DNA of 64,000 nucleotides from Mycobacterium vicinigordonae (GTDB taxonomy: Bacteria > Actinomycetota > Actinomycetes > Mycobacteriales > Mycobacteriaceae): assembly GCF_013466425.1 (NCBI RefSeq), contig NZ_CP059165.1, forward strand, positions 3,100,001 to 3,164,000, given 5' to 3'. The position numbers were made by a program, and so were the translations under genes. The notes beneath the pieces were generated by a model. That model was not told the DNA's origin. It ran no database searches and saw only the letters and a list, made by a program, of their open reading frames with translations. Positions 1 through 64,000 of this stretch are shown here, in pieces (positions within the stretch are counted from its first letter, which is position 1; each line of letters starts with the position of its first letter).

Positions 1-1358
1 CAGTGCCGCAAGGCGGAGTCGCCGAGGCCAACGCCGCGATCGGCGCGGCCCGCCGGGCCTTCGACGACGGCAAGTGGTGCGGCTTGGCCGCCAAGGACCG
101 GGCCGAAATCCTTACCCGCCTAGGCGATCTCGTCGAGTTACACGCCGCGGACTTCACACATTTGGTGGAGACAGAAGTCGGCACGTGTCGGCGGATCGCT
201 GGACCGGGTCAGGTGGCGCGGCCGCTGGACCACTATCGAGACATGGTGGCCAAGGGCCGCGCCGATCTTGGCTACGCCCTGGCGGATCTGCCCGGGCCGC
301 CGGTCACCGGTCAGCGTGTGGTGCGTGAACCGTGGGGTGTGGTTGCGGCGATCACCCCGTGGAACGCGCCGCACCTGCTGAATCTATGGAAGGTCGCCCC
401 GGCGCTGGTGACCGGAAACACCCTGGTGCTCAAGCCCGCTCCCGAGGCGCCGAGCTGCGCGCTGTTACTTGGTGAGCTTGCGGCCCAAGCGGGTGTCCCG
501 CCAGGTGTGCTGAATGTGATCACCGGTGGTGCCGAAGTCGGCCAAGCCATGGTGGCTGACTCGCGGGTGGACATGGTGGCCTTCACCGGTTCATCAGCGG
601 TGGGCCGCGCGATTGCCCAGTCCGCCGCCGTCACTCTGAAGCACACACTGCTCGAATTGGGCGGAAAATCAGCACTTTTGGCGTTGCCCGACGCCGACAT
701 AGGGTCGCTGGTGGCCACGGTGCTGCGCTTCGTGACGCTGGCCGGCCAAGGCTGCGGGCTGTTGACCCGCATCCTAGTTCCCGACGCGTTGCACGACGCG
801 GTCGTGGCCGGCCTCGTCGAAGCACTACGCCTGGTGCTGGTCGGCCCGGCAGCGAATCCGCAAGTTTGTATGGGACCAGTTATCTCCGCCGCCGCCCGCG
901 ATCGGATCGAAGCGACGGTCCGCGACGCGGTCGCAGCGGGGGCACAAGTGGCGATCGGTGGCGGGCGACCGGTCGACGTGCCGGCGGGCGGGTTCTATCT
1001 GGAGCCGACGGTGTTGACCGGGGTCACCAACGACATGGCGGTCGCGCGCGAGGAGATCTTCGGTCCGGTAATCGCTGTGATCCGTTACAACGGTGATCCG
1101 GACGAGGGTGTTCGGTTGGCCAACGATTCTGACTACGGTCTCGTGGGTGCGGTGTGGACCGCTGACACCGCACTCGGCTTACGGGTGGCCGCACGGATTC
1201 GCGCCGGACAGGTTCGGGTCAACGCGACAACCTCGGGCGACGAGGCACCGTTCGGGGGCTACAAGCAATCCGGTGTGGGTCGCGAGGTTGGCCGGGAAGG
1301 GCTACTCGAGTACACCACGGTCAAGTACATCGGTTGGCAAATAACAGTTTCCAACTAA
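1..1358 (+). CDS. aldehyde dehydrogenase (5' partial)
   Basis: NAD(P)-dependent oxidation of an aldehyde to the acid. The visible 451 residues carry the ALDH-superfamily landmarks: TPWNAPH in the Rossmann region, FTGSSAVGR, the general-base glutamate in LELGGKSA (about residue 218), the catalytic cysteine in GQGC (about residue 251), EEIFGPV, and FGGYKQSG near the end. Family members are about 480-495 residues, and the visible start falls inside the usual N-terminal AARRAFD region, so roughly 30-40 residues lie upstream of the window. The open frame runs to the window edge; the GTG at position 3 is probably internal. The next gene begins 31 bases downstream on the same strand, so the two may be co-transcribed. 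The substrate cannot be told from sequence. Confidence 0.9.
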   Translation, partial: VPQGGVAEANAAIGAARRAFDDGKWCGLAAKDRAEILTRLGDLVELHAADFTHLVETEVGTCRRIAGPGQVARPLDHYRDMVAKGRADLGYALADLPGPPVTGQRVVREPWGVVAAITPWNAPHLLNLWKVAPALVTGNTLVLKPAPEAPSCALLLGELAAQAGVPPGVLNVITGGAEVGQAMVADSRVDMVAFTGSSAVGRAIAQSAAVTLKHTLLELGGKSALLALPDADIGSLVATVLRFVTLAGQGCGLLTRILVPDALHDAVVAGLVEALRLVLVGPAANPQVCMGPVISAAARDRIEATVRDAVAAGAQVAIGGGRPVDVPAGGFYLEPTVLTGVTNDMAVAREEIFGPVIAVIRYNGDPDEGVRLANDSDYGLVGAVWTADTALGLRVAARIRAGQVRVNATTSGDEAPFGGYKQSGVGREVGREGLLEYTTVKYIGWQITVSN

Positions 1359-1388
1359 TTGCAACGAATCAACGGAAAGGACAAAAAT

Positions 1389-2420
1389 ATGCCCCACGTC
1401 TCCGAGGTCGGCAATTTCGACTTCGCCACCGCCGTCGGCTGCTACGAATCCAACCTCGACCTGCACCTGCCCACCGCGCGGCCATTCGGTCTCACCGAAG
1501 AGGTGAATTACCTCTACGGCGGATGGCGCGACGAGTCCGGTGCGCTGCACATGGTCGAACGAAAGTTCTGCGGTCCGATGACCGCTGGGCTATGGATGAT
1601 GACCATGCGCTCGGGCAAAGTGAATCTGGAGCCCGAGTCGCTACAGACCGTGCGCGGTGAGGTCAAACGCGAATACTCGGCGACCGAACATCACTTGCAC
1701 GGGTCGCTGCTCGGTAAGGCCGGGGGAGCACCGGAAGAGGGATTGGACTATCGGTTGACTCCGGGTGCGCTGCACTGGCGCGAGGGCAGCATCTTGCAAC
1801 TCGACGGGACATTGGTGGGCCCAGGGATTCAGATCGGATCTCTGGACAACGACGAGCCGTTCTTCTACCTCAGCGAGCTGTACAAGGTGCGTGGCACCGT
1901 TCTCGGCGAATCGGTCGAAGGTTTCGTGTTCCTCGACCATGGCTACTGGCCGCATGGACAGGACTGGAAAGAGTGGCGAATCTTCAAGGACACTCAGCTG
2001 GGGTGGTGTGCATTTGCCACCGAATTCACCGACGGCCACGTGGAATGGGGCCAAGTGGCGATCGGTCGGCAAAACTTCAACTTTGTTGCGGTGGCTGACG
2101 AAAACGGGCCCTTGGTAATGGATGTCGGGACCGCCGGCGGCGTCGACCCCGACCCTGACGACTGGGCGCAGCGGATTGGCTACCGGGCGCATGACGGGCG
2201 GACCTGGCTATTCGAGCTGGAGCCGGGTGGGCAGATGTCGCAGTTCTCGGCCGCGCGGTGGGGTGGGTATTGTGCGCAAGCGGGAAAGATATTGCGGCAC
2301 GACGAAACCCGCGACGTCAAGGTCGCGTTCGCGTGGGGTGAGACGTTCATGGAGCGTTGCCGGCAAGAGGGCATTGGGCCCGTCGACGCACTGTTCGAGG
2401 CTGAGCTCGAGTCGACATAG
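1389..2420 (+). CDS. conserved protein of unknown function
   Basis: A 343-residue soluble protein with no signal peptide or membrane segment. I do not recognise the family with certainty. The many aromatic and glycine-rich strand-like stretches (FFYLSELYKVRG, FLDHGYWPHGQDWKEWRIF) resemble the two-domain lipocalin-like fold of CrtC/AttH-type proteins, which is only a suggestion. The frame is open from a TTG at 1359, but the ATG at 1389 is preferred because GGAAAGGA lies 8-15 bases before it. It follows the aldehyde dehydrogenase by 31 bases and probably belongs to the same catabolic unit. A perfect 18-bp palindrome lies just after the stop codon. Confidence 0.8.
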   Translation: MPHVSEVGNFDFATAVGCYESNLDLHLPTARPFGLTEEVNYLYGGWRDESGALHMVERKFCGPMTAGLWMMTMRSGKVNLEPESLQTVRGEVKREYSATEHHLHGSLLGKAGGAPEEGLDYRLTPGALHWREGSILQLDGTLVGPGIQIGSLDNDEPFFYLSELYKVRGTVLGESVEGFVFLDHGYWPHGQDWKEWRIFKDTQLGWCAFATEFTDGHVEWGQVAIGRQNFNFVAVADENGPLVMDVGTAGGVDPDPDDWAQRIGYRAHDGRTWLFELEPGGQMSQFSAARWGGYCAQAGKILRHDETRDVKVAFAWGETFMERCRQEGIGPVDALFEAELEST

Positions 2421-2431
2421 ACGTTTGTTGA

Positions 2432-2475
2432 CCGCCGGAATTCCGGCGGGCCCCACTCTCGGGCCTCACGCCCGA
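2432..2475 (+). terminator. two GC-rich hairpins after the aldehyde dehydrogenase unit
   Basis: A perfect palindrome, CCGCCGGAA followed directly by TTCCGGCGG (2432-2449), is followed by a second stem, TCGGGC-CTCAC-GCCCGA (2459-2475). Both start within 60 bases of the stop codon. There is no U-tract, as is common for mycobacterial intrinsic terminators. The first palindrome could instead be a protein-binding site. Confidence 0.4.
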
Positions 2476-2607
2476 ATTAGCTCTGCTGATCGGCGCCGTG
2501 GTTGGCCGCGTTCAGCACAAGACGGAGCCAATCCGGGAGGGTCTCGACAACTGTCCGAAGTGGCGCTGATGCTCGGCGAATACTTGGCGACGCAGGCCTC
2601 GCGGTAG

Positions 2608-2625
2608 TGACACACCTTTGTGTCA
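2608..2625. promoter_or_regulatory. perfect inverted repeat TGACACA-N4-TGTGTCA, candidate operator
   Basis: Seven-base perfect arms flank a four-base CCTT spacer. It lies about 120 bases before the ParA-like gene in a 322-base stretch (2421-2742) where I see no credible gene. Size and symmetry fit a dimeric TetR- or GntR-type repressor site, but the cognate regulator is not adjacent. Confidence 0.45.
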
Positions 2626-2742
2626 GGCCATCGCTATGCTTGCTGAGCATTGGGCAGATCCCCGACCGGAGGTTCCGTCGTCGGCGCAGTTCACTGCCGG
2701 CGCGAGAGGCCGGCGCAAGAGTGGGGAAGGTGAGGCTAGGAG

Positions 2743-3537
2743 TTGGCAGCCGTGGCGGCCGCTGTCCTTTCGGGCAAGGGCGGGACAGCCAAGACACTGT
2801 GGCAGATGATGCTGGCGGGGGAGGCCTCCCGGAATGCGATTTCGACGTTGCTGGTGGACGCCGACCCGGAGCGGAATCTGTCCAATCATTTCGGCGTGTC
2901 CCAGCACTCGACCGGTCTCGGCTCGGTTTTGGAGGACGCCGGTATCAACTTCTGGGGAAACCCAGACAACGCCGCGAAGAGGGTCGACGAGGAGATCATC
3001 GAAACCAAATGGCCGCACGTTGACTTACTGCCGGCCGGCGCGACGCTGACCCGCGTTGCCGGCGTCGGCTTCTCGGACACGGGACTGCTGCGCGGGATCT
3101 TCACGTCGGCTGGGGTGTTCGACCGCTATCAGCTGATCCTCATCGACACCGGAGGCCGCACCGGATCACTGGAAGCGCTCGCTATGCATCTGGCTGACGT
3201 GGCGTACGCCCCGATAGTGCCCACCATCGACGCGGTGCGCAAAGCCGTCGAGGCGCGCAACCGGGTCGAACGCATCCAACGTACCCATCCGCTCCAATGG
3301 ATCGGGGTGGTCTTATCCGGTTTCGATACCCGCAACAGCATCGAACAATCGATCCGGGAGCGGGTGTACGGGGAGTTCGGCGACGAGGTCCGCGCCGAGG
3401 TTCCCCGGCGCGCGATAATTAATGAGGTATTTCAGGTCGGCGATCGGCTAGGCGACCGGCACGATCCCATCGCGCGGCGGCTGGCGCCAATCTTCTGCGA
3501 ATTTCTGCTACGCGATCTACTGGGCCACACCGGCTAA
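2743..3537 (+). CDS. ParA-family ATPase, orphan
   Basis: A 264-residue P-loop ATPase of the ParA/MinD group. The deviant Walker A motif SGKGGTAKT is at residues 10-18 with both lysines; DADPERNLS follows in the switch I position, and LILIDTGGR forms Walker B. ParA proteins move DNA or protein cargo on the nucleoid by ATP-dependent dimerisation. No parB or centromere-like repeats are visible nearby, so it is an orphan and cargo positioning rather than DNA partition is equally possible. The TTG at 2743 is preferred because AGGAG sits immediately upstream and the N-terminus is then the usual short beta strand before Walker A; a GTG three codons on is the alternative. Confidence 0.85.
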   Translation: MAAVAAAVLSGKGGTAKTLWQMMLAGEASRNAISTLLVDADPERNLSNHFGVSQHSTGLGSVLEDAGINFWGNPDNAAKRVDEEIIETKWPHVDLLPAGATLTRVAGVGFSDTGLLRGIFTSAGVFDRYQLILIDTGGRTGSLEALAMHLADVAYAPIVPTIDAVRKAVEARNRVERIQRTHPLQWIGVVLSGFDTRNSIEQSIRERVYGEFGDEVRAEVPRRAIINEVFQVGDRLGDRHDPIARRLAPIFCEFLLRDLLGHTG

Positions 3538-3576
3538 GCCCCAAAGGGGGCACTCTGATCGGCGCGACCCCTCTTG

Positions 3577-3649
3577 CAAGTGGTCAATCCAAGTGGTCAA
3601 ACTCTGCTTATTACGGCCCTCCGGCGATGAGTAACCGGTCAAGTCAATC
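3577..3649 (+). repeat. short direct repeats before the DHFR-like gene
   Basis: CAAGTGGTCAA occurs at 3577-3587 and again at 3590-3600, each beside TCAATCC- or TCAAACT-like sequence; a related GGTCAAGTCAATCC lies at 3636-3649, just before the next start codon. It may be an operator array for the dihydrofolate-reductase-like gene or only slippage; no regulator is indicated. Confidence 0.3.
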
Positions 3650-3654
3650 CCTAA

Positions 3655-4224
3655 ATGCGCTCACTGATCATCACCCAAAACATGACCCTGGACGGCTCGG
3701 TCGAAATGCTGGGGGACTGGTTCGACCCGCAACTGCAGGACGACGACCTGATCGCCGAGATGCGTCGCCAGGACCTGACCGCCGATGCGCTGCTGCTCGG
3801 TAGGCAGACATTCGAGGATTTCCGCAGCTACTGGCCGCACCAGGTCGACGACCCCACCGGCATCGCCGAGTACGTAAACACCGTTGCCAAATATGTGGTG
3901 TCCTGCACCCTCATTGATCCGGGGTGGGAAAATTCGACGATTCTGTCGGGCGAACCGGTGCAGCGGATACGGAAGCTCAAGGCAACGCCCGGTGGTGACA
4001 TCGTAGCCACCGGCAGCATCACGTTGTGTCAGTCGTTAATCGGCGCCGGTTTGGTAGACGAGTACCGTTTGTTCGTCTACCCCATAGTGCAGGGGGCGGG
4101 GCGTCGCCTATTCCCGGACGGCACAACCATTTCCGGACTGCGGCCGGCCGCCGTGCCGATGACCTTTCCCAGCGGTGTCACCTTGGTCAGCTGGACCGCG
4201 CCAAGCAGCCTCAACGCCACTTGA
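3655..4224 (+). CDS. dihydrofolate reductase family protein (RibD C-terminal-like)
   Basis: A 189-residue NADPH-dependent reductase-like protein. The start, MRSLIITQNMTLDG, matches the first strand and substrate loop of the RibD_C/DHFR fold. LLLGRQTFEDFRSYWP and GDIVATGSITLCQSLIGAGLVDEYRLFVYPIVQGAGRRLF are characteristic of the small actinobacterial branch of this family. Its substrate is unknown; the branch contains few characterised enzymes and should not be assumed to make tetrahydrofolate. No strong ribosome binding site is seen before the ATG. The last 14 bases overlap the convergent thioredoxin-like gene. Confidence 0.85.
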   Translation: MRSLIITQNMTLDGSVEMLGDWFDPQLQDDDLIAEMRRQDLTADALLLGRQTFEDFRSYWPHQVDDPTGIAEYVNTVAKYVVSCTLIDPGWENSTILSGEPVQRIRKLKATPGGDIVATGSITLCQSLIGAGLVDEYRLFVYPIVQGAGRRLFPDGTTISGLRPAAVPMTFPSGVTLVSWTAPSSLNAT

Positions 4225-4759
4225 TGCCACACCCGATCGACGGCCGTTGGTCGGCACCTACCTGTCGCCCGCCAAGCACGGCGGCGACGGCGGCTCGCAC
4301 GTCGGCTCCGGTGACCGGCTGGTCGTTCTTTGGGCGTGAGTCGTCAAGTTGGCCTCGGTAAACGAGGCGCCGCTCACCGTCGAAAACGAATGTGTCCGGC
4401 GTGCACGCCGCAGAGAAGGCCCGCGCAACGTCTTGGCTCTCGTCGTAGAGGTACGGGAAGGTCCAACCGTGACGGCGCGCCTCGGCGACCATCTGCTCGG
4501 GGCCATCCTGCGGATAGGTGACGACATCGTTGCTCGAGATCGCGACCATCGCGACGCCCCGTTCTGCGAAGTCCCGACCGAGCGCGGCCAGGCCTGCGGC
4601 GACGTGCTGGACGTAGGGGCAGTGGTTGCAGATGAACGTCACTACCAGGGCCGGACCAGTCAGGTCTTCGAGGCTGACCATTCCGCCGGTCGCCGGGTTG
4701 GGCAAGGTAAATGATGGGGCGGGGGTGCCGAGCTCGATCATTGTCGATTCAATGGCCAT
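4211..4759 (-). CDS. thioredoxin-like peroxiredoxin-family protein
   Basis: A 182-residue AhpC/TSA-type redoxin. The N-terminal MIELGTPAPSFTLPNP is the usual peroxiredoxin opening, followed by VVTFICNHCPYV with a CxxC pair at about residues 45-48 in the position of the thioredoxin active site. YDESQDVARAF and TPDTFVFD are conserved in this actinobacterial group. It is probably a cytosolic thiol-disulfide or peroxide-reducing protein; there is no signal peptide. It is convergent with the DHFR-like gene and overlaps its 3' end by 14 bases. Confidence 0.85.
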   Translation of the reverse strand: MAIESTMIELGTPAPSFTLPNPATGGMVSLEDLTGPALVVTFICNHCPYVQHVAAGLAALGRDFAERGVAMVAISSNDVVTYPQDGPEQMVAEARRHGWTFPYLYDESQDVARAFSAACTPDTFVFDGERRLVYRGQLDDSRPKNDQPVTGADVRAAVAAVLGGRQVGADQRPSIGCGIKWR

Positions 4760-4779
4760 GGTCGCCAGGGTAACGCTCT

Positions 4780-5193
4780 TCAGTTACCGGTGATTCCTAT
4801 ACGGATAGGCCCCCGCCACGGCCCGTCGGCGTCCAGCACCTCGCCGCGTTGAGTGATCTGCACCGCGCCGGATTTCGCCAGCTCGCGGGCGAGTTCGCGG
4901 GCGTCGCCGGTCAAGGCCCGCCAGCTCTTGCCGCCGACCGCTCGAGCTGCGTCGGAAGGGCAGATGGTTCGCTGCGGGCCGCGGCGGGTGGCCAGGGCCA
5001 GGATCGCCGACCTCAACCGCTGTTCGACGGGTCCGTTGCCCAGCGCAAATTCGGCGTCGGCGCGGGCTGGGCCGCCCTCCTCGAGGGCATGGCGCAGCTC
5101 CGCGCGCGCCCGGTCAATCACGTTGTGCCGATCAAGGTTTGGCCAATCCGCAAGGATTATGGCGGCGGCGCAGATTGAACTGATCGATCTCAT
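4780..5193 (-). CDS. DUF3253 domain protein
   Basis: A 137-residue protein with the DUF3253 core in its C-terminal two thirds: RSAILALATRRGPQRTICPSDAARAVGG, then a winged-helix-like WRALTGDARELARELAKSGAVQITQRG and the closing GPIRI. The family is small and uncharacterised; its fold looks like a winged helix. The frame is open to 5325, but those codons run into the NifU-like gene. The ATG at 5193 starts 14 bases after that stop. A GTG at 5121 would give the more usual length of about 113 residues. It is last in the apparent feo operon, which may be incidental. Confidence 0.75.
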   Translation of the reverse strand: MRSISSICAAAIILADWPNLDRHNVIDRARAELRHALEEGGPARADAEFALGNGPVEQRLRSAILALATRRGPQRTICPSDAARAVGGKSWRALTGDARELARELAKSGAVQITQRGEVLDADGPWRGPIRIGITGN

Positions 5194-5206
5194 CTCGTCA
5201 GCCGGG

Positions 5207-5749
5207 TTAGCGATGCCGCACCACGCGCTTGGGCGACAAGGGCAGCCACCTGCGGCGTGGTGGTGCGGTCCTGATTTCGCGGATCTGCGGGTAACGGCTC
5301 TGCACGCTGCGCGCCACCAGATCACCGAGAGTGCGCCCGCTCATCGGGCAGCCCAGGCAGGCCCCGTCGAGGGCAAGAGTGAGTATGCCGTCGTGCACCG
5401 AAACCACCGAGATCGCGCCACCGTGAGAGTCGGCAAGAGGAGCGACATCACGCGCTAGAACGTCCTCGATGCCCGCACGAAGCGCCTCGTCACTCAATTC
5501 GGCGTCCTCGGCCCCGGACAGTGCCTCGAAGAGCGCTGAGCGTACGCGCGGCCCGTCGACATTCCAGGAGCGGTTGGGGCCCAACCACGTTCGCACCTCG
5601 TCGGTGTCGACCTCAGCGCGCTCCAGCACGCCTTCGTTGATCAGGGCGCTCAATTGCGCAGGCAAGTCGAACAGCCGGCGCCCGTTCGTGAGCCACCGCA
5701 ACAGGCGGGGGTCGTCGGTGATCTGCGGGTGCAGCAGCGGTCTGGACAT
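5207..5749 (-). CDS. NifU-like C-terminal domain protein in the feo operon
   Basis: A 180-residue protein. The C-terminal half is a NifU-like Fe-S scaffold domain with the cysteine pair CLGC at residues 131-134 in GACLGCPMSG. The N-terminal half (LLRWLTNG, then WNVDGPRVRSALFEAL) has no cysteine and no family I recognise. NifU domains hold labile Fe-S clusters and pass them to target proteins. The ATG at 5749 is two bases from the feoB stop, so translation is coupled; the longer open frame reads into feoB and is rejected. Placement behind feoAB suggests it handles iron delivered by FeoB, or acts in place of FeoC, which is not visible here. That role is inference. Confidence 0.8.
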   Translation of the reverse strand: MSRPLLHPQITDDPRLLRWLTNGRRLFDLPAQLSALINEGVLERAEVDTDEVRTWLGPNRSWNVDGPRVRSALFEALSGAEDAELSDEALRAGIEDVLARDVAPLADSHGGAISVVSVHDGILTLALDGACLGCPMSGRTLGDLVARSVQSRYPQIREIRTAPPRRRWLPLSPKRVVRHR

Positions 5750-5751
5750 GC

Positions 5752-7692
5752 TCAGCCGGTGAGCCACAGCGTGATATGGCGGGCCGCGAAGGCGGCTACC
5801 CAGGCCAGGGCGAACAAGTATCCCCACGCCACCAACGGCCACCGCCACGAGTTGGTCTCGCGGCGGATGGTGGCCACGGTGGACATACATAGCAGGGCGT
5901 AGGCGAAAAACACCATCAGCGCAACAGTCGTAGGTGCGCTGAACAGTAGCGTCCCCTGATGTGGACCGGAGGTAAAGACCGCCGAGTGCGCGGCGGTGGT
6001 CAGGTCACCCGTCTCGCCGGTGGCGAAGATCTGGCCTAGCGTCGCCACGAACACCTCGCGGGCGGCCATCGCTCCGATCAGCCCCACGCAGATGCGCCAG
6101 TCGAAGCCGAGTGGTGTGAACACCGGCTCCAGGATCCTGCCCAGGCCGGCGGCAAATGAATGGTCGACGACGTACGCGTTGGCGGCCGTCGCGTCCATCC
6201 CGGCGGTTTCGGCACCCCTGGTAGGCAGGTTGAGTAAAAACCACAGCACCACCGAGGTGCCCAGGATGATGGTTCCGGCCTTGCGCAGAAACACTTTCGC
6301 CGAGTCCCACATCGTCAGCAACACCGATTTGGGTGACGGGAAGCGGTACGGCGGCATCTCCATGTAGAAGGGCAGCAGATCGCCACCGAGTACCACCGAT
6401 TTGAACAGCCAGGCAGTCGTCATTGCCGAGATCCCACCGAGCAGGTACATCCCTAACATCGCAACGCCCTGCATCGACACCGGGCCCCACCGCGACCGGG
6501 GATCGACCAGCAAGCCGATCAGGAGGATGTATACCGGCAACCGCGCCGAGCACGTCATCAGCGGGGCGGCCATGCAGGTGGCGATCCGGTCCCGCGACGA
6601 TGGCAGCGTGCGGGTGGCCATGATGCCCGGCACCGCACATGCCAGCGACGACAGCATCGCCACGAATGCCCGCCCGTCCAGTCCGGTGGTGGCCATGATG
6701 CGATCGACCAGGAAGGCCGCGCGGGTCATATAGCCGACATTTTCCATGAGCGAGATCAGCAAGAACATCAGAACGATCTGCGGGATGAACACCAGCACGG
6801 CGCCCACGCCGCCGATGATCCCGTGCCCGAGTAGTCCCGCCACCGCCGCGTTGGAGATGTTCTGCTCGACGAGCGTGGCGAGCCACTCGAAGAGTCGCTT
6901 GATCAGGTCCTGCGCGGGGGCGGCCACGGTGAATATCGTCTGGAAGAAGGCGAACATCACCCCCACGAAGGTCAGTGAGCCCCATACCGGATGCAGCAGC
7001 ACCCGGTCGATGCGGGCGCTGCGCTGGTCCGGTACGGGCTGGCGGTAGCGGCCAGCGTCCAGGATCGAGGCCGTCCAGCTGGCGAACTCGGCATCGTCGC
7101 GCGGCGGCGGTATTGGGATCCGCGCCCACGTGTCCGGGGCGCACAGCAGTGCCCGTAGCGGTTCGAAACCTTTGCCGCGGCTGCCGATCACACCCACCAC
7201 CGGGACACCCAGCGCGGCGGCAAACCGATCGATATCCAATCGGCCGCCGCGAGAGGTCAATTCATCGGTCATGGTGAGGATCACCATGGTGGGGGCGCCG
7301 AGTGTGAGTACTTGGGCCACCAACGACAGCGACCGCTCGAGCACGGTGACGTCCACGACCACCGCCAGCGCTTCGGGGGGCGCGACTCCGGCGAGCCGTC
7401 CGTGCAGTAGATCGGCGACCACCTGCTCGTCGGGACTGACCGGATACAGGCTGTAGCAGCCTGGCAGATCCTCCACGACGAAGTCCGTCTTCGTGCCAGC
7501 AGCGCGGTATCGGCCGGTGCCGATGCGGCGGGCCACCGTAACGCCGGGATAGTTGCCGGTACGCGCCCGCATGCCGGTCAGGTGGTTGAAGACGCTGGTC
7601 TTGCCGGCGTTGGGGCTGCCGACCAGCGCGATCCGCGGCAGGCTGGGCGCTGCGTCGACGGTGCCTTCGTCGCGATGGCAGGATGCGGTCAT
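5752..7692 (-). CDS. feoB: ferrous iron transport protein B
   Basis: A 646-residue inner-membrane Fe2+ transporter with a cytosolic G domain. Motifs: G1 GSPNAGKT (25-32), switch NYPGVTV (47-53), G3 DLPG (75-78), then two Gate regions with many hydrophobic segments (GGVGAVLVFIPQIVLMF, SLACAVPGIMATRT, GLIGAMAAREVFV) typical of FeoB. The G4 position reads TMTD (140-143) where NxxD is usual, which may alter nucleotide choice. The ATG at 7692 overlaps the feoA stop (ATGA); the open frame extends to 8031 but that part is feoA in another frame. Expression should follow iron through the IdeR-like box before feoA. Confidence 0.95.
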   Translation of the reverse strand: MTASCHRDEGTVDAAPSLPRIALVGSPNAGKTSVFNHLTGMRARTGNYPGVTVARRIGTGRYRAAGTKTDFVVEDLPGCYSLYPVSPDEQVVADLLHGRLAGVAPPEALAVVVDVTVLERSLSLVAQVLTLGAPTMVILTMTDELTSRGGRLDIDRFAAALGVPVVGVIGSRGKGFEPLRALLCAPDTWARIPIPPPRDDAEFASWTASILDAGRYRQPVPDQRSARIDRVLLHPVWGSLTFVGVMFAFFQTIFTVAAPAQDLIKRLFEWLATLVEQNISNAAVAGLLGHGIIGGVGAVLVFIPQIVLMFLLISLMENVGYMTRAAFLVDRIMATTGLDGRAFVAMLSSLACAVPGIMATRTLPSSRDRIATCMAAPLMTCSARLPVYILLIGLLVDPRSRWGPVSMQGVAMLGMYLLGGISAMTTAWLFKSVVLGGDLLPFYMEMPPYRFPSPKSVLLTMWDSAKVFLRKAGTIILGTSVVLWFLLNLPTRGAETAGMDATAANAYVVDHSFAAGLGRILEPVFTPLGFDWRICVGLIGAMAAREVFVATLGQIFATGETGDLTTAAHSAVFTSGPHQGTLLFSAPTTVALMVFFAYALLCMSTVATIRRETNSWRWPLVAWGYLFALAWVAAFAARHITLWLTG

Positions 7693-8006
7693 GGCCGCCG
7701 ACCGGTCTCTTCGCTGACCTCTTCGGCCACTTCCAAGTAGGAGGCCTCGTGCCGGCGCAAGCACGTGTCGTACCCCAACAACCGGTACACGGCGGGATCG
7801 CCGAGCGGAGCTGTACGCAGCTTGACCACACGGGTCCCAGGGCGAAAGCCCAAGTGGCGCAGACGGATTTGCACCTCGGATGGCGCCGACTGACTGACCG
7901 CAACGATCTCGGCGGGGACTTCGGCCGCCAAGTCGGCCAGGGTGAGTGAACGATTCGGATGAGCGCGGCGTGGCGGCGTTGAGCGGTTCGACCGGTTCCA
8001 GGTCAT
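7689..8006 (-). CDS. feoA: ferrous iron transport protein A
   Basis: A 105-residue protein with an SH3-like FeoA domain: LTLADLAAEVPAEIVAV, LRHLGFRPGTRVVKLRTAPLGDPAVYRLLGYDTCLRRHEA. FeoA works with FeoB at the membrane, probably by modulating the transporter. The ATG at 8006 has GGAGG about 7 bases upstream. It is first in a four-gene leftward operon (feoA, feoB, NifU-like, DUF3253), and its stop overlaps the feoB start by four bases. About 30 residues precede the conserved domain and look disordered. Confidence 0.93.
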   Translation of the reverse strand: MTWNRSNRSTPPRRAHPNRSLTLADLAAEVPAEIVAVSQSAPSEVQIRLRHLGFRPGTRVVKLRTAPLGDPAVYRLLGYDTCLRRHEASYLEVAEEVSEETGRRP

Positions 8007-8036
8007 CCCGATACCTCCGATTTGCCGCCACAGTAC

Positions 8037-8055
8037 TTAGGCAAGCCTATCGAAA
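8037..8055 (-). promoter_or_regulatory. IdeR-like iron box before feoA
   Basis: TTAGGCAAGCCTATCGAAA matches the 19-bp IdeR/DtxR consensus TTAGGTTAGGCTAACCTAA at 13 positions, including the first five bases. It starts 31 bases before the feoA start codon, where a repressor would block the promoter or leader. IdeR with Fe2+ represses iron uptake genes in mycobacteria, so the feo operon is probably iron-repressed. Confidence 0.65.
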
Positions 8056-8088
8056 TATGGCGAACTGCATCGGCCCGCGGTCGGGAGC

Positions 8089-8688
8089 TCAGCTCTTGCT
8101 GTTGCGTTCAACCCATTGAGTCAGCGCGTCCTCCAATGCCGCGGACACGCTGACACCGGCCCCGCCGGCGGCGTGCTCGAACCGCTCGACCAAGTCCGTC
8201 GGAACCGAGGCGTTCAACTTGGAGCGCTCCGGCTTCGGCTTCGGCGGCTGCTCGACGGCCACGTGCTTAGCGGCTGTGGCCTCCATGGTCTCGCGTAGGG
8301 CAGGGATCTCTTTGAGTAGGCGGTCCAGGTCGTCGCGCTCGATGCGCAGCACCTCGGCCGGCCCGATTGTGGTGACGGTCGCCGACCTCAATTTCCCACG
8401 GCGCAAGGCAGATTCACCGATCACTTCACCCGGACCCACCACGGCGACCCGGTCCCGGCCGACGTACACACCCACCTCACCGCTGAGCAGGATGAAGCAC
8501 GCGTCTGATGGGGTCTGCTCGCGAATCAGCGGCCAGGGCACCGACTGTGACGAGTGATTGCTGGCGGCGACGAGCCGCTGCAGCTCACTATCCGAGAACT
8601 TCGCGAAGGCAGGAAACTCGCGCAGCCGACTGGCATCGTTGCGGATTCGACGATCTTCTTCCTCTTGCTGCTTCGCATCCACCTTCAT
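8089..8688 (-). CDS. cyclic nucleotide-binding domain protein with a C-terminal helical tail
   Basis: A 199-residue protein. Residues about 20-140 form a cNMP-binding domain: FAKFSDSELQRLV, FILLSGEVGVYVG, and the phosphate-binding cassette GEVIGESALRRGKLRSATV with the conserved glutamate and arginine. There is no Crp-type helix-turn-helix. After a proline- and lysine-rich linker (EQPPKPKPERSK), the last 45 residues (LNASVPTDLVERFEHAAGGAGVS..) look like a ribbon-helix-helix or MetJ/Arc-like DNA-binding segment. It could be a cAMP-responsive regulator of unusual build. It stands alone, between the feo operon and a secreted protein gene. The ATG at 8688 has GGGGGACTCC-type sequence on the other strand and no strong ribosome binding site. 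Confidence 0.8.
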   Translation of the reverse strand: MKVDAKQQEEEDRRIRNDASRLREFPAFAKFSDSELQRLVAASNHSSQSVPWPLIREQTPSDACFILLSGEVGVYVGRDRVAVVGPGEVIGESALRRGKLRSATVTTIGPAEVLRIERDDLDRLLKEIPALRETMEATAAKHVAVEQPPKPKPERSKLNASVPTDLVERFEHAAGGAGVSVSAALEDALTQWVERNSKS

Positions 8689-8801
8689 GGGGGACTCCTG
8701 CCGTGCGATGTGAACCGTGACATCGAGGAGCCTACGTCGAATCTGTCGGACTGCACCAAGATATTTGCGGGCCGCGGGCCTCCGCTGACCGATCCGGTGC
8801 C

Positions 8802-9485
8802 TCAGTCTGGCGGCGCGGGCGTCATCGAGCCGATGAAATAGGTTTCCCGGCCGGTTGGGTAGCCGCCGCCATTGGTAGCGATGTGAACATGGTCGTAGTG
8901 GTTGGCGGTCTCGTTGCCGAGGTCGGCCGTCCAGCTGCCCGATCGGATACCCAGATAGATCTTCTGCCGCCAGATGACGTGGTCAATGCCCCAGCGCTTC
9001 GCGTTGGCCAGGGCCAACCCGGCGATCTGGTTACCGAGCGCGATGCCTTCGGGGCTGCTGTGGTCTGGGATCATGACGTCGATTGCCAACCCGTTGGGAT
9101 GCCATTTCAACGGGTCCTGTCGGTAACCGTAGATGGTCTTGATCTCGGGGAACAGCACACCGATGGCGCGGGCGGCCCAAATGGTCTTGATCTGCAATCC
9201 CTGTTCCGGGGCAACGCTGGGGGGCAGGGCGACCTGGAAGTCCTGGGCGGCCGCGGGAGCGTTTCCGGCCAGCTGGGCAGCTTCCTCGGGACTGGCGGTC
9301 TGCGGCGCCCCGGGGGGTGGTGCGGCGGGCTGGCTGGTCGGTGCGGCGGCAGCGGTGGTCGATTCAGCGCAGCACGGGGTCTTCGGCTTGGTGTCCTGGG
9401 CGTAGATCATGCCGCCGGCAAGAACGAGCGAGGCCGCGATAGCCAGCCAGCGGCCCCAGCCTTTGCCTGACGCGCCTTTGCCCAC
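8802..9485 (-). CDS. secreted protein with a C-terminal peptidase-like (ARB_07466/VldE-type) domain
   Basis: A 227-residue exported protein. A lysine-rich start and the hydrophobic stretch WLAIAASLVLAGGMIY (about 13-28) form a signal peptide or anchor. A proline/alanine linker follows (about 45-75). The C-terminal domain, ending in TIYGYRQDPLKWHPNGLAIDVMIP, WGIDHVIWRQKIY and NHYDHVHIATNGGG, has the histidine/aspartate pattern (HxNGxAxD, DHVH) of the D-Ala-D-Ala carboxypeptidase-like fold found in mycobacterial cell-surface proteins such as Rv1728c. The gene lies near gabD2, as Rv1728c lies near Rv1731 in M. tuberculosis, which supports homology. A cell-wall role is inferred. Confidence 0.85.
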   Translation of the reverse strand: MGKGASGKGWGRWLAIAASLVLAGGMIYAQDTKPKTPCCAESTTAAAAPTSQPAAPPPGAPQTASPEEAAQLAGNAPAAAQDFQVALPPSVAPEQGLQIKTIWAARAIGVLFPEIKTIYGYRQDPLKWHPNGLAIDVMIPDHSSPEGIALGNQIAGLALANAKRWGIDHVIWRQKIYLGIRSGSWTADLGNETANHYDHVHIATNGGGYPTGRETYFIGSMTPAPPD

Positions 9486-9549
9486 GTAGACACTTTAGTG
9501 TCGGGTGGGGCCGATGTGACAGATCTTCGCGATCTTCGAGTGTCGGGGC

Positions 9550-11106
9550 CTAGGTCCGACTGGGCAGCTTCATCACCGTTCGCACGATCGGCAGCAGCGA
9601 CTTCTGCCATAGGGTCTTGGGCAGGCCGAACGGCGGGTCGAGGTTGAACACCCGCGCGGTCGCAATCGTCTGCGCCTCGGTGTATTTCAGCAGTCCCTCG
9701 GCGCCGTGCCGGCGACCCACACCCGAGATACCCATGCCACCCATCGGCGCGCTCAGGCTGCCCCAGGCGAAGGCGTAGCCCTCGTCCACGTTCACAGTGC
9801 CCGAACGCAACCGGGCGGCGATCTGCTGTCCGTGGGCGGGGGAGTCGGCCCAGACGCTGGCGTTCAAGCCGTATTCGGTGTCGTTCGCCTTCTCGACGGC
9901 CTCGTCCACGTCGCCGACCGGGTAGATGGAGACCAGTGGGCCGAATGTCTCGTGGGCCGCACACTCCATTTCCGGTGTGACGTCGGTCAGCACGGTCGGC
10001 TCATAGAACAGGGGTCCGATGTCAGGCCGGGCCTTGCCGCCCGCAATCACCTTGGCGCCCTTAGCTTTTGCGTCATCAACGTGAGCCGACACCGTCTTGA
10101 GTTGACCCTCCGAGATCAGGCTGCCCATGTCGACGGAGAAGTCGTAACCGGTGCCCAGCTTCATATTGCGCACGGCCGCACCGAATTTCTGAGCGAATTC
10201 GTCGGCGATGTCTTTCTCGACGTAGATCCGCTCGATGGAAATACACAGCTGGCCCGCATTCGAGAAGCAGGCCCGGGTGGCGGCCTTGGCCACTTTGTCC
10301 AGGTTGGCACCTCGCGTCACGATCATCGCGTTCTTGCCACCGAGCTCGGCTGAGAACCCGATCAGCCGGCGACCCGCCTGCTCGGCGAGATGGCTGCCGG
10401 TCTCGGAGGACCCGGTGAACATCAAATAGTCGCAGTTCTCGGTGATTGCCGTGCCCACCACCGAGCCCGGCCCGGGGACAACCGCGTACAGTGCCCGCGA
10501 CAGGCCGGCCTGGTAAAGCAGCTCGGCACAGGCCAGCGCACAGTACGGCGTCTGGCTGTCCGGTTTGAGCACCACCGCGTTGCCCGCCAGCAGCGCCGGA
10601 ACCGAGTCCGACGCGGTGAGGGTCATCGGATAGTTCCACGGCGAGATCACGCCTACCACGCCCTTGGGCTGGTAGCAGACGGTGGTCTTGCCGATCGCGG
10701 GCAGCAGCGACTGCACCCTACGGGGCTTCAACAGCCCGGCAGTCACGCGCACGTAGTAGTTCGCGTTCGCCATCAGGTCGACGATCTCCTCCTGTGCCGC
10801 CCACCGAGCCTTGCCCGCCTCGGCCTGCAGCAGGTCCATCAGGAATTCGCGGTTGGCGACCACCAGGTCGCGGTAGCGGCGGATGACGTCGATACGCTCA
10901 CCCACCGGCCGGGCTGCCCAATCTGCCTGCGCTGCACGGGCTTTAGCAAAGGCGTCCTCGACATCGGCGGCCGTGCCGACCGGGATGGTGGTCAGCGGCT
11001 TGCCGGTGAAGACCTCGTCGATGGTCCTGGTCGGGCGCGCGTCCAGGTCGCCGATCGCCGCGAGCCGGCGCAGGCGGTCGAAAACATCGGCTGACGGTGC
11101 GGGCAT
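9550..11106 (-). CDS. gabD2: succinate-semialdehyde dehydrogenase GabD2
   Basis: A 518-residue aldehyde dehydrogenase that oxidises succinic semialdehyde to succinate with NADP, feeding the TCA cycle variant of mycobacteria. It follows M. tuberculosis GabD2 (Rv1731) almost residue for residue by memory: MPAPSADVFDRLRRLAAI, GVVGVISPWNYPMTL, FSAELGGKNAMIV with the catalytic glutamate, SNAGQLCISIERIYVEKDI with the catalytic cysteine, and the terminal KSLLPIVRTVMKLP. The start is set at the ATG at 11106, which has GGGAGG 6-11 bases upstream; 13 further in-frame codons upstream are not conserved. It appears monocistronic. Confidence 0.95.
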   Translation of the reverse strand: MPAPSADVFDRLRRLAAIGDLDARPTRTIDEVFTGKPLTTIPVGTAADVEDAFAKARAAQADWAARPVGERIDVIRRYRDLVVANREFLMDLLQAEAGKARWAAQEEIVDLMANANYYVRVTAGLLKPRRVQSLLPAIGKTTVCYQPKGVVGVISPWNYPMTLTASDSVPALLAGNAVVLKPDSQTPYCALACAELLYQAGLSRALYAVVPGPGSVVGTAITENCDYLMFTGSSETGSHLAEQAGRRLIGFSAELGGKNAMIVTRGANLDKVAKAATRACFSNAGQLCISIERIYVEKDIADEFAQKFGAAVRNMKLGTGYDFSVDMGSLISEGQLKTVSAHVDDAKAKGAKVIAGGKARPDIGPLFYEPTVLTDVTPEMECAAHETFGPLVSIYPVGDVDEAVEKANDTEYGLNASVWADSPAHGQQIAARLRSGTVNVDEGYAFAWGSLSAPMGGMGISGVGRRHGAEGLLKYTEAQTIATARVFNLDPPFGLPKTLWQKSLLPIVRTVMKLPSRT

Positions 11107-11204
11107 AGTGGAACCTCCCTGGGAAGCGCAGACATCTAGACCCACCCTATCGGGCTACGGCGTATGGCCTTGCCGAGGTGATTGCCCCTCTAGTTCTGGA
11201 TTAA

Positions 11205-11988
11205 TCGCTGATAGCTGAGATACGTTGCGCAACTTCGCCATAACGCTCGATTCGGTCGGGGGCGCCAAATGCGTTGCACAACACGAGGCGGGACGTGACG
11301 GCCCCGGTACTTGGCCAAGAGCGCTTCGGCCACGCCGTCCCACGTCGATTCGGTAGCAAACGCCGCAACGTGTTCATCGGTGATCTCCGCTGCCATTCCC
11401 GCGCATTCCCGCGACAACACCGGCTTTCTGCTTTGCGCGCAACCGTGCCATGGTGCCCTCGAATCCGGCCTCGTCGAGGATGAACGCATAGGTCGAGGAT
11501 GAACGCATAGTTGGGCGTGCTGGCGCAGAAACTGATGCTTGCCCGCACTAATTCTCGCTCGTTGCGGCGCTCCTCCTCGGTGTCGCCGACGATCGTCATG
11601 ATTGGCACGATGACCGCAACATCGGCGAGGAGGCACTTTGCCCGCATTCCCGCAGCCGGGGCCCGGGTGTTCGAACCTCCACGCCGTAGCGTCGCACCAC
11701 GTGGGTACGCACCTGGGTGCCCAACCCGCGCCGGATATTCCCGTTCGACGCTCTTGCAGTTCCCACGCCGCGGCCGCTGTGACGAACGGCCTCCCGCGGA
11801 GAGACGACCGCGACCCCCATCGACAGCTGTAGCCCGGGGGCGGCCTGGGGCGCGATGGCGGCATTGAGGTATGTCGTGCGGCCGGTCTCGGTGAACAGCA
11901 GGCCGCTGAACCCGGCCGCCCGCGTGCGCCGGGCCGTGCCTGTGATCTGCGCCAACGGTTGGCGAATCGTCACCGCGTCGACCTGCAC
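11205..11988 (-). pseudogene. decayed F420-dependent LLM-class oxidoreductase
   Basis: A recognisable luciferase-like F420-dependent oxidoreductase scattered over three minus-strand frames. The N-terminus starts at a GTG (11988) as VQVDAVTIRQPLAQITGTA, followed by GFSGLLFTETGRTTYLNAA and RRGLGTQVRTHVVRRYGVE. The middle of the barrel (roughly 100 residues) is missing. The frame then resumes as VAVIVPIMTIVGDTEEERR, shifts at an exact 19-bp duplication after TPNYAFILD, continues as GMAAEITDEHVAAFATEST in another frame, and ends as RIERYGEVAQRISA. Intact homologues have about 330 residues. It lies between gabD2 and the osmolyte operon. Several independent lesions make sequencing error an unlikely cause. 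Confidence 0.85.
11473..11510. repeat. perfect 19-bp tandem duplication
   Basis: GTCGAGGATGAACGCATAG occurs at 11473-11491 and immediately again at 11492-11510. It lies inside the decayed LLM oxidoreductase, and because 19 is not a multiple of three it shifts the reading frame. Identical copies point to recent slippage. Confidence 0.95.
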
Positions 11989-12070
11989 AGTCGAACCGGA
12001 CAGCGGGTCAATGACCGGCCGAGTGCTGCCCGCTCTGCGCTCGCTGACGCGGCCGGTTAAGGTCGAAGAG

Positions 12071-13876
12071 ATGTGTGGAGCCACCGGTGAGGTGCGACTC
12101 GATGGCCGAGTGCCTGACGTAGGGGCAGTTGCCGCGATGGCCGCCGTGATGGCGCCGCGAGGTCCCGACGGCGCAGGGGTTTGGTCCCAGGGCCGGGTGG
12201 CCCTGGGTCATCGTCGCCTCAAAATCATCGACCTGACCGAGGCCGGAGCCCAGCCGATGGTTGACGCGGACCTGGGCCTGGCCACCGCCTGGAACGGCTG
12301 CATCTACAACTACCAGGAACTGCGCCGCGAACTCGAGGGCCACGGTTACCGGTTCTTCTCACACAGCGACACCGAAGTCCTGCTCAAGGCCTACCACCGC
12401 TGGGGCGACGACTTCGTTGCGCACCTGCACGGCATGTTCGCGTTCGCCATCGCCGAACGCGACAGCGGGCGAGTCCTGCTAGGCCGCGACCGCCTGGGCA
12501 TCAAGCCGCTCTACGTCACCGAGGACAGCCACCGGATCCGCTTCGCCTCGACCCTGCCGGCGTTGCTGGCTGGTGGCGGCGTCGACACCCGCATCGACCA
12601 TGTCGCTCTGCACCACTACATGACCTTCCACTCCGTGGTGCCCGCACCGCTGACCATCCTGCGCGGCGTGCGGAAGATCCCGCCGGGGTCGCTGCTTGCC
12701 ATCGAACCCGACGGCAAGCGCACCGCCACCATCTACTGGACGCCGGACTTCACCCGCCAGGACCGCCACGCCGACTGGTCGGAGACCGATTGGGAAGATG
12801 CCGTGCTCGCCGCGCTGCGCACCGCGGTCAAACGGCGACTGGTCGCCGACGTCCCGGTCGGTTGTCTGCTCTCGGGCGGAGTCGACTCCAGCCTGATCGT
12901 CGGGCTCCTCGCCGAAGCCGGCCAACACGGCCTTTCGACGTTCTCCATCGGCTTCGAGTCGGTGGGCGGCGTCGAGGGCGACGAGTTCCGCTATTCCGAC
13001 ATCATCGCCAAGTGGTTCGGCACCGACCATCACCAGATCCGCATCGGAACAGACCGGATGCTGCCCGCACTCGACGACGCGATCGGGGCGATGAGCGAGC
13101 CGATGGTCAGCCATGACTGTGTGGCCTTCTACCTCCTCAGTCAGGAGGTGTCGCGGCACGTCAAGGTCGTGCAGTCCGGCCAGGGTGCCGACGAGGTGTT
13201 TGCCGGATACCACTGGTACCCGCCGATGGGGGCGCCAGAGGCGAGCAGCCTGCCGGGAGCTGTGGCGGCATATCGCGCCGCATTCTTCGACCGGGACGTC
13301 CCGGGTCTCAAGACCCTGGTGGCGGCCGAGAACGTCGCCGCGGACGATCCCAGCGAACGATTCGTCAGCGAGCATTTCGCGCGCGCCAACGCGGCCACCG
13401 GCATCGACCGTGCGCTGCGCCTCGACACGACCGTGATGTTGGTTGATGACCCGGTCAAGCGGGTCGACAACATGACCATGGCCTGGGGGCTGGAGGGCCG
13501 GGTGCCGTTCCTGGACCACGAGCTGGTGGAACTGGCCGCAACCTGCCCACCGGAACTCAAGATCGCCCACGAGGGCAAGGGAGTGCTCAAGCAAGCCGCC
13601 CGCCGGGTGATCCCCGCTGAGGTCATCGACCGGCCCAAAGGATACTTCCCGGTGCCCGCGCTGACCCATTTGGAGGGCCCGTATCTGGACATGGTCCGGG
13701 ACGCCCTGTACGCGCCGGTGGCCAAGGAGCGCGGACTGTTCCGCTCCGAAGCTGTGGAGGCGTTGCTCGCAGACCCAAACCGCAGACTGACCCCGCTGCG
13801 CGGCAACGAGCTCTGGCAGGTAGCGCTACTGGAGATGTGGCTGCAGAAGCACGGTGTCACAGGGGCCGCCGGATGA
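12071..13876 (+). CDS. N-acetylglutaminylglutamine amidotransferase (asparagine synthetase family)
   Basis: A 601-residue enzyme expected to amidate N-acetylglutaminylglutamine to the osmolyte NAGGN. N-terminal class II glutamine amidotransferase: Cys2 nucleophile in MCGATGE, PRGPDGAGVW, LGHRRLKIIDL, ATAWNGCIYNYQELR. C-terminal ATP-pyrophosphatase: SGGVDSS at 268-274, QGADEVFAGYHWYP, and GLEGRVPFLDHELVELA. The partner gene downstream identifies it as the NAGGN-type branch rather than asparagine synthetase. The ATG at 12071 is required to place cysteine at position 2; upstream in-frame codons to 11855 are antisense to the pseudogene. Its stop overlaps the next start (ATGA). Confidence 0.9.
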   Translation: MCGATGEVRLDGRVPDVGAVAAMAAVMAPRGPDGAGVWSQGRVALGHRRLKIIDLTEAGAQPMVDADLGLATAWNGCIYNYQELRRELEGHGYRFFSHSDTEVLLKAYHRWGDDFVAHLHGMFAFAIAERDSGRVLLGRDRLGIKPLYVTEDSHRIRFASTLPALLAGGGVDTRIDHVALHHYMTFHSVVPAPLTILRGVRKIPPGSLLAIEPDGKRTATIYWTPDFTRQDRHADWSETDWEDAVLAALRTAVKRRLVADVPVGCLLSGGVDSSLIVGLLAEAGQHGLSTFSIGFESVGGVEGDEFRYSDIIAKWFGTDHHQIRIGTDRMLPALDDAIGAMSEPMVSHDCVAFYLLSQEVSRHVKVVQSGQGADEVFAGYHWYPPMGAPEASSLPGAVAAYRAAFFDRDVPGLKTLVAAENVAADDPSERFVSEHFARANAATGIDRALRLDTTVMLVDDPVKRVDNMTMAWGLEGRVPFLDHELVELAATCPPELKIAHEGKGVLKQAARRVIPAEVIDRPKGYFPVPALTHLEGPYLDMVRDALYAPVAKERGLFRSEAVEALLADPNRRLTPLRGNELWQVALLEMWLQKHGVTGAAG

Positions 13877-15669
13877 CGATTATCGGTCCGTCAGAGGATC
13901 ACCCGGAAGCGATCACGCTCGCTTTGCATGACGCGGCGCCACCTCAGCTGGCGGCGGCGATGGCCCATGATGTGGAACTCGAATTAGGTTGGGGCCGACT
14001 TATTTTCGGGCAGACATTCACCGATGCCGACACACTGGCCGAGTCGCTGCGGCGGGAGGCGCCCGGGCGCCGCGACATCTGCATCTACGCGCGCGAGTCC
14101 CACGTAGTGGTCGCCAAAGCTCCGGCCGAGCTGTTCATCGACCCCAGTCACACATACCGGTTGCGCTTTGCCAGCGCTTCGGACGAGAACGACGAGGAAC
14201 GCGCGGCACCCCCGCCGTACGTCACGGTGCGCACCCTCAACGACGTCGGCGACGCCGATGCGATGAATCGCGTCTACGTGCGGTGCGGAATGGTTCCGGC
14301 GCCGGTGGAGACGATCTGGCATAACCATCAACAGGTGGAGGCGGTTACCTACCTGCTGGCGGTGCGCAACGAGGACGGCGCCGTGGTAGGGACCGTCACC
14401 GGGATCGACCATGAACTGCTGTTCGCAGACCCCGAGCACGGGTCCAGCCTGTGGAGCCTGGCGGTGGATCCCGCCGCCGCTTTGCCCGGACTGGGCGCGG
14501 CGCTCACCCGCGCGCTGGCGCAGCACTTCCATGCCAAAGGCCGCGCGTACATGGATCTGTCTGTCGCGCACGACAATGCGGCCGCCACGGCGCTCTATGA
14601 AAAGCTGGGCTTTCGCCGCGTCCCGGTGCTGGCAATAAAGCGAAAGAACGCGATCAACGAGCCGCTATTCACCCCAGCGCCGGAAACAGTCGATGACCTC
14701 AACCCCTATGCCCGGATCATCGCCGACGAAGCGCTGCGCCGCGGAATCTGGGTGGAAGTACTCGACGCCGAGACGGGCGAGATCCGGCTTACGCACGGCG
14801 GCCGCACGGTCATCACTCGTGAGTCACTTTCGGAGTTCACCTCTGCGGTGGCAATGTGCCGTTGCGATGACAAGCGCCTGACCCGAAGGCTGGTGTCCGA
14901 AGCGGGTATCACCGTGCCCCGCGCTCGGCTGGCGACTTTCGACGACGCCGACTACACCTTCTTGACAGAAGTCGGCGAGGTCGTCGTCAAACCGACCCGC
15001 GGCGAGCAGGGCCACGGCATCACCGTCGGGGTCGCCGCCGAACGCGGTCCCGGTGAGTTAGCCGCCGCTCTGGCACGAGCGCGGGAGGTGTGCCCGGAAG
15101 TGCTGATCGAACAGCGGGTGCAGGGCCAGGATCTGCGCCTGGTGGTAATCGACGGCCGAGTGGTGGCCGCCGCGCTGCGGCTGCCACCAGAGGTCATCGG
15201 GACCGGTGACCACACCATCCGGGACCTGATCGCGGCCGAGAGCAGACGGCGTTCGGCGTCTACCGGAGGTGAGTCCCGCATCCCGCTCGACGATCTCACC
15301 GAGGCAACCGTCGCCGAATCTGGCTGGTCGCTGGACGATGTCTTGCCACAAGGAACGTGGCTGCGTGTGCGTCACACCGCGAACCTCCATCAGGGCGGCA
15401 CGATTCACGATGTCACCGCGCAGGTGAACCCGGAACTGTGCCGGGTCGCGGTGTCGGCGGCCGAGGCAATCGGCATTCCGGTGACCGGCATCGATCTCCT
15501 GGTGACCGACGTCACCGGTGAGGAGTACGCATTCATCGAAGCCAACGAGCGTCCGGGCCTTGCCAATCACGAACCGCAACCTACGGCAGCCGCTTTCATC
15601 GACTATCTGTTCCCTGGCCGGCCCGGTCAGCCGCCTGCCTGGACCCCGGAAGAGTCGCCGGCTTCCTGA
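13873..15669 (+). CDS. ngg: N-acetylglutaminylglutamine synthetase (GNAT + ATP-grasp fusion)
   Basis: A 598-residue two-domain enzyme that acetylates and joins two glutamines, the first step of NAGGN synthesis. The N-terminal GNAT acetyltransferase (about 120-260) has SSLWSLAVDPAAALPGLGAAL and DLSVAHDNAAATALYEKLGFRRV. The C-terminal ATP-grasp domain (about 320-590) resembles cyanophycin synthetase: DDKRLTRRLVSEAGITVP, VVVKPTRGEQGHGITVGV, LIEQRVQGQDLRLVVIDGRVVAA, and FIEANERPGLANHEP. The ATG at 13873 overlaps the amidotransferase stop by four bases, so the pair is translationally coupled. Known NAGGN loci often carry a third M42-family hydrolase gene, which is absent here. Confidence 0.9.
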   Translation: MTIIGPSEDHPEAITLALHDAAPPQLAAAMAHDVELELGWGRLIFGQTFTDADTLAESLRREAPGRRDICIYARESHVVVAKAPAELFIDPSHTYRLRFASASDENDEERAAPPPYVTVRTLNDVGDADAMNRVYVRCGMVPAPVETIWHNHQQVEAVTYLLAVRNEDGAVVGTVTGIDHELLFADPEHGSSLWSLAVDPAAALPGLGAALTRALAQHFHAKGRAYMDLSVAHDNAAATALYEKLGFRRVPVLAIKRKNAINEPLFTPAPETVDDLNPYARIIADEALRRGIWVEVLDAETGEIRLTHGGRTVITRESLSEFTSAVAMCRCDDKRLTRRLVSEAGITVPRARLATFDDADYTFLTEVGEVVVKPTRGEQGHGITVGVAAERGPGELAAALARAREVCPEVLIEQRVQGQDLRLVVIDGRVVAAALRLPPEVIGTGDHTIRDLIAAESRRRSASTGGESRIPLDDLTEATVAESGWSLDDVLPQGTWLRVRHTANLHQGGTIHDVTAQVNPELCRVAVSAAEAIGIPVTGIDLLVTDVTGEEYAFIEANERPGLANHEPQPTAAAFIDYLFPGRPGQPPAWTPEESPAS

Positions 15670-16032
15670 CGCCGCACCAATACACCCAAGACCATCGCAG
15701 CGAGCAGCAGCGCCGCGATGTCACCCCACAGGTGCCATCTCGTGACTGCTGTGCAGCGACTGCACCGCCATAATCACCGCGTGTACGACGCTGGACCACA
15801 CCGCGAACCAGATCAGGCTTAGGTGCCTTAGCGGATTGCTCGCTGCGTTGATCAAGAAGACGCCCAGCGTGGCGTAGAGACCGACGATCATCATGAAGTA
15901 GTCGGAGTGATAGGGCGGTCCGGAATGCCAGGCCCAACCTGACGGCCAGACCACGGCGAGTGGGTATACGAGGAGCATCACCGAGCCGAAGATCACGAGT
16001 GCCACTTGCAGATATTTGTACGGCCTGGACAT
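15627..16032 (-). pseudogene. DUF6632-type membrane protein with a C-terminal frameshift
   Basis: The open frame from 16032 to 15721 gives 103 residues with three hydrophobic segments (LQVALVIFGSVMLLVYPLAVV, DYFMMIVGLYATLGVFLIN, LIWFAVWSSVVHAVIMAV), matching the DUF6632/transmembrane family. It stops abruptly after HSSHEM. In another frame, directly after that point, the sequence reads HLWGDIAALLLAAMVLGVLVRR and runs to a stop at 15627, supplying the missing last membrane helix and tail. A one- or two-base indel near 15737 explains both. The restored gene would overlap the 3' end of the convergent ngg gene by about 43 bases. It may be a true lesion or a sequencing error. Confidence 0.7.
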
Positions 16033-16120
16033 TCTGCGCTCCCGGATAGTGCCGATGGCTTGCGATTATCCGCTTCCCATTGCGCATCCGCGACCCCTTT
16101 TGACGCCGCAAAGCTGACTT

Positions 16121-17446
16121 ATGCCCGCATCGACCGCGATCCGTTTCTTCCTCGAACTTGCCGTGATCTTGGCGGCGTGCCGAGGAGTGGGGCTGCTGGC
16201 GCAACGCGTCGGGCAACCCCAGGTTGTCGGTGAGATGATCGCCGGTGTCCTGCTTGGTCCCTCGCTGCTCGGCCACCTAGCCCCTGCCGTGCAACACCAG
16301 TTGTTTCCACCGCGGCAGTCCAACGTCGTGCTGTACACCCTGGCGCAGATCGGCCTCGTGCTGTACATGTTCCTGATCGGGCTCAACTTCGATGCCAACC
16401 TCATCAAACATCGGGTGGGCACCGCGGTCGTCGTCTCCTCGGCGGGCATCCTGGCCCCCCTTGGGCTGGGAGCACTGATCGCCGGGCCCTTGCTGTCCGG
16501 CGGGGTCTATTTCGACAGTCGCGTCACCCTGGTGATGGCGATGATGTTCCTGGGCGCGTCCATCGCGACCACGGCGTTCCCGATGCTAGCCCGGATTATC
16601 TACGAAAAGCGGCTCACCGGAACGCCTTTGGGCACGCTGGCGTTGGCATGTGGTGCAGCCGACGATGCGCTGTCCTGGTGCCTGCTGGCAATCGTGCTCG
16701 CGATCCACCGCGGCAGCCCTGTCACGGCCGCCACTGCGATAATCGGCGGCTTCCTGTACTGCCTGCTGGTGTTGACCATCGGCCGCAAGGCTTTGGCCGG
16801 TCTTGGTGGGATATCCGAACGCCGGCAGGCGATAACGCCACCGGTTTTCAGCGCCGTCCTCATCTTGCTGATGCTCTGCGCCTGGTTCAGCGATGTGATC
16901 GGTATCTACGCCATTTTCGGAGCATTCGTCCTCGGCGTCGCAATGCCGTCGGGCTACTTCGCGCAACGCCTCACCGACATGGTGGATCCGATGGTGACGA
17001 CGTTCCTGCTGCCGTTGTTCTTCGTTTATTCGGGGCTGAACACTGAGGTTGGGCTGCTGAACAGCCCGAAACTGTGGGCAGTGACGTTGGGCATCCTCGC
17101 GGTGGCAATCGCTGGCAAGGGAGTGGCGTGCGCGTTGGCTGCCCGGATTCGAAAGGTGCCGCTCCGCGAATCAATCGCCCTGGGATCGTTGATGAATGCT
17201 CGTGGTTTGATCGAACTCATTCTGCTCAACATTGGGCTTCAGGCTGGCATCATCACTCCCACTCTGTTCACGATCCTGGTGTTGGTGGCTATCGTCACGA
17301 CGCTGATGACCGTACCGACATTCGAACTCGTCTACGGGCGATACCTGATCGCCGGCTCGCCTGCCGCGTATGCAGATCCCAACCTACGCGAGGCAGCGAT
17401 TGCGAGAACAGAGGATGGCGACAAGCCTGGCGGGGTGGGTGTGTGA
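16121..17446 (+). CDS. Kef-type cation:proton antiporter (CPA2 family)
   Basis: A 441-residue inner-membrane protein with about 12 hydrophobic segments and no cytosolic TrkA-N domain. Landmarks: GQPQVVGEMIAGVLLGPSLLG, IGLVLYMFLIGLNFD, ALACGAADDALSWCLLAIVL with the paired acidic residues of the transport site, and MNARGLIELILLNIGL. Members exchange K+ or Na+ for protons. It begins about 450 bases after the NAGGN operon on the same strand and ends about 90 bases before the halogenase gene. A link to osmotic balance with NAGGN is plausible; equally it could belong to neither. The ATG at 16121 is the most upstream reasonable start. Confidence 0.88.
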   Translation: MPASTAIRFFLELAVILAACRGVGLLAQRVGQPQVVGEMIAGVLLGPSLLGHLAPAVQHQLFPPRQSNVVLYTLAQIGLVLYMFLIGLNFDANLIKHRVGTAVVVSSAGILAPLGLGALIAGPLLSGGVYFDSRVTLVMAMMFLGASIATTAFPMLARIIYEKRLTGTPLGTLALACGAADDALSWCLLAIVLAIHRGSPVTAATAIIGGFLYCLLVLTIGRKALAGLGGISERRQAITPPVFSAVLILLMLCAWFSDVIGIYAIFGAFVLGVAMPSGYFAQRLTDMVDPMVTTFLLPLFFVYSGLNTEVGLLNSPKLWAVTLGILAVAIAGKGVACALAARIRKVPLRESIALGSLMNARGLIELILLNIGLQAGIITPTLFTILVLVAIVTTLMTVPTFELVYGRYLIAGSPAAYADPNLREAAIARTEDGDKPGGVGV

Positions 17447-17477
17447 GCCTGACTACTGCCACCATGATTTCGTGTAG

Positions 17478-17497
17478 TTTCTTAAATATTAATTAAC
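17478..17497 (+). promoter_or_regulatory. AT-rich promoter-like stretch before the halogenase/PKS operon
   Basis: Twenty nearly all-A/T bases (TTTCTTAAATATTAATTAAC) stand out in GC-rich surroundings, 37 bases before the halogenase start. They include the palindromes AATATT and TTAATTAA. This is a likely promoter or regulator site for the biosynthetic operon. Confidence 0.45.
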
Positions 17498-17533
17498 TGT
17501 GGTAATCGGTCACATGTGCTGGGAGGGGATAGT

Positions 17534-19345
17534 GTGAATACGCGAGCGCACCTTTCGCAGTTGAGCCCACAGGCGCGGGCAGCTTTGGCGCAGCGGATCA
17601 AGGCGCAGCTGACGGATACCGCCGATGCTCCGGACACCACGGAGGTCTTTGCGCCCGCCCCCGACTGTGAGGTGGCCGTCATTGGCGGTGGCATCGCGGC
17701 TCTCACACTGGCGATGGAACTTCACATCGCCCGACCCGCAACACGGGTTCTGATTATCGAGCCGGTCGGGCACCCGGTGCCGGAGATCACCCACACTGTT
17801 GGCGAGTCGACGGTCGAGGTGTCGGCACAGTATCTGCGGGACCGCCTGGGATTGGCAGACCATCTGCAGGCCTCGCAGCTGCGCAAGATGGGGTTGCGGA
17901 TGTTCTTTTCGCACGACGCGAACGCCGACATCACCCAGCGAATGGAACTCGGCAATTCCAGGTACACACCGCAGGTAACCTTCCAGATCGACCGCGGCCG
18001 GCTGGAAAACGAACTCACCCGGCGCTGCCTGGCGGGCGGCGTCGAGATGGTCACGGGTCGGGTGAGATCCGTTGAATTTGGCGATGCGGGCGGGTATCAC
18101 ACCGTCTGCTACCAGAGCGGTGACACCACCAACACGCGGACAACGGCCCGCTGGGTGGTGGACGCATCGGGGCGCAACCGCGTGCTGGCTCGACAGCTGG
18201 GTCTCAAACGCACCACGGAGCATCACTGCAATGCCGTGTGGCTGCGCGTCGCAACTGAGATTGACATCGGGCGATGGAGCAATGACCCCAGCTGGCAAGA
18301 ACGCCTGACCGAAGGTGACCGCGCGATGTCCACCAATCATCTGATGGGGGAGGGGTATTGGGTGTGGCTCATCCGGCTCGCGTCTGGATCGACCAGCGTC
18401 GGCATAGTCGCCGACCCGGCGCTGCACGCGTTCGATAGCTACAACACGTTGGCCAAAGCCCAAGCCTGGCTGCACGAGCACGAGCCACAATGCGCCGCGG
18501 TGCTGGCTGAGCACGATCACCTGATCAAGGATTTCAGGGTGATGAAGCACTACAGTCATAGCTCTACAAAAGTCTATGACGGCCAGCAACGTTGGTGCCT
18601 GACCGGCGACTCGGGAATCTTCTTGGACCCGTTGTACTCTTCGGGACTGGATTTGATCGCCATCGGCAATGGCCTGATCACCGACATGATCACGCGCGAA
18701 CTGAGCGGAGAGAACATCGTCGCACGCGCCTCGATCAACGACTCGTTGTTTCGCTCGCTCACCGACATGTGGCTCAACATCTACTGCAACCAGTACCCGC
18801 TGATGGGCTCGCCGACCGTGATGTCGGCGAAGGTGATCTGGGACATCGCCTTCTACTGGGGATTTCTCGGGCTGTTCTACACCAACGACCGGTTCGCAGA
18901 TGTTGCCGACGATCCTTCCGTTGTGCCCCATCTGCAACGCATGATCGACCTCAGCAACCGCATGCAACAATTCTTCCGCGAATGGGGTGCGGTTGAGATA
19001 GATTGCATAGCAGGGCAATTCGTCGACTTGTTCTCGCCGCTCAACTTCATGGTGGCGCTGCACACCGCGATGATAGGAAGCTCCCCGGAGTTCGACAGGC
19101 AGTTCGACACCAACGACCGGACGCTGCGCCAAATCGCGGGCTATCTCGTCGAAATCGTGGTCGGCAAGGAAAGCAACCGCTTCTCCGAGGACAACGTCAT
19201 GCGGCAGGTGCAGGCGTGGCAACGAGACAAGTTCCTGCGCGAACTGCGCTCCATTTACCGGCACGACCAGGCGACGAGTCCAATCAGCGAGGGATGGATT
19301 CTGCGTTCTGGATCGACTCCGTTGGTGTCGGCGCCGACAAGGTGA
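17534..19345 (+). CDS. flavin-dependent halogenase-like oxidoreductase
   Basis: A 603-residue FAD enzyme. Residues 8-26 (SQLSPQARAALAQRIKAQL) look like the helical tail or linker found at NRPS/PKS module ends, suggesting docking to the PKS. FAD-binding GGGIAAL is at 51-57, GES at 90-92, and a lysine at 118 in LRKMGLRMFF sits where PrnA-type halogenases have the catalytic lysine (FKxxIKF). The family motif GWxWxIP appears as EGYWVWLIRL (about 273-282), with proline missing. GDSGIFLDPLYSSGLDL is the second FAD motif. It may chlorinate or brominate a carrier-bound polyketide, or be a hydroxylase. The GTG at 17534 follows GGGAGGGG by 6 bases. The PKS gene starts 43 bases downstream. Confidence 0.8.
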   Translation: MNTRAHLSQLSPQARAALAQRIKAQLTDTADAPDTTEVFAPAPDCEVAVIGGGIAALTLAMELHIARPATRVLIIEPVGHPVPEITHTVGESTVEVSAQYLRDRLGLADHLQASQLRKMGLRMFFSHDANADITQRMELGNSRYTPQVTFQIDRGRLENELTRRCLAGGVEMVTGRVRSVEFGDAGGYHTVCYQSGDTTNTRTTARWVVDASGRNRVLARQLGLKRTTEHHCNAVWLRVATEIDIGRWSNDPSWQERLTEGDRAMSTNHLMGEGYWVWLIRLASGSTSVGIVADPALHAFDSYNTLAKAQAWLHEHEPQCAAVLAEHDHLIKDFRVMKHYSHSSTKVYDGQQRWCLTGDSGIFLDPLYSSGLDLIAIGNGLITDMITRELSGENIVARASINDSLFRSLTDMWLNIYCNQYPLMGSPTVMSAKVIWDIAFYWGFLGLFYTNDRFADVADDPSVVPHLQRMIDLSNRMQQFFREWGAVEIDCIAGQFVDLFSPLNFMVALHTAMIGSSPEFDRQFDTNDRTLRQIAGYLVEIVVGKESNRFSEDNVMRQVQAWQRDKFLRELRSIYRHDQATSPISEGWILRSGSTPLVSAPTR

Positions 19346-19388
19346 GGCGCGCTGCTCTGCCGGTCACACCGGCTGTGAACTCAAAGGG

Positions 19389-22300
19389 ATGATGCACATG
19401 GAGCAGGGCGGTCGCGAGGCACTGGCGATTGTCGGAATTGGATGTCGCTTTCCGGGCGGCGCCCATTCCGTGGAGGCCTTCTGGAACTCACTATGCGGTG
19501 AAACCGACGCGACTTGCGTCGTTCCCGAAACACGCTGGGACGCTGGACGCTACTTCGATCCGAATCCGGCAAAAGTCGGGAAGATGGTTACCTTCCGAGG
19601 CGGGTTCCTCAATCAGATCGATCAATTCGACCCCCAATTCTTTGGAATTTCACCCCGCGAAGCCAATCTGCTGGATCCGCAACAACGGCTCCTACTGGAA
19701 ACCACCTGGGAGGCGCTGGAAGACGGCGGAATACCCGCAGACGCATTGGCGGGCACCGATGTTGGTGTGTTCGTCGGCGGATTCACCCTCGACTATCAAC
19801 TGCTGCAAAACCAGGGCCGCACCAGTCGCTACAGGTTGAAGACGCACTCCGCCACCGGAATGATGATGACAATGCTGGCCAACCGTATCTCGTTCACGTT
19901 CGACTTTCGCGGTCCCAGTATGACCGTCGATACGGCGTGCTCAAGTTCGCTCGTCGCGGTGCACCTTGCGGCGCAAAGCATCTGGAACGGTGAATGCCAC
20001 CTAGCGGTTGCCGGGGGAGTGAACATCATGATCGGGCCCAACACCGCCATCGCCGAGTCCAAGAGTGGATTTCTCAGCCCCGAGGGTCGCTGCAAGGCAT
20101 TCGACGTGTCAGCAGACGGTTACGCGCGGGGCGAAGGAGGCGCCGTCGTCGTCATCAAACCTCTCGGACGGGCACTGGCCGACGGCGACGAGATCTATGC
20201 GCAGATACTCGGTACCGCAGTCTCCCAGGACGGACGCACCGAAGGCATTACCGTGCCGAGTGAGGACGCGCAGCACGCGGCGATCAGTACGGCCCTTGCA
20301 CGGGCCGGGCTGTCTGCCAACGACATCGGATACGTGGAAGCGCACGGCACCGGGACCCCGGTTGGCGACCCGATTGAGTTGCGGGCGCTGGCCAACGCGC
20401 TCGCAGCAGACCGGCCGGAATCAGATCCGCTGCTAGTCGGTTCGGTCAAGGCGAACATCGGCCACCTCGAGGCGGCGGCGGGCGTCGCTGGGCTCATCAA
20501 GGCGGCTCTGGTGCTCAAACACGGATACGTTCCCGCGCAGCTGCATCTAAAAAATCCGTTGCGTACCACCAATATCGTTATTCCGCAAACCGGACGTCCC
20601 TTCGCCGAAGGCATTCGAAGGGTTGCCGGTGTCAACTCATTCGGCTTCGGCGGGACCAACGCGCACGTGGTGCTGGCACAGCCACCCACCCCGGTCGGCA
20701 ATGCAGACGGTACTCCGGGCCGACCCCTGGTCATCCTGCCGATCTCGGCGCGGTCAGGGGAGGCGCTGACGGAGACGGTCCAGCAACTCGCGTCGCACCT
20801 GGGCGAGCATCCCGACGTCACGCTCGCGGATCTCGGCTACACCCTGGGCCGGCGCCGTTCGCATCTGAACCATCGGCGGGCCATTGTCGCGGGTAGCCTC
20901 GACGAGGCGCGAGACCAACTTCGGGCCCTCGCCGAGGGTGGGCAGATCTCACCGTCCCGCCCGCATCCGGCTTCACCCAAGCTGGCCTTCGTCTGCAGCG
21001 GTATGGGGCCGCAGTGGTGGAAGATGTGCCGGGGGCTTCTCGACATCTATCCTGCATTTGCCGACAGCATTCAGCGCACCGACCGAGAGCTGTCCCGTTA
21101 CACCCACTGGTCGCTGCTCGATGAACTCCGAGCCGACGAAACCCGATCTCGGATGGCCGAAACCGAGGTCGCACAACCTGCCAATTTCGCCGTTCAAGTC
21201 GCGCTCGCGGCGCAACTTGCCCAGTTCGGGATCAGGCCGCACGCGGTGATCGGTCACAGCGCCGGGGAAGTGGCGGCTCATCACCTGGCCGGTCTACTCA
21301 CCTTCGAGCAAGCGGTTCAGGTGGTGTATCACCGAAGTCGCCTGCAGCAACAGACAAGTGGGTTGGGCCGCATGCTGGCCGTCGGCATCGGCGCCGATGC
21401 ACTCATGCAGAACCTCGATGACAAAGCATTCGACCAGATCGGGCGGCGGGTGTCCATCGCCGCGATCAACAGCCCCTCGGCGGTGACCCTGGCCGGCGAC
21501 AGCGATGTGCTCGAAGACATCGCCCGTCAGTTGGGCGAGGCGGAGATTTTCAACCGGTTCCTGACTGGGAAGGTGCCGTATCACACCCACTACATGGAAG
21601 CGGTGAAGGAGGATCTCTGCCGGTCGCTCGACGGGCTGTCGTCGGGCACCGCCGCCATTCCGCTGTACTCCACGGTCACTGGCGAACAGTTGGGCGGATA
21701 CACGGCCGGCGCCGCCTACTGGTGGCAGAACACTCGCGCCACAGTACTTTTCGAAGCAGCGGCGCGGCGGATGATCGAGGATGGATACGCCCACTTCGTC
21801 GAACTCGGCCCGCATCCCGTGCTGGCCCCGTCGATCATCGAGCTCGCGGGAACCCAAGAGGCCGAAAGGAACACCGAGGTCGTGGTGCTGCCGGCTCAGC
21901 GGCGCGACGACGACGACAGCCGCACATTGATGAACTGTGTGGGGGCGCTCTATTGTCATGGTCACCAAATCGACTGGGACACAATGTACCCGCGAGCTGG
22001 AGCACGACTGCTGAAGCTGCCGTCCTACCCGTGGCAATCGAAACGATTCTGGAACGAAACCCAGGAAGCCGCTGAGGAACTGCACTACCGCCCGGTGCAT
22101 CCGCTGCTGGGGCAACCGGTGAGCGCAGTGCATCCGACCTGGGAAGTCGAATTGAGCACCGCCGCAATGCCGTTCCTCGAGGATCATCAGGTGCAGGGCA
22201 GTATCCTGGTACCCGGTGCGGTGTTCGTCGAAATGGCGTTGGCGGCTGCCAAAGCGACGTACGGTTCGACCGACCACAGTGTCGACAACCTGGTACTGCA

Positions 22301-24920
22301 TCGCGCCCTCATCCTCGACGGAACCTGCGATCCGCTGCTGCGGACGACTCTTCACCAGGACACCGGTGCGCTGGAATTCGCAGCGTTCACCGCGACTGCC
22401 GACGGCGACCTCAACTGGACGATAACGGCGACCGCGGAATTAAACACGTTATCCAGGCCGATTCGCTGTACGGTGGACGACTCGCAACCCCTCGGCGCGA
22501 TCAGCGGTGCCGACTTCTACGCCCATACCCGCACAATCGGGTTCGGCTACGGTGACATGTTCCAAACCGTGCGTGAAATCACTGCCGGACACGGCTGGGC
22601 GGTGGCTCAGCTCGAGGTTCCCGAGCGGCTCGCGGCTGAACTCGGGGCACACCGATTTCACCCGGCGCTGATCGACGGCGCTTTTCAAACACTCTTCGGG
22701 GCAAGGCTTCTCGACCAGGACCAGGACCAGGAGACATATCTTCCTACTCGAATTCGGCGCAGTTCCATCTTCCATGCCCCCGACCCGAACATGATCGTGC
22801 GAGCGCGCGTGGTGTCGGCAACGAGAGAAGAGATCGAAAGCGACATCACCATTTCCAGCCAGGCGGGTAAGACGCTCGCCACCTTTGACGGCTTCACGGT
22901 CCGATCGCTGTCCGCTGCGTCGGGCATGTCATGGGATCAATTAGACAAGGGGCTCTACGAAGTCGTGTGGATCGCGGAACCCGCGAGGAATCAAGATCAG
23001 GTACCTGAAACGGCGTGCTCAGCCGATTCGTCCTGGCTGATTCTAGCAGACACCTCCGGTATCGGCGCAGCGGTCGCGGAGAGGCTGCGCCGATGCGGCC
23101 ACCGCGCCCACCTGGTTGAACACCAACCTGTCAATGCGCTCGCCGAGATCGACGGTGGCTACGCGCTGAACCCGCGGCAGGCCGAGCAGCTACGCCGACT
23201 GCTCGACCTCCACCTCGAGCGGGAACGCGGCCTCGCCGGTGTCGTTGATTGCTGGCCACTGGACATCACCTCCGACGATGCGACCGAAACAGCCCATCAC
23301 ATTGGCGTTTTCACGGTTCTGCGGCTGGTCAAGGCCTTCGCCGACAACGGTGCTGTGCGGCCCCGCCTGCACTTGATCACCGGGAACGCACAGCCGGCGC
23401 CCGGAACCGAATCGATCGTTGCCGATCAAGCCACCATCTGGGGGCTCGGCAGGGTCATCGGCCACCAAGAGTTTGTCGACTACTGGGGCGGGCTGATCGA
23501 CATCGAACCCGATGCGGACACCGCCGAGACGGCAGCGCAGATCTGCGAGCATGTTCTGGCCGGTCAGTCCGAAGACCAGATCGCGATCCGAAGCGGCCAG
23601 ACCTTCGTCGCTCGGTTGCGCCGCAGCGGTAACCTCACCAGGCCGTTTCCCACCAAACTCAGTCCGGACGCGACGTATGTCGTCACCGGTGGCTCCGGGG
23701 CCCTCGGCCGTATCGTCGCCGGCTATCTCGCCGAGCGTGGGGCGCGGCACATAGCGCTGTTGAGCCGAAGCAAGATACCGCAGCGAAGCCAATGGTCACG
23801 GCAAACGAAGGACGACCCGCACTGCGCCACCGTGGACGCGCTTCGAAGGATCGAACACCTCGGCGCGCGCATCACCACGGCCAGTGTCGATATCACCGAC
23901 GCCGACCAGGTGCGGGCCTGGGTGGACGATCACAACCGGGACGGGGGGCAGCCCGTTCGCGGTGTTGTGCACGCCGCGGGAACGGTCAATGACCAACTGC
24001 TGGTGAACATGAGCGAAGCTGACTTCGCCGCAGTACTGGCGGTGAAGACCACCGGCGCCCGGATCCTGCACGATGTATTCGGCGGACAGGAGCTGGAGTT
24101 CTTCGTCATGTTTGGCTCTGCGGGTTCGGTCATCGCCGCTCCCGGCCAAGGCAACTACGCCGCCGCCAACGCCTTCCTGGACGCATTCGCGCATTACCGG
24201 CATGCGCAGGGACTTCCGGCGCTAACCATCGGGTGGGGGCCGTGGTCGGTGGGCATGGTGGAGGAATTGAAGCTGGAGAAGCTTTACCGCCGGCGCGGAA
24301 TCGAACTCATCACCCCTGCGGCGGGCACCAGGATCCTCGACCGGCTCATCAACCAGAAGACAGCGAGTGTCGTCGCGATCAGTGCCGACTGGACGCTCGC
24401 CCGCCGGGCCGGGCTGAGCGGACAGCTGCCGCCGATGTTCAGCGAACTGGGCACCGCGGCGTTCTCGGCTGAATCAGATGCGGAAACCTCCATCCTGCAA
24501 GCACTCTCGCGGTGCGCGGAAGCTGAGCGGCAAGAAGTCGTCGCCAGCCATGTTCGTCGGATCCTCGGAGCTGTCTTTGAAGTCCCGGCCGCCGACATTG
24601 GGTCAGACGACATCCTCAACGACATCGGGATGGACTCGATGATGGCAATGGATTTCCGAACCCGGGTCAATGCGACGTTCGGAATTGACCTGCCGGTCCT
24701 GGAAATACTCCGTGGTGTCAGCGTCAGTTCCCTTGCGATGCAGATACTTTCGAGCCTGAACTTGGGGTGCGCCGAACTCCCAGTTGCTGAACGCTCGGAA
24801 TTCGCGGGCGACGATATCGACAGCATGATGGAGCAGCTGTCGAATATCGAGCTTCGAGAATTGCTGGCCGAACTGGAGAGCCTATCCGCCGAGCAGGACA
24901 CCGGAGGTGCTCAGCAGTGA
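19389..24920 (+). CDS. type I polyketide synthase, KS-AT-DH-KR-ACP, iterative type
   Basis: An 1843-residue single-module PKS. Ketosynthase (about 9-430): Cys184 in DTACSSS, His319 in EAHGTGT, His359 in GHLEAA. Acyltransferase (about 530-860): GHSAGE with Ser624, and PYHTHYME in place of the usual HAFH or YASH specificity motif, so the extender unit is unclear. Dehydratase (about 895-1180): DHQVQGSILVP with His933, Asp1096 in LIDGAFQ. Ketoreductase: GGSGALG at 1434, Ser1577, Tyr1590 in GQGNYAAAN. ACP: Ser1750 in GMDSMMAMD. There is no ER, methyltransferase or thioesterase. This order is that of partially reducing iterative PKSs. AAAGGG precedes the ATG at 19389 directly; ATG 19398 may be the true start. 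The stop overlaps the ABC gene. Confidence 0.93.
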   Translation: MMHMEQGGREALAIVGIGCRFPGGAHSVEAFWNSLCGETDATCVVPETRWDAGRYFDPNPAKVGKMVTFRGGFLNQIDQFDPQFFGISPREANLLDPQQRLLLETTWEALEDGGIPADALAGTDVGVFVGGFTLDYQLLQNQGRTSRYRLKTHSATGMMMTMLANRISFTFDFRGPSMTVDTACSSSLVAVHLAAQSIWNGECHLAVAGGVNIMIGPNTAIAESKSGFLSPEGRCKAFDVSADGYARGEGGAVVVIKPLGRALADGDEIYAQILGTAVSQDGRTEGITVPSEDAQHAAISTALARAGLSANDIGYVEAHGTGTPVGDPIELRALANALAADRPESDPLLVGSVKANIGHLEAAAGVAGLIKAALVLKHGYVPAQLHLKNPLRTTNIVIPQTGRPFAEGIRRVAGVNSFGFGGTNAHVVLAQPPTPVGNADGTPGRPLVILPISARSGEALTETVQQLASHLGEHPDVTLADLGYTLGRRRSHLNHRRAIVAGSLDEARDQLRALAEGGQISPSRPHPASPKLAFVCSGMGPQWWKMCRGLLDIYPAFADSIQRTDRELSRYTHWSLLDELRADETRSRMAETEVAQPANFAVQVALAAQLAQFGIRPHAVIGHSAGEVAAHHLAGLLTFEQAVQVVYHRSRLQQQTSGLGRMLAVGIGADALMQNLDDKAFDQIGRRVSIAAINSPSAVTLAGDSDVLEDIARQLGEAEIFNRFLTGKVPYHTHYMEAVKEDLCRSLDGLSSGTAAIPLYSTVTGEQLGGYTAGAAYWWQNTRATVLFEAAARRMIEDGYAHFVELGPHPVLAPSIIELAGTQEAERNTEVVVLPAQRRDDDDSRTLMNCVGALYCHGHQIDWDTMYPRAGARLLKLPSYPWQSKRFWNETQEAAEELHYRPVHPLLGQPVSAVHPTWEVELSTAAMPFLEDHQVQGSILVPGAVFVEMALAAAKATYGSTDHSVDNLVLHRALILDGTCDPLLRTTLHQDTGALEFAAFTATADGDLNWTITATAELNTLSRPIRCTVDDSQPLGAISGADFYAHTRTIGFGYGDMFQTVREITAGHGWAVAQLEVPERLAAELGAHRFHPALIDGAFQTLFGARLLDQDQDQETYLPTRIRRSSIFHAPDPNMIVRARVVSATREEIESDITISSQAGKTLATFDGFTVRSLSAASGMSWDQLDKGLYEVVWIAEPARNQDQVPETACSADSSWLILADTSGIGAAVAERLRRCGHRAHLVEHQPVNALAEIDGGYALNPRQAEQLRRLLDLHLERERGLAGVVDCWPLDITSDDATETAHHIGVFTVLRLVKAFADNGAVRPRLHLITGNAQPAPGTESIVADQATIWGLGRVIGHQEFVDYWGGLIDIEPDADTAETAAQICEHVLAGQSEDQIAIRSGQTFVARLRRSGNLTRPFPTKLSPDATYVVTGGSGALGRIVAGYLAERGARHIALLSRSKIPQRSQWSRQTKDDPHCATVDALRRIEHLGARITTASVDITDADQVRAWVDDHNRDGGQPVRGVVHAAGTVNDQLLVNMSEADFAAVLAVKTTGARILHDVFGGQELEFFVMFGSAGSVIAAPGQGNYAAANAFLDAFAHYRHAQGLPALTIGWGPWSVGMVEELKLEKLYRRRGIELITPAAGTRILDRLINQKTASVVAISADWTLARRAGLSGQLPPMFSELGTAAFSAESDAETSILQALSRCAEAERQEVVASHVRRILGAVFEVPAADIGSDDILNDIGMDSMMAMDFRTRVNATFGIDLPVLEILRGVSVSSLAMQILSSLNLGCAELPVAERSEFAGDDIDSMMEQLSNIELRELLAELESLSAEQDTGGAQQ

Positions 24921-25771
24921 GCATCGAGATGGATCAGCCCCCGGCGGTACATGTCCGGGGTTTATCCAAGGCATACGGGCGGACCCAGGCGGTGCGGGAG
25001 GTGGATCTCGACATCGGCCGCGGCGAGATCTTCGCGATTCTCGGCCCCAACGGGGCTGGCAAGTCGACAACCATCGAAATACTCGAAGGCCACCGTACCC
25101 GTGATGCCGGGCAGGTTCTGGTGCTGGGCGAAGACCCTGGAACTGCCGGGCGCAGCTGGCGAGCCCGGATCGGCATCGTGCTTCAGGAAGCTAGCGATGC
25201 CGGGATGCTCACAGCGGCGGAAACGGTGCAGATGTTCGCGAAATGCTATGGGACGGGCCGGGTTCCGGGCGAGGCCCTGGAGTTGGCCGGTCTCGGCGCG
25301 GTGGCCGGTAAGCGAGTGCGAGCGCTGTCCGGCGGGCAGCGCCGCCGACTGGACGTGGCTCTGGGTATCGTCGGTATGCCCGAGCTGCTGTTCCTGGACG
25401 AACCGACCACAGGTTTCGACCCGGAAGCGCGCCGCCAGTTCTGGGACCTCATCAGGTCGTTGGCGCGTGACGGCACCACTATCCTGCTCACCACCCATTA
25501 CCTGGAGGAAGCGGCGGTACTTGCCGATCGTGTCGCAGTCATTTCGGGTGGGCGTGTGGTGGCGGTGGACTCACCGGACAGACTGACCGAACACGTGAGT
25601 TCGGCGGCGACCGTACGGTGGACGGAGCGGGGCGAGGTCTTCGCGGTGGAGACGGACCGCCCGACCGACTTGATTAGGCAGCGATCCCAGGACGGCCGCG
25701 AACTGGCGCAGCTAACCGTCTCTCGTCCAACACTGGAGGACGCTTACCTGCAATTGATCGGCCGGGGATGA
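24917..25771 (+). CDS. ABC transporter ATP-binding protein, DrrA-like
   Basis: A 284-residue ATPase that powers export with the permease encoded next. Walker A GPNGAGKSTT is at about 44-53, signature LSGGQRRRLDVALGI at about 137-151, Walker B LLFLDEPTTGFDP at about 156-168, and the switch histidine in LLTTHYLEEA. The C-terminal tail (VRWTERGEVFAVETDRP..LEDAYLQLIG) is typical of the DrrA antibiotic/lipid exporter branch. The GTG at 24917 overlaps the PKS stop (GTGA), and its own stop overlaps the permease start (ATGA). This coupling implies that the transporter exports the PKS product or protects the cell from it. Confidence 0.92.
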   Translation: MSIEMDQPPAVHVRGLSKAYGRTQAVREVDLDIGRGEIFAILGPNGAGKSTTIEILEGHRTRDAGQVLVLGEDPGTAGRSWRARIGIVLQEASDAGMLTAAETVQMFAKCYGTGRVPGEALELAGLGAVAGKRVRALSGGQRRRLDVALGIVGMPELLFLDEPTTGFDPEARRQFWDLIRSLARDGTTILLTTHYLEEAAVLADRVAVISGGRVVAVDSPDRLTEHVSSAATVRWTERGEVFAVETDRPTDLIRQRSQDGRELAQLTVSRPTLEDAYLQLIGRG

Positions 25772-26625
25772 CGAACGCCGAGCACCTGGACAGCGACAAG
25801 CCGCCACGGCGCCGTGCGGCCGCGTCGGTGACACTGCCGTCCCCGCTGCGAATCGGATTATCTCGCGTGGGACCGGAATTGAAGATGTTCTACCGTCGCC
25901 CCGAGCAGGTCGGCCTGACCTTCTCCATGCCGGCGGTGATCTGCGTTCTGCTGGGCTCAATCTTCTCAAGCAAGCTGCCGGGAAGCGAAACCAGCACTGG
26001 CGCAGTGATAGCGGCCAGCATGCTCGCTTACGGCATACTCTCGACGTCGTTCATCAACCTCGGTATCAGCATTGCCGCCGATCGCGACAATGGTGCCCTG
26101 CGACGGCTTCGCGGAACACCGGCAACAGCCTCGTCGTATTTCATCGGCAAAATACTGCTGGTCGCGATCGCCAGCATTGCCGAAGCCGTGATCCTGCTAT
26201 CGGTGGGGGTGTCGATCTTCGACTTGCGCTTGCCCGACAGCGCTTTCGGCTGGTTCACGCTATGGTGGGTGTTTTCGCTCGGCATTGTCAGTTGTTCGTT
26301 ATTGGGCATCTTCATCAGTAATTTCGCCAGCAACGCGGTCTCCGCCGCCGTGATGACCAACGGCCCAGCCGTGGGCCTGCAATTCGTGTCCGGGACCTAC
26401 GTGCCGCTCATGGCGCTGCCGGCCTGGATGCTGACCATCGGTTCGCTATTTCCGGTCAAGTGGATGGCACAAGGATTTCGGTCAGTGTTGCTGCCGCCGC
26501 AAATGGTGGCCTTCGAACCAGCGGGAAGCTGGGAACTTTGGCGCATCTTCCTGATTCTGACCGCTTGGAGCGTCGGCGGCTTGATCGCGTGCCTAACGGT
26601 TTTCCGTTGGTCAGATCAGAGTTAG
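25768..26625 (+). CDS. ABC transporter permease, DrrB/ABC-2 type
   Basis: A 285-residue membrane protein of the ABC-2 family. After about 35 basic cytosolic residues and the amphipathic RVGPELKMFYRRPEQVG come six hydrophobic segments, among them SMPAVICVLLGSIF, AVIAASMLAYGILSTSFINL, ILLVAIASIAEAVILLSVGV, WWVFSLGIVSCSLLGIF and WSVGGLIACLTVF. The ABC-2 signature-like GPAVGLQFVSGTYVPLMALPAWM lies before the last segment. It pairs with the ATPase gene that it overlaps by four bases. It is the last gene of the halogenase-PKS operon; the next gene is convergent, with only 15 bases between stops. Confidence 0.9.
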   Translation: MTNAEHLDSDKPPRRRAAASVTLPSPLRIGLSRVGPELKMFYRRPEQVGLTFSMPAVICVLLGSIFSSKLPGSETSTGAVIAASMLAYGILSTSFINLGISIAADRDNGALRRLRGTPATASSYFIGKILLVAIASIAEAVILLSVGVSIFDLRLPDSAFGWFTLWWVFSLGIVSCSLLGIFISNFASNAVSAAVMTNGPAVGLQFVSGTYVPLMALPAWMLTIGSLFPVKWMAQGFRSVLLPPQMVAFEPAGSWELWRIFLILTAWSVGGLIACLTVFRWSDQS

Positions 26626-26640
26626 TGCCGTGGATCTGCG

Positions 26641-27066
26641 TTAGCGCCCCGCCGGGGTGAACTGGAATCGCCGTCCAGAAATGATCTCTGGAATTACCCG
26701 CACATAATGTGATTTCTCCGAGCCGGTCCACGGTAGCACCTGCGCGCGTTCGGCTTCCGCGATCTCCTCGTCGCCACGCACCGAGCGGGCGGTACCCCTG
26801 ACGATCACGCTCCATCCCTCGGTGACGTTGTGGTCGTCGACCTCGAAGACAACTTGGTTGTTAATCGCAGTGCTCACCAGTTTGGTGCCACCCGCGGTGC
26901 GAAACAGGATTGTCTTGCGTTGCACCGCATAGTTAACCGGGAAGATCTCGGGTCGCCCGTCGACGGCGGTGACAAGCCGCCCCAATGAGGTACCTCCAAG
27001 TAACTCCCAACATTCCTTGGCCGACAGGACGGCGGCGCCAGTGTCGTCGTGGATTTGGTGAGTCAT
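26641..27066 (-). CDS. pyridoxamine 5'-phosphate oxidase-like split-barrel flavoprotein
   Basis: A 141-residue protein of the FMN/F420-binding split-barrel superfamily. Features: the N-terminal helix ECWELLGGTSLGRLVTAVDGRPEIFPVNYAV, the strand pair TILFRTAGGTKL, VVFEVDDHNVTEGWSVIVRGTA, and the closing HYVRVIPEIISGRRFQFT. Mycobacteria have many such proteins of unknown substrate, some of which bind F420. It has no obvious operon partner; the VIT1-type gene lies 83 bases upstream on the same strand. It is convergent with the ABC permease. Confidence 0.85.
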   Translation of the reverse strand: MTHQIHDDTGAAVLSAKECWELLGGTSLGRLVTAVDGRPEIFPVNYAVQRKTILFRTAGGTKLVSTAINNQVVFEVDDHNVTEGWSVIVRGTARSVRGDEEIAEAERAQVLPWTGSEKSHYVRVIPEIISGRRFQFTPAGR

Positions 27067-27149
27067 AACACCAGGTTATGAGCAGCTGCCGGATAGCGCG
27101 CCTGCCGAAAGTCCTTTTTCCGGGAGGACCAACGCCGCCACCGCCCCGA

Positions 27150-27887
27150 TCAATCGATGGCGGCGCCGAATAGGTGTCCGACGCCATAGGTGAGTGCCAA
27201 GCCCGCAGCACCACCGAGCACGACGCGGGTCACGGCGCGCCGCACGCTCGCCCCACCCAGGCGCGCGCTGAGCGCTCCGGTCAGGCTCAAGGCGATCAGC
27301 ACGGCGACGAACGTCACCGGCACCCGCCAGGTAGCCGGTGGGAGCAGGATCGCCAGCAGCGGCAGCAACGCCCCGGTGGTGAAGGCGACGCTCGACGCCG
27401 CCGCGGCGTGCCAGGGATTGGCCAGGTCGCCCGGATCGATCTTCAGTTCAGCTTCGGCATGCGCGGCGAAGGCGTCATGGGCTGTAAGTTCCTCGGCCAC
27501 GCGCGCCGCCGTCTGTGGTGAAAGACCTTTGGCCGCATAGATCGCGGTGAGCTCAGCCAGTTCGGTGCGGGGCGCCCGAGTCAGTTCGTCACGTTCCTTG
27601 GCGAGTAGGGCTCGCTCGCTGTCGCGCTGGCTGGATACCGAAACGAATTCGCCCAGCGCCATCGACACCGCGCCCGCCACCAGCCCGGCCAGCCCGGCGG
27701 TGAAGATGGGGCCTCGCTGCACCGTCGCGCCCGCAACACCCACGACGATGCCTGCCACCGACACGATGCCGTCATTGGCGCCGAGAACCGCCGCACGTAG
27801 CCAGTTCAGGCGACCCGAGGTGCCCGGTACATGCGGCTCGGCCGGATGCCGTCGTCGCGCGGATCGACGCGGTGAATCGTGACGCAC
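27150..27887 (-). CDS. VIT1/CCC1 family iron/manganese transporter
   Basis: A 245-residue membrane protein. After 25 basic residues comes RLNWLRAAVLGANDGIVSVAGIVVGVAGA, the first membrane segment with the metal-contacting N-D-G motif, then GLAGLVAGAVSMALGEFVSVSSQRDSE, a cytosolic helical domain with glutamates (LLAKERDEL..LTAHDAFAAHAEAELKID), and three C-terminal segments ending in GGAAGLALTYGVGHLFG. Relatives move Fe2+ or Mn2+ across membranes. The frame begins at a GTG (27887) with no good ribosome binding site; a start closer to the first membrane segment is possible. Confidence 0.88.
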   Translation of the reverse strand: MRHDSPRRSARRRHPAEPHVPGTSGRLNWLRAAVLGANDGIVSVAGIVVGVAGATVQRGPIFTAGLAGLVAGAVSMALGEFVSVSSQRDSERALLAKERDELTRAPRTELAELTAIYAAKGLSPQTAARVAEELTAHDAFAAHAEAELKIDPGDLANPWHAAAASSVAFTTGALLPLLAILLPPATWRVPVTFVAVLIALSLTGALSARLGGASVRRAVTRVVLGGAAGLALTYGVGHLFGAAID

Positions 27888-27958
27888 GAGGTAAAGCCAA
27901 CCGCACCAAGGCCCGTCGCGCCAGCAAGCGCAGCCTCACCAAAGCAGCACGTCGGGTC

Positions 27959-29017
27959 TCACCGATAATCGATGACCACGCGGCCGTCGATCCGACCCCG
28001 CTGCATCTGGTCGAATACGTTGTTGATTTGGTCGAGCCTGGCGCTGGCTACGGTGGGGCGGATCAGACCGCGAGAATAGAAGTCCAGCGCCTCTGCCATG
28101 TCCTGCCGGGTACCGACGATCGAGCCACGAATCGTGAGGCCCTTCAACACAATGTCGAAAATCGGCGCGGGGAAGTCGCCGGGTGGAAGGCCGTTGAACA
28201 CGATAGTGCCGCCTCGGCGGGTCAGCCCGATCGCTTGGCCGAACGCCTCTGGATGTACCGCGGTGACCAGCACCCCGTGCACGCCGCCGGTAGCCCGCTG
28301 CACCGTGGCGACAACATCACAATCCCGCGCATTGACGGTTACCTCGGCGCCCAGGTTGCTCGCCAGCGCGAGCTTGGAGTCGTCGACGTCGATAGCGACC
28401 ACCCGCAGCCCCATCGCGCGGGCATACTGCACCGCGATATGGCCCAACCCGCCGATACCGGAGATCGCCACCCACTGACCCGGTCTGGTGTCGGTGACCT
28501 TGAGTCCCTTGTACACGGTGACGCCGGCGCACAGGATAGGCGCCACTTCCAGAGGGTCGGCATTGTCGGGGATGCGCGCGGCATAGGCCGCATTGACCAA
28601 CATGTAGGTGCCGAAGCTGCCGTTGACGCTGTAGCCCCCGTTGCGTTGGCTCTCACACAGCGTTTCCCAACCGGTGCGGCAGTATTCGCAGCTCCCGCAC
28701 GCCGACCAGAGCCAGGCATTGCCGACCTTATCGCCGATCTTCACGTCATCGACCCCGGGGCCGAGTGCGACGACGGTGCCGTATCCTTCGTGGCCAGGTA
28801 TGAAGGGTGGTTGCGGCTTGACCGGCCAATCACCATGCGCCGCATGCAGATCGGTGTGACAGACCCCGGAGGTCTCGAGTTTGACCAGAGCTTCACCATA
28901 CCCGGGGGTGGGTAGGTCGAGTTCTTCGATCTGCAGCGGTTGGCCGAATTCGGTGACGACGGCCGCGCGCATAGTATCGGTAGCCGAGGCGGCAGCGCTT
29001 GCCAGTGTCTGGGTCAT
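27959..29017 (-). CDS. adhP: zinc-dependent alcohol dehydrogenase, AdhP type
   Basis: A 352-residue medium-chain dehydrogenase oxidising primary alcohols with NAD. Catalytic zinc ligands: Cys53 in GVCHTDLH and His76-Glu77 in GHEGYG. Structural zinc cysteines are 107, 110, 113 and 121 in CGSCEYCRTGWETLC. The NAD site GIGGLGH and acidic DVDDSK follow. Start: the ATG at 29017 gives MTQTLASAAASATDTMRAAVV; the internal ATG 15 codons later is the alternative, and the frame upstream runs into the aldehyde dehydrogenase gene. It follows that gene by 41 bases on the same strand, so alcohol and aldehyde oxidation are likely coupled. Confidence 0.92.
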   Translation of the reverse strand: MTQTLASAAASATDTMRAAVVTEFGQPLQIEELDLPTPGYGEALVKLETSGVCHTDLHAAHGDWPVKPQPPFIPGHEGYGTVVALGPGVDDVKIGDKVGNAWLWSACGSCEYCRTGWETLCESQRNGGYSVNGSFGTYMLVNAAYAARIPDNADPLEVAPILCAGVTVYKGLKVTDTRPGQWVAISGIGGLGHIAVQYARAMGLRVVAIDVDDSKLALASNLGAEVTVNARDCDVVATVQRATGGVHGVLVTAVHPEAFGQAIGLTRRGGTIVFNGLPPGDFPAPIFDIVLKGLTIRGSIVGTRQDMAEALDFYSRGLIRPTVASARLDQINNVFDQMQRGRIDGRVVIDYR

Positions 29018-29058
29018 GATGTCGATCCAATCGTGAAATATGTTGGTAGGAAGCGGGA

Positions 29059-30582
29059 TCAGAAAAACCCTTGGGCTTTGTTGCGGTAGGAGACCAGCAG
29101 ATTCTTGGTCTGCTGGTAATGCTCGAGCGCCATCTTGTGGCCTTCGCGGCCGAAACCGGACTGCTTGTACCCACCGAACGCCGAGTGCGGCGGATACGCG
29201 TGGTAGCAGTTGGTCCACACCCGTCCGGCTTTGATTTCCCGACCGGCGCGGTAGGCGGTGTTGCCGTCGCGGCTCCACACTCCCGCGCCCAACCCGTAGA
29301 GCGTGTCGTTGGCGATGTCCATGGCCTGGTCATAAGTGTCGAACGGGGTGACCGCAACGACGGGGCCAAAGATCTCTTCTTGGAAGACCCGCATCGTGTT
29401 GTTGCCGGCGAAGATGGTCGGCTGCATGTAGAAACCGCCGGACAGGTCGCCACCCAACTCGGCGCGCTCACCGCCAGTAATCACCTTGGCGCCCTCGCCC
29501 CTGCCGATCTCGATGTAGGACAAGATCTTTTCCAGCTGATCGTTGGAGGCCTGCGAACCCAGCATGGTCTGCGAATCCAGCGGGTCGCCCTGCCGGATAG
29601 CTTTGGTGCGAATGGCCGCCAGTTCCAGGAACTCGTCGTAGATGTCGGACTGAATCAGCGCCCGGGACGGACAGGTGCAAACCTCGCCCTGGTTGAGGGC
29701 GAACATGGTGAACCCTTCTAGCGCCTTGTCCTGGAAGTCGTCGCCAGCGGCCAGCACGTCGGAAAAGAAAATATTGGGGCTCTTGCCGCCGAGTTCGAGG
29801 GTCACCGGAATCAGGTTCTGCGACGCGTACTGCATGATCAGCCGACCGGTGGTGGTCTCGCCGGTAAAGGCGACCTTGGCGATGCGGTTGCTCGACGCCA
29901 GCGGCTTGCCCGCCTCGGCGCCAAAACCGTTGACGATGTTGACCACCCCGGGCGGCAACAGATCACCAATCAGCGACATCAGGTACAGAATCGAGGCCGG
30001 AGTCTGCTCGGCCGGCTTGAGCACCACCGCGTTTCCGGCCGCCAGCGCCGGAGCCAGCTTCCAGGCACCCATCAGGATCGGGAAATTCCACGGGATGATC
30101 TGGCCCACCACCCCGAGCGGTTCGTGGAAGTGATAGGCCACAGTGTCCTCGTCGATCTGCGACAGGGAACCCTCCTGGGCACGGATCGCAGCGGCGAAAT
30201 ACCGGAAGTGATCGGCGGCCAACGGGATATCGGCGGCAATGGCCTCCCGGATCGGTTTCCCGTTGTCCCACACCTCGGCGACGGCCAGCGCGGGCGTGTG
30301 CTCGTCAATGCGGTCAGCGATCTTGTTCAGGATCGCCGCCCGTTCGGCCGGAGCCGTCTTGCCCCACGCCGGGGCGGCGCCATGCGCCGCCTCGAGCGCC
30401 CTCTCGACATCGGTCTCATCGGACCGAGCGATCTCGCAGAACGACTGGCCCGTCACCGGCGTCGGGTTCTCGAAATATCTGCCCGCAGTCGGCGCCACCC
30501 AGTCGCCGCCGATGAAGTTCCCGTACCGCGATTCGTACGACATCAACGCATCCGGCGATCCCGGGCGTGCGTACAACGTCAT
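29059..30582 (-). CDS. aldehyde dehydrogenase, Rv0458-like
   Basis: A 507-residue NAD-dependent aldehyde dehydrogenase, the same length as M. tuberculosis Rv0458 and very similar to it through [35 protein letters not shown] and the terminal [15 protein letters not shown]. Catalytic residues: glutamate in [12 protein letters not shown] and cysteine in [11 protein letters not shown], the CxC form typical of acetaldehyde dehydrogenases of the ExaC/AldB branch. It is probably the second step of ethanol or short-chain alcohol oxidation with adhP. Activation by the GAF-type regulator encoded immediately upstream is likely. Confidence 0.93.
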
Positions 30583-30634
30583 TGTTGCCTCCTTCGGCCA
30601 TCCGCTTGTGGACCCGAACTGTGTCGGACCTCAC

Positions 30635-30656
30635 CAACGTTAGGCCGCTCAACGTT
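30635..30656 (-). promoter_or_regulatory. paired CAACGTT direct repeats before the aldehyde dehydrogenase gene
   Basis: CAACGTT occurs at 30635-30641 and 30650-30656, 15 bases apart, each containing the palindrome AACGTT, within the 104-base gap between the regulator and the aldehyde dehydrogenase gene. This could be the regulator's binding site. Evidence is positional only. Confidence 0.35.
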
Positions 30657-30686
30657 GCATCACAGTTGCACGGGAATCCGGGATCC

Positions 30687-31940
30687 TCAGGCCAATTCGA
30701 AGTCCAGGCCGGCCAGGTGACCAGTGGCCTCGGCACGTGCCGCCGGCGGCGCGTTGGCGCTGTCGCGCAGTGCCTCCCACCCTCGGCGGTCGTCTCGAGA
30801 ATCAGGCAGCTCGAGCCAACGACGAAGTAATCCAACATCTTTGGATGCCATCACCGCGCTGCGCAAGCTCGTGCTGAGTTCGGTACGCAGTCGCGCGATC
30901 GCCGGTGACACCGACTGCCGCAGCAGCGGCCCGCGATAGTGCGAGAGTGCGGCGGCGGCGTTGCCGGCACGCAACGCGTCGAAGACGTCACCGAGGTCGC
31001 TAGTGATCTCGCCCAATAGCCGGTAGGGGCGTGACCCGATGACGTCGGCACCGATCACCTTGCGCAGCCGCGACATCTCTGCGCGGACGGTCACCACGTC
31101 CAAGTCGTTCTCGTCGAGCAGCACCGCCAGGTGATCTGCGCTCAAACCTTCCGGATGCCTACTCAACAGCGCAAGGATGTCGGCGTGTCGGCCGGTCAAC
31201 GTGGTGCTGTGCCGCCGGCCATGTTCGTCGACGACCTGCCAGCGGGCGCGATCAGTACCCAACGCCACCAGCCTCGGTGCGTCGTCCTCGACGGGACTCG
31301 TCGCGGTCAGACGCAGTACCGCGAGGTGGTTCTCTACCGCTGCAACCGTGGCCCGAACCAGCGCCAACGTGTGCGGTAGCGCGACTTCGGGCCCACCCGT
31401 AACATCCACCGCGCCTAGCGCAGCACCGCTGAGGGGGTCGTGCACCGGGACCGCGGTGCAACTCCAGGGCTGGATGATCCGTGAGAAATGCTCGGAGCCG
31501 CCGATCTGCAGTTCGGTGTTCAGGGCCAGCGCCGTGCCGGGGGCATTGGTGCCGGCGGCGCGTTCGCTCCAGTCCGCGCCCGGCACGAAGTTCATCGCCT
31601 CGGCTTGGCGACAAGCCGTCCGGTCGCCTTCGACCCACAGCAGCGTGCCCTCTGCGCCGAAGATCGCCACCATGACGCCGGCTTCGACGGCGTCGTCCAC
31701 CAGCAACCGCCGGATCACCGGCAGGGCCGGGCACAGCGGATGCGCCGTGCGCATCCGGGCCACGTCGACCGAGACTGCGGACGCCGGCGCTCCGTGCAGA
31801 TCGGGGTCGACACCCTTGGCCAGACTGCGTTGCCAGCTTTCGGCGACAACGCGCCGCAGGCTGGACGACAAGAGAAAGGACGCGTCGACCTCACCCGCGA
31901 CGAAGCGTTCATGCATGGTGCGCAGCGCCGACGACGGCAT
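30687..31940 (-). CDS. GAF-domain transcriptional regulator, AcoR-like without AAA domain
   Basis: About 417 residues. The N-terminal half (about 25-210) matches the AcoR-type sensor: VVAESWQRSLAKGVDPDL, ARMRTAHPLCPALPVIRRLL and a GAF domain with FVPGADWSERAAGTNAPGTALALN and CTAVPVHDPLSGAALGAVDVTGG. The sigma-54 AAA domain of true AcoR is absent. Instead, about 270-400 read as a winged-helix of the SARP/BTAD kind (TLTGRHADILALLSRHPEGLSADHLAVLL..VRAEMSRLRKVIGADVIGSRPYRL). It probably senses an alcohol or ketone and controls the aldehyde/alcohol dehydrogenase genes directly downstream. ATG 31940 is chosen; starts at 31991 and 31916 are possible. Confidence 0.85.
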   Translation of the reverse strand: MPSSALRTMHERFVAGEVDASFLLSSSLRRVVAESWQRSLAKGVDPDLHGAPASAVSVDVARMRTAHPLCPALPVIRRLLVDDAVEAGVMVAIFGAEGTLLWVEGDRTACRQAEAMNFVPGADWSERAAGTNAPGTALALNTELQIGGSEHFSRIIQPWSCTAVPVHDPLSGAALGAVDVTGGPEVALPHTLALVRATVAAVENHLAVLRLTATSPVEDDAPRLVALGTDRARWQVVDEHGRRHSTTLTGRHADILALLSRHPEGLSADHLAVLLDENDLDVVTVRAEMSRLRKVIGADVIGSRPYRLLGEITSDLGDVFDALRAGNAAAALSHYRGPLLRQSVSPAIARLRTELSTSLRSAVMASKDVGLLRRWLELPDSRDDRRGWEALRDSANAPPAARAEATGHLAGLDFELA

Positions 31941-32085
31941 CCGGTTCGGCGGCCTACCGCTCGGCCTGACAGTGAAACTAAATGAACCCATCGCCGATCA
32001 CGCTCCTGCACGTGGTCGCCACGATATACCTGTTCACGGCCCCCGAGGCAGGGTCGAACGGCCCGATTCTGCTCGGTGTGCAGCC

Positions 32086-33528
32086 TCAGCCCACGGCCGC
32101 GAGCAACTCGGTGAAGGCGCCGTCCATGCATTCGGCGTACTTCGCCGGGTCCGGCAGGGCGTCGCGGTCGGCAGTGGCGCTGATGCACAAAGTGCCGTTG
32201 TAGCTGGCGACCACGTGGCAGAGGTTCAGGCCACCGATCAACGGTCCCAGGCCCGCGGCGCGCAACAGGCGTGCGCCGCGAAAATAGATCGGTTCGGTGG
32301 GGCCCGGCACGTTGGTCACCGTGGTGTTCGCGACGGTGGGACCGGAGAATGGCAGCACGCTGGCTGCCTTGGCTGTCACGCCCAGCAGCACCGTAGGCAG
32401 CGTCGCCACCAGCTCGAGCACCTGGGTTCGGGTGGCGTGCTCTTCTTCGGACCGGCTCCGGGCAGTGGACTCGGCAATGACGGCTAACCGCCGCAGGGGA
32501 TCTGCGATGTCGGTACCCAGAGCCTGCAACCGACCGAACAACATGTTGCCCTTGCCGCTAGTGTCGCCCGCGTCGCGCAGCGAGATCGGGCATGCGGCGA
32601 CCAGCGACTCGTCGGGCAGTTCGCCGTGGCCGGCCAAGTACTGGCGCAGCGCTCCACCGACGTAGGCCAGTGCCACGTCATTGACAGTAGCTCCCGGCAC
32701 ACTCGCCTTGATGCGCTTGACGTCGGCCAGGTCGTGGAATCGGGCCTCAAAGACCCGGTGTGGCGAGACCGCTTGGTTGAACCGGGTTTTCGGCGGAAAC
32801 AGCGTGTTTGCGGGTCGGCCGTCGGAAACTGATTTCAGCAGGCCGCCGACCAGTTTTCCGGGCATGCCCGCCAGAACACGGACCAGTTGCGGTGCACTCG
32901 ACGCGACGACCCGGCCGGCCCGCACGGGGTGCAGCACGGCGTTGACCGCCGTCCGCGAGAGCAGCTCGGAGGCCGATGGCAGCGGCGCTGGACGCCACGG
33001 TCGGTCCGGCCCCGGCGGGCGGGGACTGTCGGCGGCCAAGTCGTGCAGCGCCGCAATCATCTGCACACTGGCCATGCCGTCGACCGCGCAGTGATGCAGC
33101 TTCAGCGCCAGGGCGAAGGAGCCTTTCGGCACACCCGGCACGGCGTTGAGACCTTCGATGACCGTGATCTCCCACGGCGGGCGGCGCAGGTCGACCTGCC
33201 GTGCGTGTAGTCGCGCCACCTGAATGCACAGTTGCCGCCAGTCTCCCGGCTGCGGCAGCCCGATGTGGCGGACGTGGTACTCCAGGTCGAAGTTCGGGTC
33301 GTCGACCCAGTAGGGCATATGCAGACCACCTGGCAGCTCGGTCAACCGCCGGCGAAAGACGTCCGCTAAGTGCAGCCTGGCGTCGAGCTCTTCCAGAATG
33401 CCCTTGAAGGTCACTTTTCCGCCGAGTGCCGTCGATGGGTCGTAGATCAGCAGCATCTGGATCTGCAGCGGTGTCGCGGGCCCCTCGGCCCGCAACATCA
33501 TGTCGTCACTCCAACTCAGCTGCTGCAA
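32086..33528 (-). CDS. wax ester synthase/diacylglycerol acyltransferase (WS/DGAT)
   Basis: A 480-residue acyltransferase that joins acyl-CoA to diacylglycerol or a long-chain alcohol, forming storage lipid. The active-site motif HHxxxDG is LKLHHCAVDG at about 137-146. Other family signatures: MQQLSWSDDMMLRAEGP at the start, PYWVDDPNFDLEYHVRHIGLPQPG, PPWEITVIEGL, and NTTVTNVPGPTEPIYFRGARL in the C-terminal half. Mycobacteria have many paralogues, and specificity cannot be assigned. It sits alone between the GAF regulator and the PPE gene, all on the minus strand; gaps of about 95 bases on either side suggest separate transcripts. Confidence 0.92.
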   Translation of the reverse strand: MQQLSWSDDMMLRAEGPATPLQIQMLLIYDPSTALGGKVTFKGILEELDARLHLADVFRRRLTELPGGLHMPYWVDDPNFDLEYHVRHIGLPQPGDWRQLCIQVARLHARQVDLRRPPWEITVIEGLNAVPGVPKGSFALALKLHHCAVDGMASVQMIAALHDLAADSPRPPGPDRPWRPAPLPSASELLSRTAVNAVLHPVRAGRVVASSAPQLVRVLAGMPGKLVGGLLKSVSDGRPANTLFPPKTRFNQAVSPHRVFEARFHDLADVKRIKASVPGATVNDVALAYVGGALRQYLAGHGELPDESLVAACPISLRDAGDTSGKGNMLFGRLQALGTDIADPLRRLAVIAESTARSRSEEEHATRTQVLELVATLPTVLLGVTAKAASVLPFSGPTVANTTVTNVPGPTEPIYFRGARLLRAAGLGPLIGGLNLCHVVASYNGTLCISATADRDALPDPAKYAECMDGAFTELLAAVG

Positions 33529-33623
33529 CGTGACCGCCCCTCGCCGTCGTGTCTCCCCGAAAGCGTAGGCGTCGACGTCACGACGTAGAGGCGTTTCGCC
33601 GGGCGATCAGTGACGTGCCTGGC

Positions 33624-35099
33624 TCAGTTCGCCGACGGTCTCGCACCGTCGGGGTCGCCGCCCCAGCTGCCCGGCATCATCGGAACGGTGGGTGCATCGG
33701 TGAACGAGTCGCCAGCAAGCGTGGTCAACCCGGCTGCCTCACGAACCCTGGATCTCATTGCGGTACCGGTGAATCCGAGTGGTCCGGCTCCGGCGTCCGA
33801 CCCTGCGACGTCGTTATCCAGCTGTTCGTCCGGAGTCCAGTCCGGGGTGTCGTCGAGGGTGAGGTATTCGTCGCGGTAGCCGCGGTTCTTGACGTCGCCG
33901 CGTCGACGTCGACGGGCTTTGGCTCTGGCGCTGGCGGCTGCCGATGCGGCGCTGGCGGCGGTGATTCCAGATGCCGGTGCGCTCGCGCTGGCCCGGGTGC
34001 GTAGCGGCGGTCCCATGGTGGGCCCGGGCCCGGCACCGCCCACCAGATAGGCGAATCCCTGGAAGCCCGATGGCGGGGGAGCGGCCGCGGTGGCGGTAGC
34101 CGCCGGCGCCTGTGACGGCAGGCTGCTCGGTGTGGGCGGCACACCGGCGGTGGTCATAGCGGGGGTGACGCTGGCAACGGGGGTGACCTGTTGTTCGGCC
34201 GGCACCGGCGGGGCCTCGGCGACCAGCGCGGCGGGGACCTCGGAAGCGACCGAGATAGTGCAGAGCGCCAAGGCAAGCGGGATCACGCCGAAAGGTGCCG
34301 CGATCGCGTTGTAGATGGGTGTGCCCATCACGGCGAATGTTGCCGCGTAGAGGAACACATAGATCAGGGGCATCCAGGTGGTGACGGCGGCGACCGGGTT
34401 CGTTGCGAAGTCGGTGATCAGCCGGATGACCGTGCCGACCGGGTCGAGAATCAGCCCCTTAAGTGCTCGGTACATGCTGGTGAAGTGCTCGGACCAGGCC
34501 AGCAGCTCTTCGATCGGGTCGGTGGGCGGTGTGGTCGCGGGTTCGGCGGGTGCCGCTTCGGCGGCCAGAATGCGCGGTGACTGGTCCGTTGGTGTCGCGC
34601 TCGCGAGCGCGGACGACGAAACCGCTTGATAGACACTCATCGTCGTGGCGGCCTGGATCCACATCCGTACGTAGTCCGCTTCGTTGATGGCGATGGGGAT
34701 GGTGTTGATCCCGAAGAAGTTCGTCGCGATCAGCACGCCGTGCATGGCATGGTTGGCCGCGAGCTCAGCCATGGTCGGCATCGCGGCGAGCGCCGCCGAA
34801 TAGGCGCCAGCGGCCACCTCGTGTCGTGTGGCCGCACGCGCGCTGTCGGCACTCATTCGCGTCAGCCAGGCCAGATACGGCACATGGGCCGTGGCGTGGG
34901 CCGCGGCCGTCGGCCCCTGCCAGGAGCTGCCTTGAACGGCGGCCAAGGCGGCGGACAATTCCGCCGCGACGGCGGCGTATTCCGCGCCCAGCGCATTCCA
35001 AGCCGCGGCGGCAGCCAGCAACGATCCGGGACCCGCGCCGCTGCTCAGCAACGTCGAATGCACCTCGGGAGGTGCCGCCATCCAAACCGGAGCCGTCAT
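33624..35099 (-). CDS. PPE family protein, PPW subfamily
   Basis: A 491-residue PPE protein. The N-terminal 180-residue PPE domain is MTAPVWMAAPPEVHSTLLSSG, then SSWQGPTAAAHATAHVPYLAWL with the WxG motif, and NFFGINTIPIAINEADYVRMWIQAA. A hydrophobic central region (about 215-290) follows, then an alanine/proline linker and the PPW-type ending with GFAYLVGGAGPG, a basic patch ARAKARRRRRGDVK, DAGAGPLGFTGT, GLTTLAGDSF and PMMPGSW. PPE proteins are exported or surface-associated through ESX systems, usually with a PE partner; no PE gene lies next to it. The ATG at 35099 is chosen because conserved MTAP starts there. Confidence 0.92.
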   Translation of the reverse strand: MTAPVWMAAPPEVHSTLLSSGAGPGSLLAAAAAWNALGAEYAAVAAELSAALAAVQGSSWQGPTAAAHATAHVPYLAWLTRMSADSARAATRHEVAAGAYSAALAAMPTMAELAANHAMHGVLIATNFFGINTIPIAINEADYVRMWIQAATTMSVYQAVSSSALASATPTDQSPRILAAEAAPAEPATTPPTDPIEELLAWSEHFTSMYRALKGLILDPVGTVIRLITDFATNPVAAVTTWMPLIYVFLYAATFAVMGTPIYNAIAAPFGVIPLALALCTISVASEVPAALVAEAPPVPAEQQVTPVASVTPAMTTAGVPPTPSSLPSQAPAATATAAAPPPSGFQGFAYLVGGAGPGPTMGPPLRTRASASAPASGITAASAASAAASARAKARRRRRGDVKNRGYRDEYLTLDDTPDWTPDEQLDNDVAGSDAGAGPLGFTGTAMRSRVREAAGLTTLAGDSFTDAPTVPMMPGSWGGDPDGARPSAN

Positions 35100-35217
35100 G
35101 AGGCGCATTCAGCGAGCGTGCGAACCATCGGCTCATTTCCAAGATGCGGTCCACCAGGCGGAGCCAAGCCGGGCATCTCATCTCCTCAATTAGCTGCTCT
35201 AGCCGTCCACGAGAAAG

Positions 35218-35236
35218 TTAGTATTGCATAACCTCA
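35218..35236. promoter_or_regulatory. possible IdeR-like site between PPE and SRPBCC genes
   Basis: TTAGTATTGCATAACCTCA agrees with the IdeR consensus at 13 of 19 positions, with GTTA and TAAC as inverted ends. It lies in the 277-base divergent gap, about 120 bases before the PPE start and 140 before the SRPBCC start. Several mycobacterial PPE genes are metal-regulated, but this match is imperfect. Confidence 0.35.
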
Positions 35237-35376
35237 CTTACCAAGGAGGCGGATCGGTCGGCGGCAGGAACCTGAGGGATCCGAACTAGCTGACCAAGCT
35301 GATCGCCTGACTTCGAGCCGGTCGTACAGTGAGGGGCGGGCTCCCAGTGAGCCGTCCCCAATGGCTGCGAGGACCG

Positions 35377-35865
35377 ATGAGCGACCGTATCGAGACCGAT
35401 CGCACTATTGCGGCGCCGGCATCCGAGATTTTCGCGGTGCTGTGCGATCCGCAAGGCCACGTGGCTATCGACTCCTCGGGCATGCTGCAGGACGCTGACG
35501 GCGAGGCGGTGCGTGCGGTAGGCGACAGCTTCGTGGTGCATATGGATCGCGAGTCACTCAACGACTTTCCGCAGTTGGGCAAGTACGACGTCACAGTCGA
35601 GATCACCGAGTTTGAACAGGACCGGCTGATCGCGTGGACGATCCTCGGCCAGCTCCGGCCACAGATCGGTCACGTCTACGGCTACCGGCTGCGACCGGCG
35701 GACGATGGCGCGGGCACCGTAGTGACGTCGTTCTACGATTGGTCAAACATCGACCAACAGTGGCGCGACGCCGGAATTTTCCCGGTCATCTCCGAACTCG
35801 CGTTGCGCGCGACGTTGGGGATCCTGGACCGGACTGTCCGCCGCGGCTATCCGCGGGGTCGGTAG
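35377..35865 (+). CDS. SRPBCC (START-like) family protein
   Basis: A 162-residue helix-grip protein with a large hydrophobic ligand cavity. The opening DRIETDRTIAAPASEIFAVLCDPQGHVAIDSSG, then DRLIAWTI and the C-terminal long helix ISELALRATLGILDRTVRRG are typical of mycobacterial polyketide-cyclase/SRPBCC proteins. The ligand and any enzymatic role are unknown. The start at 35377 (MSDRIE) has GAGGA about 5 bases before it; 16 upstream in-frame codons are not protein-like. It is probably transcribed alone. Confidence 0.82.
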   Translation: MSDRIETDRTIAAPASEIFAVLCDPQGHVAIDSSGMLQDADGEAVRAVGDSFVVHMDRESLNDFPQLGKYDVTVEITEFEQDRLIAWTILGQLRPQIGHVYGYRLRPADDGAGTVVTSFYDWSNIDQQWRDAGIFPVISELALRATLGILDRTVRRGYPRGR

Positions 35866-35943
35866 GCACACGAGCCGGAATCGTGAGGCTCGCCACGGCC
35901 GGAATGACCAGCGCTGTCGGCGGCGTTCGGTAGGGTCCTGCGC

Positions 35944-38289
35944 GTGACTCAAACAGCCACCACCAAACCCGTAAATGCCCGTCTCGCTGAGGAACTGGCG
36001 ATCCGGCAGGCGCAGGTGGACGCCGCCGTGCGCCTACTCGACGAAGGCGCCACCGTCCCGTTCATCGCCCGCTACCGCAAGGAGGTCACTGGCAGTCTCG
36101 ACGACGGGCAGCTACGGGCCCTGGAAGCCAGATTGCACTACGTGCGCGAACTCGACCAACGACGGTCCGCAGTGCTGGCGTCAATCGAGGAGCAGGGCAA
36201 GCTCACCGACACCTTGAAAGCCGCGCTGCTGGCCGCCGACAACAAGGCGCGCATAGAGGACATCTACTTGCCATACAAGCCCAAGCGGCGGACCAAGGCG
36301 CAGATCGCCCGGGAAGCGGGGCTCGAGCCGCTGGCCGACCGACTGCTTGCCGATCCCAACCTGGTTCCCGAGGACGCCGCGACCGATTTCACCGGCGACG
36401 AATTCCCCGATGTCGTCGACGTGGCTGCAGCACTCGAAGGTGCCCGGCACATCCTTGTAGAGCGAGTGGCCGAGGATGCCGAACTGGTCGGTGCCATCCG
36501 AGAATCCTTCTGGTCACGAGCGACACTGCGTACCTCGCCCTGGTCTGAAGAAACCGCGAAAAGTGCTGAAGCGCAGAAGTTTCGCGACTATTTCGCCTTC
36601 TCCGAAGCGGTGGAGAAGATGCCGTCGCACCGGGTCCTCGCGGTGTTGCGGGGCGAAAAAGAGAAGGTCCTGTCGTTCACCTTTGAGGCAGGTCAGGACG
36701 ATGAGTACGAGGCGATGATCGCGCGCACGCTGGGCGTGACCCTGTCCTCGACGGCGCCCGCCACGCGGTGGCTGGCGGCCACCGTGAGCTTCGCGTGGCG
36801 CACCCGACTGATGTTCGCGGCGTCGGTCGACGCCCGGATGCGGTTGCGTCAACGCGCCGAAGCCGACGCCGTAGCCGTGTTCGCGCGAAACCTCAAGGAC
36901 CTGCTGCTGGCCGCGCCGGCCGGCGCCCGCACCACCCTGGGCTTGGACCCTGGATTTCGCACCGGCGTGAAAGTGGCCGTTGTCGATGGCACGGGCAAAG
37001 TCCTGGACACCTGCGCCGTCTATCCGCATCAGCCTCAGCGGCAATGGGATTCGGCGAAGGCAACACTGGCCGCTCTGGTCCTGCGGCACGGCGTCGAGCT
37101 GATCGCCGTTGGCAACGGCACCGCCTCACGCGAGACCGACGCACTGGCGAACGAGCTGATCGCGGATATCCGCGTCGCTGGCAGCACAGCGAAAACCCCG
37201 GTCAAGGCGATGGTCAGCGAGGCCGGCGCGTCGGTCTACTCGGCGTCCGCCTACGCCGCACACGAGCTTCCCGAACTCGACGTGACACTGCGCGGTGCCG
37301 TGTCGATCGCGCGTCGCCTGCAGGACCCACTGGCCGAACTGGTCAAGATCGAACCCAAATCGATCGGAGTGGGGCAATACCAGCACGACGTGACGCCGGG
37401 CATCCTTGCCCGAAGTCTGGACGCGGTGGTCGAGGATGCGGTCAACGGCGTGGGGGTCGACCTGAACACCGCATCCGTGCCCCTGTTGGCGCGGGTGTCC
37501 GGTATCTCCGAATCCCTGGCGGAGTCGATCGTGGCCTACCGCGACCAAACCGGCCCGTTCCCCAACCGTCGCGCGCTGCTGAGCGTTCCGAGACTGGGCC
37601 CGAAGGCATTTGAGCAGTGCGCCGGTTTCCTGCGCATCCGCGGGGGCGACGATCCACTCGACGCCTCCGGCGTGCACCCCGAGGCGTACCCGGTCGTACG
37701 GCGCATCCTGGACCACTCTGGGATGGACCTGGCCGAGATCATCGGCGACGAGCGGACGCTGCGGAAACTTCACCCGGCCAATTTCGCCGACGATCGCTTC
37801 GGTGTCCCGACCGTGACCGACATCATTGCCGAACTGGAAAAACCGGGCCGCGACCCTCGGCCCGCGTTCAACTCCGCCAAATTCGCCGCCGGGGTCGAGA
37901 AGGTCGCGGACCTGCAGCCTGGGATGATTCTGGAGGGGGTGGTCACCAACGTGGCTGCGTTCGGCGCATTTGTGGACGTCGGAGTGCACCAGGACGGCCT
38001 CGTGCACGTTTCGGCGATGGCCGAGCGCTATGTCGCCGACCCGCACGAGGTCGTTCGCTCGGGGCAGGTGGTACGGGTGAAAGTGATGGAAGTCGACGTC
38101 GAACGCCAGCGGATCGGACTGAGCCTGCGCCTCGGCGACAATCCGCAACGGGACCGGCGTGGCGACCGTGACAACCCACGTCAGCAGCGCCGTCCGCAGC
38201 ACACAGCTAGCCCCCGACCCCGCGACGCCCAGCCAGCAGGCGGTTCGAACTCGATGGCGCGGGCGTTGCGCGACGCAGGGTTCGGGTAG
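35944..38289 (+). CDS. tex: Tex-family RNA-binding transcription accessory protein
   Basis: A 781-residue cytosolic nucleic-acid-binding protein. Domains in order: Tex N-terminal helical region with ATVPFIARYRKEVTGSLDDGQLRALEARL (about 38-66) and IYLPYKPKRRTKAQIAREAGLEPLA (about 103-127); a YqgF/RNase H-like domain from TTLGLDPGFRTGVKVAVVDGTGKVLDT (about 330); helix-hairpin-helix repeats in VGVDLNTASVPLLARVSGISESLAESIV; and a C-terminal S1 domain, GMILEGVVTNVAAFGAFVDVGVHQDGLVHVS (about 660-690). A disordered basic tail follows. Tex proteins affect transcription and RNA stability. Translation starts at a GTG, 35944. A downstream acyltransferase gene follows by 43 bases. Confidence 0.95.
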   Translation: MTQTATTKPVNARLAEELAIRQAQVDAAVRLLDEGATVPFIARYRKEVTGSLDDGQLRALEARLHYVRELDQRRSAVLASIEEQGKLTDTLKAALLAADNKARIEDIYLPYKPKRRTKAQIAREAGLEPLADRLLADPNLVPEDAATDFTGDEFPDVVDVAAALEGARHILVERVAEDAELVGAIRESFWSRATLRTSPWSEETAKSAEAQKFRDYFAFSEAVEKMPSHRVLAVLRGEKEKVLSFTFEAGQDDEYEAMIARTLGVTLSSTAPATRWLAATVSFAWRTRLMFAASVDARMRLRQRAEADAVAVFARNLKDLLLAAPAGARTTLGLDPGFRTGVKVAVVDGTGKVLDTCAVYPHQPQRQWDSAKATLAALVLRHGVELIAVGNGTASRETDALANELIADIRVAGSTAKTPVKAMVSEAGASVYSASAYAAHELPELDVTLRGAVSIARRLQDPLAELVKIEPKSIGVGQYQHDVTPGILARSLDAVVEDAVNGVGVDLNTASVPLLARVSGISESLAESIVAYRDQTGPFPNRRALLSVPRLGPKAFEQCAGFLRIRGGDDPLDASGVHPEAYPVVRRILDHSGMDLAEIIGDERTLRKLHPANFADDRFGVPTVTDIIAELEKPGRDPRPAFNSAKFAAGVEKVADLQPGMILEGVVTNVAAFGAFVDVGVHQDGLVHVSAMAERYVADPHEVVRSGQVVRVKVMEVDVERQRIGLSLRLGDNPQRDRRGDRDNPRQQRRPQHTASPRPRDAQPAGGSNSMARALRDAGFG

Positions 38290-38332
38290 GACTACTCAAT
38301 CGTCGCCGCCCGGTTTTGGGCATGCTGGTCGA

Positions 38333-39628
38333 ATGCTTCTCGCCACCCTCAAACCCGGCGCGCCGTCCGACAACGCGACCCGGGAACGCGACCGAGCCGT
38401 CGACGTTGCACGACTGACCGCGTTGATCGTCGTCATGTTCGGGCATTGCGCACTACTGCTCGGCACTGTCGACTCCGATGGCGTACACATCGGGAACCTG
38501 CTCGGCGCTTTGCCGGAGCTTGCCCCGATCACCTGGCTGGTTCAGGTCATGCCGCTGTTCTTCCTGGCCGGAGGTGCCGCCGGTGCTTACGGCTGGCATC
38601 AGGGCACGGCGTGGGGTTCGTGGCTGTTCACCCGCGCGCAGCGACTGTGCCGACCGGTGTTCTGGTATCTCGCGGCGTGGGCGGCCGCGCTGGTAGTGGC
38701 CGGCAAGGCGCTCGGGGAGGAATCGGCGGCCGACCTCGGCCGCGAGTGTGTCGCGTTGCTGTGGTTTCTCGGCGTCTACCTGGTAGCCCTGGCTTTTGTG
38801 CCCGTGCTGACCCGGTTGCGTTCTGGACGCTCGATCGGGCTGGTGGTGGGCGGTCTCCTAGCGGCGGCGACTGCCGTCGACGGCATCCGGTTCACGGTCG
38901 GCACGGCGGAATCCGGTGTGGCGAACTTTCTGATCGTCTGGCTGATCCCTGTAGTGATCGGCGTCGGGTACGCGCGGGGTCTGATCAAGGTGGCCGCTGC
39001 GGTGTGGACAGCGGTCTGCGCGCTGGCCGCGCAAGTCGCCCTTGCCGTCGCCGGCTGCTATGAAGTGTCGTTGGTGGTCACCGGCGCCGAGCGGATGTCG
39101 AATGTGTCACCGCCGACGTTGCTGCTCGCGCTGCACTGCACGTGGATGTCGTGCGCATTCGTGGCAGCCGCTGGGGCGATCCGGCGCTGGGCGGCCCGGC
39201 CCCGGGTCTGGCGCGTCGTGGCAATGGGCAATGCGGGAGCGATGACGCTATATCTGTGGCACATTCCGGCCATCGCCGTCGCGGCTTTCGCCCTGAACGG
39301 ATTCGGACTGGACGCCTACGACGTGCATGCGCCGGGGTTCTGGGAACTGCTGGCGCTGCGTGCCGTGGTGTTCGCCGGCGTCATGATCGTGACGTTCCGG
39401 CTGCTCTCACCGCTCGAACACCGTCGGCTGCCATGGTGGGACGCCCCGATTCACGCCACCGGTACGCGATCGAAAATGGCCGGTGCGCTGATTTGTGTCT
39501 CGGGTGTTGCGCTGGTGCTGCTGGCCAAGAACGGCCTGACGGGCGCCGACGGTTGGACGGCATTCGGGTGTTTCGTGGCGGCTGCGCTGGCTGCGCGGCT
39601 CAGCGCCGGCGCCCGTTCGGGCAGTTAG
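38333..39628 (+). CDS. acyltransferase-3 family membrane protein
   Basis: A 431-residue multi-pass protein of the acyltransferase-3 family, which acylates surface glycans or small molecules using acyl-CoA. Its N-terminal RAVDVARLTALIVVMFGHCALL contains the family's conserved R and H. About ten hydrophobic segments follow, such as VQVMPLFFLAGGAAGAYGWH, RQ-type FTRAQRLCRPVFWYLAAWAAALVV and GNAGAMTLYLWHIPAIAVAAFAL. The ATG at 38333 is the natural start; the frame is open from 38159 but that part lies over the tex C-terminus. The substrate is unknown. It ends with a 4-base overlap with the convergent SnoaL-like gene. Confidence 0.87.
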   Translation: MLLATLKPGAPSDNATRERDRAVDVARLTALIVVMFGHCALLLGTVDSDGVHIGNLLGALPELAPITWLVQVMPLFFLAGGAAGAYGWHQGTAWGSWLFTRAQRLCRPVFWYLAAWAAALVVAGKALGEESAADLGRECVALLWFLGVYLVALAFVPVLTRLRSGRSIGLVVGGLLAAATAVDGIRFTVGTAESGVANFLIVWLIPVVIGVGYARGLIKVAAAVWTAVCALAAQVALAVAGCYEVSLVVTGAERMSNVSPPTLLLALHCTWMSCAFVAAAGAIRRWAARPRVWRVVAMGNAGAMTLYLWHIPAIAVAAFALNGFGLDAYDVHAPGFWELLALRAVVFAGVMIVTFRLLSPLEHRRLPWWDAPIHATGTRSKMAGALICVSGVALVLLAKNGLTGADGWTAFGCFVAAALAARLSAGARSGS

Positions 39629-40065
39629 CTGCCGGCCATCGCCGAGTTGGGCGCGGCCCAATCGGTCGACACCGTGCGATGCTCGATCAACCATGCGTCG
39701 CCTTCGGGCACCAAGCTGTCGCGATAGCGCCCGATGTGGTCCAGGCCGACGTGGGTGACCACGGTGAAGTACGACGACACCCGGGCGCGCTGCGGAGTCA
39801 GTTCGGTGAATATCACGTTGGTCAGGATGTGTCGGACGATCGGTTTGACGTTCGCGCCCGCGGCCCCGACGTTGCCGGCTACGTTGCCCAGGAATCCCTC
39901 GATTGCGTCCCGCCCTTGAAGCGACTGCATCCCGCGGATCTCCAGGACACCGTCGGCGCGGAACGTCTGCGCGAGCGCCGCAACCCGCCCGGCGTCACCC
40001 GACCAGTTGTAACGCGCCAGAGTATCCCGAATCTGTTCGCGCGCAACGAGCTCCCACATCTCCAC
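39625..40065 (-). CDS. SnoaL-like (NTF2 fold) protein
   Basis: A 146-residue single-domain protein of the nuclear-transport-factor-2 fold. The opening ELVAREQIRDTLARYNWSGDAGRVAALAQTFRADGVLEI and the cone-forming strands VRHILTNVIFTELTPQRARVSSYFTVVTHVGLDHIGRYRDSLV are characteristic. Such proteins may be steroid-isomerase-like, dehydratase-like or purely ligand-binding, and this cannot be told here. It follows the FAD-oxidoreductase/DUF1295 pair by 12 bases on the same strand, so it may be part of a three-gene, possibly KstR-controlled operon. Confidence 0.83.
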   Translation of the reverse strand: MEMWELVAREQIRDTLARYNWSGDAGRVAALAQTFRADGVLEIRGMQSLQGRDAIEGFLGNVAGNVGAAGANVKPIVRHILTNVIFTELTPQRARVSSYFTVVTHVGLDHIGRYRDSLVPEGDAWLIEHRTVSTDWAAPNSAMAGS

Positions 40066-40077
40066 CGTTCACTCTCC

Positions 40078-41202
40078 TCAACCGAATGGCCGGTTCTCGC
40101 GTACCCCGCGGTACATGCCCCAGCGGACCACCCACGGCATCACCACCCGTTCTACCGCCCAGGGCGGAAAGCGGAACGCGTGCCCATTGGGGAAGAACAC
40201 CTCCAGCCCGTCGGGCTGGATACCCACCAGCGAACCCCATCGTCGCGTGGGTGGCCGGAAGCTGCGCAGTGGGCGGCCAGCTAATGCGGCTCGAATGTTA
40301 CGAGCCGCCAACGCATCTCCACGATTGCGGGCAGAGCTGCGCAGTGGGTCGGTGGCGGCGACGTCTCCGACGGCAAACACTTCGCGATGGCCGGGCACCC
40401 ACAATTCAGGCGTGACCCGAACATACCCGTGTTCGTCAAGCAGGTCGGGCGGCAGCCAGCCGGTGTTCGGACGGACCCGCCCGATCGCCCAGAGCACGGC
40501 TTCGGCGACGGCCGGGCCCTGTCCGGTGCTCCACCGAACCGGATCGCTGGTGATCTCCTCACCGGTGAAGCTGTCGGGTATCAGGGCGCGATGCCCGGGG
40601 TGCAGGCCAATCCCCAGCTGGGCCGTCCGGGCGCGGACCCGCTCCCAGATGCGCGGGTGATACTCACCCAGCGGTCGTTCGCCGGGGAAGTACAGGTCGA
40701 CTTGTTTGTCCGGCCAGGTGGTAGCCAGGTTGACGGCACTGCTCACCGCCGCCGCTCCGCCGCCGACGACGATCACCGATTTCGCGACGCCGAGTTGCTC
40801 GTGGTCGGCGTACAGTCGTGCGCCGACTTCGGCCGCCGACTGCAGCGTGGTGCGGCGCCAGAATCCGTTGCTGACTCCGGTCGAAATCACCAGCGCGTCA
40901 TAGGGTTCGGTGATCGTGGTCCCGTCGCGGTCGCGGGCCAGCACGGCGCGACCATCCAGATCCAGTCCGGTCAGCTCGGCCTGCACCGTTCGCACCCCGT
41001 CCAGGCGCCGAAACCGGTCGAACGGAATCCAATAATCGCGAGCCCAGTCGTCGGGGCGGGCGAGGCGGACGCCGAGTTCCTGACCGCTGAGCAAGCCGGG
41101 TTTCACCGAGATCCCGACGACGTCTGCATGCGGGGCCAGCCGGATCGCAGTCAACAGACCGACGTCACCCAGTCCCGCTACGACGACGCGTTTGCGGCTC
41201 AC
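40078..41202 (-). CDS. NAD(P)/FAD-dependent oxidoreductase, NDH-2/sulfide-quinone-reductase-like
   Basis: A 374-residue two-dinucleotide-fold flavoprotein. The N-terminal FAD site is VVVAGLGDVGLLTAIRL (GxGxxG), the NAD site VAKSVIVVGGGAAAVSSAVNL at about residues 138-158, and the second FAD motif VFAVGDVAATDP at about 283-294. There is no CxxC redox disulfide. The acceptor is unknown; the NDH-2-like layout suggests a quinone or a small electron carrier. GTG 41202 overlaps the stop of the DUF1295 gene (GTGA), so the two are coupled; in-frame sequence upstream is antisense to neither but is poor in coding signal. Confidence 0.83.
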   Translation of the reverse strand: MSRKRVVVAGLGDVGLLTAIRLAPHADVVGISVKPGLLSGQELGVRLARPDDWARDYWIPFDRFRRLDGVRTVQAELTGLDLDGRAVLARDRDGTTITEPYDALVISTGVSNGFWRRTTLQSAAEVGARLYADHEQLGVAKSVIVVGGGAAAVSSAVNLATTWPDKQVDLYFPGERPLGEYHPRIWERVRARTAQLGIGLHPGHRALIPDSFTGEEITSDPVRWSTGQGPAVAEAVLWAIGRVRPNTGWLPPDLLDEHGYVRVTPELWVPGHREVFAVGDVAATDPLRSSARNRGDALAARNIRAALAGRPLRSFRPPTRRWGSLVGIQPDGLEVFFPNGHAFRFPPWAVERVVMPWVVRWGMYRGVRENRPFG

Positions 41203-42092
41203 GACGGCAGCCGCCGCGGCGGGCGCGGGACAAAACGCGGTACCCGGTCGACGATCTGTTGATAGTCGGGGCGGCGTTGCAGGCTGCGCGTCTCCATCAT
41301 CGGGATACTGGCGCCGAGGAACATGGCCAACATGGCCAGCGCCCCGACGAACAGCCACCATCCGTCCGCGGGCGAGGCAGCCACCCCGAACAGTGCCAGG
41401 GCGAACCAGAAACTGAACTCCCCGAAGTAGTTTGGATGTCGCGACCAACTCCACAACCCACTGGCCAACGCATCGCCCGGGCGACGATTGGCAATGAACC
41501 GATGCAACTGGACGTCGGCGACGAATTCGATCGTTACCGCTCCAAGCCCAATCGCGAAAGCGACGACGGCAAGCCAGGTGACGCTCGGTCCGGGGTGGGT
41601 CACGCAGACGTAGACGGGGAGCATGGCTGCGAACACCTGCGCGGTCGGGACGAGGTGGATCGCGACCAGGTCGACGACGAATTCCCAGCGTCCGGCGCGC
41701 TCACGGAACATCGAGTAACGCCAGTCCTCGTGGTGCAGTCCGGGAAAGCCGTAGACCCAGTTGGCGGTCAACCGCACCGCCCACGCCGTGACTAGGACCG
41801 CAACCAGCCAGCAGCGCAACCAGTCGACGCCTGGCACAGCCTGGCTCCACCAGTAGAACGTCATCAGCGGCGGTATGACGCTCCAGTACGCGTCGTAGAA
41901 GCTGGAATTGCGATAGACCCTGCTGAATGTGAAAACGACCAGGGTGGCCAGCACGTCGGCGACGAAGGTGTCCAGCCATAGCCGGCCAGTGGTCGGTCCC
42001 CAAATTAGCCAAGCCCCCGCGACTCCTACCGCGATCAGGTAGGCCACGGTCACAATCGCCAGCGACCGAGCTTTGCTCACCGGCTGGGTCAT
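41199..42092 (-). CDS. DUF1295 / steroid 5-alpha-reductase-like membrane protein
   Basis: A 297-residue integral membrane protein with about seven hydrophobic segments. The family signature is near the C-terminus: DVQLHRFIANRRPGDALASGLWSWSRHPNYFGEFSFWFALALFGVA, the NADPH-binding region shared with steroid 5-alpha-reductases and isoprenylcysteine methyltransferases. DUF1295 members reduce sterol or other lipid double bonds, though most are untested. It is the first gene of a leftward cluster (DUF1295, FAD oxidoreductase, SnoaL-like). The start ATG at 42092 follows an 11-base direct repeat, and a perfect KstR-consensus site lies 114 bases upstream. A role in steroid or lipid metabolism is therefore a reasonable guess. 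Confidence 0.87.
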   Translation of the reverse strand: MTQPVSKARSLAIVTVAYLIAVGVAGAWLIWGPTTGRLWLDTFVADVLATLVVFTFSRVYRNSSFYDAYWSVIPPLMTFYWWSQAVPGVDWLRCWLVAVLVTAWAVRLTANWVYGFPGLHHEDWRYSMFRERAGRWEFVVDLVAIHLVPTAQVFAAMLPVYVCVTHPGPSVTWLAVVAFAIGLGAVTIEFVADVQLHRFIANRRPGDALASGLWSWSRHPNYFGEFSFWFALALFGVAASPADGWWLFVGALAMLAMFLGASIPMMETRSLQRRPDYQQIVDRVPRFVPRPPRRLPS

Positions 42093-42102
42093 AACTCCCG
42101 AT

Positions 42103-42131
42103 TCAACTGTGCCGTCCGCATCAACTGTGCC
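42103..42131 (-). repeat. 11-bp direct repeat before the DUF1295 gene
   Basis: TCAACTGTGCC occurs at 42103-42113 and 42121-42131, with start points 18 bases apart and immediately before the DUF1295 start codon. It may be a regulator site or an accidental duplication. Confidence 0.6.
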
Positions 42132-42205
42132 ACCGGGCTTTTCGCCGAGCTGACTTCATCCGGATCTCCTTGCGCACGGTCGCCGGATGCTCCGGTCGGC
42201 AAAAC

Positions 42206-42219
42206 TGTAACACGTTCTA
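42206..42219. promoter_or_regulatory. KstR-like operator
   Basis: TGTAACACGTTCTA fits the KstR consensus TnnAACnnGTTnnA at every defined position. KstR is the TetR-family repressor of mycobacterial cholesterol catabolism. The site is 114 bases before the DUF1295 gene, in a 145-base non-coding gap whose other neighbour, the DUF4235 gene, points into the gap with its 3' end. Control of the DUF1295 cluster is the simplest reading. Confidence 0.6.
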
Positions 42220-42237
42220 TTGCTGTACCGGCGAGTG

Positions 42238-42513
42238 TCAGGGCATCGGAGATTCGTGCGTGACCGCCTGGTAGCCACGCGCGCCGACCCGATCGACCGC
42301 GGCCTTGACGACGCCGAAGATCAGACCCTGCAGGCCCGCGCCGATCAGTGCGGCGCGGGTGGAGTTGCTCAGGTCCCTAGGGTCCGGCGGGGCCTGTTCG
42401 TCGTCACCAAGTCGTTTCCATACCTGACTGAAGACCGCGCCGGCCAAGAGGCCGCCCGTGACGCTGGTGGCAATCGACAGCGGCATGTACAGGGCTTTGG
42501 ACTTCGCGCTCAT
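42238..42513 (-). CDS. DUF4235 membrane protein
   Basis: A 91-residue protein with two hydrophobic segments, LSIATSVTGGLLAGAVFSQVW (about 12-32) and RAALIGAGLQGLIFGVVKAAVDR (about 53-75), separated by an acidic PPDPRDLSN loop, as in the actinobacterial DUF4235 family. Function is unknown. It is probably an inner-membrane protein of two helices. The start ATG is at 42513. It lies between the KstR-like site and the FAD oxidoreductase gene, both minus strand. Confidence 0.8.
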   Translation of the reverse strand: MSAKSKALYMPLSIATSVTGGLLAGAVFSQVWKRLGDDEQAPPDPRDLSNSTRAALIGAGLQGLIFGVVKAAVDRVGARGYQAVTHESPMP

Positions 42514-42590
42514 TGAAGATGTCCTCCGATGCTCTGATGTGGGCGACGCCGGTGCTGATACCCCGCAATCAACGGCCCGAATCCGGTCGG

Positions 42591-43799
42591 TTACCAGGTG
42601 CGAACGGGTGCCGGCCGGGATTCGGAAATCAGTCGCTCGCCGAGGTCGTAGTCGTCGTCACGGTTGAAGGTGAGGACGCCTGCGGTCGCGCCGCCGGACT
42701 CGTACCAGACGGTGAACCCGTCCGGATGGTCGATCAGCCGGCTGCGCTCGAAGCCGTCGCCCCACGCGTGGTACTTCAGGGTTGCTTCGCCGATCGTGGT
42801 CCAAAACCCAGGAACCGCATCCCATTTCGGCTGTTCGCCGGCGGCAGCAGCTCCCGCGATGGCACCCTGGTCGGTCGCGTCCTGCCAGTGCTCGACGGCT
42901 AGGTGGCGGCCGGCGACCGTGTGGCGCGCCAGTGCGAGGTCACCGGCCGCGTAAACCCCTTCGGCCGACGTGGCCATATCGGAGCCGACCACAACGCGGG
43001 CGTCACGTATGTTCAAGCCAGCGTCGGCGGCCAGGGCACTGCGGGGCGTGACGCCGGTAGCCGCCAGGACCAGGTCGCAGTCGATGGTGACCCCGTTGTC
43101 CAGTCGCACTCCCGCCTCGAAGATCTCGACGACACCGACCCCGCCCGCGTGTCGGGCGCCGGTGTCGCTGACCAGGTCCCTGAGCCGGGTGGCGGCGTCG
43201 GCGCCGAGCCGTCGCTCCTGCGGAAGTGGCTCGGGCGCAACCAGAGTCACCGCAACGTTGCACCGTGCCAGCGACGCCGCGGCCTCACAGCCAATGAAAC
43301 CGGAACCGATCACCACCGCGGAGTCCGCGCCATGGGCTGCGGTACGCAGTGCGGTCGCGTCGGCCAGCGAACGCAACAGCAAGGCCCGGTGGCCGCCGGG
43401 GATTGGTGGTGGTTGGGGCGAAACGCCGCATGCCAGCACCAGAGTGTTGAACGGGTGTCTGCGACCGTTGATATGCACTGTCCGCTCGGCCAGGTCGAGC
43501 CGTTCGACCGCACAGTCGAGGTTCAACTCGATAGCGCGGTCGGTGAACCAATCCGCGGAATGCAGCGTTACGTCGTCGGTCTCGCCGCGAAGGTACTCCT
43601 TGCTCAGCGGCGGCCGCTCGTAGGGCACATCCGCGTCGGCGGTGAAGATCTGCACCCTAGAGTCCGAGTCGTGTTCGCGAAATGAAGCGGCCGCGGACAC
43701 CCCGGCGGGGCCGCTACCGATGACGAGCAGTCCGAATTCAGGCACTTTCGAGTGGTACCCGGCCTGGCGGGGCTCAACCGGTTCGGCCTCAATCGGCAT
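42591..43799 (-). CDS. FAD-dependent ferredoxin/rubredoxin reductase-like oxidoreductase
   Basis: A 402-residue flavoprotein of the dioxygenase ferredoxin-reductase type. FAD site: FGLLVIGSGPAGVSAAASF (about 21-40); YERPPLSKEYLRG is the family's second signature; NAD site: AVVIGSGFIGCEAAASLARC; terminal FAD motif: VYAAGDLALARH; and the C-terminal domain after VEHWQDATDQG. Such reductases pass electrons from NAD(P)H to ferredoxins or rubredoxins serving P450s or oxygenases, none of which is adjacent. The ATG at 43799 overlaps the glgX 3' end by 11 bases; the longer frame to 44096 lies wholly within glgX and is rejected. Confidence 0.88.
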   Translation of the reverse strand: MPIEAEPVEPRQAGYHSKVPEFGLLVIGSGPAGVSAAASFREHDSDSRVQIFTADADVPYERPPLSKEYLRGETDDVTLHSADWFTDRAIELNLDCAVERLDLAERTVHINGRRHPFNTLVLACGVSPQPPPIPGGHRALLLRSLADATALRTAAHGADSAVVIGSGFIGCEAAASLARCNVAVTLVAPEPLPQERRLGADAATRLRDLVSDTGARHAGGVGVVEIFEAGVRLDNGVTIDCDLVLAATGVTPRSALAADAGLNIRDARVVVGSDMATSAEGVYAAGDLALARHTVAGRHLAVEHWQDATDQGAIAGAAAAGEQPKWDAVPGFWTTIGEATLKYHAWGDGFERSRLIDHPDGFTVWYESGGATAGVLTFNRDDDYDLGERLISESRPAPVRTW

Positions 43800-45951
43800 G
43801 CGTCTGCTGCAGCAGCAGCACCGCGCGGTCTTCGACCAAGATCTTGCCCTGTGGCACCAAGGCGTCCTGGTCGGTGAGCCGGCCGGTCGCGGTGGTGGTG
43901 TCGAGCACGGGGAGCCAGCCCGGCCCGAATTCATCAGGGGGAAGGACGAACTCGATCGGCTCGTGGTGAGCGTTGAAGCACAGCATGAAGGAGTCGTCGG
44001 TAATGCGTTGCCCGCGCGCGTCGGTGCCGGGAATGCCCAGGCCGTTGAGGAATACCGCGACCGACTTCCCGAACCCGGAGTCCCAGTCCTCGTCACTCAT
44101 CTCCGATCCGTCTGGGCGGAACCACGAAATATCCGGTATGCCTTCGGAACCGCGGTGGCGAACGGGGGAGCCGGTGAAGAAGCGACGCCTGCGGAACACG
44201 GGGTGATCGGCGCGAATCGCGGCTACCGCACGAGCGAATTCGATGAGGTCGGTGTCGGCGTTCTCCCAGTCGATCCAGGTCAGCTCGGAGTCCTGGCAGA
44301 AACCGTTGTTGTTGCCGTTCTGAGTGCGGCCTAGCTCGTCACCGTGGCAGATCATTGGAACACCCTGCGACAGGATGTTTGTCGCCAGGAAGTTGCGCTG
44401 CTGCCGGGCGCGCAGCGCGTTGATCTCCGGGTCGTCGGTGGGGCCCTCGACGCCACAGTTCCACGACCGGTTGTGCGATTCGCCGTCGTTATTGTCTTCC
44501 TTATTGGCCTCGTTGTGTTTCTCGTTGTAAGAGACCAGGTCTCGCAGCGTGAAGCCGTCGTGCGCGGTAACGAAGTTGATCGAGGCCACCGGGCGTCGCG
44601 CGGTGTTTTCGTACAGGTCGGCCGAACCGGTGATGCGTGAGGCGAACTCGGACAGGATGGCATCCTCGCCACGCCAGAAGTCGCGAATAGTGTCGCGGTA
44701 CTTACCGTTCCATTCCGTCCACTGCGGCGGGAAGTTGCCGACCTGGTATCCGCCCGGCCCGACATCCCACGGCTCGGCGATCAGCTTGACCTGGCTGACA
44801 ATTGGATCCTGTTGCACAAGTTCGAAAAACGCCGACAACCGGTCCACGTCGTAGAACTCGCGCGCCAAGGTCGAGGCCAAGTCGAAGCGAAATCCGTCGA
44901 CATGCATCTGGGTGACCCAATAGCGCAGCGAGTCCATGATCAGTTGCAGGGTGTGCGGATGCCCGACGTTAAGGCTGTTACCGGTGCCGGTGTAGTCCAT
45001 GTAGTAGCGCTTGTCGTCGTCGACCAGGCGGTAATAGGCGGCGTTGTCGATGCCGCGCATCGACAGGGTGGGGCCCATGTGATTACCTTCGGCGGTGTGG
45101 TTGTAGACCACGTCGAGGATCACCTCGATGCCCGCTTCGTGCAGCGTTCGTACCATCGCCTTGAACTCTTGGACCTGGCTGCCGGGCGTGTCGGCCAGGG
45201 CGTACTTGGAGTCGGGTGCGAAGAACCCAATTGTGTTGTAGCCCCAGTAATTCGACAGTCCCTTTTCCAGGAGCGTCGAGTCGTTGGCGAAATGGTGCAC
45301 CGGCATCAGCTCGATGGCGGTGACCCCGAGGTTGGTCAGATGCTCGATGATCGCCGGGTGTGCGATCGCGGAGTAGGTGCCGCGGCTGCGTTCTGGGATG
45401 TCGGGGTGGGTTTCGGTCAAACCTTTTACATGGGCTTCGTAGATGAGGCTGTCGGCGTATTCGTGGCCCGGTGGCCGGTCCACGCCCCAGTCGAAGTAGG
45501 GATTGATTACCACCGACTTGGGCATGCCGGCGGCCGAATCCTCGTCGTTGCGGCTATCGGGGTCGCCAAAGTTGTAGCTGAACAGCGGCTGCCCCCACTG
45601 GAAGGCGCCGTCGATCGCCTTCGAATACGGGTCCAGGAGCAGCTTGTTCGGATTGCAACGCTGACCGTTGGCGGGGTCATACGGGCCATGCACCCGGTAC
45701 CCGTAGCGCTGGCCGGGTTGGACGCTGGGCAAAAAGCCGTGCCAGACGAAACCGTCGACCTCTGGCAAAGCGATCCTGCTTTCGGCTCCGCCGTCGTCGA
45801 ACAGGCACAGATCGACCCGCTCGGCAACCTCGCTGAACACCGCGAAGTTGGTCCCGGATCCGTCGTAACTGGCGCCCAGCGGGTAGGCCTTGCCAGGCCA
45901 GACTTCCGGGCGGTCCCTATCGCCAGTCTGCGAACCGCCGTTGCTGACCAC
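43789..45951 (-). CDS. glgX: glycogen debranching enzyme GlgX/TreX
   Basis: A 720-residue GH13 enzyme hydrolysing alpha-1,6 branches of glycogen or maltodextrin. An N-terminal CBM48 domain (YPLGASYDGSGTNFAVFSEVAERVDLCLFD) is followed by the catalytic barrel: DVVYNHTAEGN, DGFRFDLAS with the nucleophile Asp, LIAEPWDVG with the acid/base Glu and NFVTAHDGFT with the transition-state Asp. It matches M. tuberculosis TreX (Rv1564c) in length. In most mycobacteria glgX/treX heads a treX-treY-treZ trehalose operon; here treY and treZ are absent and a flavin oxidoreductase gene overlaps the 3' end. It may be a second paralogue or have been relocated. Confidence 0.95.
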   Translation of the reverse strand: MVSNGGSQTGDRDRPEVWPGKAYPLGASYDGSGTNFAVFSEVAERVDLCLFDDGGAESRIALPEVDGFVWHGFLPSVQPGQRYGYRVHGPYDPANGQRCNPNKLLLDPYSKAIDGAFQWGQPLFSYNFGDPDSRNDEDSAAGMPKSVVINPYFDWGVDRPPGHEYADSLIYEAHVKGLTETHPDIPERSRGTYSAIAHPAIIEHLTNLGVTAIELMPVHHFANDSTLLEKGLSNYWGYNTIGFFAPDSKYALADTPGSQVQEFKAMVRTLHEAGIEVILDVVYNHTAEGNHMGPTLSMRGIDNAAYYRLVDDDKRYYMDYTGTGNSLNVGHPHTLQLIMDSLRYWVTQMHVDGFRFDLASTLAREFYDVDRLSAFFELVQQDPIVSQVKLIAEPWDVGPGGYQVGNFPPQWTEWNGKYRDTIRDFWRGEDAILSEFASRITGSADLYENTARRPVASINFVTAHDGFTLRDLVSYNEKHNEANKEDNNDGESHNRSWNCGVEGPTDDPEINALRARQQRNFLATNILSQGVPMICHGDELGRTQNGNNNGFCQDSELTWIDWENADTDLIEFARAVAAIRADHPVFRRRRFFTGSPVRHRGSEGIPDISWFRPDGSEMSDEDWDSGFGKSVAVFLNGLGIPGTDARGQRITDDSFMLCFNAHHEPIEFVLPPDEFGPGWLPVLDTTTATGRLTDQDALVPQGKILVEDRAVLLLQQTHAD

Positions 45952-46277
45952 CGTGCCTCCTCGATCGTTCGTGCCCGAACCGAACCGCGCCCAAGCGTAT
46001 ATATCCAGCGCGAGGGCAGGCTAAGCATGAAATGGCTCTCAGTGCATCGGCGTCCGGCGTAGAAGTGTCCGGCCTACCTCGCCCATCGGGGACGAAATCG
46101 CCTGCGCACAGCTTCTTTTCGGTCTGCGGCTACCGGACCGGCCAACGGATGGATTGCGACACGGTCACGGACGCGTACCTATTGGCTGCCCACAGGTCAC
46201 AAGCGTCCCATTGCTCACTATCGTCACATCAACCACTACGGACGTCAATTCGCGTCCGGGCTCTGGAGAGGTGTGAC
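45952..46277. other. intergenic region between glgX and the DUF4185 gene
   Basis: This 326-base divergent gap holds the promoters of glgX (leftward) and the secreted DUF4185 gene (rightward). GCGTATATATCC at 45994-46005 is a locally AT-rich stretch that could serve as a -10 region for either gene. I see no further gene, strong hairpin or recognisable operator in it. Confidence 0.5.
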
Positions 46278-47771
46278 ATGTCAGCGATTCCTCGCTTCGT
46301 CTCGGTATCGCTGGCAGCCGCGGCCGCTGTCGGTCTAATCCTGCCGATCGGCCTGGCGCCGGCAGCGAACGCGCTGCCATGCAGCGCGCCCGAGGCGAAT
46401 GTTCCGCCCCCAGCGAACGCAGTGGTGACCAATCCGGGGGGCAAGGTGCTCGGCCCGCTGAACAAGCGGCCCCGCGGCGCGAACGACCGGGCGCCGCTGC
46501 CCCGGATCGGCCCGTTGCAGCGAATGCTGCAACCGGGTCAGCGATACTCTGCGCCGCTGCAACAGCAGGCGCGCGTGCCGGGCGCCAACCCCGCACCACC
46601 CGCTCCCACACCGCCGGCCGCAGGCCAGCAGCCGCAAGCCGCCCAGATGGCCCCGGAGGCTGCCGCCCCTCCGCCGAACCCGGCGCCCGAGCCAGCGGCC
46701 GCCCCACCCGGTGCGCCGGACGCGATGGGAGCACTCGGCGGCTCCAACACCTCGCTAGTCGAATGGGTGACCGGTCCCGACGGCCCCAACAAAACGCTGG
46801 AACGCTTCGGGATCTCCGGGACTGACTTGGGGATTCTCTGGGACAACGGCGATCCCGCCAACCATCAGGTGCTAATGGCCTTCGGCGACACCTTCGGGTA
46901 CTGCGCCGTCAAGGGCGACCAATGGCGATACAACGTGCTCTTCCGAAGCAATGACCACGATCTGTCCCACGGAATGCACGTGGCCGCCGGTGACCCGTCC
47001 AACCGTTACGCCGGTTCGCCGACCCAGCAGCCGGGCTTCTCCCGGCAGGTGATCAACAGCATCAAGTACGCAAAGGAAGAGACCGGCATCATCCCGACCG
47101 CTGCCATCTCCGTCGGGAAAACCCAGTACATCAACTTCATGTCGATCAAGGACTGGGGCCGAGATGGGGAGTGGTGGACCAACTATTCCGGCATCGCGAT
47201 GTCCACCGACAACGGCCAAACTTGGTCGGTGTATCCCGGCACCATCCGCGCCAACGGGCCCGACGCCGCGCGCGTCCCATACGTGGAAGGCAACGAGAAC
47301 TTCCAGATGGGTGCCTACGTCAAGGGCAACGACGGCTACCTGTACTCGTTCGGCACACCGAATGGTCGCGGCGGTGCCGCGCACCTAACGCGCGTGCCGC
47401 AGCGGTTCATCCCGGATCTCACCAAATACGAGTACTGGAATGGTGATTCGAACTCCTGGGTGCCGAACAAACCGTCGGCGGCAACTCCCGTCATCCCTGG
47501 CCCAGTGGCGGAGATGTCGGCTCAATACAACACCTATCTCAAGCAGTACCTGGTGATGTACACCAACGGCGCCAACGACGTGGTGGCCAGGACCGCGCCG
47601 GCACCGCAGGGTCCCTACAGTCCCGAGCATCTGCTGGTGTCGAGCTTCCAGATGCCCGGTGGCATCTACGCGCCCATGATGCATCCCTGGACCACGGGCA
47701 AGGACGTCTACTTCAACCTGTCGCTGTGGTCGGCCTACGACGTGATGTTGATGCACACCACCTTGGGCTGA
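46278..47771 (+). CDS. secreted proline-rich DUF4185 protein
   Basis: A 497-residue exported protein. A signal peptide (ISAIPRF-like start, then VSLAAAAAVGLILPIGLAPAANA, about 7-30) precedes a proline/alanine/glutamine-rich region (about 95-155). The DUF4185 domain occupies about 165-490: GTDLGILWDNGDPANHQVLMAFGDTFGYC, then strand-rich blocks with repeated aromatic and GD/NG turns, consistent with a five-bladed beta-propeller like that of glycosidases. M. tuberculosis encodes similar proteins of unknown role, such as Rv1754c. Members have recently been linked to cell-wall arabinan or galactan cleavage, which would fit but is not shown here. The ATG at 46278 follows GGAGAGGTG. Confidence 0.85.
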   Translation: MSAIPRFVSVSLAAAAAVGLILPIGLAPAANALPCSAPEANVPPPANAVVTNPGGKVLGPLNKRPRGANDRAPLPRIGPLQRMLQPGQRYSAPLQQQARVPGANPAPPAPTPPAAGQQPQAAQMAPEAAAPPPNPAPEPAAAPPGAPDAMGALGGSNTSLVEWVTGPDGPNKTLERFGISGTDLGILWDNGDPANHQVLMAFGDTFGYCAVKGDQWRYNVLFRSNDHDLSHGMHVAAGDPSNRYAGSPTQQPGFSRQVINSIKYAKEETGIIPTAAISVGKTQYINFMSIKDWGRDGEWWTNYSGIAMSTDNGQTWSVYPGTIRANGPDAARVPYVEGNENFQMGAYVKGNDGYLYSFGTPNGRGGAAHLTRVPQRFIPDLTKYEYWNGDSNSWVPNKPSAATPVIPGPVAEMSAQYNTYLKQYLVMYTNGANDVVARTAPAPQGPYSPEHLLVSSFQMPGGIYAPMMHPWTTGKDVYFNLSLWSAYDVMLMHTTLG

Positions 47772-47790
47772 GTAACAGCCAGGACAACTG

Positions 47791-48627
47791 TCAGGCTTCG
47801 AAAGGGCGGTTCGTCCAATCCCGGTCCGCGCGTCGCGAGGTGCGGAACCAGCCGCCCGCTGCACCCGTGCCGCCGTCGGTCGCAATGGTATGGCCGGTGA
47901 CGAACGCTGACAGGTCCGAGGCGAGAAACAGAATCACCCGGGCCTGGTCCTCGGGCACGCCCATCCGCCCGAGGGGAACCCACCGCGGCCACTTTGCCTG
48001 TTCCTCGGTGGACAGCCACCGCGAGTACGGCACCTGCAACGACTCGGTGACGTCTGGGCCTATCGCGTTCACCCGCACGCCGTCGCGGCCCACCTGGACC
48101 GCCAGGCTGCGGGTGAAGTGTATGACGGCGGCCTTGAAGGCGGCATAGACCGGATCCTCGGGGTAGCCGCGCAAGCCTTCCACCGACGAGACGTTGACGA
48201 TCGCGCCCGACCGGCGGTCGATCATCGCCGGCAGGAATGCGCGGGTGACCAGGAAGACGTGGTGCAGGTTCACCCGGTACAGCTCGTCCCAGGACTGCGG
48301 GTCGGTGCTGACAAAGCTGCCGGGGTGCCGCACCCAGTGGCCCACGTTGTTCACCAGCACGTCCACCCTGCCGTGTCGTTCCAGCACCGCGGCCGCCAGC
48401 ACGCCGACCTGCTCGTCGTCGCGGACATCGGCGACAACGGCCATCGCGGACCCGCCGGCGGCGCTGATCTCCTGCGCGGTCTGGCGGGCCCGTTCGGCGT
48501 CGATATCGGCGATCACCACGTGTGCCCCGTGTTGAGCGAACAGCCGAGAGGTTGCCGCGCCGATTCCACCACCGCCACCGGTGACAACACAGACGCGGTC
48601 TGGCAGCAGCGTGCCAAGGTGATCCAT
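47791..48627 (-). CDS. short-chain dehydrogenase/reductase
   Basis: A 278-residue classical SDR. The NAD(P) site is VCVVTGGGGGIGAATSRLF (about 12-30), with D in VIADIDAER suggesting NAD rather than NADP, VLVNNVG, catalytic serine in IVNVSSVEG, and Y-x3-K in VYAAFKAAV. The C-terminal GHTIATDGGTGAAGGWF is typical. The substrate is unknown. The ATG at 48627 puts the start directly before MDHLGTLLPD; 38 further in-frame codons extend into the divergent promoter and are rejected. The divergent molybdopterin oxidoreductase gene begins 72 bases away, so the two may share regulation. Confidence 0.87.
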   Translation of the reverse strand: MDHLGTLLPDRVCVVTGGGGGIGAATSRLFAQHGAHVVIADIDAERARQTAQEISAAGGSAMAVVADVRDDEQVGVLAAAVLERHGRVDVLVNNVGHWVRHPGSFVSTDPQSWDELYRVNLHHVFLVTRAFLPAMIDRRSGAIVNVSSVEGLRGYPEDPVYAAFKAAVIHFTRSLAVQVGRDGVRVNAIGPDVTESLQVPYSRWLSTEEQAKWPRWVPLGRMGVPEDQARVILFLASDLSAFVTGHTIATDGGTGAAGGWFRTSRRADRDWTNRPFEA

Positions 48628-48671
48628 CCGGAAATTATGATTCGGCCGTCCCCGCATCACCACTTCCGATA

Positions 48672-48681
48672 CTAACGGTAG
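48672..48681. promoter_or_regulatory. possible operator CTA-ACGG-TAG in the divergent promoter
   Basis: A short inverted repeat lies centrally in the 71-base gap between the SDR and the molybdopterin oxidoreductase genes, within ATACTAACGGTAGCGTAA. It is well placed to control both genes, but the arms are only three bases long. Confidence 0.25.
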
Positions 48682-48698
48682 CGTAATACAGTGGGTGG

Positions 48699-50897
48699 GT
48701 GAGCAGCCCCGAAGACGGCAGATACCTGCATACCTGCCCATTGTGCGAAGCCATGTGCGGCTTGCAAATTCGTATCCAGGACGGCAAGGTCGCCGGCATC
48801 CGTGGCAACCGCGACGACGTGTGGAGCCGTGGGCACATCTGCCCCAAGGGCGCCTCGCTAGGTGCCCTGCACGAAGACCCGGACCGAATCCGGCAGCCCA
48901 TGGTCAAGGTTGACGGCGGTTGGCGGGAAGCCAGTTGGGATGAAGCGTTCAGGCGCTGTACCGAGTTGCTGGCGCCGGTGATTCAGAAATACGGCATCGG
49001 TGCCGTCACCGCCTACACCGGCAATCCACTGGCACATTCGTTCTCGCTGGCGCGCTACGCGGGCGTGTTGCTGGGAATGTCGGGGATGCCCGTCACCTAT
49101 TCGCCCGGAACGGTCGACCAATGGCCCAAGAATCTATCGTCGCATCTGATGTACGGCGGCTGGTGGACCTTTCCGGTGCCAGACGTCGCCCGAACCGACC
49201 TGCTGGTGATCATGGGCGCCAACCCCGCGGCGTCGCAGGGTTCGCTGCTGGCCGCTCCCAACGTGATGGGGCTGATCGGCGCGATTCGCAAGCGCGGCAA
49301 GGTGATCGTGATTGACCCGGTGCGCACCCAGACCGCCGCGCACGCCGACGAGTGGCTGCCGATCGTGCCGGGCACCGACGCGGCGCTGCTGCTGGCGGTC
49401 GCTCAGACGCTGTTCGCCGAGGGTCTGGTTAAACCAGCTCCGCACGTCGAGGGTCTCGAAACGATGCGCGCTGTCGCCGCAGACTGGCCGCCGAGCCGGG
49501 TCAGTGCCGTCACAGGGATCGGCGAAGACCGAATCCGCAACCTCGCCCGCGAACTCGCTGGCACCGACAGGTCGGTTCTTTACGGGCGAATCGGTTTGTG
49601 CAATCAGGAGTTCGGCAGCCTGGCCAGCTGGCTGGTCGACGTCATCAACATCTTGACCGGTCATTTCGACACCCCGGGCGGCGCGATGTTCCCGCGACCC
49701 GCGGCGTGGTCGATCACCACGCAGCCGTTGCCCGGACTCGAGGGCGGGGTCCCGGAATTCGGCCGCTGGCACACGCGGGTTCGCGGAGCGAAAGAAGTGC
49801 TCGGCCAGGTGCCGGTGTCATGCATGGTCGAGGAAATCGCCACACCGGGGGAGGGGCAGCTCAAGGCGCTGATCACCATCGCCGGCAATCCGGTGTTGTC
49901 TTCGCCCGGCGGCGACCAGCTCGACGAAGCTCTGCCGATGCTGGAAGCCATGATTTCCGTTGACAATTGGCTCAACGAGACCACCCGGCACGCCGACGTG
50001 ATTTTGCCCGGGCTGTCACCATTCGAGCAACCGCACCACGACGACCTAGTACTGCAATTCGCAATCCGCAGTTTCGCCAACTACTCCAGACCGGTGTTCG
50101 ATCCGGGCGACCGGCCGCACGAGTGGGAGATCCTGATCCGACTCACAGGCCTGTGCACCGGCACTCCCGCCGAGGAGGTCGACGTCGCCGCGATCGACGA
50201 CGGATTCTTCGACTATCTGGCCTTCACCCAGGGACTCGACGGGGCGGCGATCCGCGCGCTGTACCCGCACGGCGGCCCGGAGCGGATGCTGGACCTCACG
50301 CTGCGGACGGGACCGTTCGGGGACAGATACGGCGAGAATCCCGGTGGGCTGACGCTGGACCTGCTCAAGGCGAACCCCAATGGAATCGACTTCGGGCCGA
50401 TGGTGCCGCAGCTGCCCGACATCCTTGGCACGCCGGACAAAAAGATCCAACTCGCGCCCCCGTACCTGATCGACGATCTCGCGCGACTGGCCGCGCGGAT
50501 GGAGCGACGTGCCGACCCGCTGGTCCTGGTAAACCGAAGGCACCTGCGCTCCAACAACTCCTGGCTACACAACGTGCCAGCATTGATGAAGGGCAAAGAC
50601 CGCTGCACCCTGCTGATGCATCCTGAGGACGCGGCACGCTGTCGCGTCGACGACAGCGACATCGTCACGGTGAAATCGGAAGTTGGTGAGATCAAGGTCC
50701 CCGTCGAGGTCACCGATGCGATCAGACCGGGCGTCGTGTCCATGCCGCACGGGTGGGGTCACGGCAAGCCAGGCACCCGGATGTCAGTGGCGAATAGTTC
50801 GCCCGGCTGCAATACCAACGTGCTGTCCCCGCCGGAGTTCGTTGACGAGCCCTCGGGTAACGGCGTCCTCAACGGAATTCCGGTGACAGTCAGCTGA
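48699..50897 (+). CDS. molybdopterin-dependent oxidoreductase, Rv0197-like
   Basis: A 732-residue enzyme of the DMSO-reductase superfamily binding a Mo-bis-MGD cofactor and one [4Fe-4S] cluster. Cluster ligands: CPLCEAMC near residue 13 and GHICPKG about 30 residues later. Cofactor-binding signatures: YTGNPLAHSFSL, LLVIMGANPAASQGSLL, IDPVRTQTAAHADEWLPIVPGTDAALLLA, YGRIGLCNQEFGSLASWL, and near the C-terminus NRRHLRSNNSWLHN and MPHGWGHGKPGTRMSVANSSPG. No twin-arginine signal is present, so it is cytosolic. Overall build resembles M. tuberculosis Rv0197. The substrate is unknown. Translation starts at GTG 48699. Confidence 0.92.
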   Translation: MSSPEDGRYLHTCPLCEAMCGLQIRIQDGKVAGIRGNRDDVWSRGHICPKGASLGALHEDPDRIRQPMVKVDGGWREASWDEAFRRCTELLAPVIQKYGIGAVTAYTGNPLAHSFSLARYAGVLLGMSGMPVTYSPGTVDQWPKNLSSHLMYGGWWTFPVPDVARTDLLVIMGANPAASQGSLLAAPNVMGLIGAIRKRGKVIVIDPVRTQTAAHADEWLPIVPGTDAALLLAVAQTLFAEGLVKPAPHVEGLETMRAVAADWPPSRVSAVTGIGEDRIRNLARELAGTDRSVLYGRIGLCNQEFGSLASWLVDVINILTGHFDTPGGAMFPRPAAWSITTQPLPGLEGGVPEFGRWHTRVRGAKEVLGQVPVSCMVEEIATPGEGQLKALITIAGNPVLSSPGGDQLDEALPMLEAMISVDNWLNETTRHADVILPGLSPFEQPHHDDLVLQFAIRSFANYSRPVFDPGDRPHEWEILIRLTGLCTGTPAEEVDVAAIDDGFFDYLAFTQGLDGAAIRALYPHGGPERMLDLTLRTGPFGDRYGENPGGLTLDLLKANPNGIDFGPMVPQLPDILGTPDKKIQLAPPYLIDDLARLAARMERRADPLVLVNRRHLRSNNSWLHNVPALMKGKDRCTLLMHPEDAARCRVDDSDIVTVKSEVGEIKVPVEVTDAIRPGVVSMPHGWGHGKPGTRMSVANSSPGCNTNVLSPPEFVDEPSGNGVLNGIPVTVS

Positions 50898-50927
50898 GCC
50901 CTCTCGATGACCGCGCAGCTCCAGCCG

Positions 50928-51092
50928 TCAAGCACCTTTGCTGAGAACCTGATCGGCGGTCGCCCGCATCTGGTCCGAGATTCGGAGCAGATCATGCTCG
51001 CCCACCCCGTTCGGCAAGGTGTAGGCCACCTGACGCAATTCGACGGCGTAGTTGCGTAACTGCTGGCGTAGCCGCGCCTCAACGTTCAACAT
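50928..51092 (-). CDS. small helical protein of 54 residues
   Basis: A short minus-strand frame beginning MLNVEARLRQQLRNYAVEL and ending RATADQVLSKGA, predicted as two amphipathic helices separated by LPNGVGEHD. AGGAAG lies 6-11 bases before the ATG, and amino acid use is protein-like. It is convergent with the molybdopterin oxidoreductase gene. I do not recognise its function. It would be missed by length cutoffs. Confidence 0.65.
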   Translation of the reverse strand: MLNVEARLRQQLRNYAVELRQVAYTLPNGVGEHDLLRISDQMRATADQVLSKGA

Positions 51093-51269
51093 GATGGCTT
51101 CCTATCGGCTGGACTTGGCTCGGGCGCCATTCTCTTCGACCGAACCCATCTCAATTTTCGCCGTCCGGCGACCCGCTGGCGACGCGGGCGGGGGCGTTTT
51201 AACCAGACTTTGACGGTCCATTAACCATGCGCGTCATTTCGCGCTTCATTCGCAGGACAAATACCCGGG

Positions 51270-51521
51270 TTACGGCCTTGAGTCGTCCGAGTCGTCCGAG
51301 TCGTCCGAGTCGTCTAGCTCGTCCGGCTCCGGCGCGAGGAACACCGTTTCCTGCTGCTCCTGCCAATCGGCGACGTCCGCTTCCAGCGGCACTTCGCCGG
51401 CGTAATCCCGCGGCAGCTCTTCGTCTTCCGGCTCGTCAGCGGCCAATCGGTGCTGCTCGGCGGCATCAGCGTCGGGTACATCGTCGGGAAATGTTGGGTC
51501 GCGGTCGTGCATGGGCGGCAA
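51270..51521 (-). CDS. small acidic protein with C-terminal DDS repeats
   Basis: An 83-residue, very acidic, probably disordered protein ([21 protein letters not shown], then [18 protein letters not shown]). The segment [12 protein letters not shown] is conserved in a small actinobacterial family of unknown function. Its C-terminus is [12 protein letters not shown], encoded by a 9-bp tandem repeat. It is divergent from pknF, whose start is 91 bases away. Function is unknown. Confidence 0.7.
51281..51316. repeat. 9-bp tandem repeat encoding DDS units
   Basis: AGTCGTCCG occurs three times exactly (51281-51307) plus one degenerate copy, AGTCGTCTA (51308-51316). On the minus strand it encodes the repeated acidic DDS tail of the small protein. 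Copy number is likely to vary among strains. Confidence 0.9.
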
Positions 51522-51612
51522 TTTACCCGATGCACCGGACGGGAAACCTCTGCCAAAGCCAAGCCGTCGCGATCCGGGTTTGCGGCAGCTGCCCGCAGGC
51601 TACTATGCCGCC

Positions 51613-52992
51613 ATGCCGCTCGACGAAGGCTCAACGTTTGCCGGATACACCATTATCCGGCGGCTCGGGTCCGGCGGAATGGGCGAGGTGTATCTCGCGC
51701 AACACCCCAGACTCCCGCGCCACGACGCACTCAAAGTGGTCAAGACCGAGGTGTCCGCCGATGACGAGTACCGGGAAAGGTTTCATCGCGAGGCCGACAC
51801 CGCCGCCGCGCTCTGGCATCCGCACATCGTGGCGGTGCACGACCGCGGCGAGACCGATGGCCAGCTGTGGATCGACATGGACTACGTCGACGGCACTGAC
51901 GCCGGCGCCCTTCTCGAAGAGCGCTACCCCAACGGAATGCCGGGCCCCGAGGTCGTCGAGATCATCACCGGGGTGGCCGAGGCGCTGGACTACGCGCACG
52001 AACACCGCATGCTGCATCGCGACGTCAAGCCCGCCAACATGCTGATCGCCAAGCCTGACTCACCAGATCGGCGAGTCCTATTGGCAGACTTCGGGATTGC
52101 CGGCCTCGTCGGTGAATCGACCGGGTTGACCGCCACCAACATGACGGTGGGCACGGTGGCCTACGCCGCACCTGAGCAACTGATGGGCAACGATCTCGAC
52201 GGCCGCGCGGACCAGTACGCGCTGGCCGCGTCGGCGTTTCAGCTGCTAACCGGTGAGCCACCGTTTCAGCATTCGAACCCCGCGGTGGTGATCAGTCAAC
52301 ATCTGACCGCGGCACCGCCGCCGATCGGCAATCGTCGTCCGTCGCTGGCCAATCTCGATCCGGTTTTCTCCAAGGCGCTCGCGAAGGATCCCAAGGATCG
52401 CTACCTGCGCTGCGTCGACTTCGCGCGGGCGCTCAGCCACCACTTGGGCGGAATCGGGGATACCGACGACACCAGCCTTTCACTGCCGGCGGCACCGGCC
52501 CGGACGTCGCGCCGCTCGTTGCTGCGGCCCGCCGTCCTCGTCCCGGCGCTGCTGGCAATCGCACTCATCGTCGCGATCGTCATCGCCGTGCAGGAAGTCG
52601 TGCGCGCCAACGACGAGGAGCGCGCCAAGAATGCTCCGCCGACCGCGGCCACTCCGGCCTCTCCGTCGGTGCCGACATCCCAAGCCGCCGAGCCCACGCC
52701 GGAGATCCCGATCGTCGCCATCGGAGCGGCCTGCTATCCGTTGGGCAGTCTTGGTGCCACCAAGACGGGTGCCACCGCCTACTGCTCGACGCTGGAAGGC
52801 ACCGATACCACCATCTGGTCACTGACCGAAAGCACAGTTGCCAGTCCAACCGTCACCGCGGCGCCCGAACCGACCGAGGCGCCGTTACCCAGCGAGCAGG
52901 AGTCGCCGGTTCTGGTCTGCGTGCAGCAGACCGGGCAGACGCGGCGGCAGTGTCTCGAGGAAATCCGGCGCGGCATCGCCCCACCCCGCTAA
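51613..52992 (+). CDS. pknF: serine/threonine protein kinase PknF
   Basis: A 459-residue receptor-type kinase. The cytosolic kinase domain (about 10-275) has the glycine loop [13 protein letters not shown]-binding lysine in ALKVVKTE, catalytic loop [13 protein letters not shown] and APEQ. A single membrane helix, [24 protein letters not shown], lies at about 300-325, and an extracellular domain of about 130 residues ends with [19 protein letters not shown], matching PknF of M. tuberculosis (Rv1746) closely. The following gene is the Rv1747 homologue, its known phosphorylation target. The ATG at 51613 is used because it gives the conserved [14 protein letters not shown] start. Confidence 0.95.
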
Positions 52993-53159
52993 TTACCGGC
53001 CGCGCGCATCGGCGGCGGAGACGTCGCGCCCCTGATGACTTCGGGTTTGTGCCCCCGCAGGCGCATCGTCACCCCCGGCGCCAATCGACATCGCAGCAGT
53101 AACACATATTTGACGTCTTCCTTCTTGAATCGACCGTCATGCCGATACAGTTAGGTGCG

Positions 53160-55772
53160 ATGATCCAGACAGCCGCCCCACCTGTGCTCACCGTGCGGTA
53201 TGACGGAGCCGAACGCACCTTTGCAGCGGGCCACGACGTAGTCATTGGGCGTGATTTGCGCGCGGATGTCCGCGTCGCACACCCCCTCATCTCCCGCGTG
53301 CACCTGTTGCTGCGGTTCGACCAGGGCCGGTGGGTTGCCATCGACAATGGCAGCCTCAACGGGTTGTACGTGAACAACCGCCGCGTGCACGAGGTCGACA
53401 TCCAGGACGGGCAGCGCATCAACATCGGCAACCCCGATGGCCCGGCGCTGGACTTCGAAGTCGGCCGCCGAGAGCAGGGCTCGGTGGGACGGCCGCCACC
53501 GACGACGGCCATGTCGATACCCGCCCGGCCGAGTGGGCCGATCCCGACCCAGGGCCCGCCGCAGCCGGGCGGGAACTGGGGCAGTGGACCCCAGCAGCCA
53601 TCGACTTCGCGCATGCCGTCTGCACCAGGTCGGCCGCCTGGACCACCGTCGGGATCGCAGCCGCGGTACCCGTCCGGCCCGCAACCCATGCATGCCCAGG
53701 GCGGGCCGTCGCCGCAGATCTATCGGTCCTCGCCGGGCCAACAGCAGCCGCCGCCGGTCATCGGTCCCACCGCGCAGGCCGGCAGCCGGACCTCGATGAT
53801 GAAAATTCTGCGGCCGGGCCGAGGTGCAGGAGACGTTCCGGCCGGAGCGGTGACAATCGGTCGCGCGGACGACAACGACATCGTCATCCCCGAGGTACTG
53901 GCGTCCCGGCATCACGCCACCCTGATCCCGGGTCCCAACGGCACCGAGATCCGGGACAACCGCAGCATTAACGGCACGTTCGTCAACGGCACTCGGGTCG
54001 ACTCGGCGATCCTGCGTGACGGCGACGTAGTCACCATCGGCAACATCGACCTCGTCTTCGCCAATGGCGCGCTGTCCCGGCGCGAAGAAAGCCTGCTGGA
54101 AACCCGCACCGGTGGTCTGGACGTGCGCGGGGTCACGTGGACCATCGAGGGCAACAAGACACTGCTGGACAACATTTCGCTGACCGCGCGCCCGGGGATG
54201 CTCACCGCGGTGATCGGGCCGTCCGGCGCCGGGAAGTCGACGTTCGCCAAGCTGGTGGCCGGCTACACCCACCCCACCAGTGGCACGGTGAGCTTCGAAG
54301 GCCACAACGTGCACGCCGAATACGCCTCGCTGCGCAGCAGGATCGGCATGGTGCCGCAGGACGACGTGGTGCACGGCCAGCTGACCGTGCGGCAGGCACT
54401 GATGTATGCCGCCGAATTGCGGCTGCCACCGGACACCACCAAGCAGGACCGCGAGCAAGTGGTGGCTCGGGTTCTCGAGGAACTCGAGATGACCAAGCAT
54501 CTCGAGACGAGGGTGGACAAGCTCTCCGGTGGTCAGCGCAAGCGCGCCTCGGTCGCGCTGGAGCTGCTCACCGGGCCGTCGTTGCTGATCCTCGACGAAC
54601 CCACCTCCGGTCTGGACCCCGCGCTGGACCGCCAAGTGATGACCATGCTTCGACAACTGGCCGACGCCGGCCGAGTGGTGCTGGTGGTCACCCACTCACT
54701 GACTTACCTCGATGTCTGCGACCAGGTGCTGCTACTGGCGCCCGGCGGCAAGACCGCCTTCTGCGGGCCGCCGAGCCAGATCGGTCCGGCCATGGGAACC
54801 ACCAACTGGGCTGACATCTTCAGCACTGTCGCCGACGATCCGGAGGGGGCCAAGGCGCGCTACCTGGCGCAGACCGGACCGCCCCCGCCCGCACCGCCCA
54901 CCGAAAAACCCGCCGAGCTGGGGGAGGCGGCGCACACCAGTCTGGTCCGGCAGTTCTCCACGATCGCGCGGCGGCAGATGCGGTTGATCATCTCCGACCG
55001 AGGCTACTTCATATTCCTGGCGATCCTGCCGTTCATCATGGGTGCGCTGTCCATGTCGGTGCCCGGCGATGTGGGGTTCAACGCCCCGAACATGGCTCCT
55101 CCCAATCCGAGCGACGCTCCCACCGAGCCAGCACAGATCCTGGTGTTGCTCAATGTCGGCGCGGTTTTCATGGGGACAGCGCTGACCATTCGAGACCTGA
55201 TCGGCGAGCGGGCTATCTTCCTGCGAGAACAGGCAGTCGGCTTGTCGACCACCGCGTATCTGCTGGCCAAGGTATGTGTCTACACGGTGTTGGCGCTCAT
55301 CCAGTCGGCGATCGTGACCATCATCGCGCTACTTGGCAAGCCCGGTCCGAAGATCAATGCGGCCGTGCTGGGCAGTTCGTCGCTGGAGTTGTACGTCGAC
55401 ATCGCGGCGACGACGGTCGCCTCGGCGATGTTGGGCTTGGTGTTGTCGGCGGTAGCCAAATCGAACGAGCAAATTATGCCGCTGCTGGTGGTGGCGGTCA
55501 TGTCGCAGCTGGTGTTCTCCGGCGGCATGATCCCGGTTACTAACCGGTTAGGACTCGACCAGATGTCGTGGGTCACCCCGGCGAGATGGGGTTTTGCGGC
55601 CTCCGCCTCAACCATCGACCTGACCACGCTGTGTCCGGTTCCGCAGGTCCCCAAGGACGCGCACTGGAAACACACGGTGTCTGCGTGGACATTCGACATG
55701 GCCATGCTGGCGGTGCTCAGCGTTTTCTATCTGGGCTTCGTGCGCTGGAAGATCCGCCTTAAGAGCGGCTGA
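53160..55772 (+). CDS. FHA-domain ABC exporter, Rv1747 homologue
   Basis: An 870-residue fused ABC transporter. FHA-1 (about 20-100): IGRDLRADVRVAHPLISRVHL and NGSLNGLYVNN. A proline-rich linker follows (about 105-210), then FHA-2 (about 215-300): IGRADDNDIVIPEVLASRHHATL and RSINGTFVNG. The ATPase has Walker A GPSGAGKS, signature LSGGQRKRASVALEL and Walker B LLILDEPTSGLDP. The C-terminal ABC-2 permease has six membrane segments. In M. tuberculosis, PknF phosphorylates the linker of Rv1747, which the FHA domains then bind, controlling export of cell-wall lipids; the same pair is intact here. ATG 53160 is preferred over 53139 because the homologue starts close to PAAPPVLTV. Confidence 0.95.
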   Translation: MIQTAAPPVLTVRYDGAERTFAAGHDVVIGRDLRADVRVAHPLISRVHLLLRFDQGRWVAIDNGSLNGLYVNNRRVHEVDIQDGQRINIGNPDGPALDFEVGRREQGSVGRPPPTTAMSIPARPSGPIPTQGPPQPGGNWGSGPQQPSTSRMPSAPGRPPGPPSGSQPRYPSGPQPMHAQGGPSPQIYRSSPGQQQPPPVIGPTAQAGSRTSMMKILRPGRGAGDVPAGAVTIGRADDNDIVIPEVLASRHHATLIPGPNGTEIRDNRSINGTFVNGTRVDSAILRDGDVVTIGNIDLVFANGALSRREESLLETRTGGLDVRGVTWTIEGNKTLLDNISLTARPGMLTAVIGPSGAGKSTFAKLVAGYTHPTSGTVSFEGHNVHAEYASLRSRIGMVPQDDVVHGQLTVRQALMYAAELRLPPDTTKQDREQVVARVLEELEMTKHLETRVDKLSGGQRKRASVALELLTGPSLLILDEPTSGLDPALDRQVMTMLRQLADAGRVVLVVTHSLTYLDVCDQVLLLAPGGKTAFCGPPSQIGPAMGTTNWADIFSTVADDPEGAKARYLAQTGPPPPAPPTEKPAELGEAAHTSLVRQFSTIARRQMRLIISDRGYFIFLAILPFIMGALSMSVPGDVGFNAPNMAPPNPSDAPTEPAQILVLLNVGAVFMGTALTIRDLIGERAIFLREQAVGLSTTAYLLAKVCVYTVLALIQSAIVTIIALLGKPGPKINAAVLGSSSLELYVDIAATTVASAMLGLVLSAVAKSNEQIMPLLVVAVMSQLVFSGGMIPVTNRLGLDQMSWVTPARWGFAASASTIDLTTLCPVPQVPKDAHWKHTVSAWTFDMAMLAVLSVFYLGFVRWKIRLKSG

Positions 55773-55776
55773 TCCG

Positions 55777-57447
55777 TCAGCCGTTGGTGCGCCAGGTGCT
55801 GGGCATCATCGGCTGGCGGGGCGCGTCGTCGAGGGGGTCGTCCGCCAGGGTGACCAATCCGGCGGCGGCAGCGCCCGGTTTGTGGGCGGTGTCGGTGAAC
55901 CCCATCGTTCCCGCTCCAGCGTCGGAGGCTGTCGCGGTGGTCGCCTCTGCGATTGGCTCGGGATCCATGTATTCGTAGCCGCGGCCGAGCAGCTTGGCCT
56001 TGGCTCGCCGGCGGCGCGGTGTGGGCGCCTGCTCGTGCGGTATTGCCGCGGCGGCCGCGGCTTCGGCCTCGTCCGGCACCGGCGCCTTCTTTCTGGCGGC
56101 GTTAGCAGCTTGCCGCTTTGCGGAAGAACTCAGGTTGCCCACCAGGTAGCCGTAGTTGTCCATGCCCAGTCCGATACCGGTCCCGGTTAGCGTCGGTGGC
56201 GCGGCGGACGGCGGCACAGGGGCACTCGGCGCCGGGGCCGGTGCGGTTACCTCCGCCGGGGCCGGTGCGGGAGCCGTCGACGTCGAAGCGGTCGGGGCGA
56301 GTGCGAGAACTGGTGGCGGAGGTGGGGGTGCGCCGGGCAGCGCGGGTGGCGGCAGGGCCGCCAGCGCGGCCAGTCCCTTGAGCCCGATCGGTGCCAACAC
56401 CACGCCGGCGGCCAACGGGATCAATGGAGTGGTCAGCAGCGGTACCAAAACCGTGATCAGTACCAGCGTTTGCTCCAGCAGGGTCTTGAGCAGTGCGATG
56501 GTGTCGGTGACGACCGTCCCGATGATTTCCACGGTGACGAACAGGATGGTGAAGCCGATCGTCGCGGGATTTCCGGACGCGAAGGCCGCTGTCAGGTCCA
56601 GACCGACGTAGAACATCATCTGGGACAGCAACGCAACGTAAGTCCCGATGTCCATCGGGTAGCCGAGCGCGAATGCGATGTTGAACGGGCTGAAATAGGT
56701 CAGCGGGTTGCCGAGAATGACCAGGTAGGGGTCGAATCCGGAGAACATCGCCTGGAAGAACGGCAAGTTCGACAGCGCGTTGATGAGCGGCTGGATGTAC
56801 TTGTCGTAGAAGTCGAGATACCCGATGTTCTGCAGCCATTGCAGGAAATCGTTCTGCTGGTCGGCAGGCAGCGGCAGCGATTGCGCGATGGCAGTTGCCT
56901 GCTCATTGGCCTTCGTGATCTCCGGCGGAAGGGTGGTGCCCGGCGCGACCAGCATGGCCGCGTTAGAAATCACTTGGTAGACGGCCATCACGGTGGCGGC
57001 CTGGATCCACATGCGGAGGTAATCGGCCTCGTTGAGGGCGATGGCAATGGTGTTGATGCCGAAGAAGTTGGTGGCAAGCAGCACCGCGTGGGTGGCGTGG
57101 TTGGCCGCCAATTCGGCCAGCGTCGGCATCGCGGCCAGTGCGGTCGTGTAAGCAGCGGCCACGGTTTGCTGTTGGGTAGCCATCGCGGCGCTGTCCGCAC
57201 CGGCCTGGACTAGCCAGCCCAGGTAGGGAAGGTGCGCGGCGACGTAGGCCAGACTGGTCGGACCGTGCCAGGCCGCTGTCTCTACCTGCGCCAACAGCGC
57301 GGTCAGGTCGCTGGCCGTCTCGGCGTAGGCCACGCTCACCGACTGCCAGGCCTCTGCCGATGCCAGCAATGGGCCGGGTCCTGGACCGGTGCTCAGCAAC
57401 GCCGAGTGCAACTCCGGAGGTGACGCCATCCAGATCGGGGCGGTCAT
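55777..57447 (-). CDS. PPE2: PPE2-like protein under cobalamin riboswitch
   Basis: A 556-residue PPE-PPW protein, the same length as M. tuberculosis PPE2 (Rv0256c) and collinear with it: MTAPIWMASPPELHSALLSTG, DFLQWLQNIGYLDFYDKYIQPLIN, AMFSGFDPYLVILGNPLTYFSP, FALGYPMDIGTYVALLSQ. The hydrophobic middle (about 225-360) contains several membrane-like segments. A basic patch PRRRRAKAK in the C-terminal part corresponds to the nuclear-localisation signal reported in PPE2, and AGTMGFTDT with PMMPSTW closes the PPW domain. In M. tuberculosis PPE2 is followed by cobQ1-cobU; here the neighbour is the convergent Rv1747 homologue. Cobalamin probably represses it through the leader. Confidence 0.93.
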   Translation of the reverse strand: MTAPIWMASPPELHSALLSTGPGPGPLLASAEAWQSVSVAYAETASDLTALLAQVETAAWHGPTSLAYVAAHLPYLGWLVQAGADSAAMATQQQTVAAAYTTALAAMPTLAELAANHATHAVLLATNFFGINTIAIALNEADYLRMWIQAATVMAVYQVISNAAMLVAPGTTLPPEITKANEQATAIAQSLPLPADQQNDFLQWLQNIGYLDFYDKYIQPLINALSNLPFFQAMFSGFDPYLVILGNPLTYFSPFNIAFALGYPMDIGTYVALLSQMMFYVGLDLTAAFASGNPATIGFTILFVTVEIIGTVVTDTIALLKTLLEQTLVLITVLVPLLTTPLIPLAAGVVLAPIGLKGLAALAALPPPALPGAPPPPPPVLALAPTASTSTAPAPAPAEVTAPAPAPSAPVPPSAAPPTLTGTGIGLGMDNYGYLVGNLSSSAKRQAANAARKKAPVPDEAEAAAAAAIPHEQAPTPRRRRAKAKLLGRGYEYMDPEPIAEATTATASDAGAGTMGFTDTAHKPGAAAAGLVTLADDPLDDAPRQPMMPSTWRTNG

Positions 57448-57589
57448 CGCCGGCCCCGCTACCGGGTGCGCCGCGTCGGGATTGATGCGGCTCGTTGTTC
57501 AGGCTGGTCGGGGATGGGGCTGCTGTATGGCGGGCGCGACGTCATGGCGTGTCAGCTCTCTCGGGGTGCACCGCCCCGGGTTGGCAGGT

Positions 57590-57735
57590 CGCGATGACGT
57601 GAGTCTCCTGGCTCTCGGATCGCCGCTATCCTCGACTTCCAGCCGTTGGCCGTGTCTGATGAGGGTCGCTCCCCGATTACAGTGGCGGGACCGCGCCGGC
57701 TTTGCACCGGCTTCCTGCATCGTTATCGCTCTTAC
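57590..57735 (-). promoter_or_regulatory. cobalamin (B12) riboswitch in the PPE2 leader
   Basis: On the minus strand the core of the aptamer is unmistakable: GGAAGCCGGTGCAAAGCCGG followed by CGCGGTCCCGCCACTGTAA (57679-57715), then GGGAGCGACCCTC, GGATAGCGG and the B12-box ending AGCCAGGAGACTCACG (57598-57613). About 140 bases lie between the aptamer and the PPE2 start; they contain GGGG-CGGTGCA-CCCC (57562-57576), a candidate expression-platform hairpin. Adenosyl- or another cobalamin binding should lower expression. In M. tuberculosis only metE and PPE2 have this element. Confidence 0.92.
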
Positions 57736-57783
57736 GGCGACCATTGTCGCATGTGGAGTGGTCGCCGCAGGTGCCATCCGCGT

Positions 57784-58665
57784 TCAGCGGACCCATGGGG
57801 TGTTGGTCGGCGCCGGCCACTGCGGGGCCAGGGCGGGCTGCTTGGGACGGAAGAACAGGGCGCCCGCCACGGCACGGTTGCGCAGTGCCGACGCGCGCCA
57901 TGTGTTCACTGGATGCGAGGCCAACATGTTTGCCAGCCAGACGAAAAACCCGATCTCCGAGGCCGCCCGGTCGGCCATGCCGTCGAAGTCCACCCAGCGC
58001 AGCAGGTATTTGCCAGCGCTGAGCACGCCGATGGCACGGCGGGCGCCTTCTGGATGGAATACGAACCCATAATTGTCGGCGGTGTATTCCATCGACCGTG
58101 ACAGAGCCTGGCCCAGGAATGGGATCTTCATTGCCAGCTGACTGAGCTGGCGCCAGTAGGAGGCGTGCCCGGCCGCGATGTGCCCGACCTCGTGACCGAT
58201 GACGAATGCCAGTGCTTCGGGATCGCGGGCCTGGCCGCCGATCTCGAAAAGGTCGCTGTAAACCACGACGTAGCGGCGGAACCCGTGACCACTGGCGAAG
58301 GCATTGATCCGGCCGTTCCCCAGCACGACGTAGGCGTCGGGAACCTCGGTCAGCCCGAACCGCTGGGCCGCCTGGACAACCAGCCAGTAGCCCTCGGGAA
58401 ATTGCGTGGGCGACATCTTGACCCCGTTAGCGCGCTGCTGGCCGTAGTTCAATCCGCGGCCCAAAAACAGCAGGATGGGCGTGGCTAGCAGCGACAGCCA
58501 CAGCGCGCTGAGGGTCCCGGACAATACCACCGCGATCGCGATGAGGTAGAGCGCGATGCTGGACACGATTACCAGGACGAGCAGACCGATCTCCCATGGG
58601 TGGCGGGTGGGCCGGTCCCAGTGGCCGTGCGAATGCTGGTAGGTCGGCGACTCCAATATTGCCAT
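57784..58665 (-). CDS. M48-family zinc metalloprotease, membrane bound
   Basis: A 293-residue protein with two hydrophobic segments near the N-terminus (IGLLVLVIVSSIALYLIAIAVVL and LSALWLSLLATPILLFLG, about 25-70) and an M48 protease domain. The zinc site is ALAFVIGHEVGHIAAGH, with the two histidines and catalytic glutamate of HExxH, and the third ligand is probably the glutamate in RSMEYTADNYGF. GRINAFASG upstream is the family's conserved edge-strand motif. It is likely to cleave membrane proteins. Stop to PPE2 riboswitch is about 50 bases on the same strand, so read-through into the riboswitch is possible. Confidence 0.9.
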   Translation of the reverse strand: MAILESPTYQHSHGHWDRPTRHPWEIGLLVLVIVSSIALYLIAIAVVLSGTLSALWLSLLATPILLFLGRGLNYGQQRANGVKMSPTQFPEGYWLVVQAAQRFGLTEVPDAYVVLGNGRINAFASGHGFRRYVVVYSDLFEIGGQARDPEALAFVIGHEVGHIAAGHASYWRQLSQLAMKIPFLGQALSRSMEYTADNYGFVFHPEGARRAIGVLSAGKYLLRWVDFDGMADRAASEIGFFVWLANMLASHPVNTWRASALRNRAVAGALFFRPKQPALAPQWPAPTNTPWVR

Positions 58666-58838
58666 GACTGTCCTGGACTCCCTGTGTGGTCGTAGATTTC
58701 CCGCTGAGGGTCGGCCACAACAGGCTCTTGAGGGTCCCTTGGGAAATTCTCTGCGAATCCTTGGTGCGCAGGTTGTGCCAGGCAGGGCCGGGGCGGCGGG
58801 GTGATCTGCGCCACAAGGAGGACTCCTATCATCTTTAT

Positions 58839-60443
58839 ATGACCGCCGGCGCTCTGGACATCACCTGCTCGCCGGCGTTTACCGCCCAGGAGGTGGCCCG
58901 CTACTACGCGGCCGGATGGTGGGCGAAGTCGACGCTGTCGGACGCAGTGCGCGGCAACGCCGCGCTTTCACCCGATCGGGTGGCGTATCGGAATCACCTG
59001 GACCTGGACCTGACCTGGCTGGAATTCGACGCAGCGGCAACCGCTTTGGCTCGGCAATTAGCCGGATGCGGCGTCGCGCGGGGCGATCGGGTGGCGGTGT
59101 GGCATGGCGACTCGGCGGCCGTCCACGTGCTGTTCGTAGCGATCGAGCGTTGTGGTGCCATCGCCGTCGGTATCGGCGCGCGCGCCGGTGCTCGTGAGGT
59201 TGCCCAGCTGCTCGGTATGACCCGGCCGAAATTGCTGGTCAGCGATCCAGCGCACAGTGCGGTGGCGGCGGGGGTTTCCGCTGATTCACCGATGGCGGTT
59301 GCGGTGCTGCGCCCCGATCTGCGCTTGGACGCGGAGCCGCCAACGCATCCGATGGAAATGGACCCGCAATTGGGTCCCGACGATGTGTTCCTGATCAACT
59401 CCACTTCCGGGACCACCGGGCTGCCCAAGTGTGTGGTGCACAGCCAGAATCGTTGGCATTACTTCCATCACAAAGCAGTCGCGAACGGGCTGCTCACGCC
59501 CCAGGACGTCTTCCTGCCTGTCATTCCCATGCCCTTCGGATTCGGCATTTGGACCAGCCACACCACCCCGATCTATCTGGGCGCCACGGCGGTGTTGCTG
59601 CAGCGGTTCACACCAGGTGCGGCCTGCGAGGCGATCGCTCGCCACCGGGCAACCGTATTGTGTTGTGTGAGCACACAATTGACCATGATCATGGCCGACC
59701 CGGCCAGCCGGGAACATGACCTGAGTTCATTACGGGTAGTTTTCACCGGTGGTGAGGCGCTCCCGTATCGGCCGGCCGTGGAATTCGAGCAACTCACCGG
59801 CGCGAAGATCCTGCAGTTCTACGGCTCCAACGAAACCGGTTTGCTCAGCGGAACCACGTTGCAGGATCCGCTCGAACAACGGCTCCGCACAGGCGGCCGG
59901 ATTATCCCGGAGATGTCAGTGCGCCTTTTCGACGGAGACCGGGACGTCACATACACCGGCCGCGGCCAGCCGGCGTGCCGCGGTCCCGCGACCAGCCTCG
60001 GGTATCTCGGCGGCACCGACCACGACAAACTCTTTACCGAAGATGGTTGGATGCGGATGGGGGACATCTGCCGCATCGACGCCGATGGTTATCTGACGGT
60101 CACCGGTCGCACGTCGGACTTCATCCTTCGGGGCGGCAAGAACATCAGCGCCGCTCAGGTGGAAGACGTTGCGATGACGCACCCCGCGCTCGCACTGGCT
60201 GCGGCGGTCGCGATGCCCGATCCGGTGTTCGGCGAAAAGGTGTGCCTGTACGCCGAACTCGTCGATTCTTGCTCCCTGGAGCTAGCCGATCTCGTCGAAC
60301 ACTTACTAACGCTGCAAGTTTCCAAAGAACTACTGCCCGAGCGCCTCATCGTGCTGGACGAACTGCCCCGCTCATCTGGCGGCAAGGTCGCCAAAGGTCA
60401 ACTCCGCGAGGATATCCGAGCCAGAATGGAGACAGGCAAATGA
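58839..60443 (+). CDS. acyl-CoA ligase (AMP-binding family)
   Basis: A 534-residue adenylate-forming enzyme activating a carboxylic acid to its CoA thioester. The P-loop motif is INSTSGTTGLPKCVVHS, then GATAVLLQRF, FYGSNETGLLSG, GDICRIDADGYLTVTGR and the C-terminal lysine in LPRSSGGKVAKGQL. There is no PCP domain. Its closest biochemical class is the medium-chain/aromatic acid group, and the substrate is unknown. AAGGAGG is about 18 bases before the ATG at 58839; the longer frame to 58686 is rejected as unlike any ligase N-terminus. Its stop overlaps the aldolase start (ATGA). Confidence 0.9.
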   Translation: MTAGALDITCSPAFTAQEVARYYAAGWWAKSTLSDAVRGNAALSPDRVAYRNHLDLDLTWLEFDAAATALARQLAGCGVARGDRVAVWHGDSAAVHVLFVAIERCGAIAVGIGARAGAREVAQLLGMTRPKLLVSDPAHSAVAAGVSADSPMAVAVLRPDLRLDAEPPTHPMEMDPQLGPDDVFLINSTSGTTGLPKCVVHSQNRWHYFHHKAVANGLLTPQDVFLPVIPMPFGFGIWTSHTTPIYLGATAVLLQRFTPGAACEAIARHRATVLCCVSTQLTMIMADPASREHDLSSLRVVFTGGEALPYRPAVEFEQLTGAKILQFYGSNETGLLSGTTLQDPLEQRLRTGGRIIPEMSVRLFDGDRDVTYTGRGQPACRGPATSLGYLGGTDHDKLFTEDGWMRMGDICRIDADGYLTVTGRTSDFILRGGKNISAAQVEDVAMTHPALALAAAVAMPDPVFGEKVCLYAELVDSCSLELADLVEHLLTLQVSKELLPERLIVLDELPRSSGGKVAKGQLREDIRARMETGK

Positions 60444-61213
60444 ACGCTCCCGACGCACGGCGAGGAGGCCTTGAGGTGTGGTCGCCGTCGGTGGTGCCGC
60501 CCATCGGCGTCGACCTGTCCCACGAACAGGCACTCGCGGTGGCGTTTCGCCACCTTGCCTCAATCGGATTCGCCGAGAATATGGCCGGGCACATCACCTG
60601 GCAGCTCGAGGGGCAGACGGACATGCTGGTCAATCCGTGGGGCCTGTGGTGGGCCGAACTCACCGCCTCGGACATCTGCGCGGTGGACGCCGACGCCCGG
60701 GTGATCCGCGGCCGTTGGGATGTCACTCCGGCCATTCACATTCACACCGAACTGCACCGGGTGCGCGAGGATGCGCGGGTCGTCATCCACAATCACCCTT
60801 ATTACGTGTGCGTGCTGGCCGCCCTGGGCAGGCTGCCCGAACTCGTGCACCAGACCGGGGCGTTGTTTCTGGACGACCTGTGCCTGGTCGACAGCTACGA
60901 CGGTGAAGTCGACAGTCCGATGCGTGCAGCTGACCTCGCTGCGCACATCGGCAGTGCGAATCTGACCATCCTGGCCAACCACGGTGTCATCGCCACCGGG
61001 GCCACCCTGCCTGAAGCCGTTTACCGGGCAGCATCCATCGAGCGAGTGTGCCGCCTTGCTTATGACGTGTTGTTGACCGGCCAAGCCCCGCTGCAGATGA
61101 ATTGGTCGGACATGGTGGGCATGCAGTCCTCACTGATCGAGCGTGCCGCCGACGTCTACTGGTCGGGTGCGGCGCGGATGACCATCAAAACCGACCCCAC
61201 GGTCCTTGGCTGA
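60440..61213 (+). CDS. class II aldolase/adducin family protein
   Basis: A 257-residue zinc enzyme of the fuculose-1-phosphate aldolase fold. The zinc-binding histidines are in AIHIHTELH and VIHNHPYYVC, and in ILANHGVIATG. NMAGHITW near residue 50 and NPWGLWW complete the active-site pocket. Members cleave or decarboxylate hydroxy-acyl compounds; some act in aromatic catabolism. It overlaps the CoA ligase by four bases and lies just before an amidohydrolase, so a common pathway for a carboxylic or aromatic acid is likely. Start is ATG 60440. Confidence 0.9.
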   Translation: MNAPDARRGGLEVWSPSVVPPIGVDLSHEQALAVAFRHLASIGFAENMAGHITWQLEGQTDMLVNPWGLWWAELTASDICAVDADARVIRGRWDVTPAIHIHTELHRVREDARVVIHNHPYYVCVLAALGRLPELVHQTGALFLDDLCLVDSYDGEVDSPMRAADLAAHIGSANLTILANHGVIATGATLPEAVYRAASIERVCRLAYDVLLTGQAPLQMNWSDMVGMQSSLIERAADVYWSGAARMTIKTDPTVLG

Positions 61214-61232
61214 GACTCACGGGGACCGCAAC

Positions 61233-62501
61233 ATGAAATCGATTGACGAGCTGGCCACCGACCTCAGCTTCACTACAGCCAAGACCGGGGCGGAACGCTC
61301 CGTCACCTTTCTACCGGATCCTCCTCGGGCACAACGCCGTTACACGGTGATCTCGGTGGACGATCACATCGTTGAACCCCCCGACACCTTCACCGGCCGA
61401 TTGCCACGCAAGCTCGCTGACCGCGCACCCAGGGTGGTCGATACCGCCGACGGGGGCCAGACTTGGGTCTACGACGGTCAAGTACTGCCCAACGTCGGCT
61501 TCAACGCCGTGGTGGGACGCCCGGTTGCAGAGTACGGATTCGAGCCCGTGCGCTTCGACCAAATGCGCCGCGGCGCCTGGGATATCCACGCGCGCATCCA
61601 GGACATGGACCTCAATGGGATCTACGCGTCGTTGAACTTTCCGTCGTTTCTGCCCGGGTTCGCCGGTCAGCGCCTGCAGCAGGTGACACCAGACCGCGAA
61701 CTGGCGCTGGCGTCGGTGCGGGCCTGGAACGACTGGCATCTGGAGGCGTGGGCGGGACCGTACCCCGACCGGATCATCCCCTGCCAACTACCGTGGCTGC
61801 TGGACCCCGAACTTGGTGCTGCGATGATCCGCGAGAATGCCGAAAGGGGTTTCCATGCTGTGACTTTCAGCGAGAACCCGGCCATGCTCGGGTTGCCGAG
61901 CATCCACTCGGGGCACTGGGACCCGATGATGGCGGCGTGCGCTGAGACGGGCACGGTGGTTAACCTGCACATCGGATCGTCGGGGTCATCGCCGTCGACC
62001 ACGGCGGACGCTCCGCCGGATGTGCAGGGCGTCCTATTTTTCGCCTACGCGATCTCGGCGGCGGTGGATTGGCTGTACTCTGGATTGCCCAGCAGATACC
62101 CCGAACTCAAAATCTGTTTGTCCGAGGGTGGAATCGGTTGGGTGGCGGGCTTGCTAGACCGCCTCGACCACATGCTCAGCTATCACGAAATGTACGGGAC
62201 TTGGCGGGTCTTGGGTGAAAAGCTCACGCCCGCTCAGGTTTTCACCCGAAATTTTTGGTTCTGCGCGGTCGAGGACAAGTCATCGTTCGTGCAGTACGAG
62301 CGCATCGGCGTGGACAACATTATGTTGGAAGCGGACTACCCACACTGCGACTCGACTTGGCCGCACACCCAGCAGACGATAGACGACGAGATCGGCGGTC
62401 TGCCCGACGACGTGGTCCGCAAAATCACCTGGGAGAACGCTTCGAGGTTGTACCACCACCCGGTGCCTGTCGACATCCAGCAGAACCCGGACGCCTTCTG
62501 A
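61233..62501 (+). CDS. amidohydrolase-family metal-dependent hydrolase/decarboxylase
   Basis: A 422-residue TIM-barrel protein of the amidohydrolase-2 group (ACMSD-like). The metal motif DDHIVEPPDTF is at about 43-53, with further ligand histidines in VVNLHIGSSG and the late acidic residue in EADYPHCDSTWPHTQ, followed by the C-terminal NASRLYHHPV. Mycobacteria have several paralogues near acyl-CoA or aromatic catabolism genes. It may hydrolyse or decarboxylate the compound handled by the two upstream enzymes. ATG 61233 is preferred, with GGGGACC before it; a TTG at 61206 would overlap the aldolase by eight bases. Confidence 0.88.
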   Translation: MKSIDELATDLSFTTAKTGAERSVTFLPDPPRAQRRYTVISVDDHIVEPPDTFTGRLPRKLADRAPRVVDTADGGQTWVYDGQVLPNVGFNAVVGRPVAEYGFEPVRFDQMRRGAWDIHARIQDMDLNGIYASLNFPSFLPGFAGQRLQQVTPDRELALASVRAWNDWHLEAWAGPYPDRIIPCQLPWLLDPELGAAMIRENAERGFHAVTFSENPAMLGLPSIHSGHWDPMMAACAETGTVVNLHIGSSGSSPSTTADAPPDVQGVLFFAYAISAAVDWLYSGLPSRYPELKICLSEGGIGWVAGLLDRLDHMLSYHEMYGTWRVLGEKLTPAQVFTRNFWFCAVEDKSSFVQYERIGVDNIMLEADYPHCDSTWPHTQQTIDDEIGGLPDDVVRKITWENASRLYHHPVPVDIQQNPDAF

Positions 62502-62506
62502 GTGAG

Positions 62507-62923
62507 CTAATCGGCATCCAGCACGGCATCGGAGCTATACACCCCGAGCAGGTCGCGGGCCGAGACGATCCCCATCAGCTCGCCGTCGCGCTCGACCAGG
62601 ATGTGCCGGATGTAGTGCTCCATCATCTGGGTTGCGACTTCGTCGACGGTGGCGTCGGCATCGCACCACACGAGTTTCGCGCTGGCTACCTCAGCGGCGC
62701 GGACAGCGTTGGGGTTCTTGCCATCTGCGACGACCCGAAGCACATCGCGCTCGCTGAGCAGCGCCGACGGCCAGGTTTCCTCGCCCACCAGGATCGCGCC
62801 GACATTGACGGCGGCCATCGCGGCGGCCGCGTCCGCAACGGTGGCGTCGGGCGCAACACGGGCAACGGGATCGCCGACGACGGAGGACACGGGCAGGGCC
62901 CCAGCTGAAGAGGAGGTAGTCAT
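62507..62923 (-). CDS. CBS-domain pair protein
   Basis: A 138-residue protein made of two CBS domains: VVGDPVARVAPDATVADAAAAMAAVNVGAILVGE (about 16-49) then WCDADATVDEVATQMMEHYIRHILVERDGELMGIVSARDLL (about 91-131). CBS pairs bind adenosyl ligands such as AMP or SAM and regulate partner proteins. No partner domain is fused. It lies convergent to the amidohydrolase gene, with 5 bases between, and follows fabG3 on the same strand by about 75 bases. The role is unknown. Confidence 0.9.
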   Translation of the reverse strand: MTTSSSAGALPVSSVVGDPVARVAPDATVADAAAAMAAVNVGAILVGEETWPSALLSERDVLRVVADGKNPNAVRAAEVASAKLVWCDADATVDEVATQMMEHYIRHILVERDGELMGIVSARDLLGVYSSDAVLDAD

Positions 62924-62999
62924 ATCACCATGCTCATGGCCGGTACCGGTCGGCTCTAGTGACTTCGGTCCTCAGTTTCCAGGGCCTTCGCGCACCCGG

Positions 63000-63782
63000 T
63001 TAGGTCACCCATTCGGGCTGTTCGGCGGTATCGACCGCGGAGAAGTCTTTATGGCCGAGACCCGCCACGCATCCGCCGTCGACGACGAATTCCGAGCCGG
63101 TGGAATAGCTGGACTCGTCACTGGCCAGGTACACCACCAGGTTGGAGACCTCTTCGGGTTCGGCGGCCCGGCCGAGGGCGGTCTGGAAGATGTCCTCCGG
63201 GACCCATTCGGTCATCGGAGTTTTGACGAGTCCGGGATGAATCGAGTTCACCCGGATACCGCTGGGACCCAGCTCCAGTGCCGCCGATTTGGTCAGGCCG
63301 CGGACGGCGAACTTGGTTGCGGTGTAACCGTGGCAGGCGATGGTACCGGCGATCCCCTCGATGGAGGAGATGTTGATGATGGACCCGCGGCCCGCTTCCT
63401 TCATGGGCTTGACGACCGCGCGGATGCCTAGGAAGACACCGGTCAGGTTGATGTCCAGGATTCGTTGCCACTCAGACAGGGCGTAGTCCTCGAATGTACC
63501 GATGTTGATGATGCCGGCGTTGTTCACCAAAATGTCGAGGCGGCCGAACTCCTGGAGCGCGGTTGCGACGGCGGCGTCCCACTGCTCGGGCAGGGTCACG
63601 TCGAGGCGTAGATAGCGCGCTGCCTCGCCGACCTCGGCGGCGAGCGCCTTGCCTTCGTCGTCGAGGATGTCACCGAATACCACCCTGGCTCCCTCGGCGA
63701 CCAGTTTCCGGACGTGGGCCGCGCCCATCCCGCGGGCGCCCCCACTAATCAGTGCGACTTTGTCAGTCAGACGGTTCGGCAT
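63000..63782 (-). CDS. fabG3: FabG3, 3-alpha/20-beta-hydroxysteroid dehydrogenase
   Basis: A 260-residue SDR very similar to M. tuberculosis FabG3 (Rv2002): LTDKVALISGGARGMGAAHVRKLV, GDILDDEGKALAAEV, NISSIEG with catalytic serine, HGYTATKFAVRGLT with YxxxK, and the terminal QPEWVT. It reduces steroid carbonyl groups with NADH. The ATG at 63782 gives the conserved MPNRLTDKV start and has GGAGGGT about 5 bases before it; upstream in-frame codons to 63941 are not conserved. A perfect 8-bp palindrome lies 83 bases upstream. Confidence 0.93.
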   Translation of the reverse strand: MPNRLTDKVALISGGARGMGAAHVRKLVAEGARVVFGDILDDEGKALAAEVGEAARYLRLDVTLPEQWDAAVATALQEFGRLDILVNNAGIINIGTFEDYALSEWQRILDINLTGVFLGIRAVVKPMKEAGRGSIINISSIEGIAGTIACHGYTATKFAVRGLTKSAALELGPSGIRVNSIHPGLVKTPMTEWVPEDIFQTALGRAAEPEEVSNLVVYLASDESSYSTGSEFVVDGGCVAGLGHKDFSAVDTAEQPEWVT

Positions 63783-63864
63783 CGACCCTCCTATGGGACA
63801 ACCAGCGTTGGTAGAAGATCCTGACGCGGCCCCGGCGCAAGACACCCGGCACTGCGCAGATCCA

Positions 63865-63890
63865 CCATACATTTCACTAGCGATGTATGG
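63865..63890. promoter_or_regulatory. perfect palindrome CCATACAT-N10-ATGTATGG, candidate operator
   Basis: Eight-base perfect arms are separated by 10 bases, giving a 26-bp site of the size bound by TetR-type dimers. It lies between fabG3 (83 bases downstream on the minus strand) and the start of the plus-strand membrane protein (61 bases away), so it could govern both. Confidence 0.5.
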
Positions 63891-63950
63891 CCGTCGGGTA
63901 GGGCAGAGCACTAGCCACGGACAGCGTCGAATCGGTGGCATCCTGGCCGA

Positions 63951-64000
63951 GTGGGAGTGTTGTTGCGCTTACTTGAACTACTGCTGTTGCTCTTGCCGCT
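63951..64000 (+). CDS. start of a membrane protein (3' cut by the window end)
   Basis: GTG at 63951 opens a frame reading VGVLLRLLELLLLLLPL to the end of the window. The leucine-rich run would be a signal anchor or first membrane helix. Only 16 residues are visible and no ribosome binding site is clear. Confidence 0.35.
   Translation, partial: MGVLLRLLELLLLLLP

Follow-up and report, generated by a model that had tools for sequence, protein, structure and literature searches.

Iterative PKSs with the module order KS-AT-DH-KR-ACP include the PTM synthases as well as the 6-MSA synthases, and an iodinated heptaene occurs in enediyne biosynthesis. To our knowledge, no cluster of the type described here has been recognized in the genus Mycobacterium. 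A literature search yielded no open-licence paper describing it (as judged by title or opening of the abstract), and passages of PMC8269204 contain no mention of Mycobacterium or Mycolicibacterium. Among halogenases, passages of PMC8407142 report a decarboxylative bromination by Bmp5 and a bromination by Bmp2 that triggers release by a thioesterase, postulate an action of ChlB4 on 6-methylsalicylate, present Fx.Px.Sx.G as a tunnel motif and note that WxWxIP or variants of it are missing from a number of known FDHs.

The window analyzed here (64,000 nucleotides of Mycobacterium vicinigordonae, NCBI RefSeq assembly GCF_013466425.1, contig NZ_CP059165.1, positions 3,100,001 to 3,164,000 of the forward strand, numbered from its first letter) contains a run of five genes, all on the same strand:

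16121..17446, + strand: CPA2-type monovalent cation/proton antiporter, 441 aa (PF00999, 200.9 bits, cut-off 26.2)
17516..19345, + strand: FAD-dependent halogenase-like enzyme (609 aa from GTG 17516; 603 aa from GTG 17534)
19389..24920, + strand: one-module type I PKS, 1843 aa, KS-AT-DH-KR-ACP (Pfam)
24917..25771, + strand: DrrA-like ABC ATPase, 284 aa (PF00005, 92.6 bits; TIGR01188, 236.3 bits)
25768..26625, + strand: DrrB-like ABC-2 permease, 285 aa (PF01061, 81.8 bits; TIGR01247, 42 bits)

Two start candidates are present in the flavoenzyme gene, the first GTG at 17516 and a second in-frame GTG at 17534, preceded by an AGGGGA stretch. The first of these lies 69 bases beyond the antiporter end, the flavoenzyme stop is separated from the PKS start by 43 bases, and the PKS/ATPase and ATPase/permease pairs overlap by 4 bases each. 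A preliminary description of this DNA (a GTG-started flavin enzyme, an 1843-residue KS-AT-DH-KR-ACP synthase 43 bases downstream, and two ABC exporter genes overlapping each other and the PKS by four bases) is reproduced in start codon, length, spacing, domain order and both overlaps. The region that it delimited (17478..26625) agrees in gene content and end, but position 17478 is intergenic and out of frame with the flavoenzyme gene. Likewise, the flavoenzyme, PKS and exporter genes that it had assigned to one operon do form a single run, but the antiporter gene directly upstream, which is part of the conserved unit, had been overlooked.

Of 396 Mycobacterium genomes sampled, 105 (about a quarter) carry the flavoenzyme, and exactly these also carry the PKS, a breadth not anticipated at the outset; many environmental and opportunistic mycobacteria are among the carriers, including several Mycolicibacterium species. 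Among 67 loci of mycobacterial type, 65 have the PKS gene after the flavoenzyme gene and two are interrupted by contig ends. An antiporter is present in all 56 such loci with both flanks available, in 22 of them as a different type located downstream. Given this fixed gene order and the co-occurrence in the same genomes, the arrangement is far beyond chance. An SDR family (17 loci) was considered as an additional partner and rejected for its scattered positions. Long open frames (about 2,430-2,720 aa) reported in some genomes could be taken for flavoenzyme-PKS fusions; this reading was dropped in view of a stop between the two same-frame genes in the genomes checked (L095, L105 and L108) and in the loci read on the + strand. 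In L088, the only locus flagged in this check, the PKS is located before the flavoenzyme.

We tentatively favor the reading that the five genes constitute one small uncharacterized cluster whose product would be a polyene that is exported and probably halogenated. The flavoenzyme appears to be halogenase-like, with a putative activity suggested by its closeness to halogenases in profile and modeled fold, and has the following features:

17540..17623, + strand: N-terminal helix pair (LSQLSPQARAALAQRI...; structure model)
17885..17887, + strand: Lys118 (603-aa numbering) in RKMGLR (alignment with relatives)
18359..18376, + strand: WVWLIR, the WxWxIP position with Arg for Pro
18620..18646, + strand: FLDPLYSSG, the Fx.Px.Sx.G tunnel motif

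Its top profile and structural matches are halogenases (ChlB4 and PltA among the best), and the halogenase fold is present in its structure model; in profile and fold it is thus nearer to halogenases than to hydroxylases, in line with the earlier proposal. Lys118, invariant in all 31 aligned relatives and detected by its pattern at 69 of 73 loci, is the likely counterpart of the halogenase catalytic lysine; its K-x-G context resembles those of Mpy16, ChlB4 and 3nix in alignments, and the same context surrounds Lys87 of PltM, as decoded from a mutagenesis primer printed in PMC6424973. The tunnel motif occurs as FLDPLYS[SP]G at 70 of 73 loci; its strict form is kept by 27 of the 31 relatives, and the other 4 have Ser for the first Phe. 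At the position of the dinucleotide-binding motif GxGxxG, the window's enzyme has GGGIAA, where the last residue is Gly in 21 of the relatives and Ala in the remaining 10. Profile, fold, lysine context and tunnel motif all speak for the proposed halogenase, but the exact WxWxIP is absent from the window's enzyme; among the 31 relatives this site reads IR in 16 and IP in 15, and IP and IR paralogues stand side by side in some clusters.

The same arginine could let the chain near the flavin, as would suit an oxygenase of halogenase fold (a hydroxylase or epoxidase) producing an oxidized, halogen-free polyene, a possibility that we take seriously while considering it rather unlikely. Such a function would also fit the Pfam matches (lycopene cyclase as the best, FAD_binding_3 as the third) and the score of the QhpG model, which equals that of CmlS, QhpG being described in a passage of PMC7876137 as a hydroxylase with CmlS as its closest structure. 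However, a hydroxylase would need neither the widely retained Lys118 nor the tunnel motif, the best profile and structural matches are halogenases, and the known FDHs mentioned above also lack WxWxIP or its variants.

The polyene side of the favored reading draws on the PKS, in which a Pfam scan revealed neither ER nor TE but five domains, listed here together with the C-terminal tail:

19419..20681, + strand: KS domain, aa 11-387 (DTACSSS, EAHGTGT, NIGHLEAA)
20988..21929, + strand: AT domain, aa 534-847 (GHSAGE; VPYHTH at the specificity position)
22098..22922, + strand: DH domain, aa 904-1178 (HQVQGSILVP; HPALIDGAFQ)
23670..24248, + strand: KR domain, aa 1428-1620
24552..24737, + strand: ACP domain, aa 1722-1783 (GMDSMMAM)
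24813..24917, + strand: PKS C-terminal tail with an LSxxELRxLLAELE-like stretch

In a KS tree, the window KS joins PTM-type iterative polyene synthases with modest support for the joint clade (80/71) and lies apart from the clades formed by the other PKSs of this genome, with lipid and other PKSs taken together. Eleftheria (L110) was left out of this tree, having no KS row, and L127, L129, L130 and one Paenibacillus row formed long branches. From the single module and the KS relatives, we infer that the PKS works iteratively; the placement, apart from the genome's lipid PKS clades, agrees with the earlier view that it is of iterative type. With the KS placed beside polyene iPKSs of PTM type, a conjugated polyene appears likelier than a small aromatic acid, as judged from a tree that contained no characterized aromatic iPKS; of the two product types initially expected, small aromatic acids and short polyene acids, the second is thereby favored.

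A small aromatic acid of the 6-methylsalicylate or naphthoate type, chlorinated on a carrier protein by the flavoenzyme in the way postulated for ChlB4, is an unlikely product: the domain order does equal that of 6-MSA synthases, the best flavoenzyme matches include ChlB4 and PltA, and the usual substrates of such halogenases are electron-rich aromatic rings, but both the KS (within the limits of that tree) and the AT motif resemble those of PTM-type polyene iPKSs. Very doubtful is a cell-envelope lipid, as made by other DrrAB-linked mycobacterial PKSs, with the flavoenzyme only modifying the acyl chain. The DrrA/DrrB homology and the name "mycocerosic acid synthase" given to some database members would point that way; against it, the PKS has no ER, its KS does not fall into the clades formed by the other PKSs of this genome, and no acyltransferase, FadD or MmpL family is among the gene families common to at least 6 loci.

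The ATPase and permease pass the Pfam cut-offs of ABC_tran and ABC2_membrane and form an ABC-2 pair of DrrAB type, in keeping with the dedicated exporter suggested previously and with a predicted export function, though both score below the cut-offs of the DrrAB models (TIGR01188, 236.3 vs. 312.45 bits; TIGR01247, 42 vs. 223.05 bits). The antiporter passes Na_H_Exchanger (PF00999) and scores below the cut-off of TIGR00932 (135.7 vs. 238.3 bits). That it belongs with the two N-acetylglutaminylglutamine amide osmolyte genes directly upstream on the same strand of the window (11855-15669), and stands beside the flavoenzyme by chance, is highly improbable and was rejected on locus comparison, the osmolyte genes being found at none of the other loci (tblastn, flanks up to 10 kb) and an antiporter being constant in the 56 complete ones.

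The N-terminal helix pair of the flavoenzyme (residues 3-9 and 12-30 of the model, block pLDDT 57-80) is a possible docking element, with the PKS C-terminal tail as its possible partner. A strict pattern for the helix matched 22 of 71, whereas a looser one matched 63 of the 65 loci of mycobacterial type to which it was applied, the two misses (L019 and L022) showing the helix by eye. The tail pattern is present in 57 of 67 PKS tails; of its 10 misses, 8 were inspected, and most of these are close variants; the misses include the non-mycobacterial L068, L074 and L076.

According to the pathway that we propose, the AT would load malonyl units and KR and DH would act in rounds, with no ER, so that a linear conjugated polyene would grow on the ACP. 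The flavoenzyme, presumably held to the PKS via its N-terminal helices and the PKS tail, would employ its reduced flavin to make hypohalous acid, which would travel the tunnel to Lys118, and, as its motifs and fold suggest, would halogenate the ACP-bound chain. The DrrAB-like exporter would move the product across the membrane, and the antiporter, in view of its constant presence, may protect the cation/proton balance from a membrane-active product. Chain release is explained by no gene of the unit, since the mycobacterial form of the cluster yielded no thioesterase. It is conceivable, if decidedly unlikely, that the flavoenzyme docked on the PKS tail is itself the chain terminator, halogenation of the ACP-bound polyene triggering decarboxylative off-loading and a terminal halopolyene being exported; this would account for finding no thioesterase while every cluster keeps the flavoenzyme.

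Some relatives outside Mycobacterium carry a thioesterase, extra flavoenzymes and enediyne-associated DUF1702 proteins, and neither of the latter two was found with the mycobacterial form either. DUF1702 genes are present in relatives from Rhodococcus (L064), Pseudonocardiaceae (L068), Lentzea (L075) and Nocardia (L077), and a figure legend of PMC7692728 pairs DUF1702 with "enediyne biosynthesis protein". Only one of 396 Mycobacterium genomes, outside the 105, contained DUF1702, the same search being positive in 3 of 3 relatives with the larger form; the search of the own genome gave 0 matches, though controls gave none either. The model of the Rhodococcus DUF1702 protein (pLDDT 82.6) is all helical and matched no PDB entry with an E-value of 0.001 or lower.

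Overall, this compact cluster, conserved in 105 of 396 Mycobacterium genomes, apparently builds a pigment-type chain, modifies it with a halogenase-type enzyme and pumps it out. Should the product prove to be a halogenated polyene, mycobacteria, including some opportunists, would export a new class of small molecules. The flavoenzyme family also provides a natural test of the role of the WxWxIP proline, because IP and IR paralogues adjoin in some clusters.

A comparison with known systems places the unit as follows. The flavoenzyme shares 16-23% identity with PltA, ChlB4, Mpy16, Bmp2, PltM, CtcP, CmlS and CndH, and differs from carrier-protein and phenolic halogenases by WxWxIR in place of WxWxIP and by its extra N-terminal helix pair. 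Unlike MAS-like mycobacterial lipid PKSs, for which an ER is expected, the window PKS has none in the Pfam scan. The enediyne PKS order given in a part of PMC7692728 is KS/AT/KR/DH, in contrast to KS-AT-DH-KR-ACP here. RerA/RerB of Rhodococcus erythropolis PR4, an iterative PKS of a close mycobacterial relative, makes polyenes up to C22, for which a yellow color is reported, and belongs to a different, enediyne/PUFA-like family (KS-AT-ACP-ACP-KR-DH, partner protein with PPTase and TE; PMC11563203). The sister KS (97/92) is that of a plasmid iPKS-NRPS of Tsukamurella tyrosinosolvens (L111), which has an NRPS and, downstream, an ABC ATPase-permease pair; within the stretch inspected, none of the annotated genes encodes a halogenase. 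The PKS of this plasmid was matched in two pieces, with the annotation covering only the later part. PTM-like loci (H1, H2, H4; 38-40% identity) are among the best plasmid matches that span almost the full length of the PKS. With PTM/PoTeM iPKS-NRPSs (e.g., IkaA) the window PKS has in common the KS-AT-DH-KR-ACP module, neighboring positions in the KS tree and the AT motif (VPYHS/T vs. VPYHTH). Neither an NRPS nor oxidative cyclases were found in the window unit or among families common to many loci; where PTM clusters have an NRPS, phytoene-dehydrogenase-type cyclases and a sterol-desaturase-type hydroxylase, their place in the unit is taken by the halogenase-like flavoenzyme, the antiporter and the ABC exporter pair.

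The window covers bases 3,100,001-3,164,000 of a 6.27-Mb genome assembled as one contig. The flavoenzyme (a halogenase-like, FAD-dependent protein), PKS, ABC ATPase and ABC-2 permease reported in the preliminary description were all recovered at the described place, preceded by an antiporter gene:

16121-17446, CPA2-type antiporter (PF00999), upstream of the flavoenzyme
17516-19345, flavoenzyme (alternative start GTG at 17534)
19389-24920, PKS of 1843 residues
24917-25771, ABC ATPase
25768-26625, ABC-2 permease

By Pfam scan the PKS has the domain order KS, AT, DH, KR, ACP, and neither ER nor TE was found by the same scan. Directly upstream of the antiporter, an osmolyte pathway is encoded at 11855-15669 by an N-acetylglutaminylglutamine amidotransferase and synthetase pair (TIGR03104, 1015 bits; TIGR03103, 856 bits). 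A PPE-PPW family protein is encoded at 33624-35108 on the minus strand.

Searching public genomes for relatives of the flavoenzyme yielded 121 stretches that encode one, of which the best 80 were retained as loci; named relatives belong chiefly to Mycobacterium and Mycolicibacterium. L009-L081, minus six clearly non-mycobacterial loci, make up 67 loci of mycobacterial type, two of them from MAGs labelled Ilumatobacteraceae and Acidobacteria. In 65 of the 67 the flavoenzyme gene is followed by that of the PKS, and 62 show the ABC permease, all exceptions being loci cut by contig ends. An antiporter accompanies every one of the 56 loci with sufficiently long flanks on both sides, either upstream (same strand in 29, opposite strand in 5; about 69-82% like that of the window) or, in 22, as a second type 3' of the permease (40-44% like that of the window and 74-78% like a Rhodococcus antiporter). 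Antisense ORFs aside, comparison of shared gene families found no further gene common to most loci, the next commonest family being an SDR in 17 loci at scattered positions, and the osmolyte pair was not found at other loci. Thus, the antiporter, and not the neighbouring osmolyte genes, is a partner of the unit. Within the genus, the flavoenzyme at no less than 62% identity (manual count) and the PKS stretch around the DH domain each occur in 105 of 396 genomes, the two sets being identical; 21 more genomes gave only weaker flavoenzyme matches (23-37%). Among 301 sampled genomes of the family, 16 gave a match at 1e-60 (11 of the same genus, five of other genera), and three of those five carry a form of 51-60% identity in two or three copies.

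An alignment of 67 PKSs (including that of the window and four non-mycobacterial ones) retained the KS Cys motif in 66, both KS His motifs, the AT serine motif and the KR motifs in all, the DH motifs HxxxGxxxxP and Asp in 60 and 66, respectively, and the ACP serine motif in 64. In a tree of 42 KS domains, the window KS falls inside the cluster clade (support 100/97), which is adjoined by a Tsukamurella iPKS-NRPS (97/92) and then by two Streptomyces rows and one Paenibacillus row (80/71); the 17 KS domains included from the window's own genome branch elsewhere. One Streptomyces row, L135, comes from a stretch with a sterol desaturase, PKS-NRPS, two FAD oxidoreductases and a P450, read as the layout of polycyclic tetramate macrolactams (PTMs), and the other, L109, from a stretch without annotation but of similar gene sizes. 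A PTM-like stretch of Eleftheria terrae, absent from the tree, was the second-best plasmid match. Polyene chains are the product of PTM iPKSs, according to PMC11724479. The alternative that the PKS makes a small aromatic acid (6-methylsalicylate or naphthoate type) is weakened rather than closed, characterised aromatic iPKSs being absent from the tree. On the Tsukamurella plasmid stretch L111 (10001-22086), an iPKS whose KS is sister of the cluster lies with an NRPS and an ABC pair.

In the polyene reading, the PKS would build the chain iteratively, a docked flavoenzyme would modify it while PKS-bound, the ABC pair would export the product and the antiporter would maintain ion balance. The two proteins may be joined by putative docking elements, as suggested by a helix pair conserved at the flavoenzyme N-terminus (63 of 65 loci) and by a pattern in the PKS tail (57 of 67). 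The flavoenzyme is under purifying selection (dN 0.09 vs. dS 0.60 against its nearest relative).

Outside Mycobacterium, the PKS is accompanied by a thioesterase and by two or three flavoenzymes in loci of Rhodococcus (L064), Pseudonocardiaceae (L068), Tsukamurella (L074) and a MAG (L076). One to four DUF1702 genes lie beside flavoenzyme genes in non-mycobacterial actinobacteria (L064, 8956-9960; L068, L075 and L077; genomes G561, G624 and G643), while L074 and L076 showed none. Such genes occur in each of the three genomes outside Mycobacterium with the 51-60% form. The DUF1702 structure model is all-helical and without a PDB match. Among the 396 genus genomes a single DUF1702 gene was found (L138, 9272-10261), in a genome without the flavoenzyme (G358), with KS III-like, FAD-hydroxylase and AMP-ligase genes as neighbours and no modular PKS among eight proteins scanned in the surrounding 20 kb. 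A thioesterase homologue was not found near mycobacterial loci (one query, E 0.001). Given the extra flavoenzymes, thioesterase and DUF1702 genes of the relatives, the mycobacterial form looks reduced, or the other forms expanded. In the planctomycete MAG L088 (251-11759), a two-KS PKS is followed by two flavoenzymes of the same family and an HlyD-type gene, so the flavoenzyme-PKS link extends past actinobacteria.

Overall, the combination of a PTM-clade polyene iPKS, a WxWxIR halogenase-like enzyme, an antiporter and an ABC exporter with no further shared gene was not found among the papers listed by literature searches with mycobacterial terms and judged by title and abstract start, which is weak evidence of absence, most subscription papers lying outside that scope. 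The individual parts of the unit are of known kinds.
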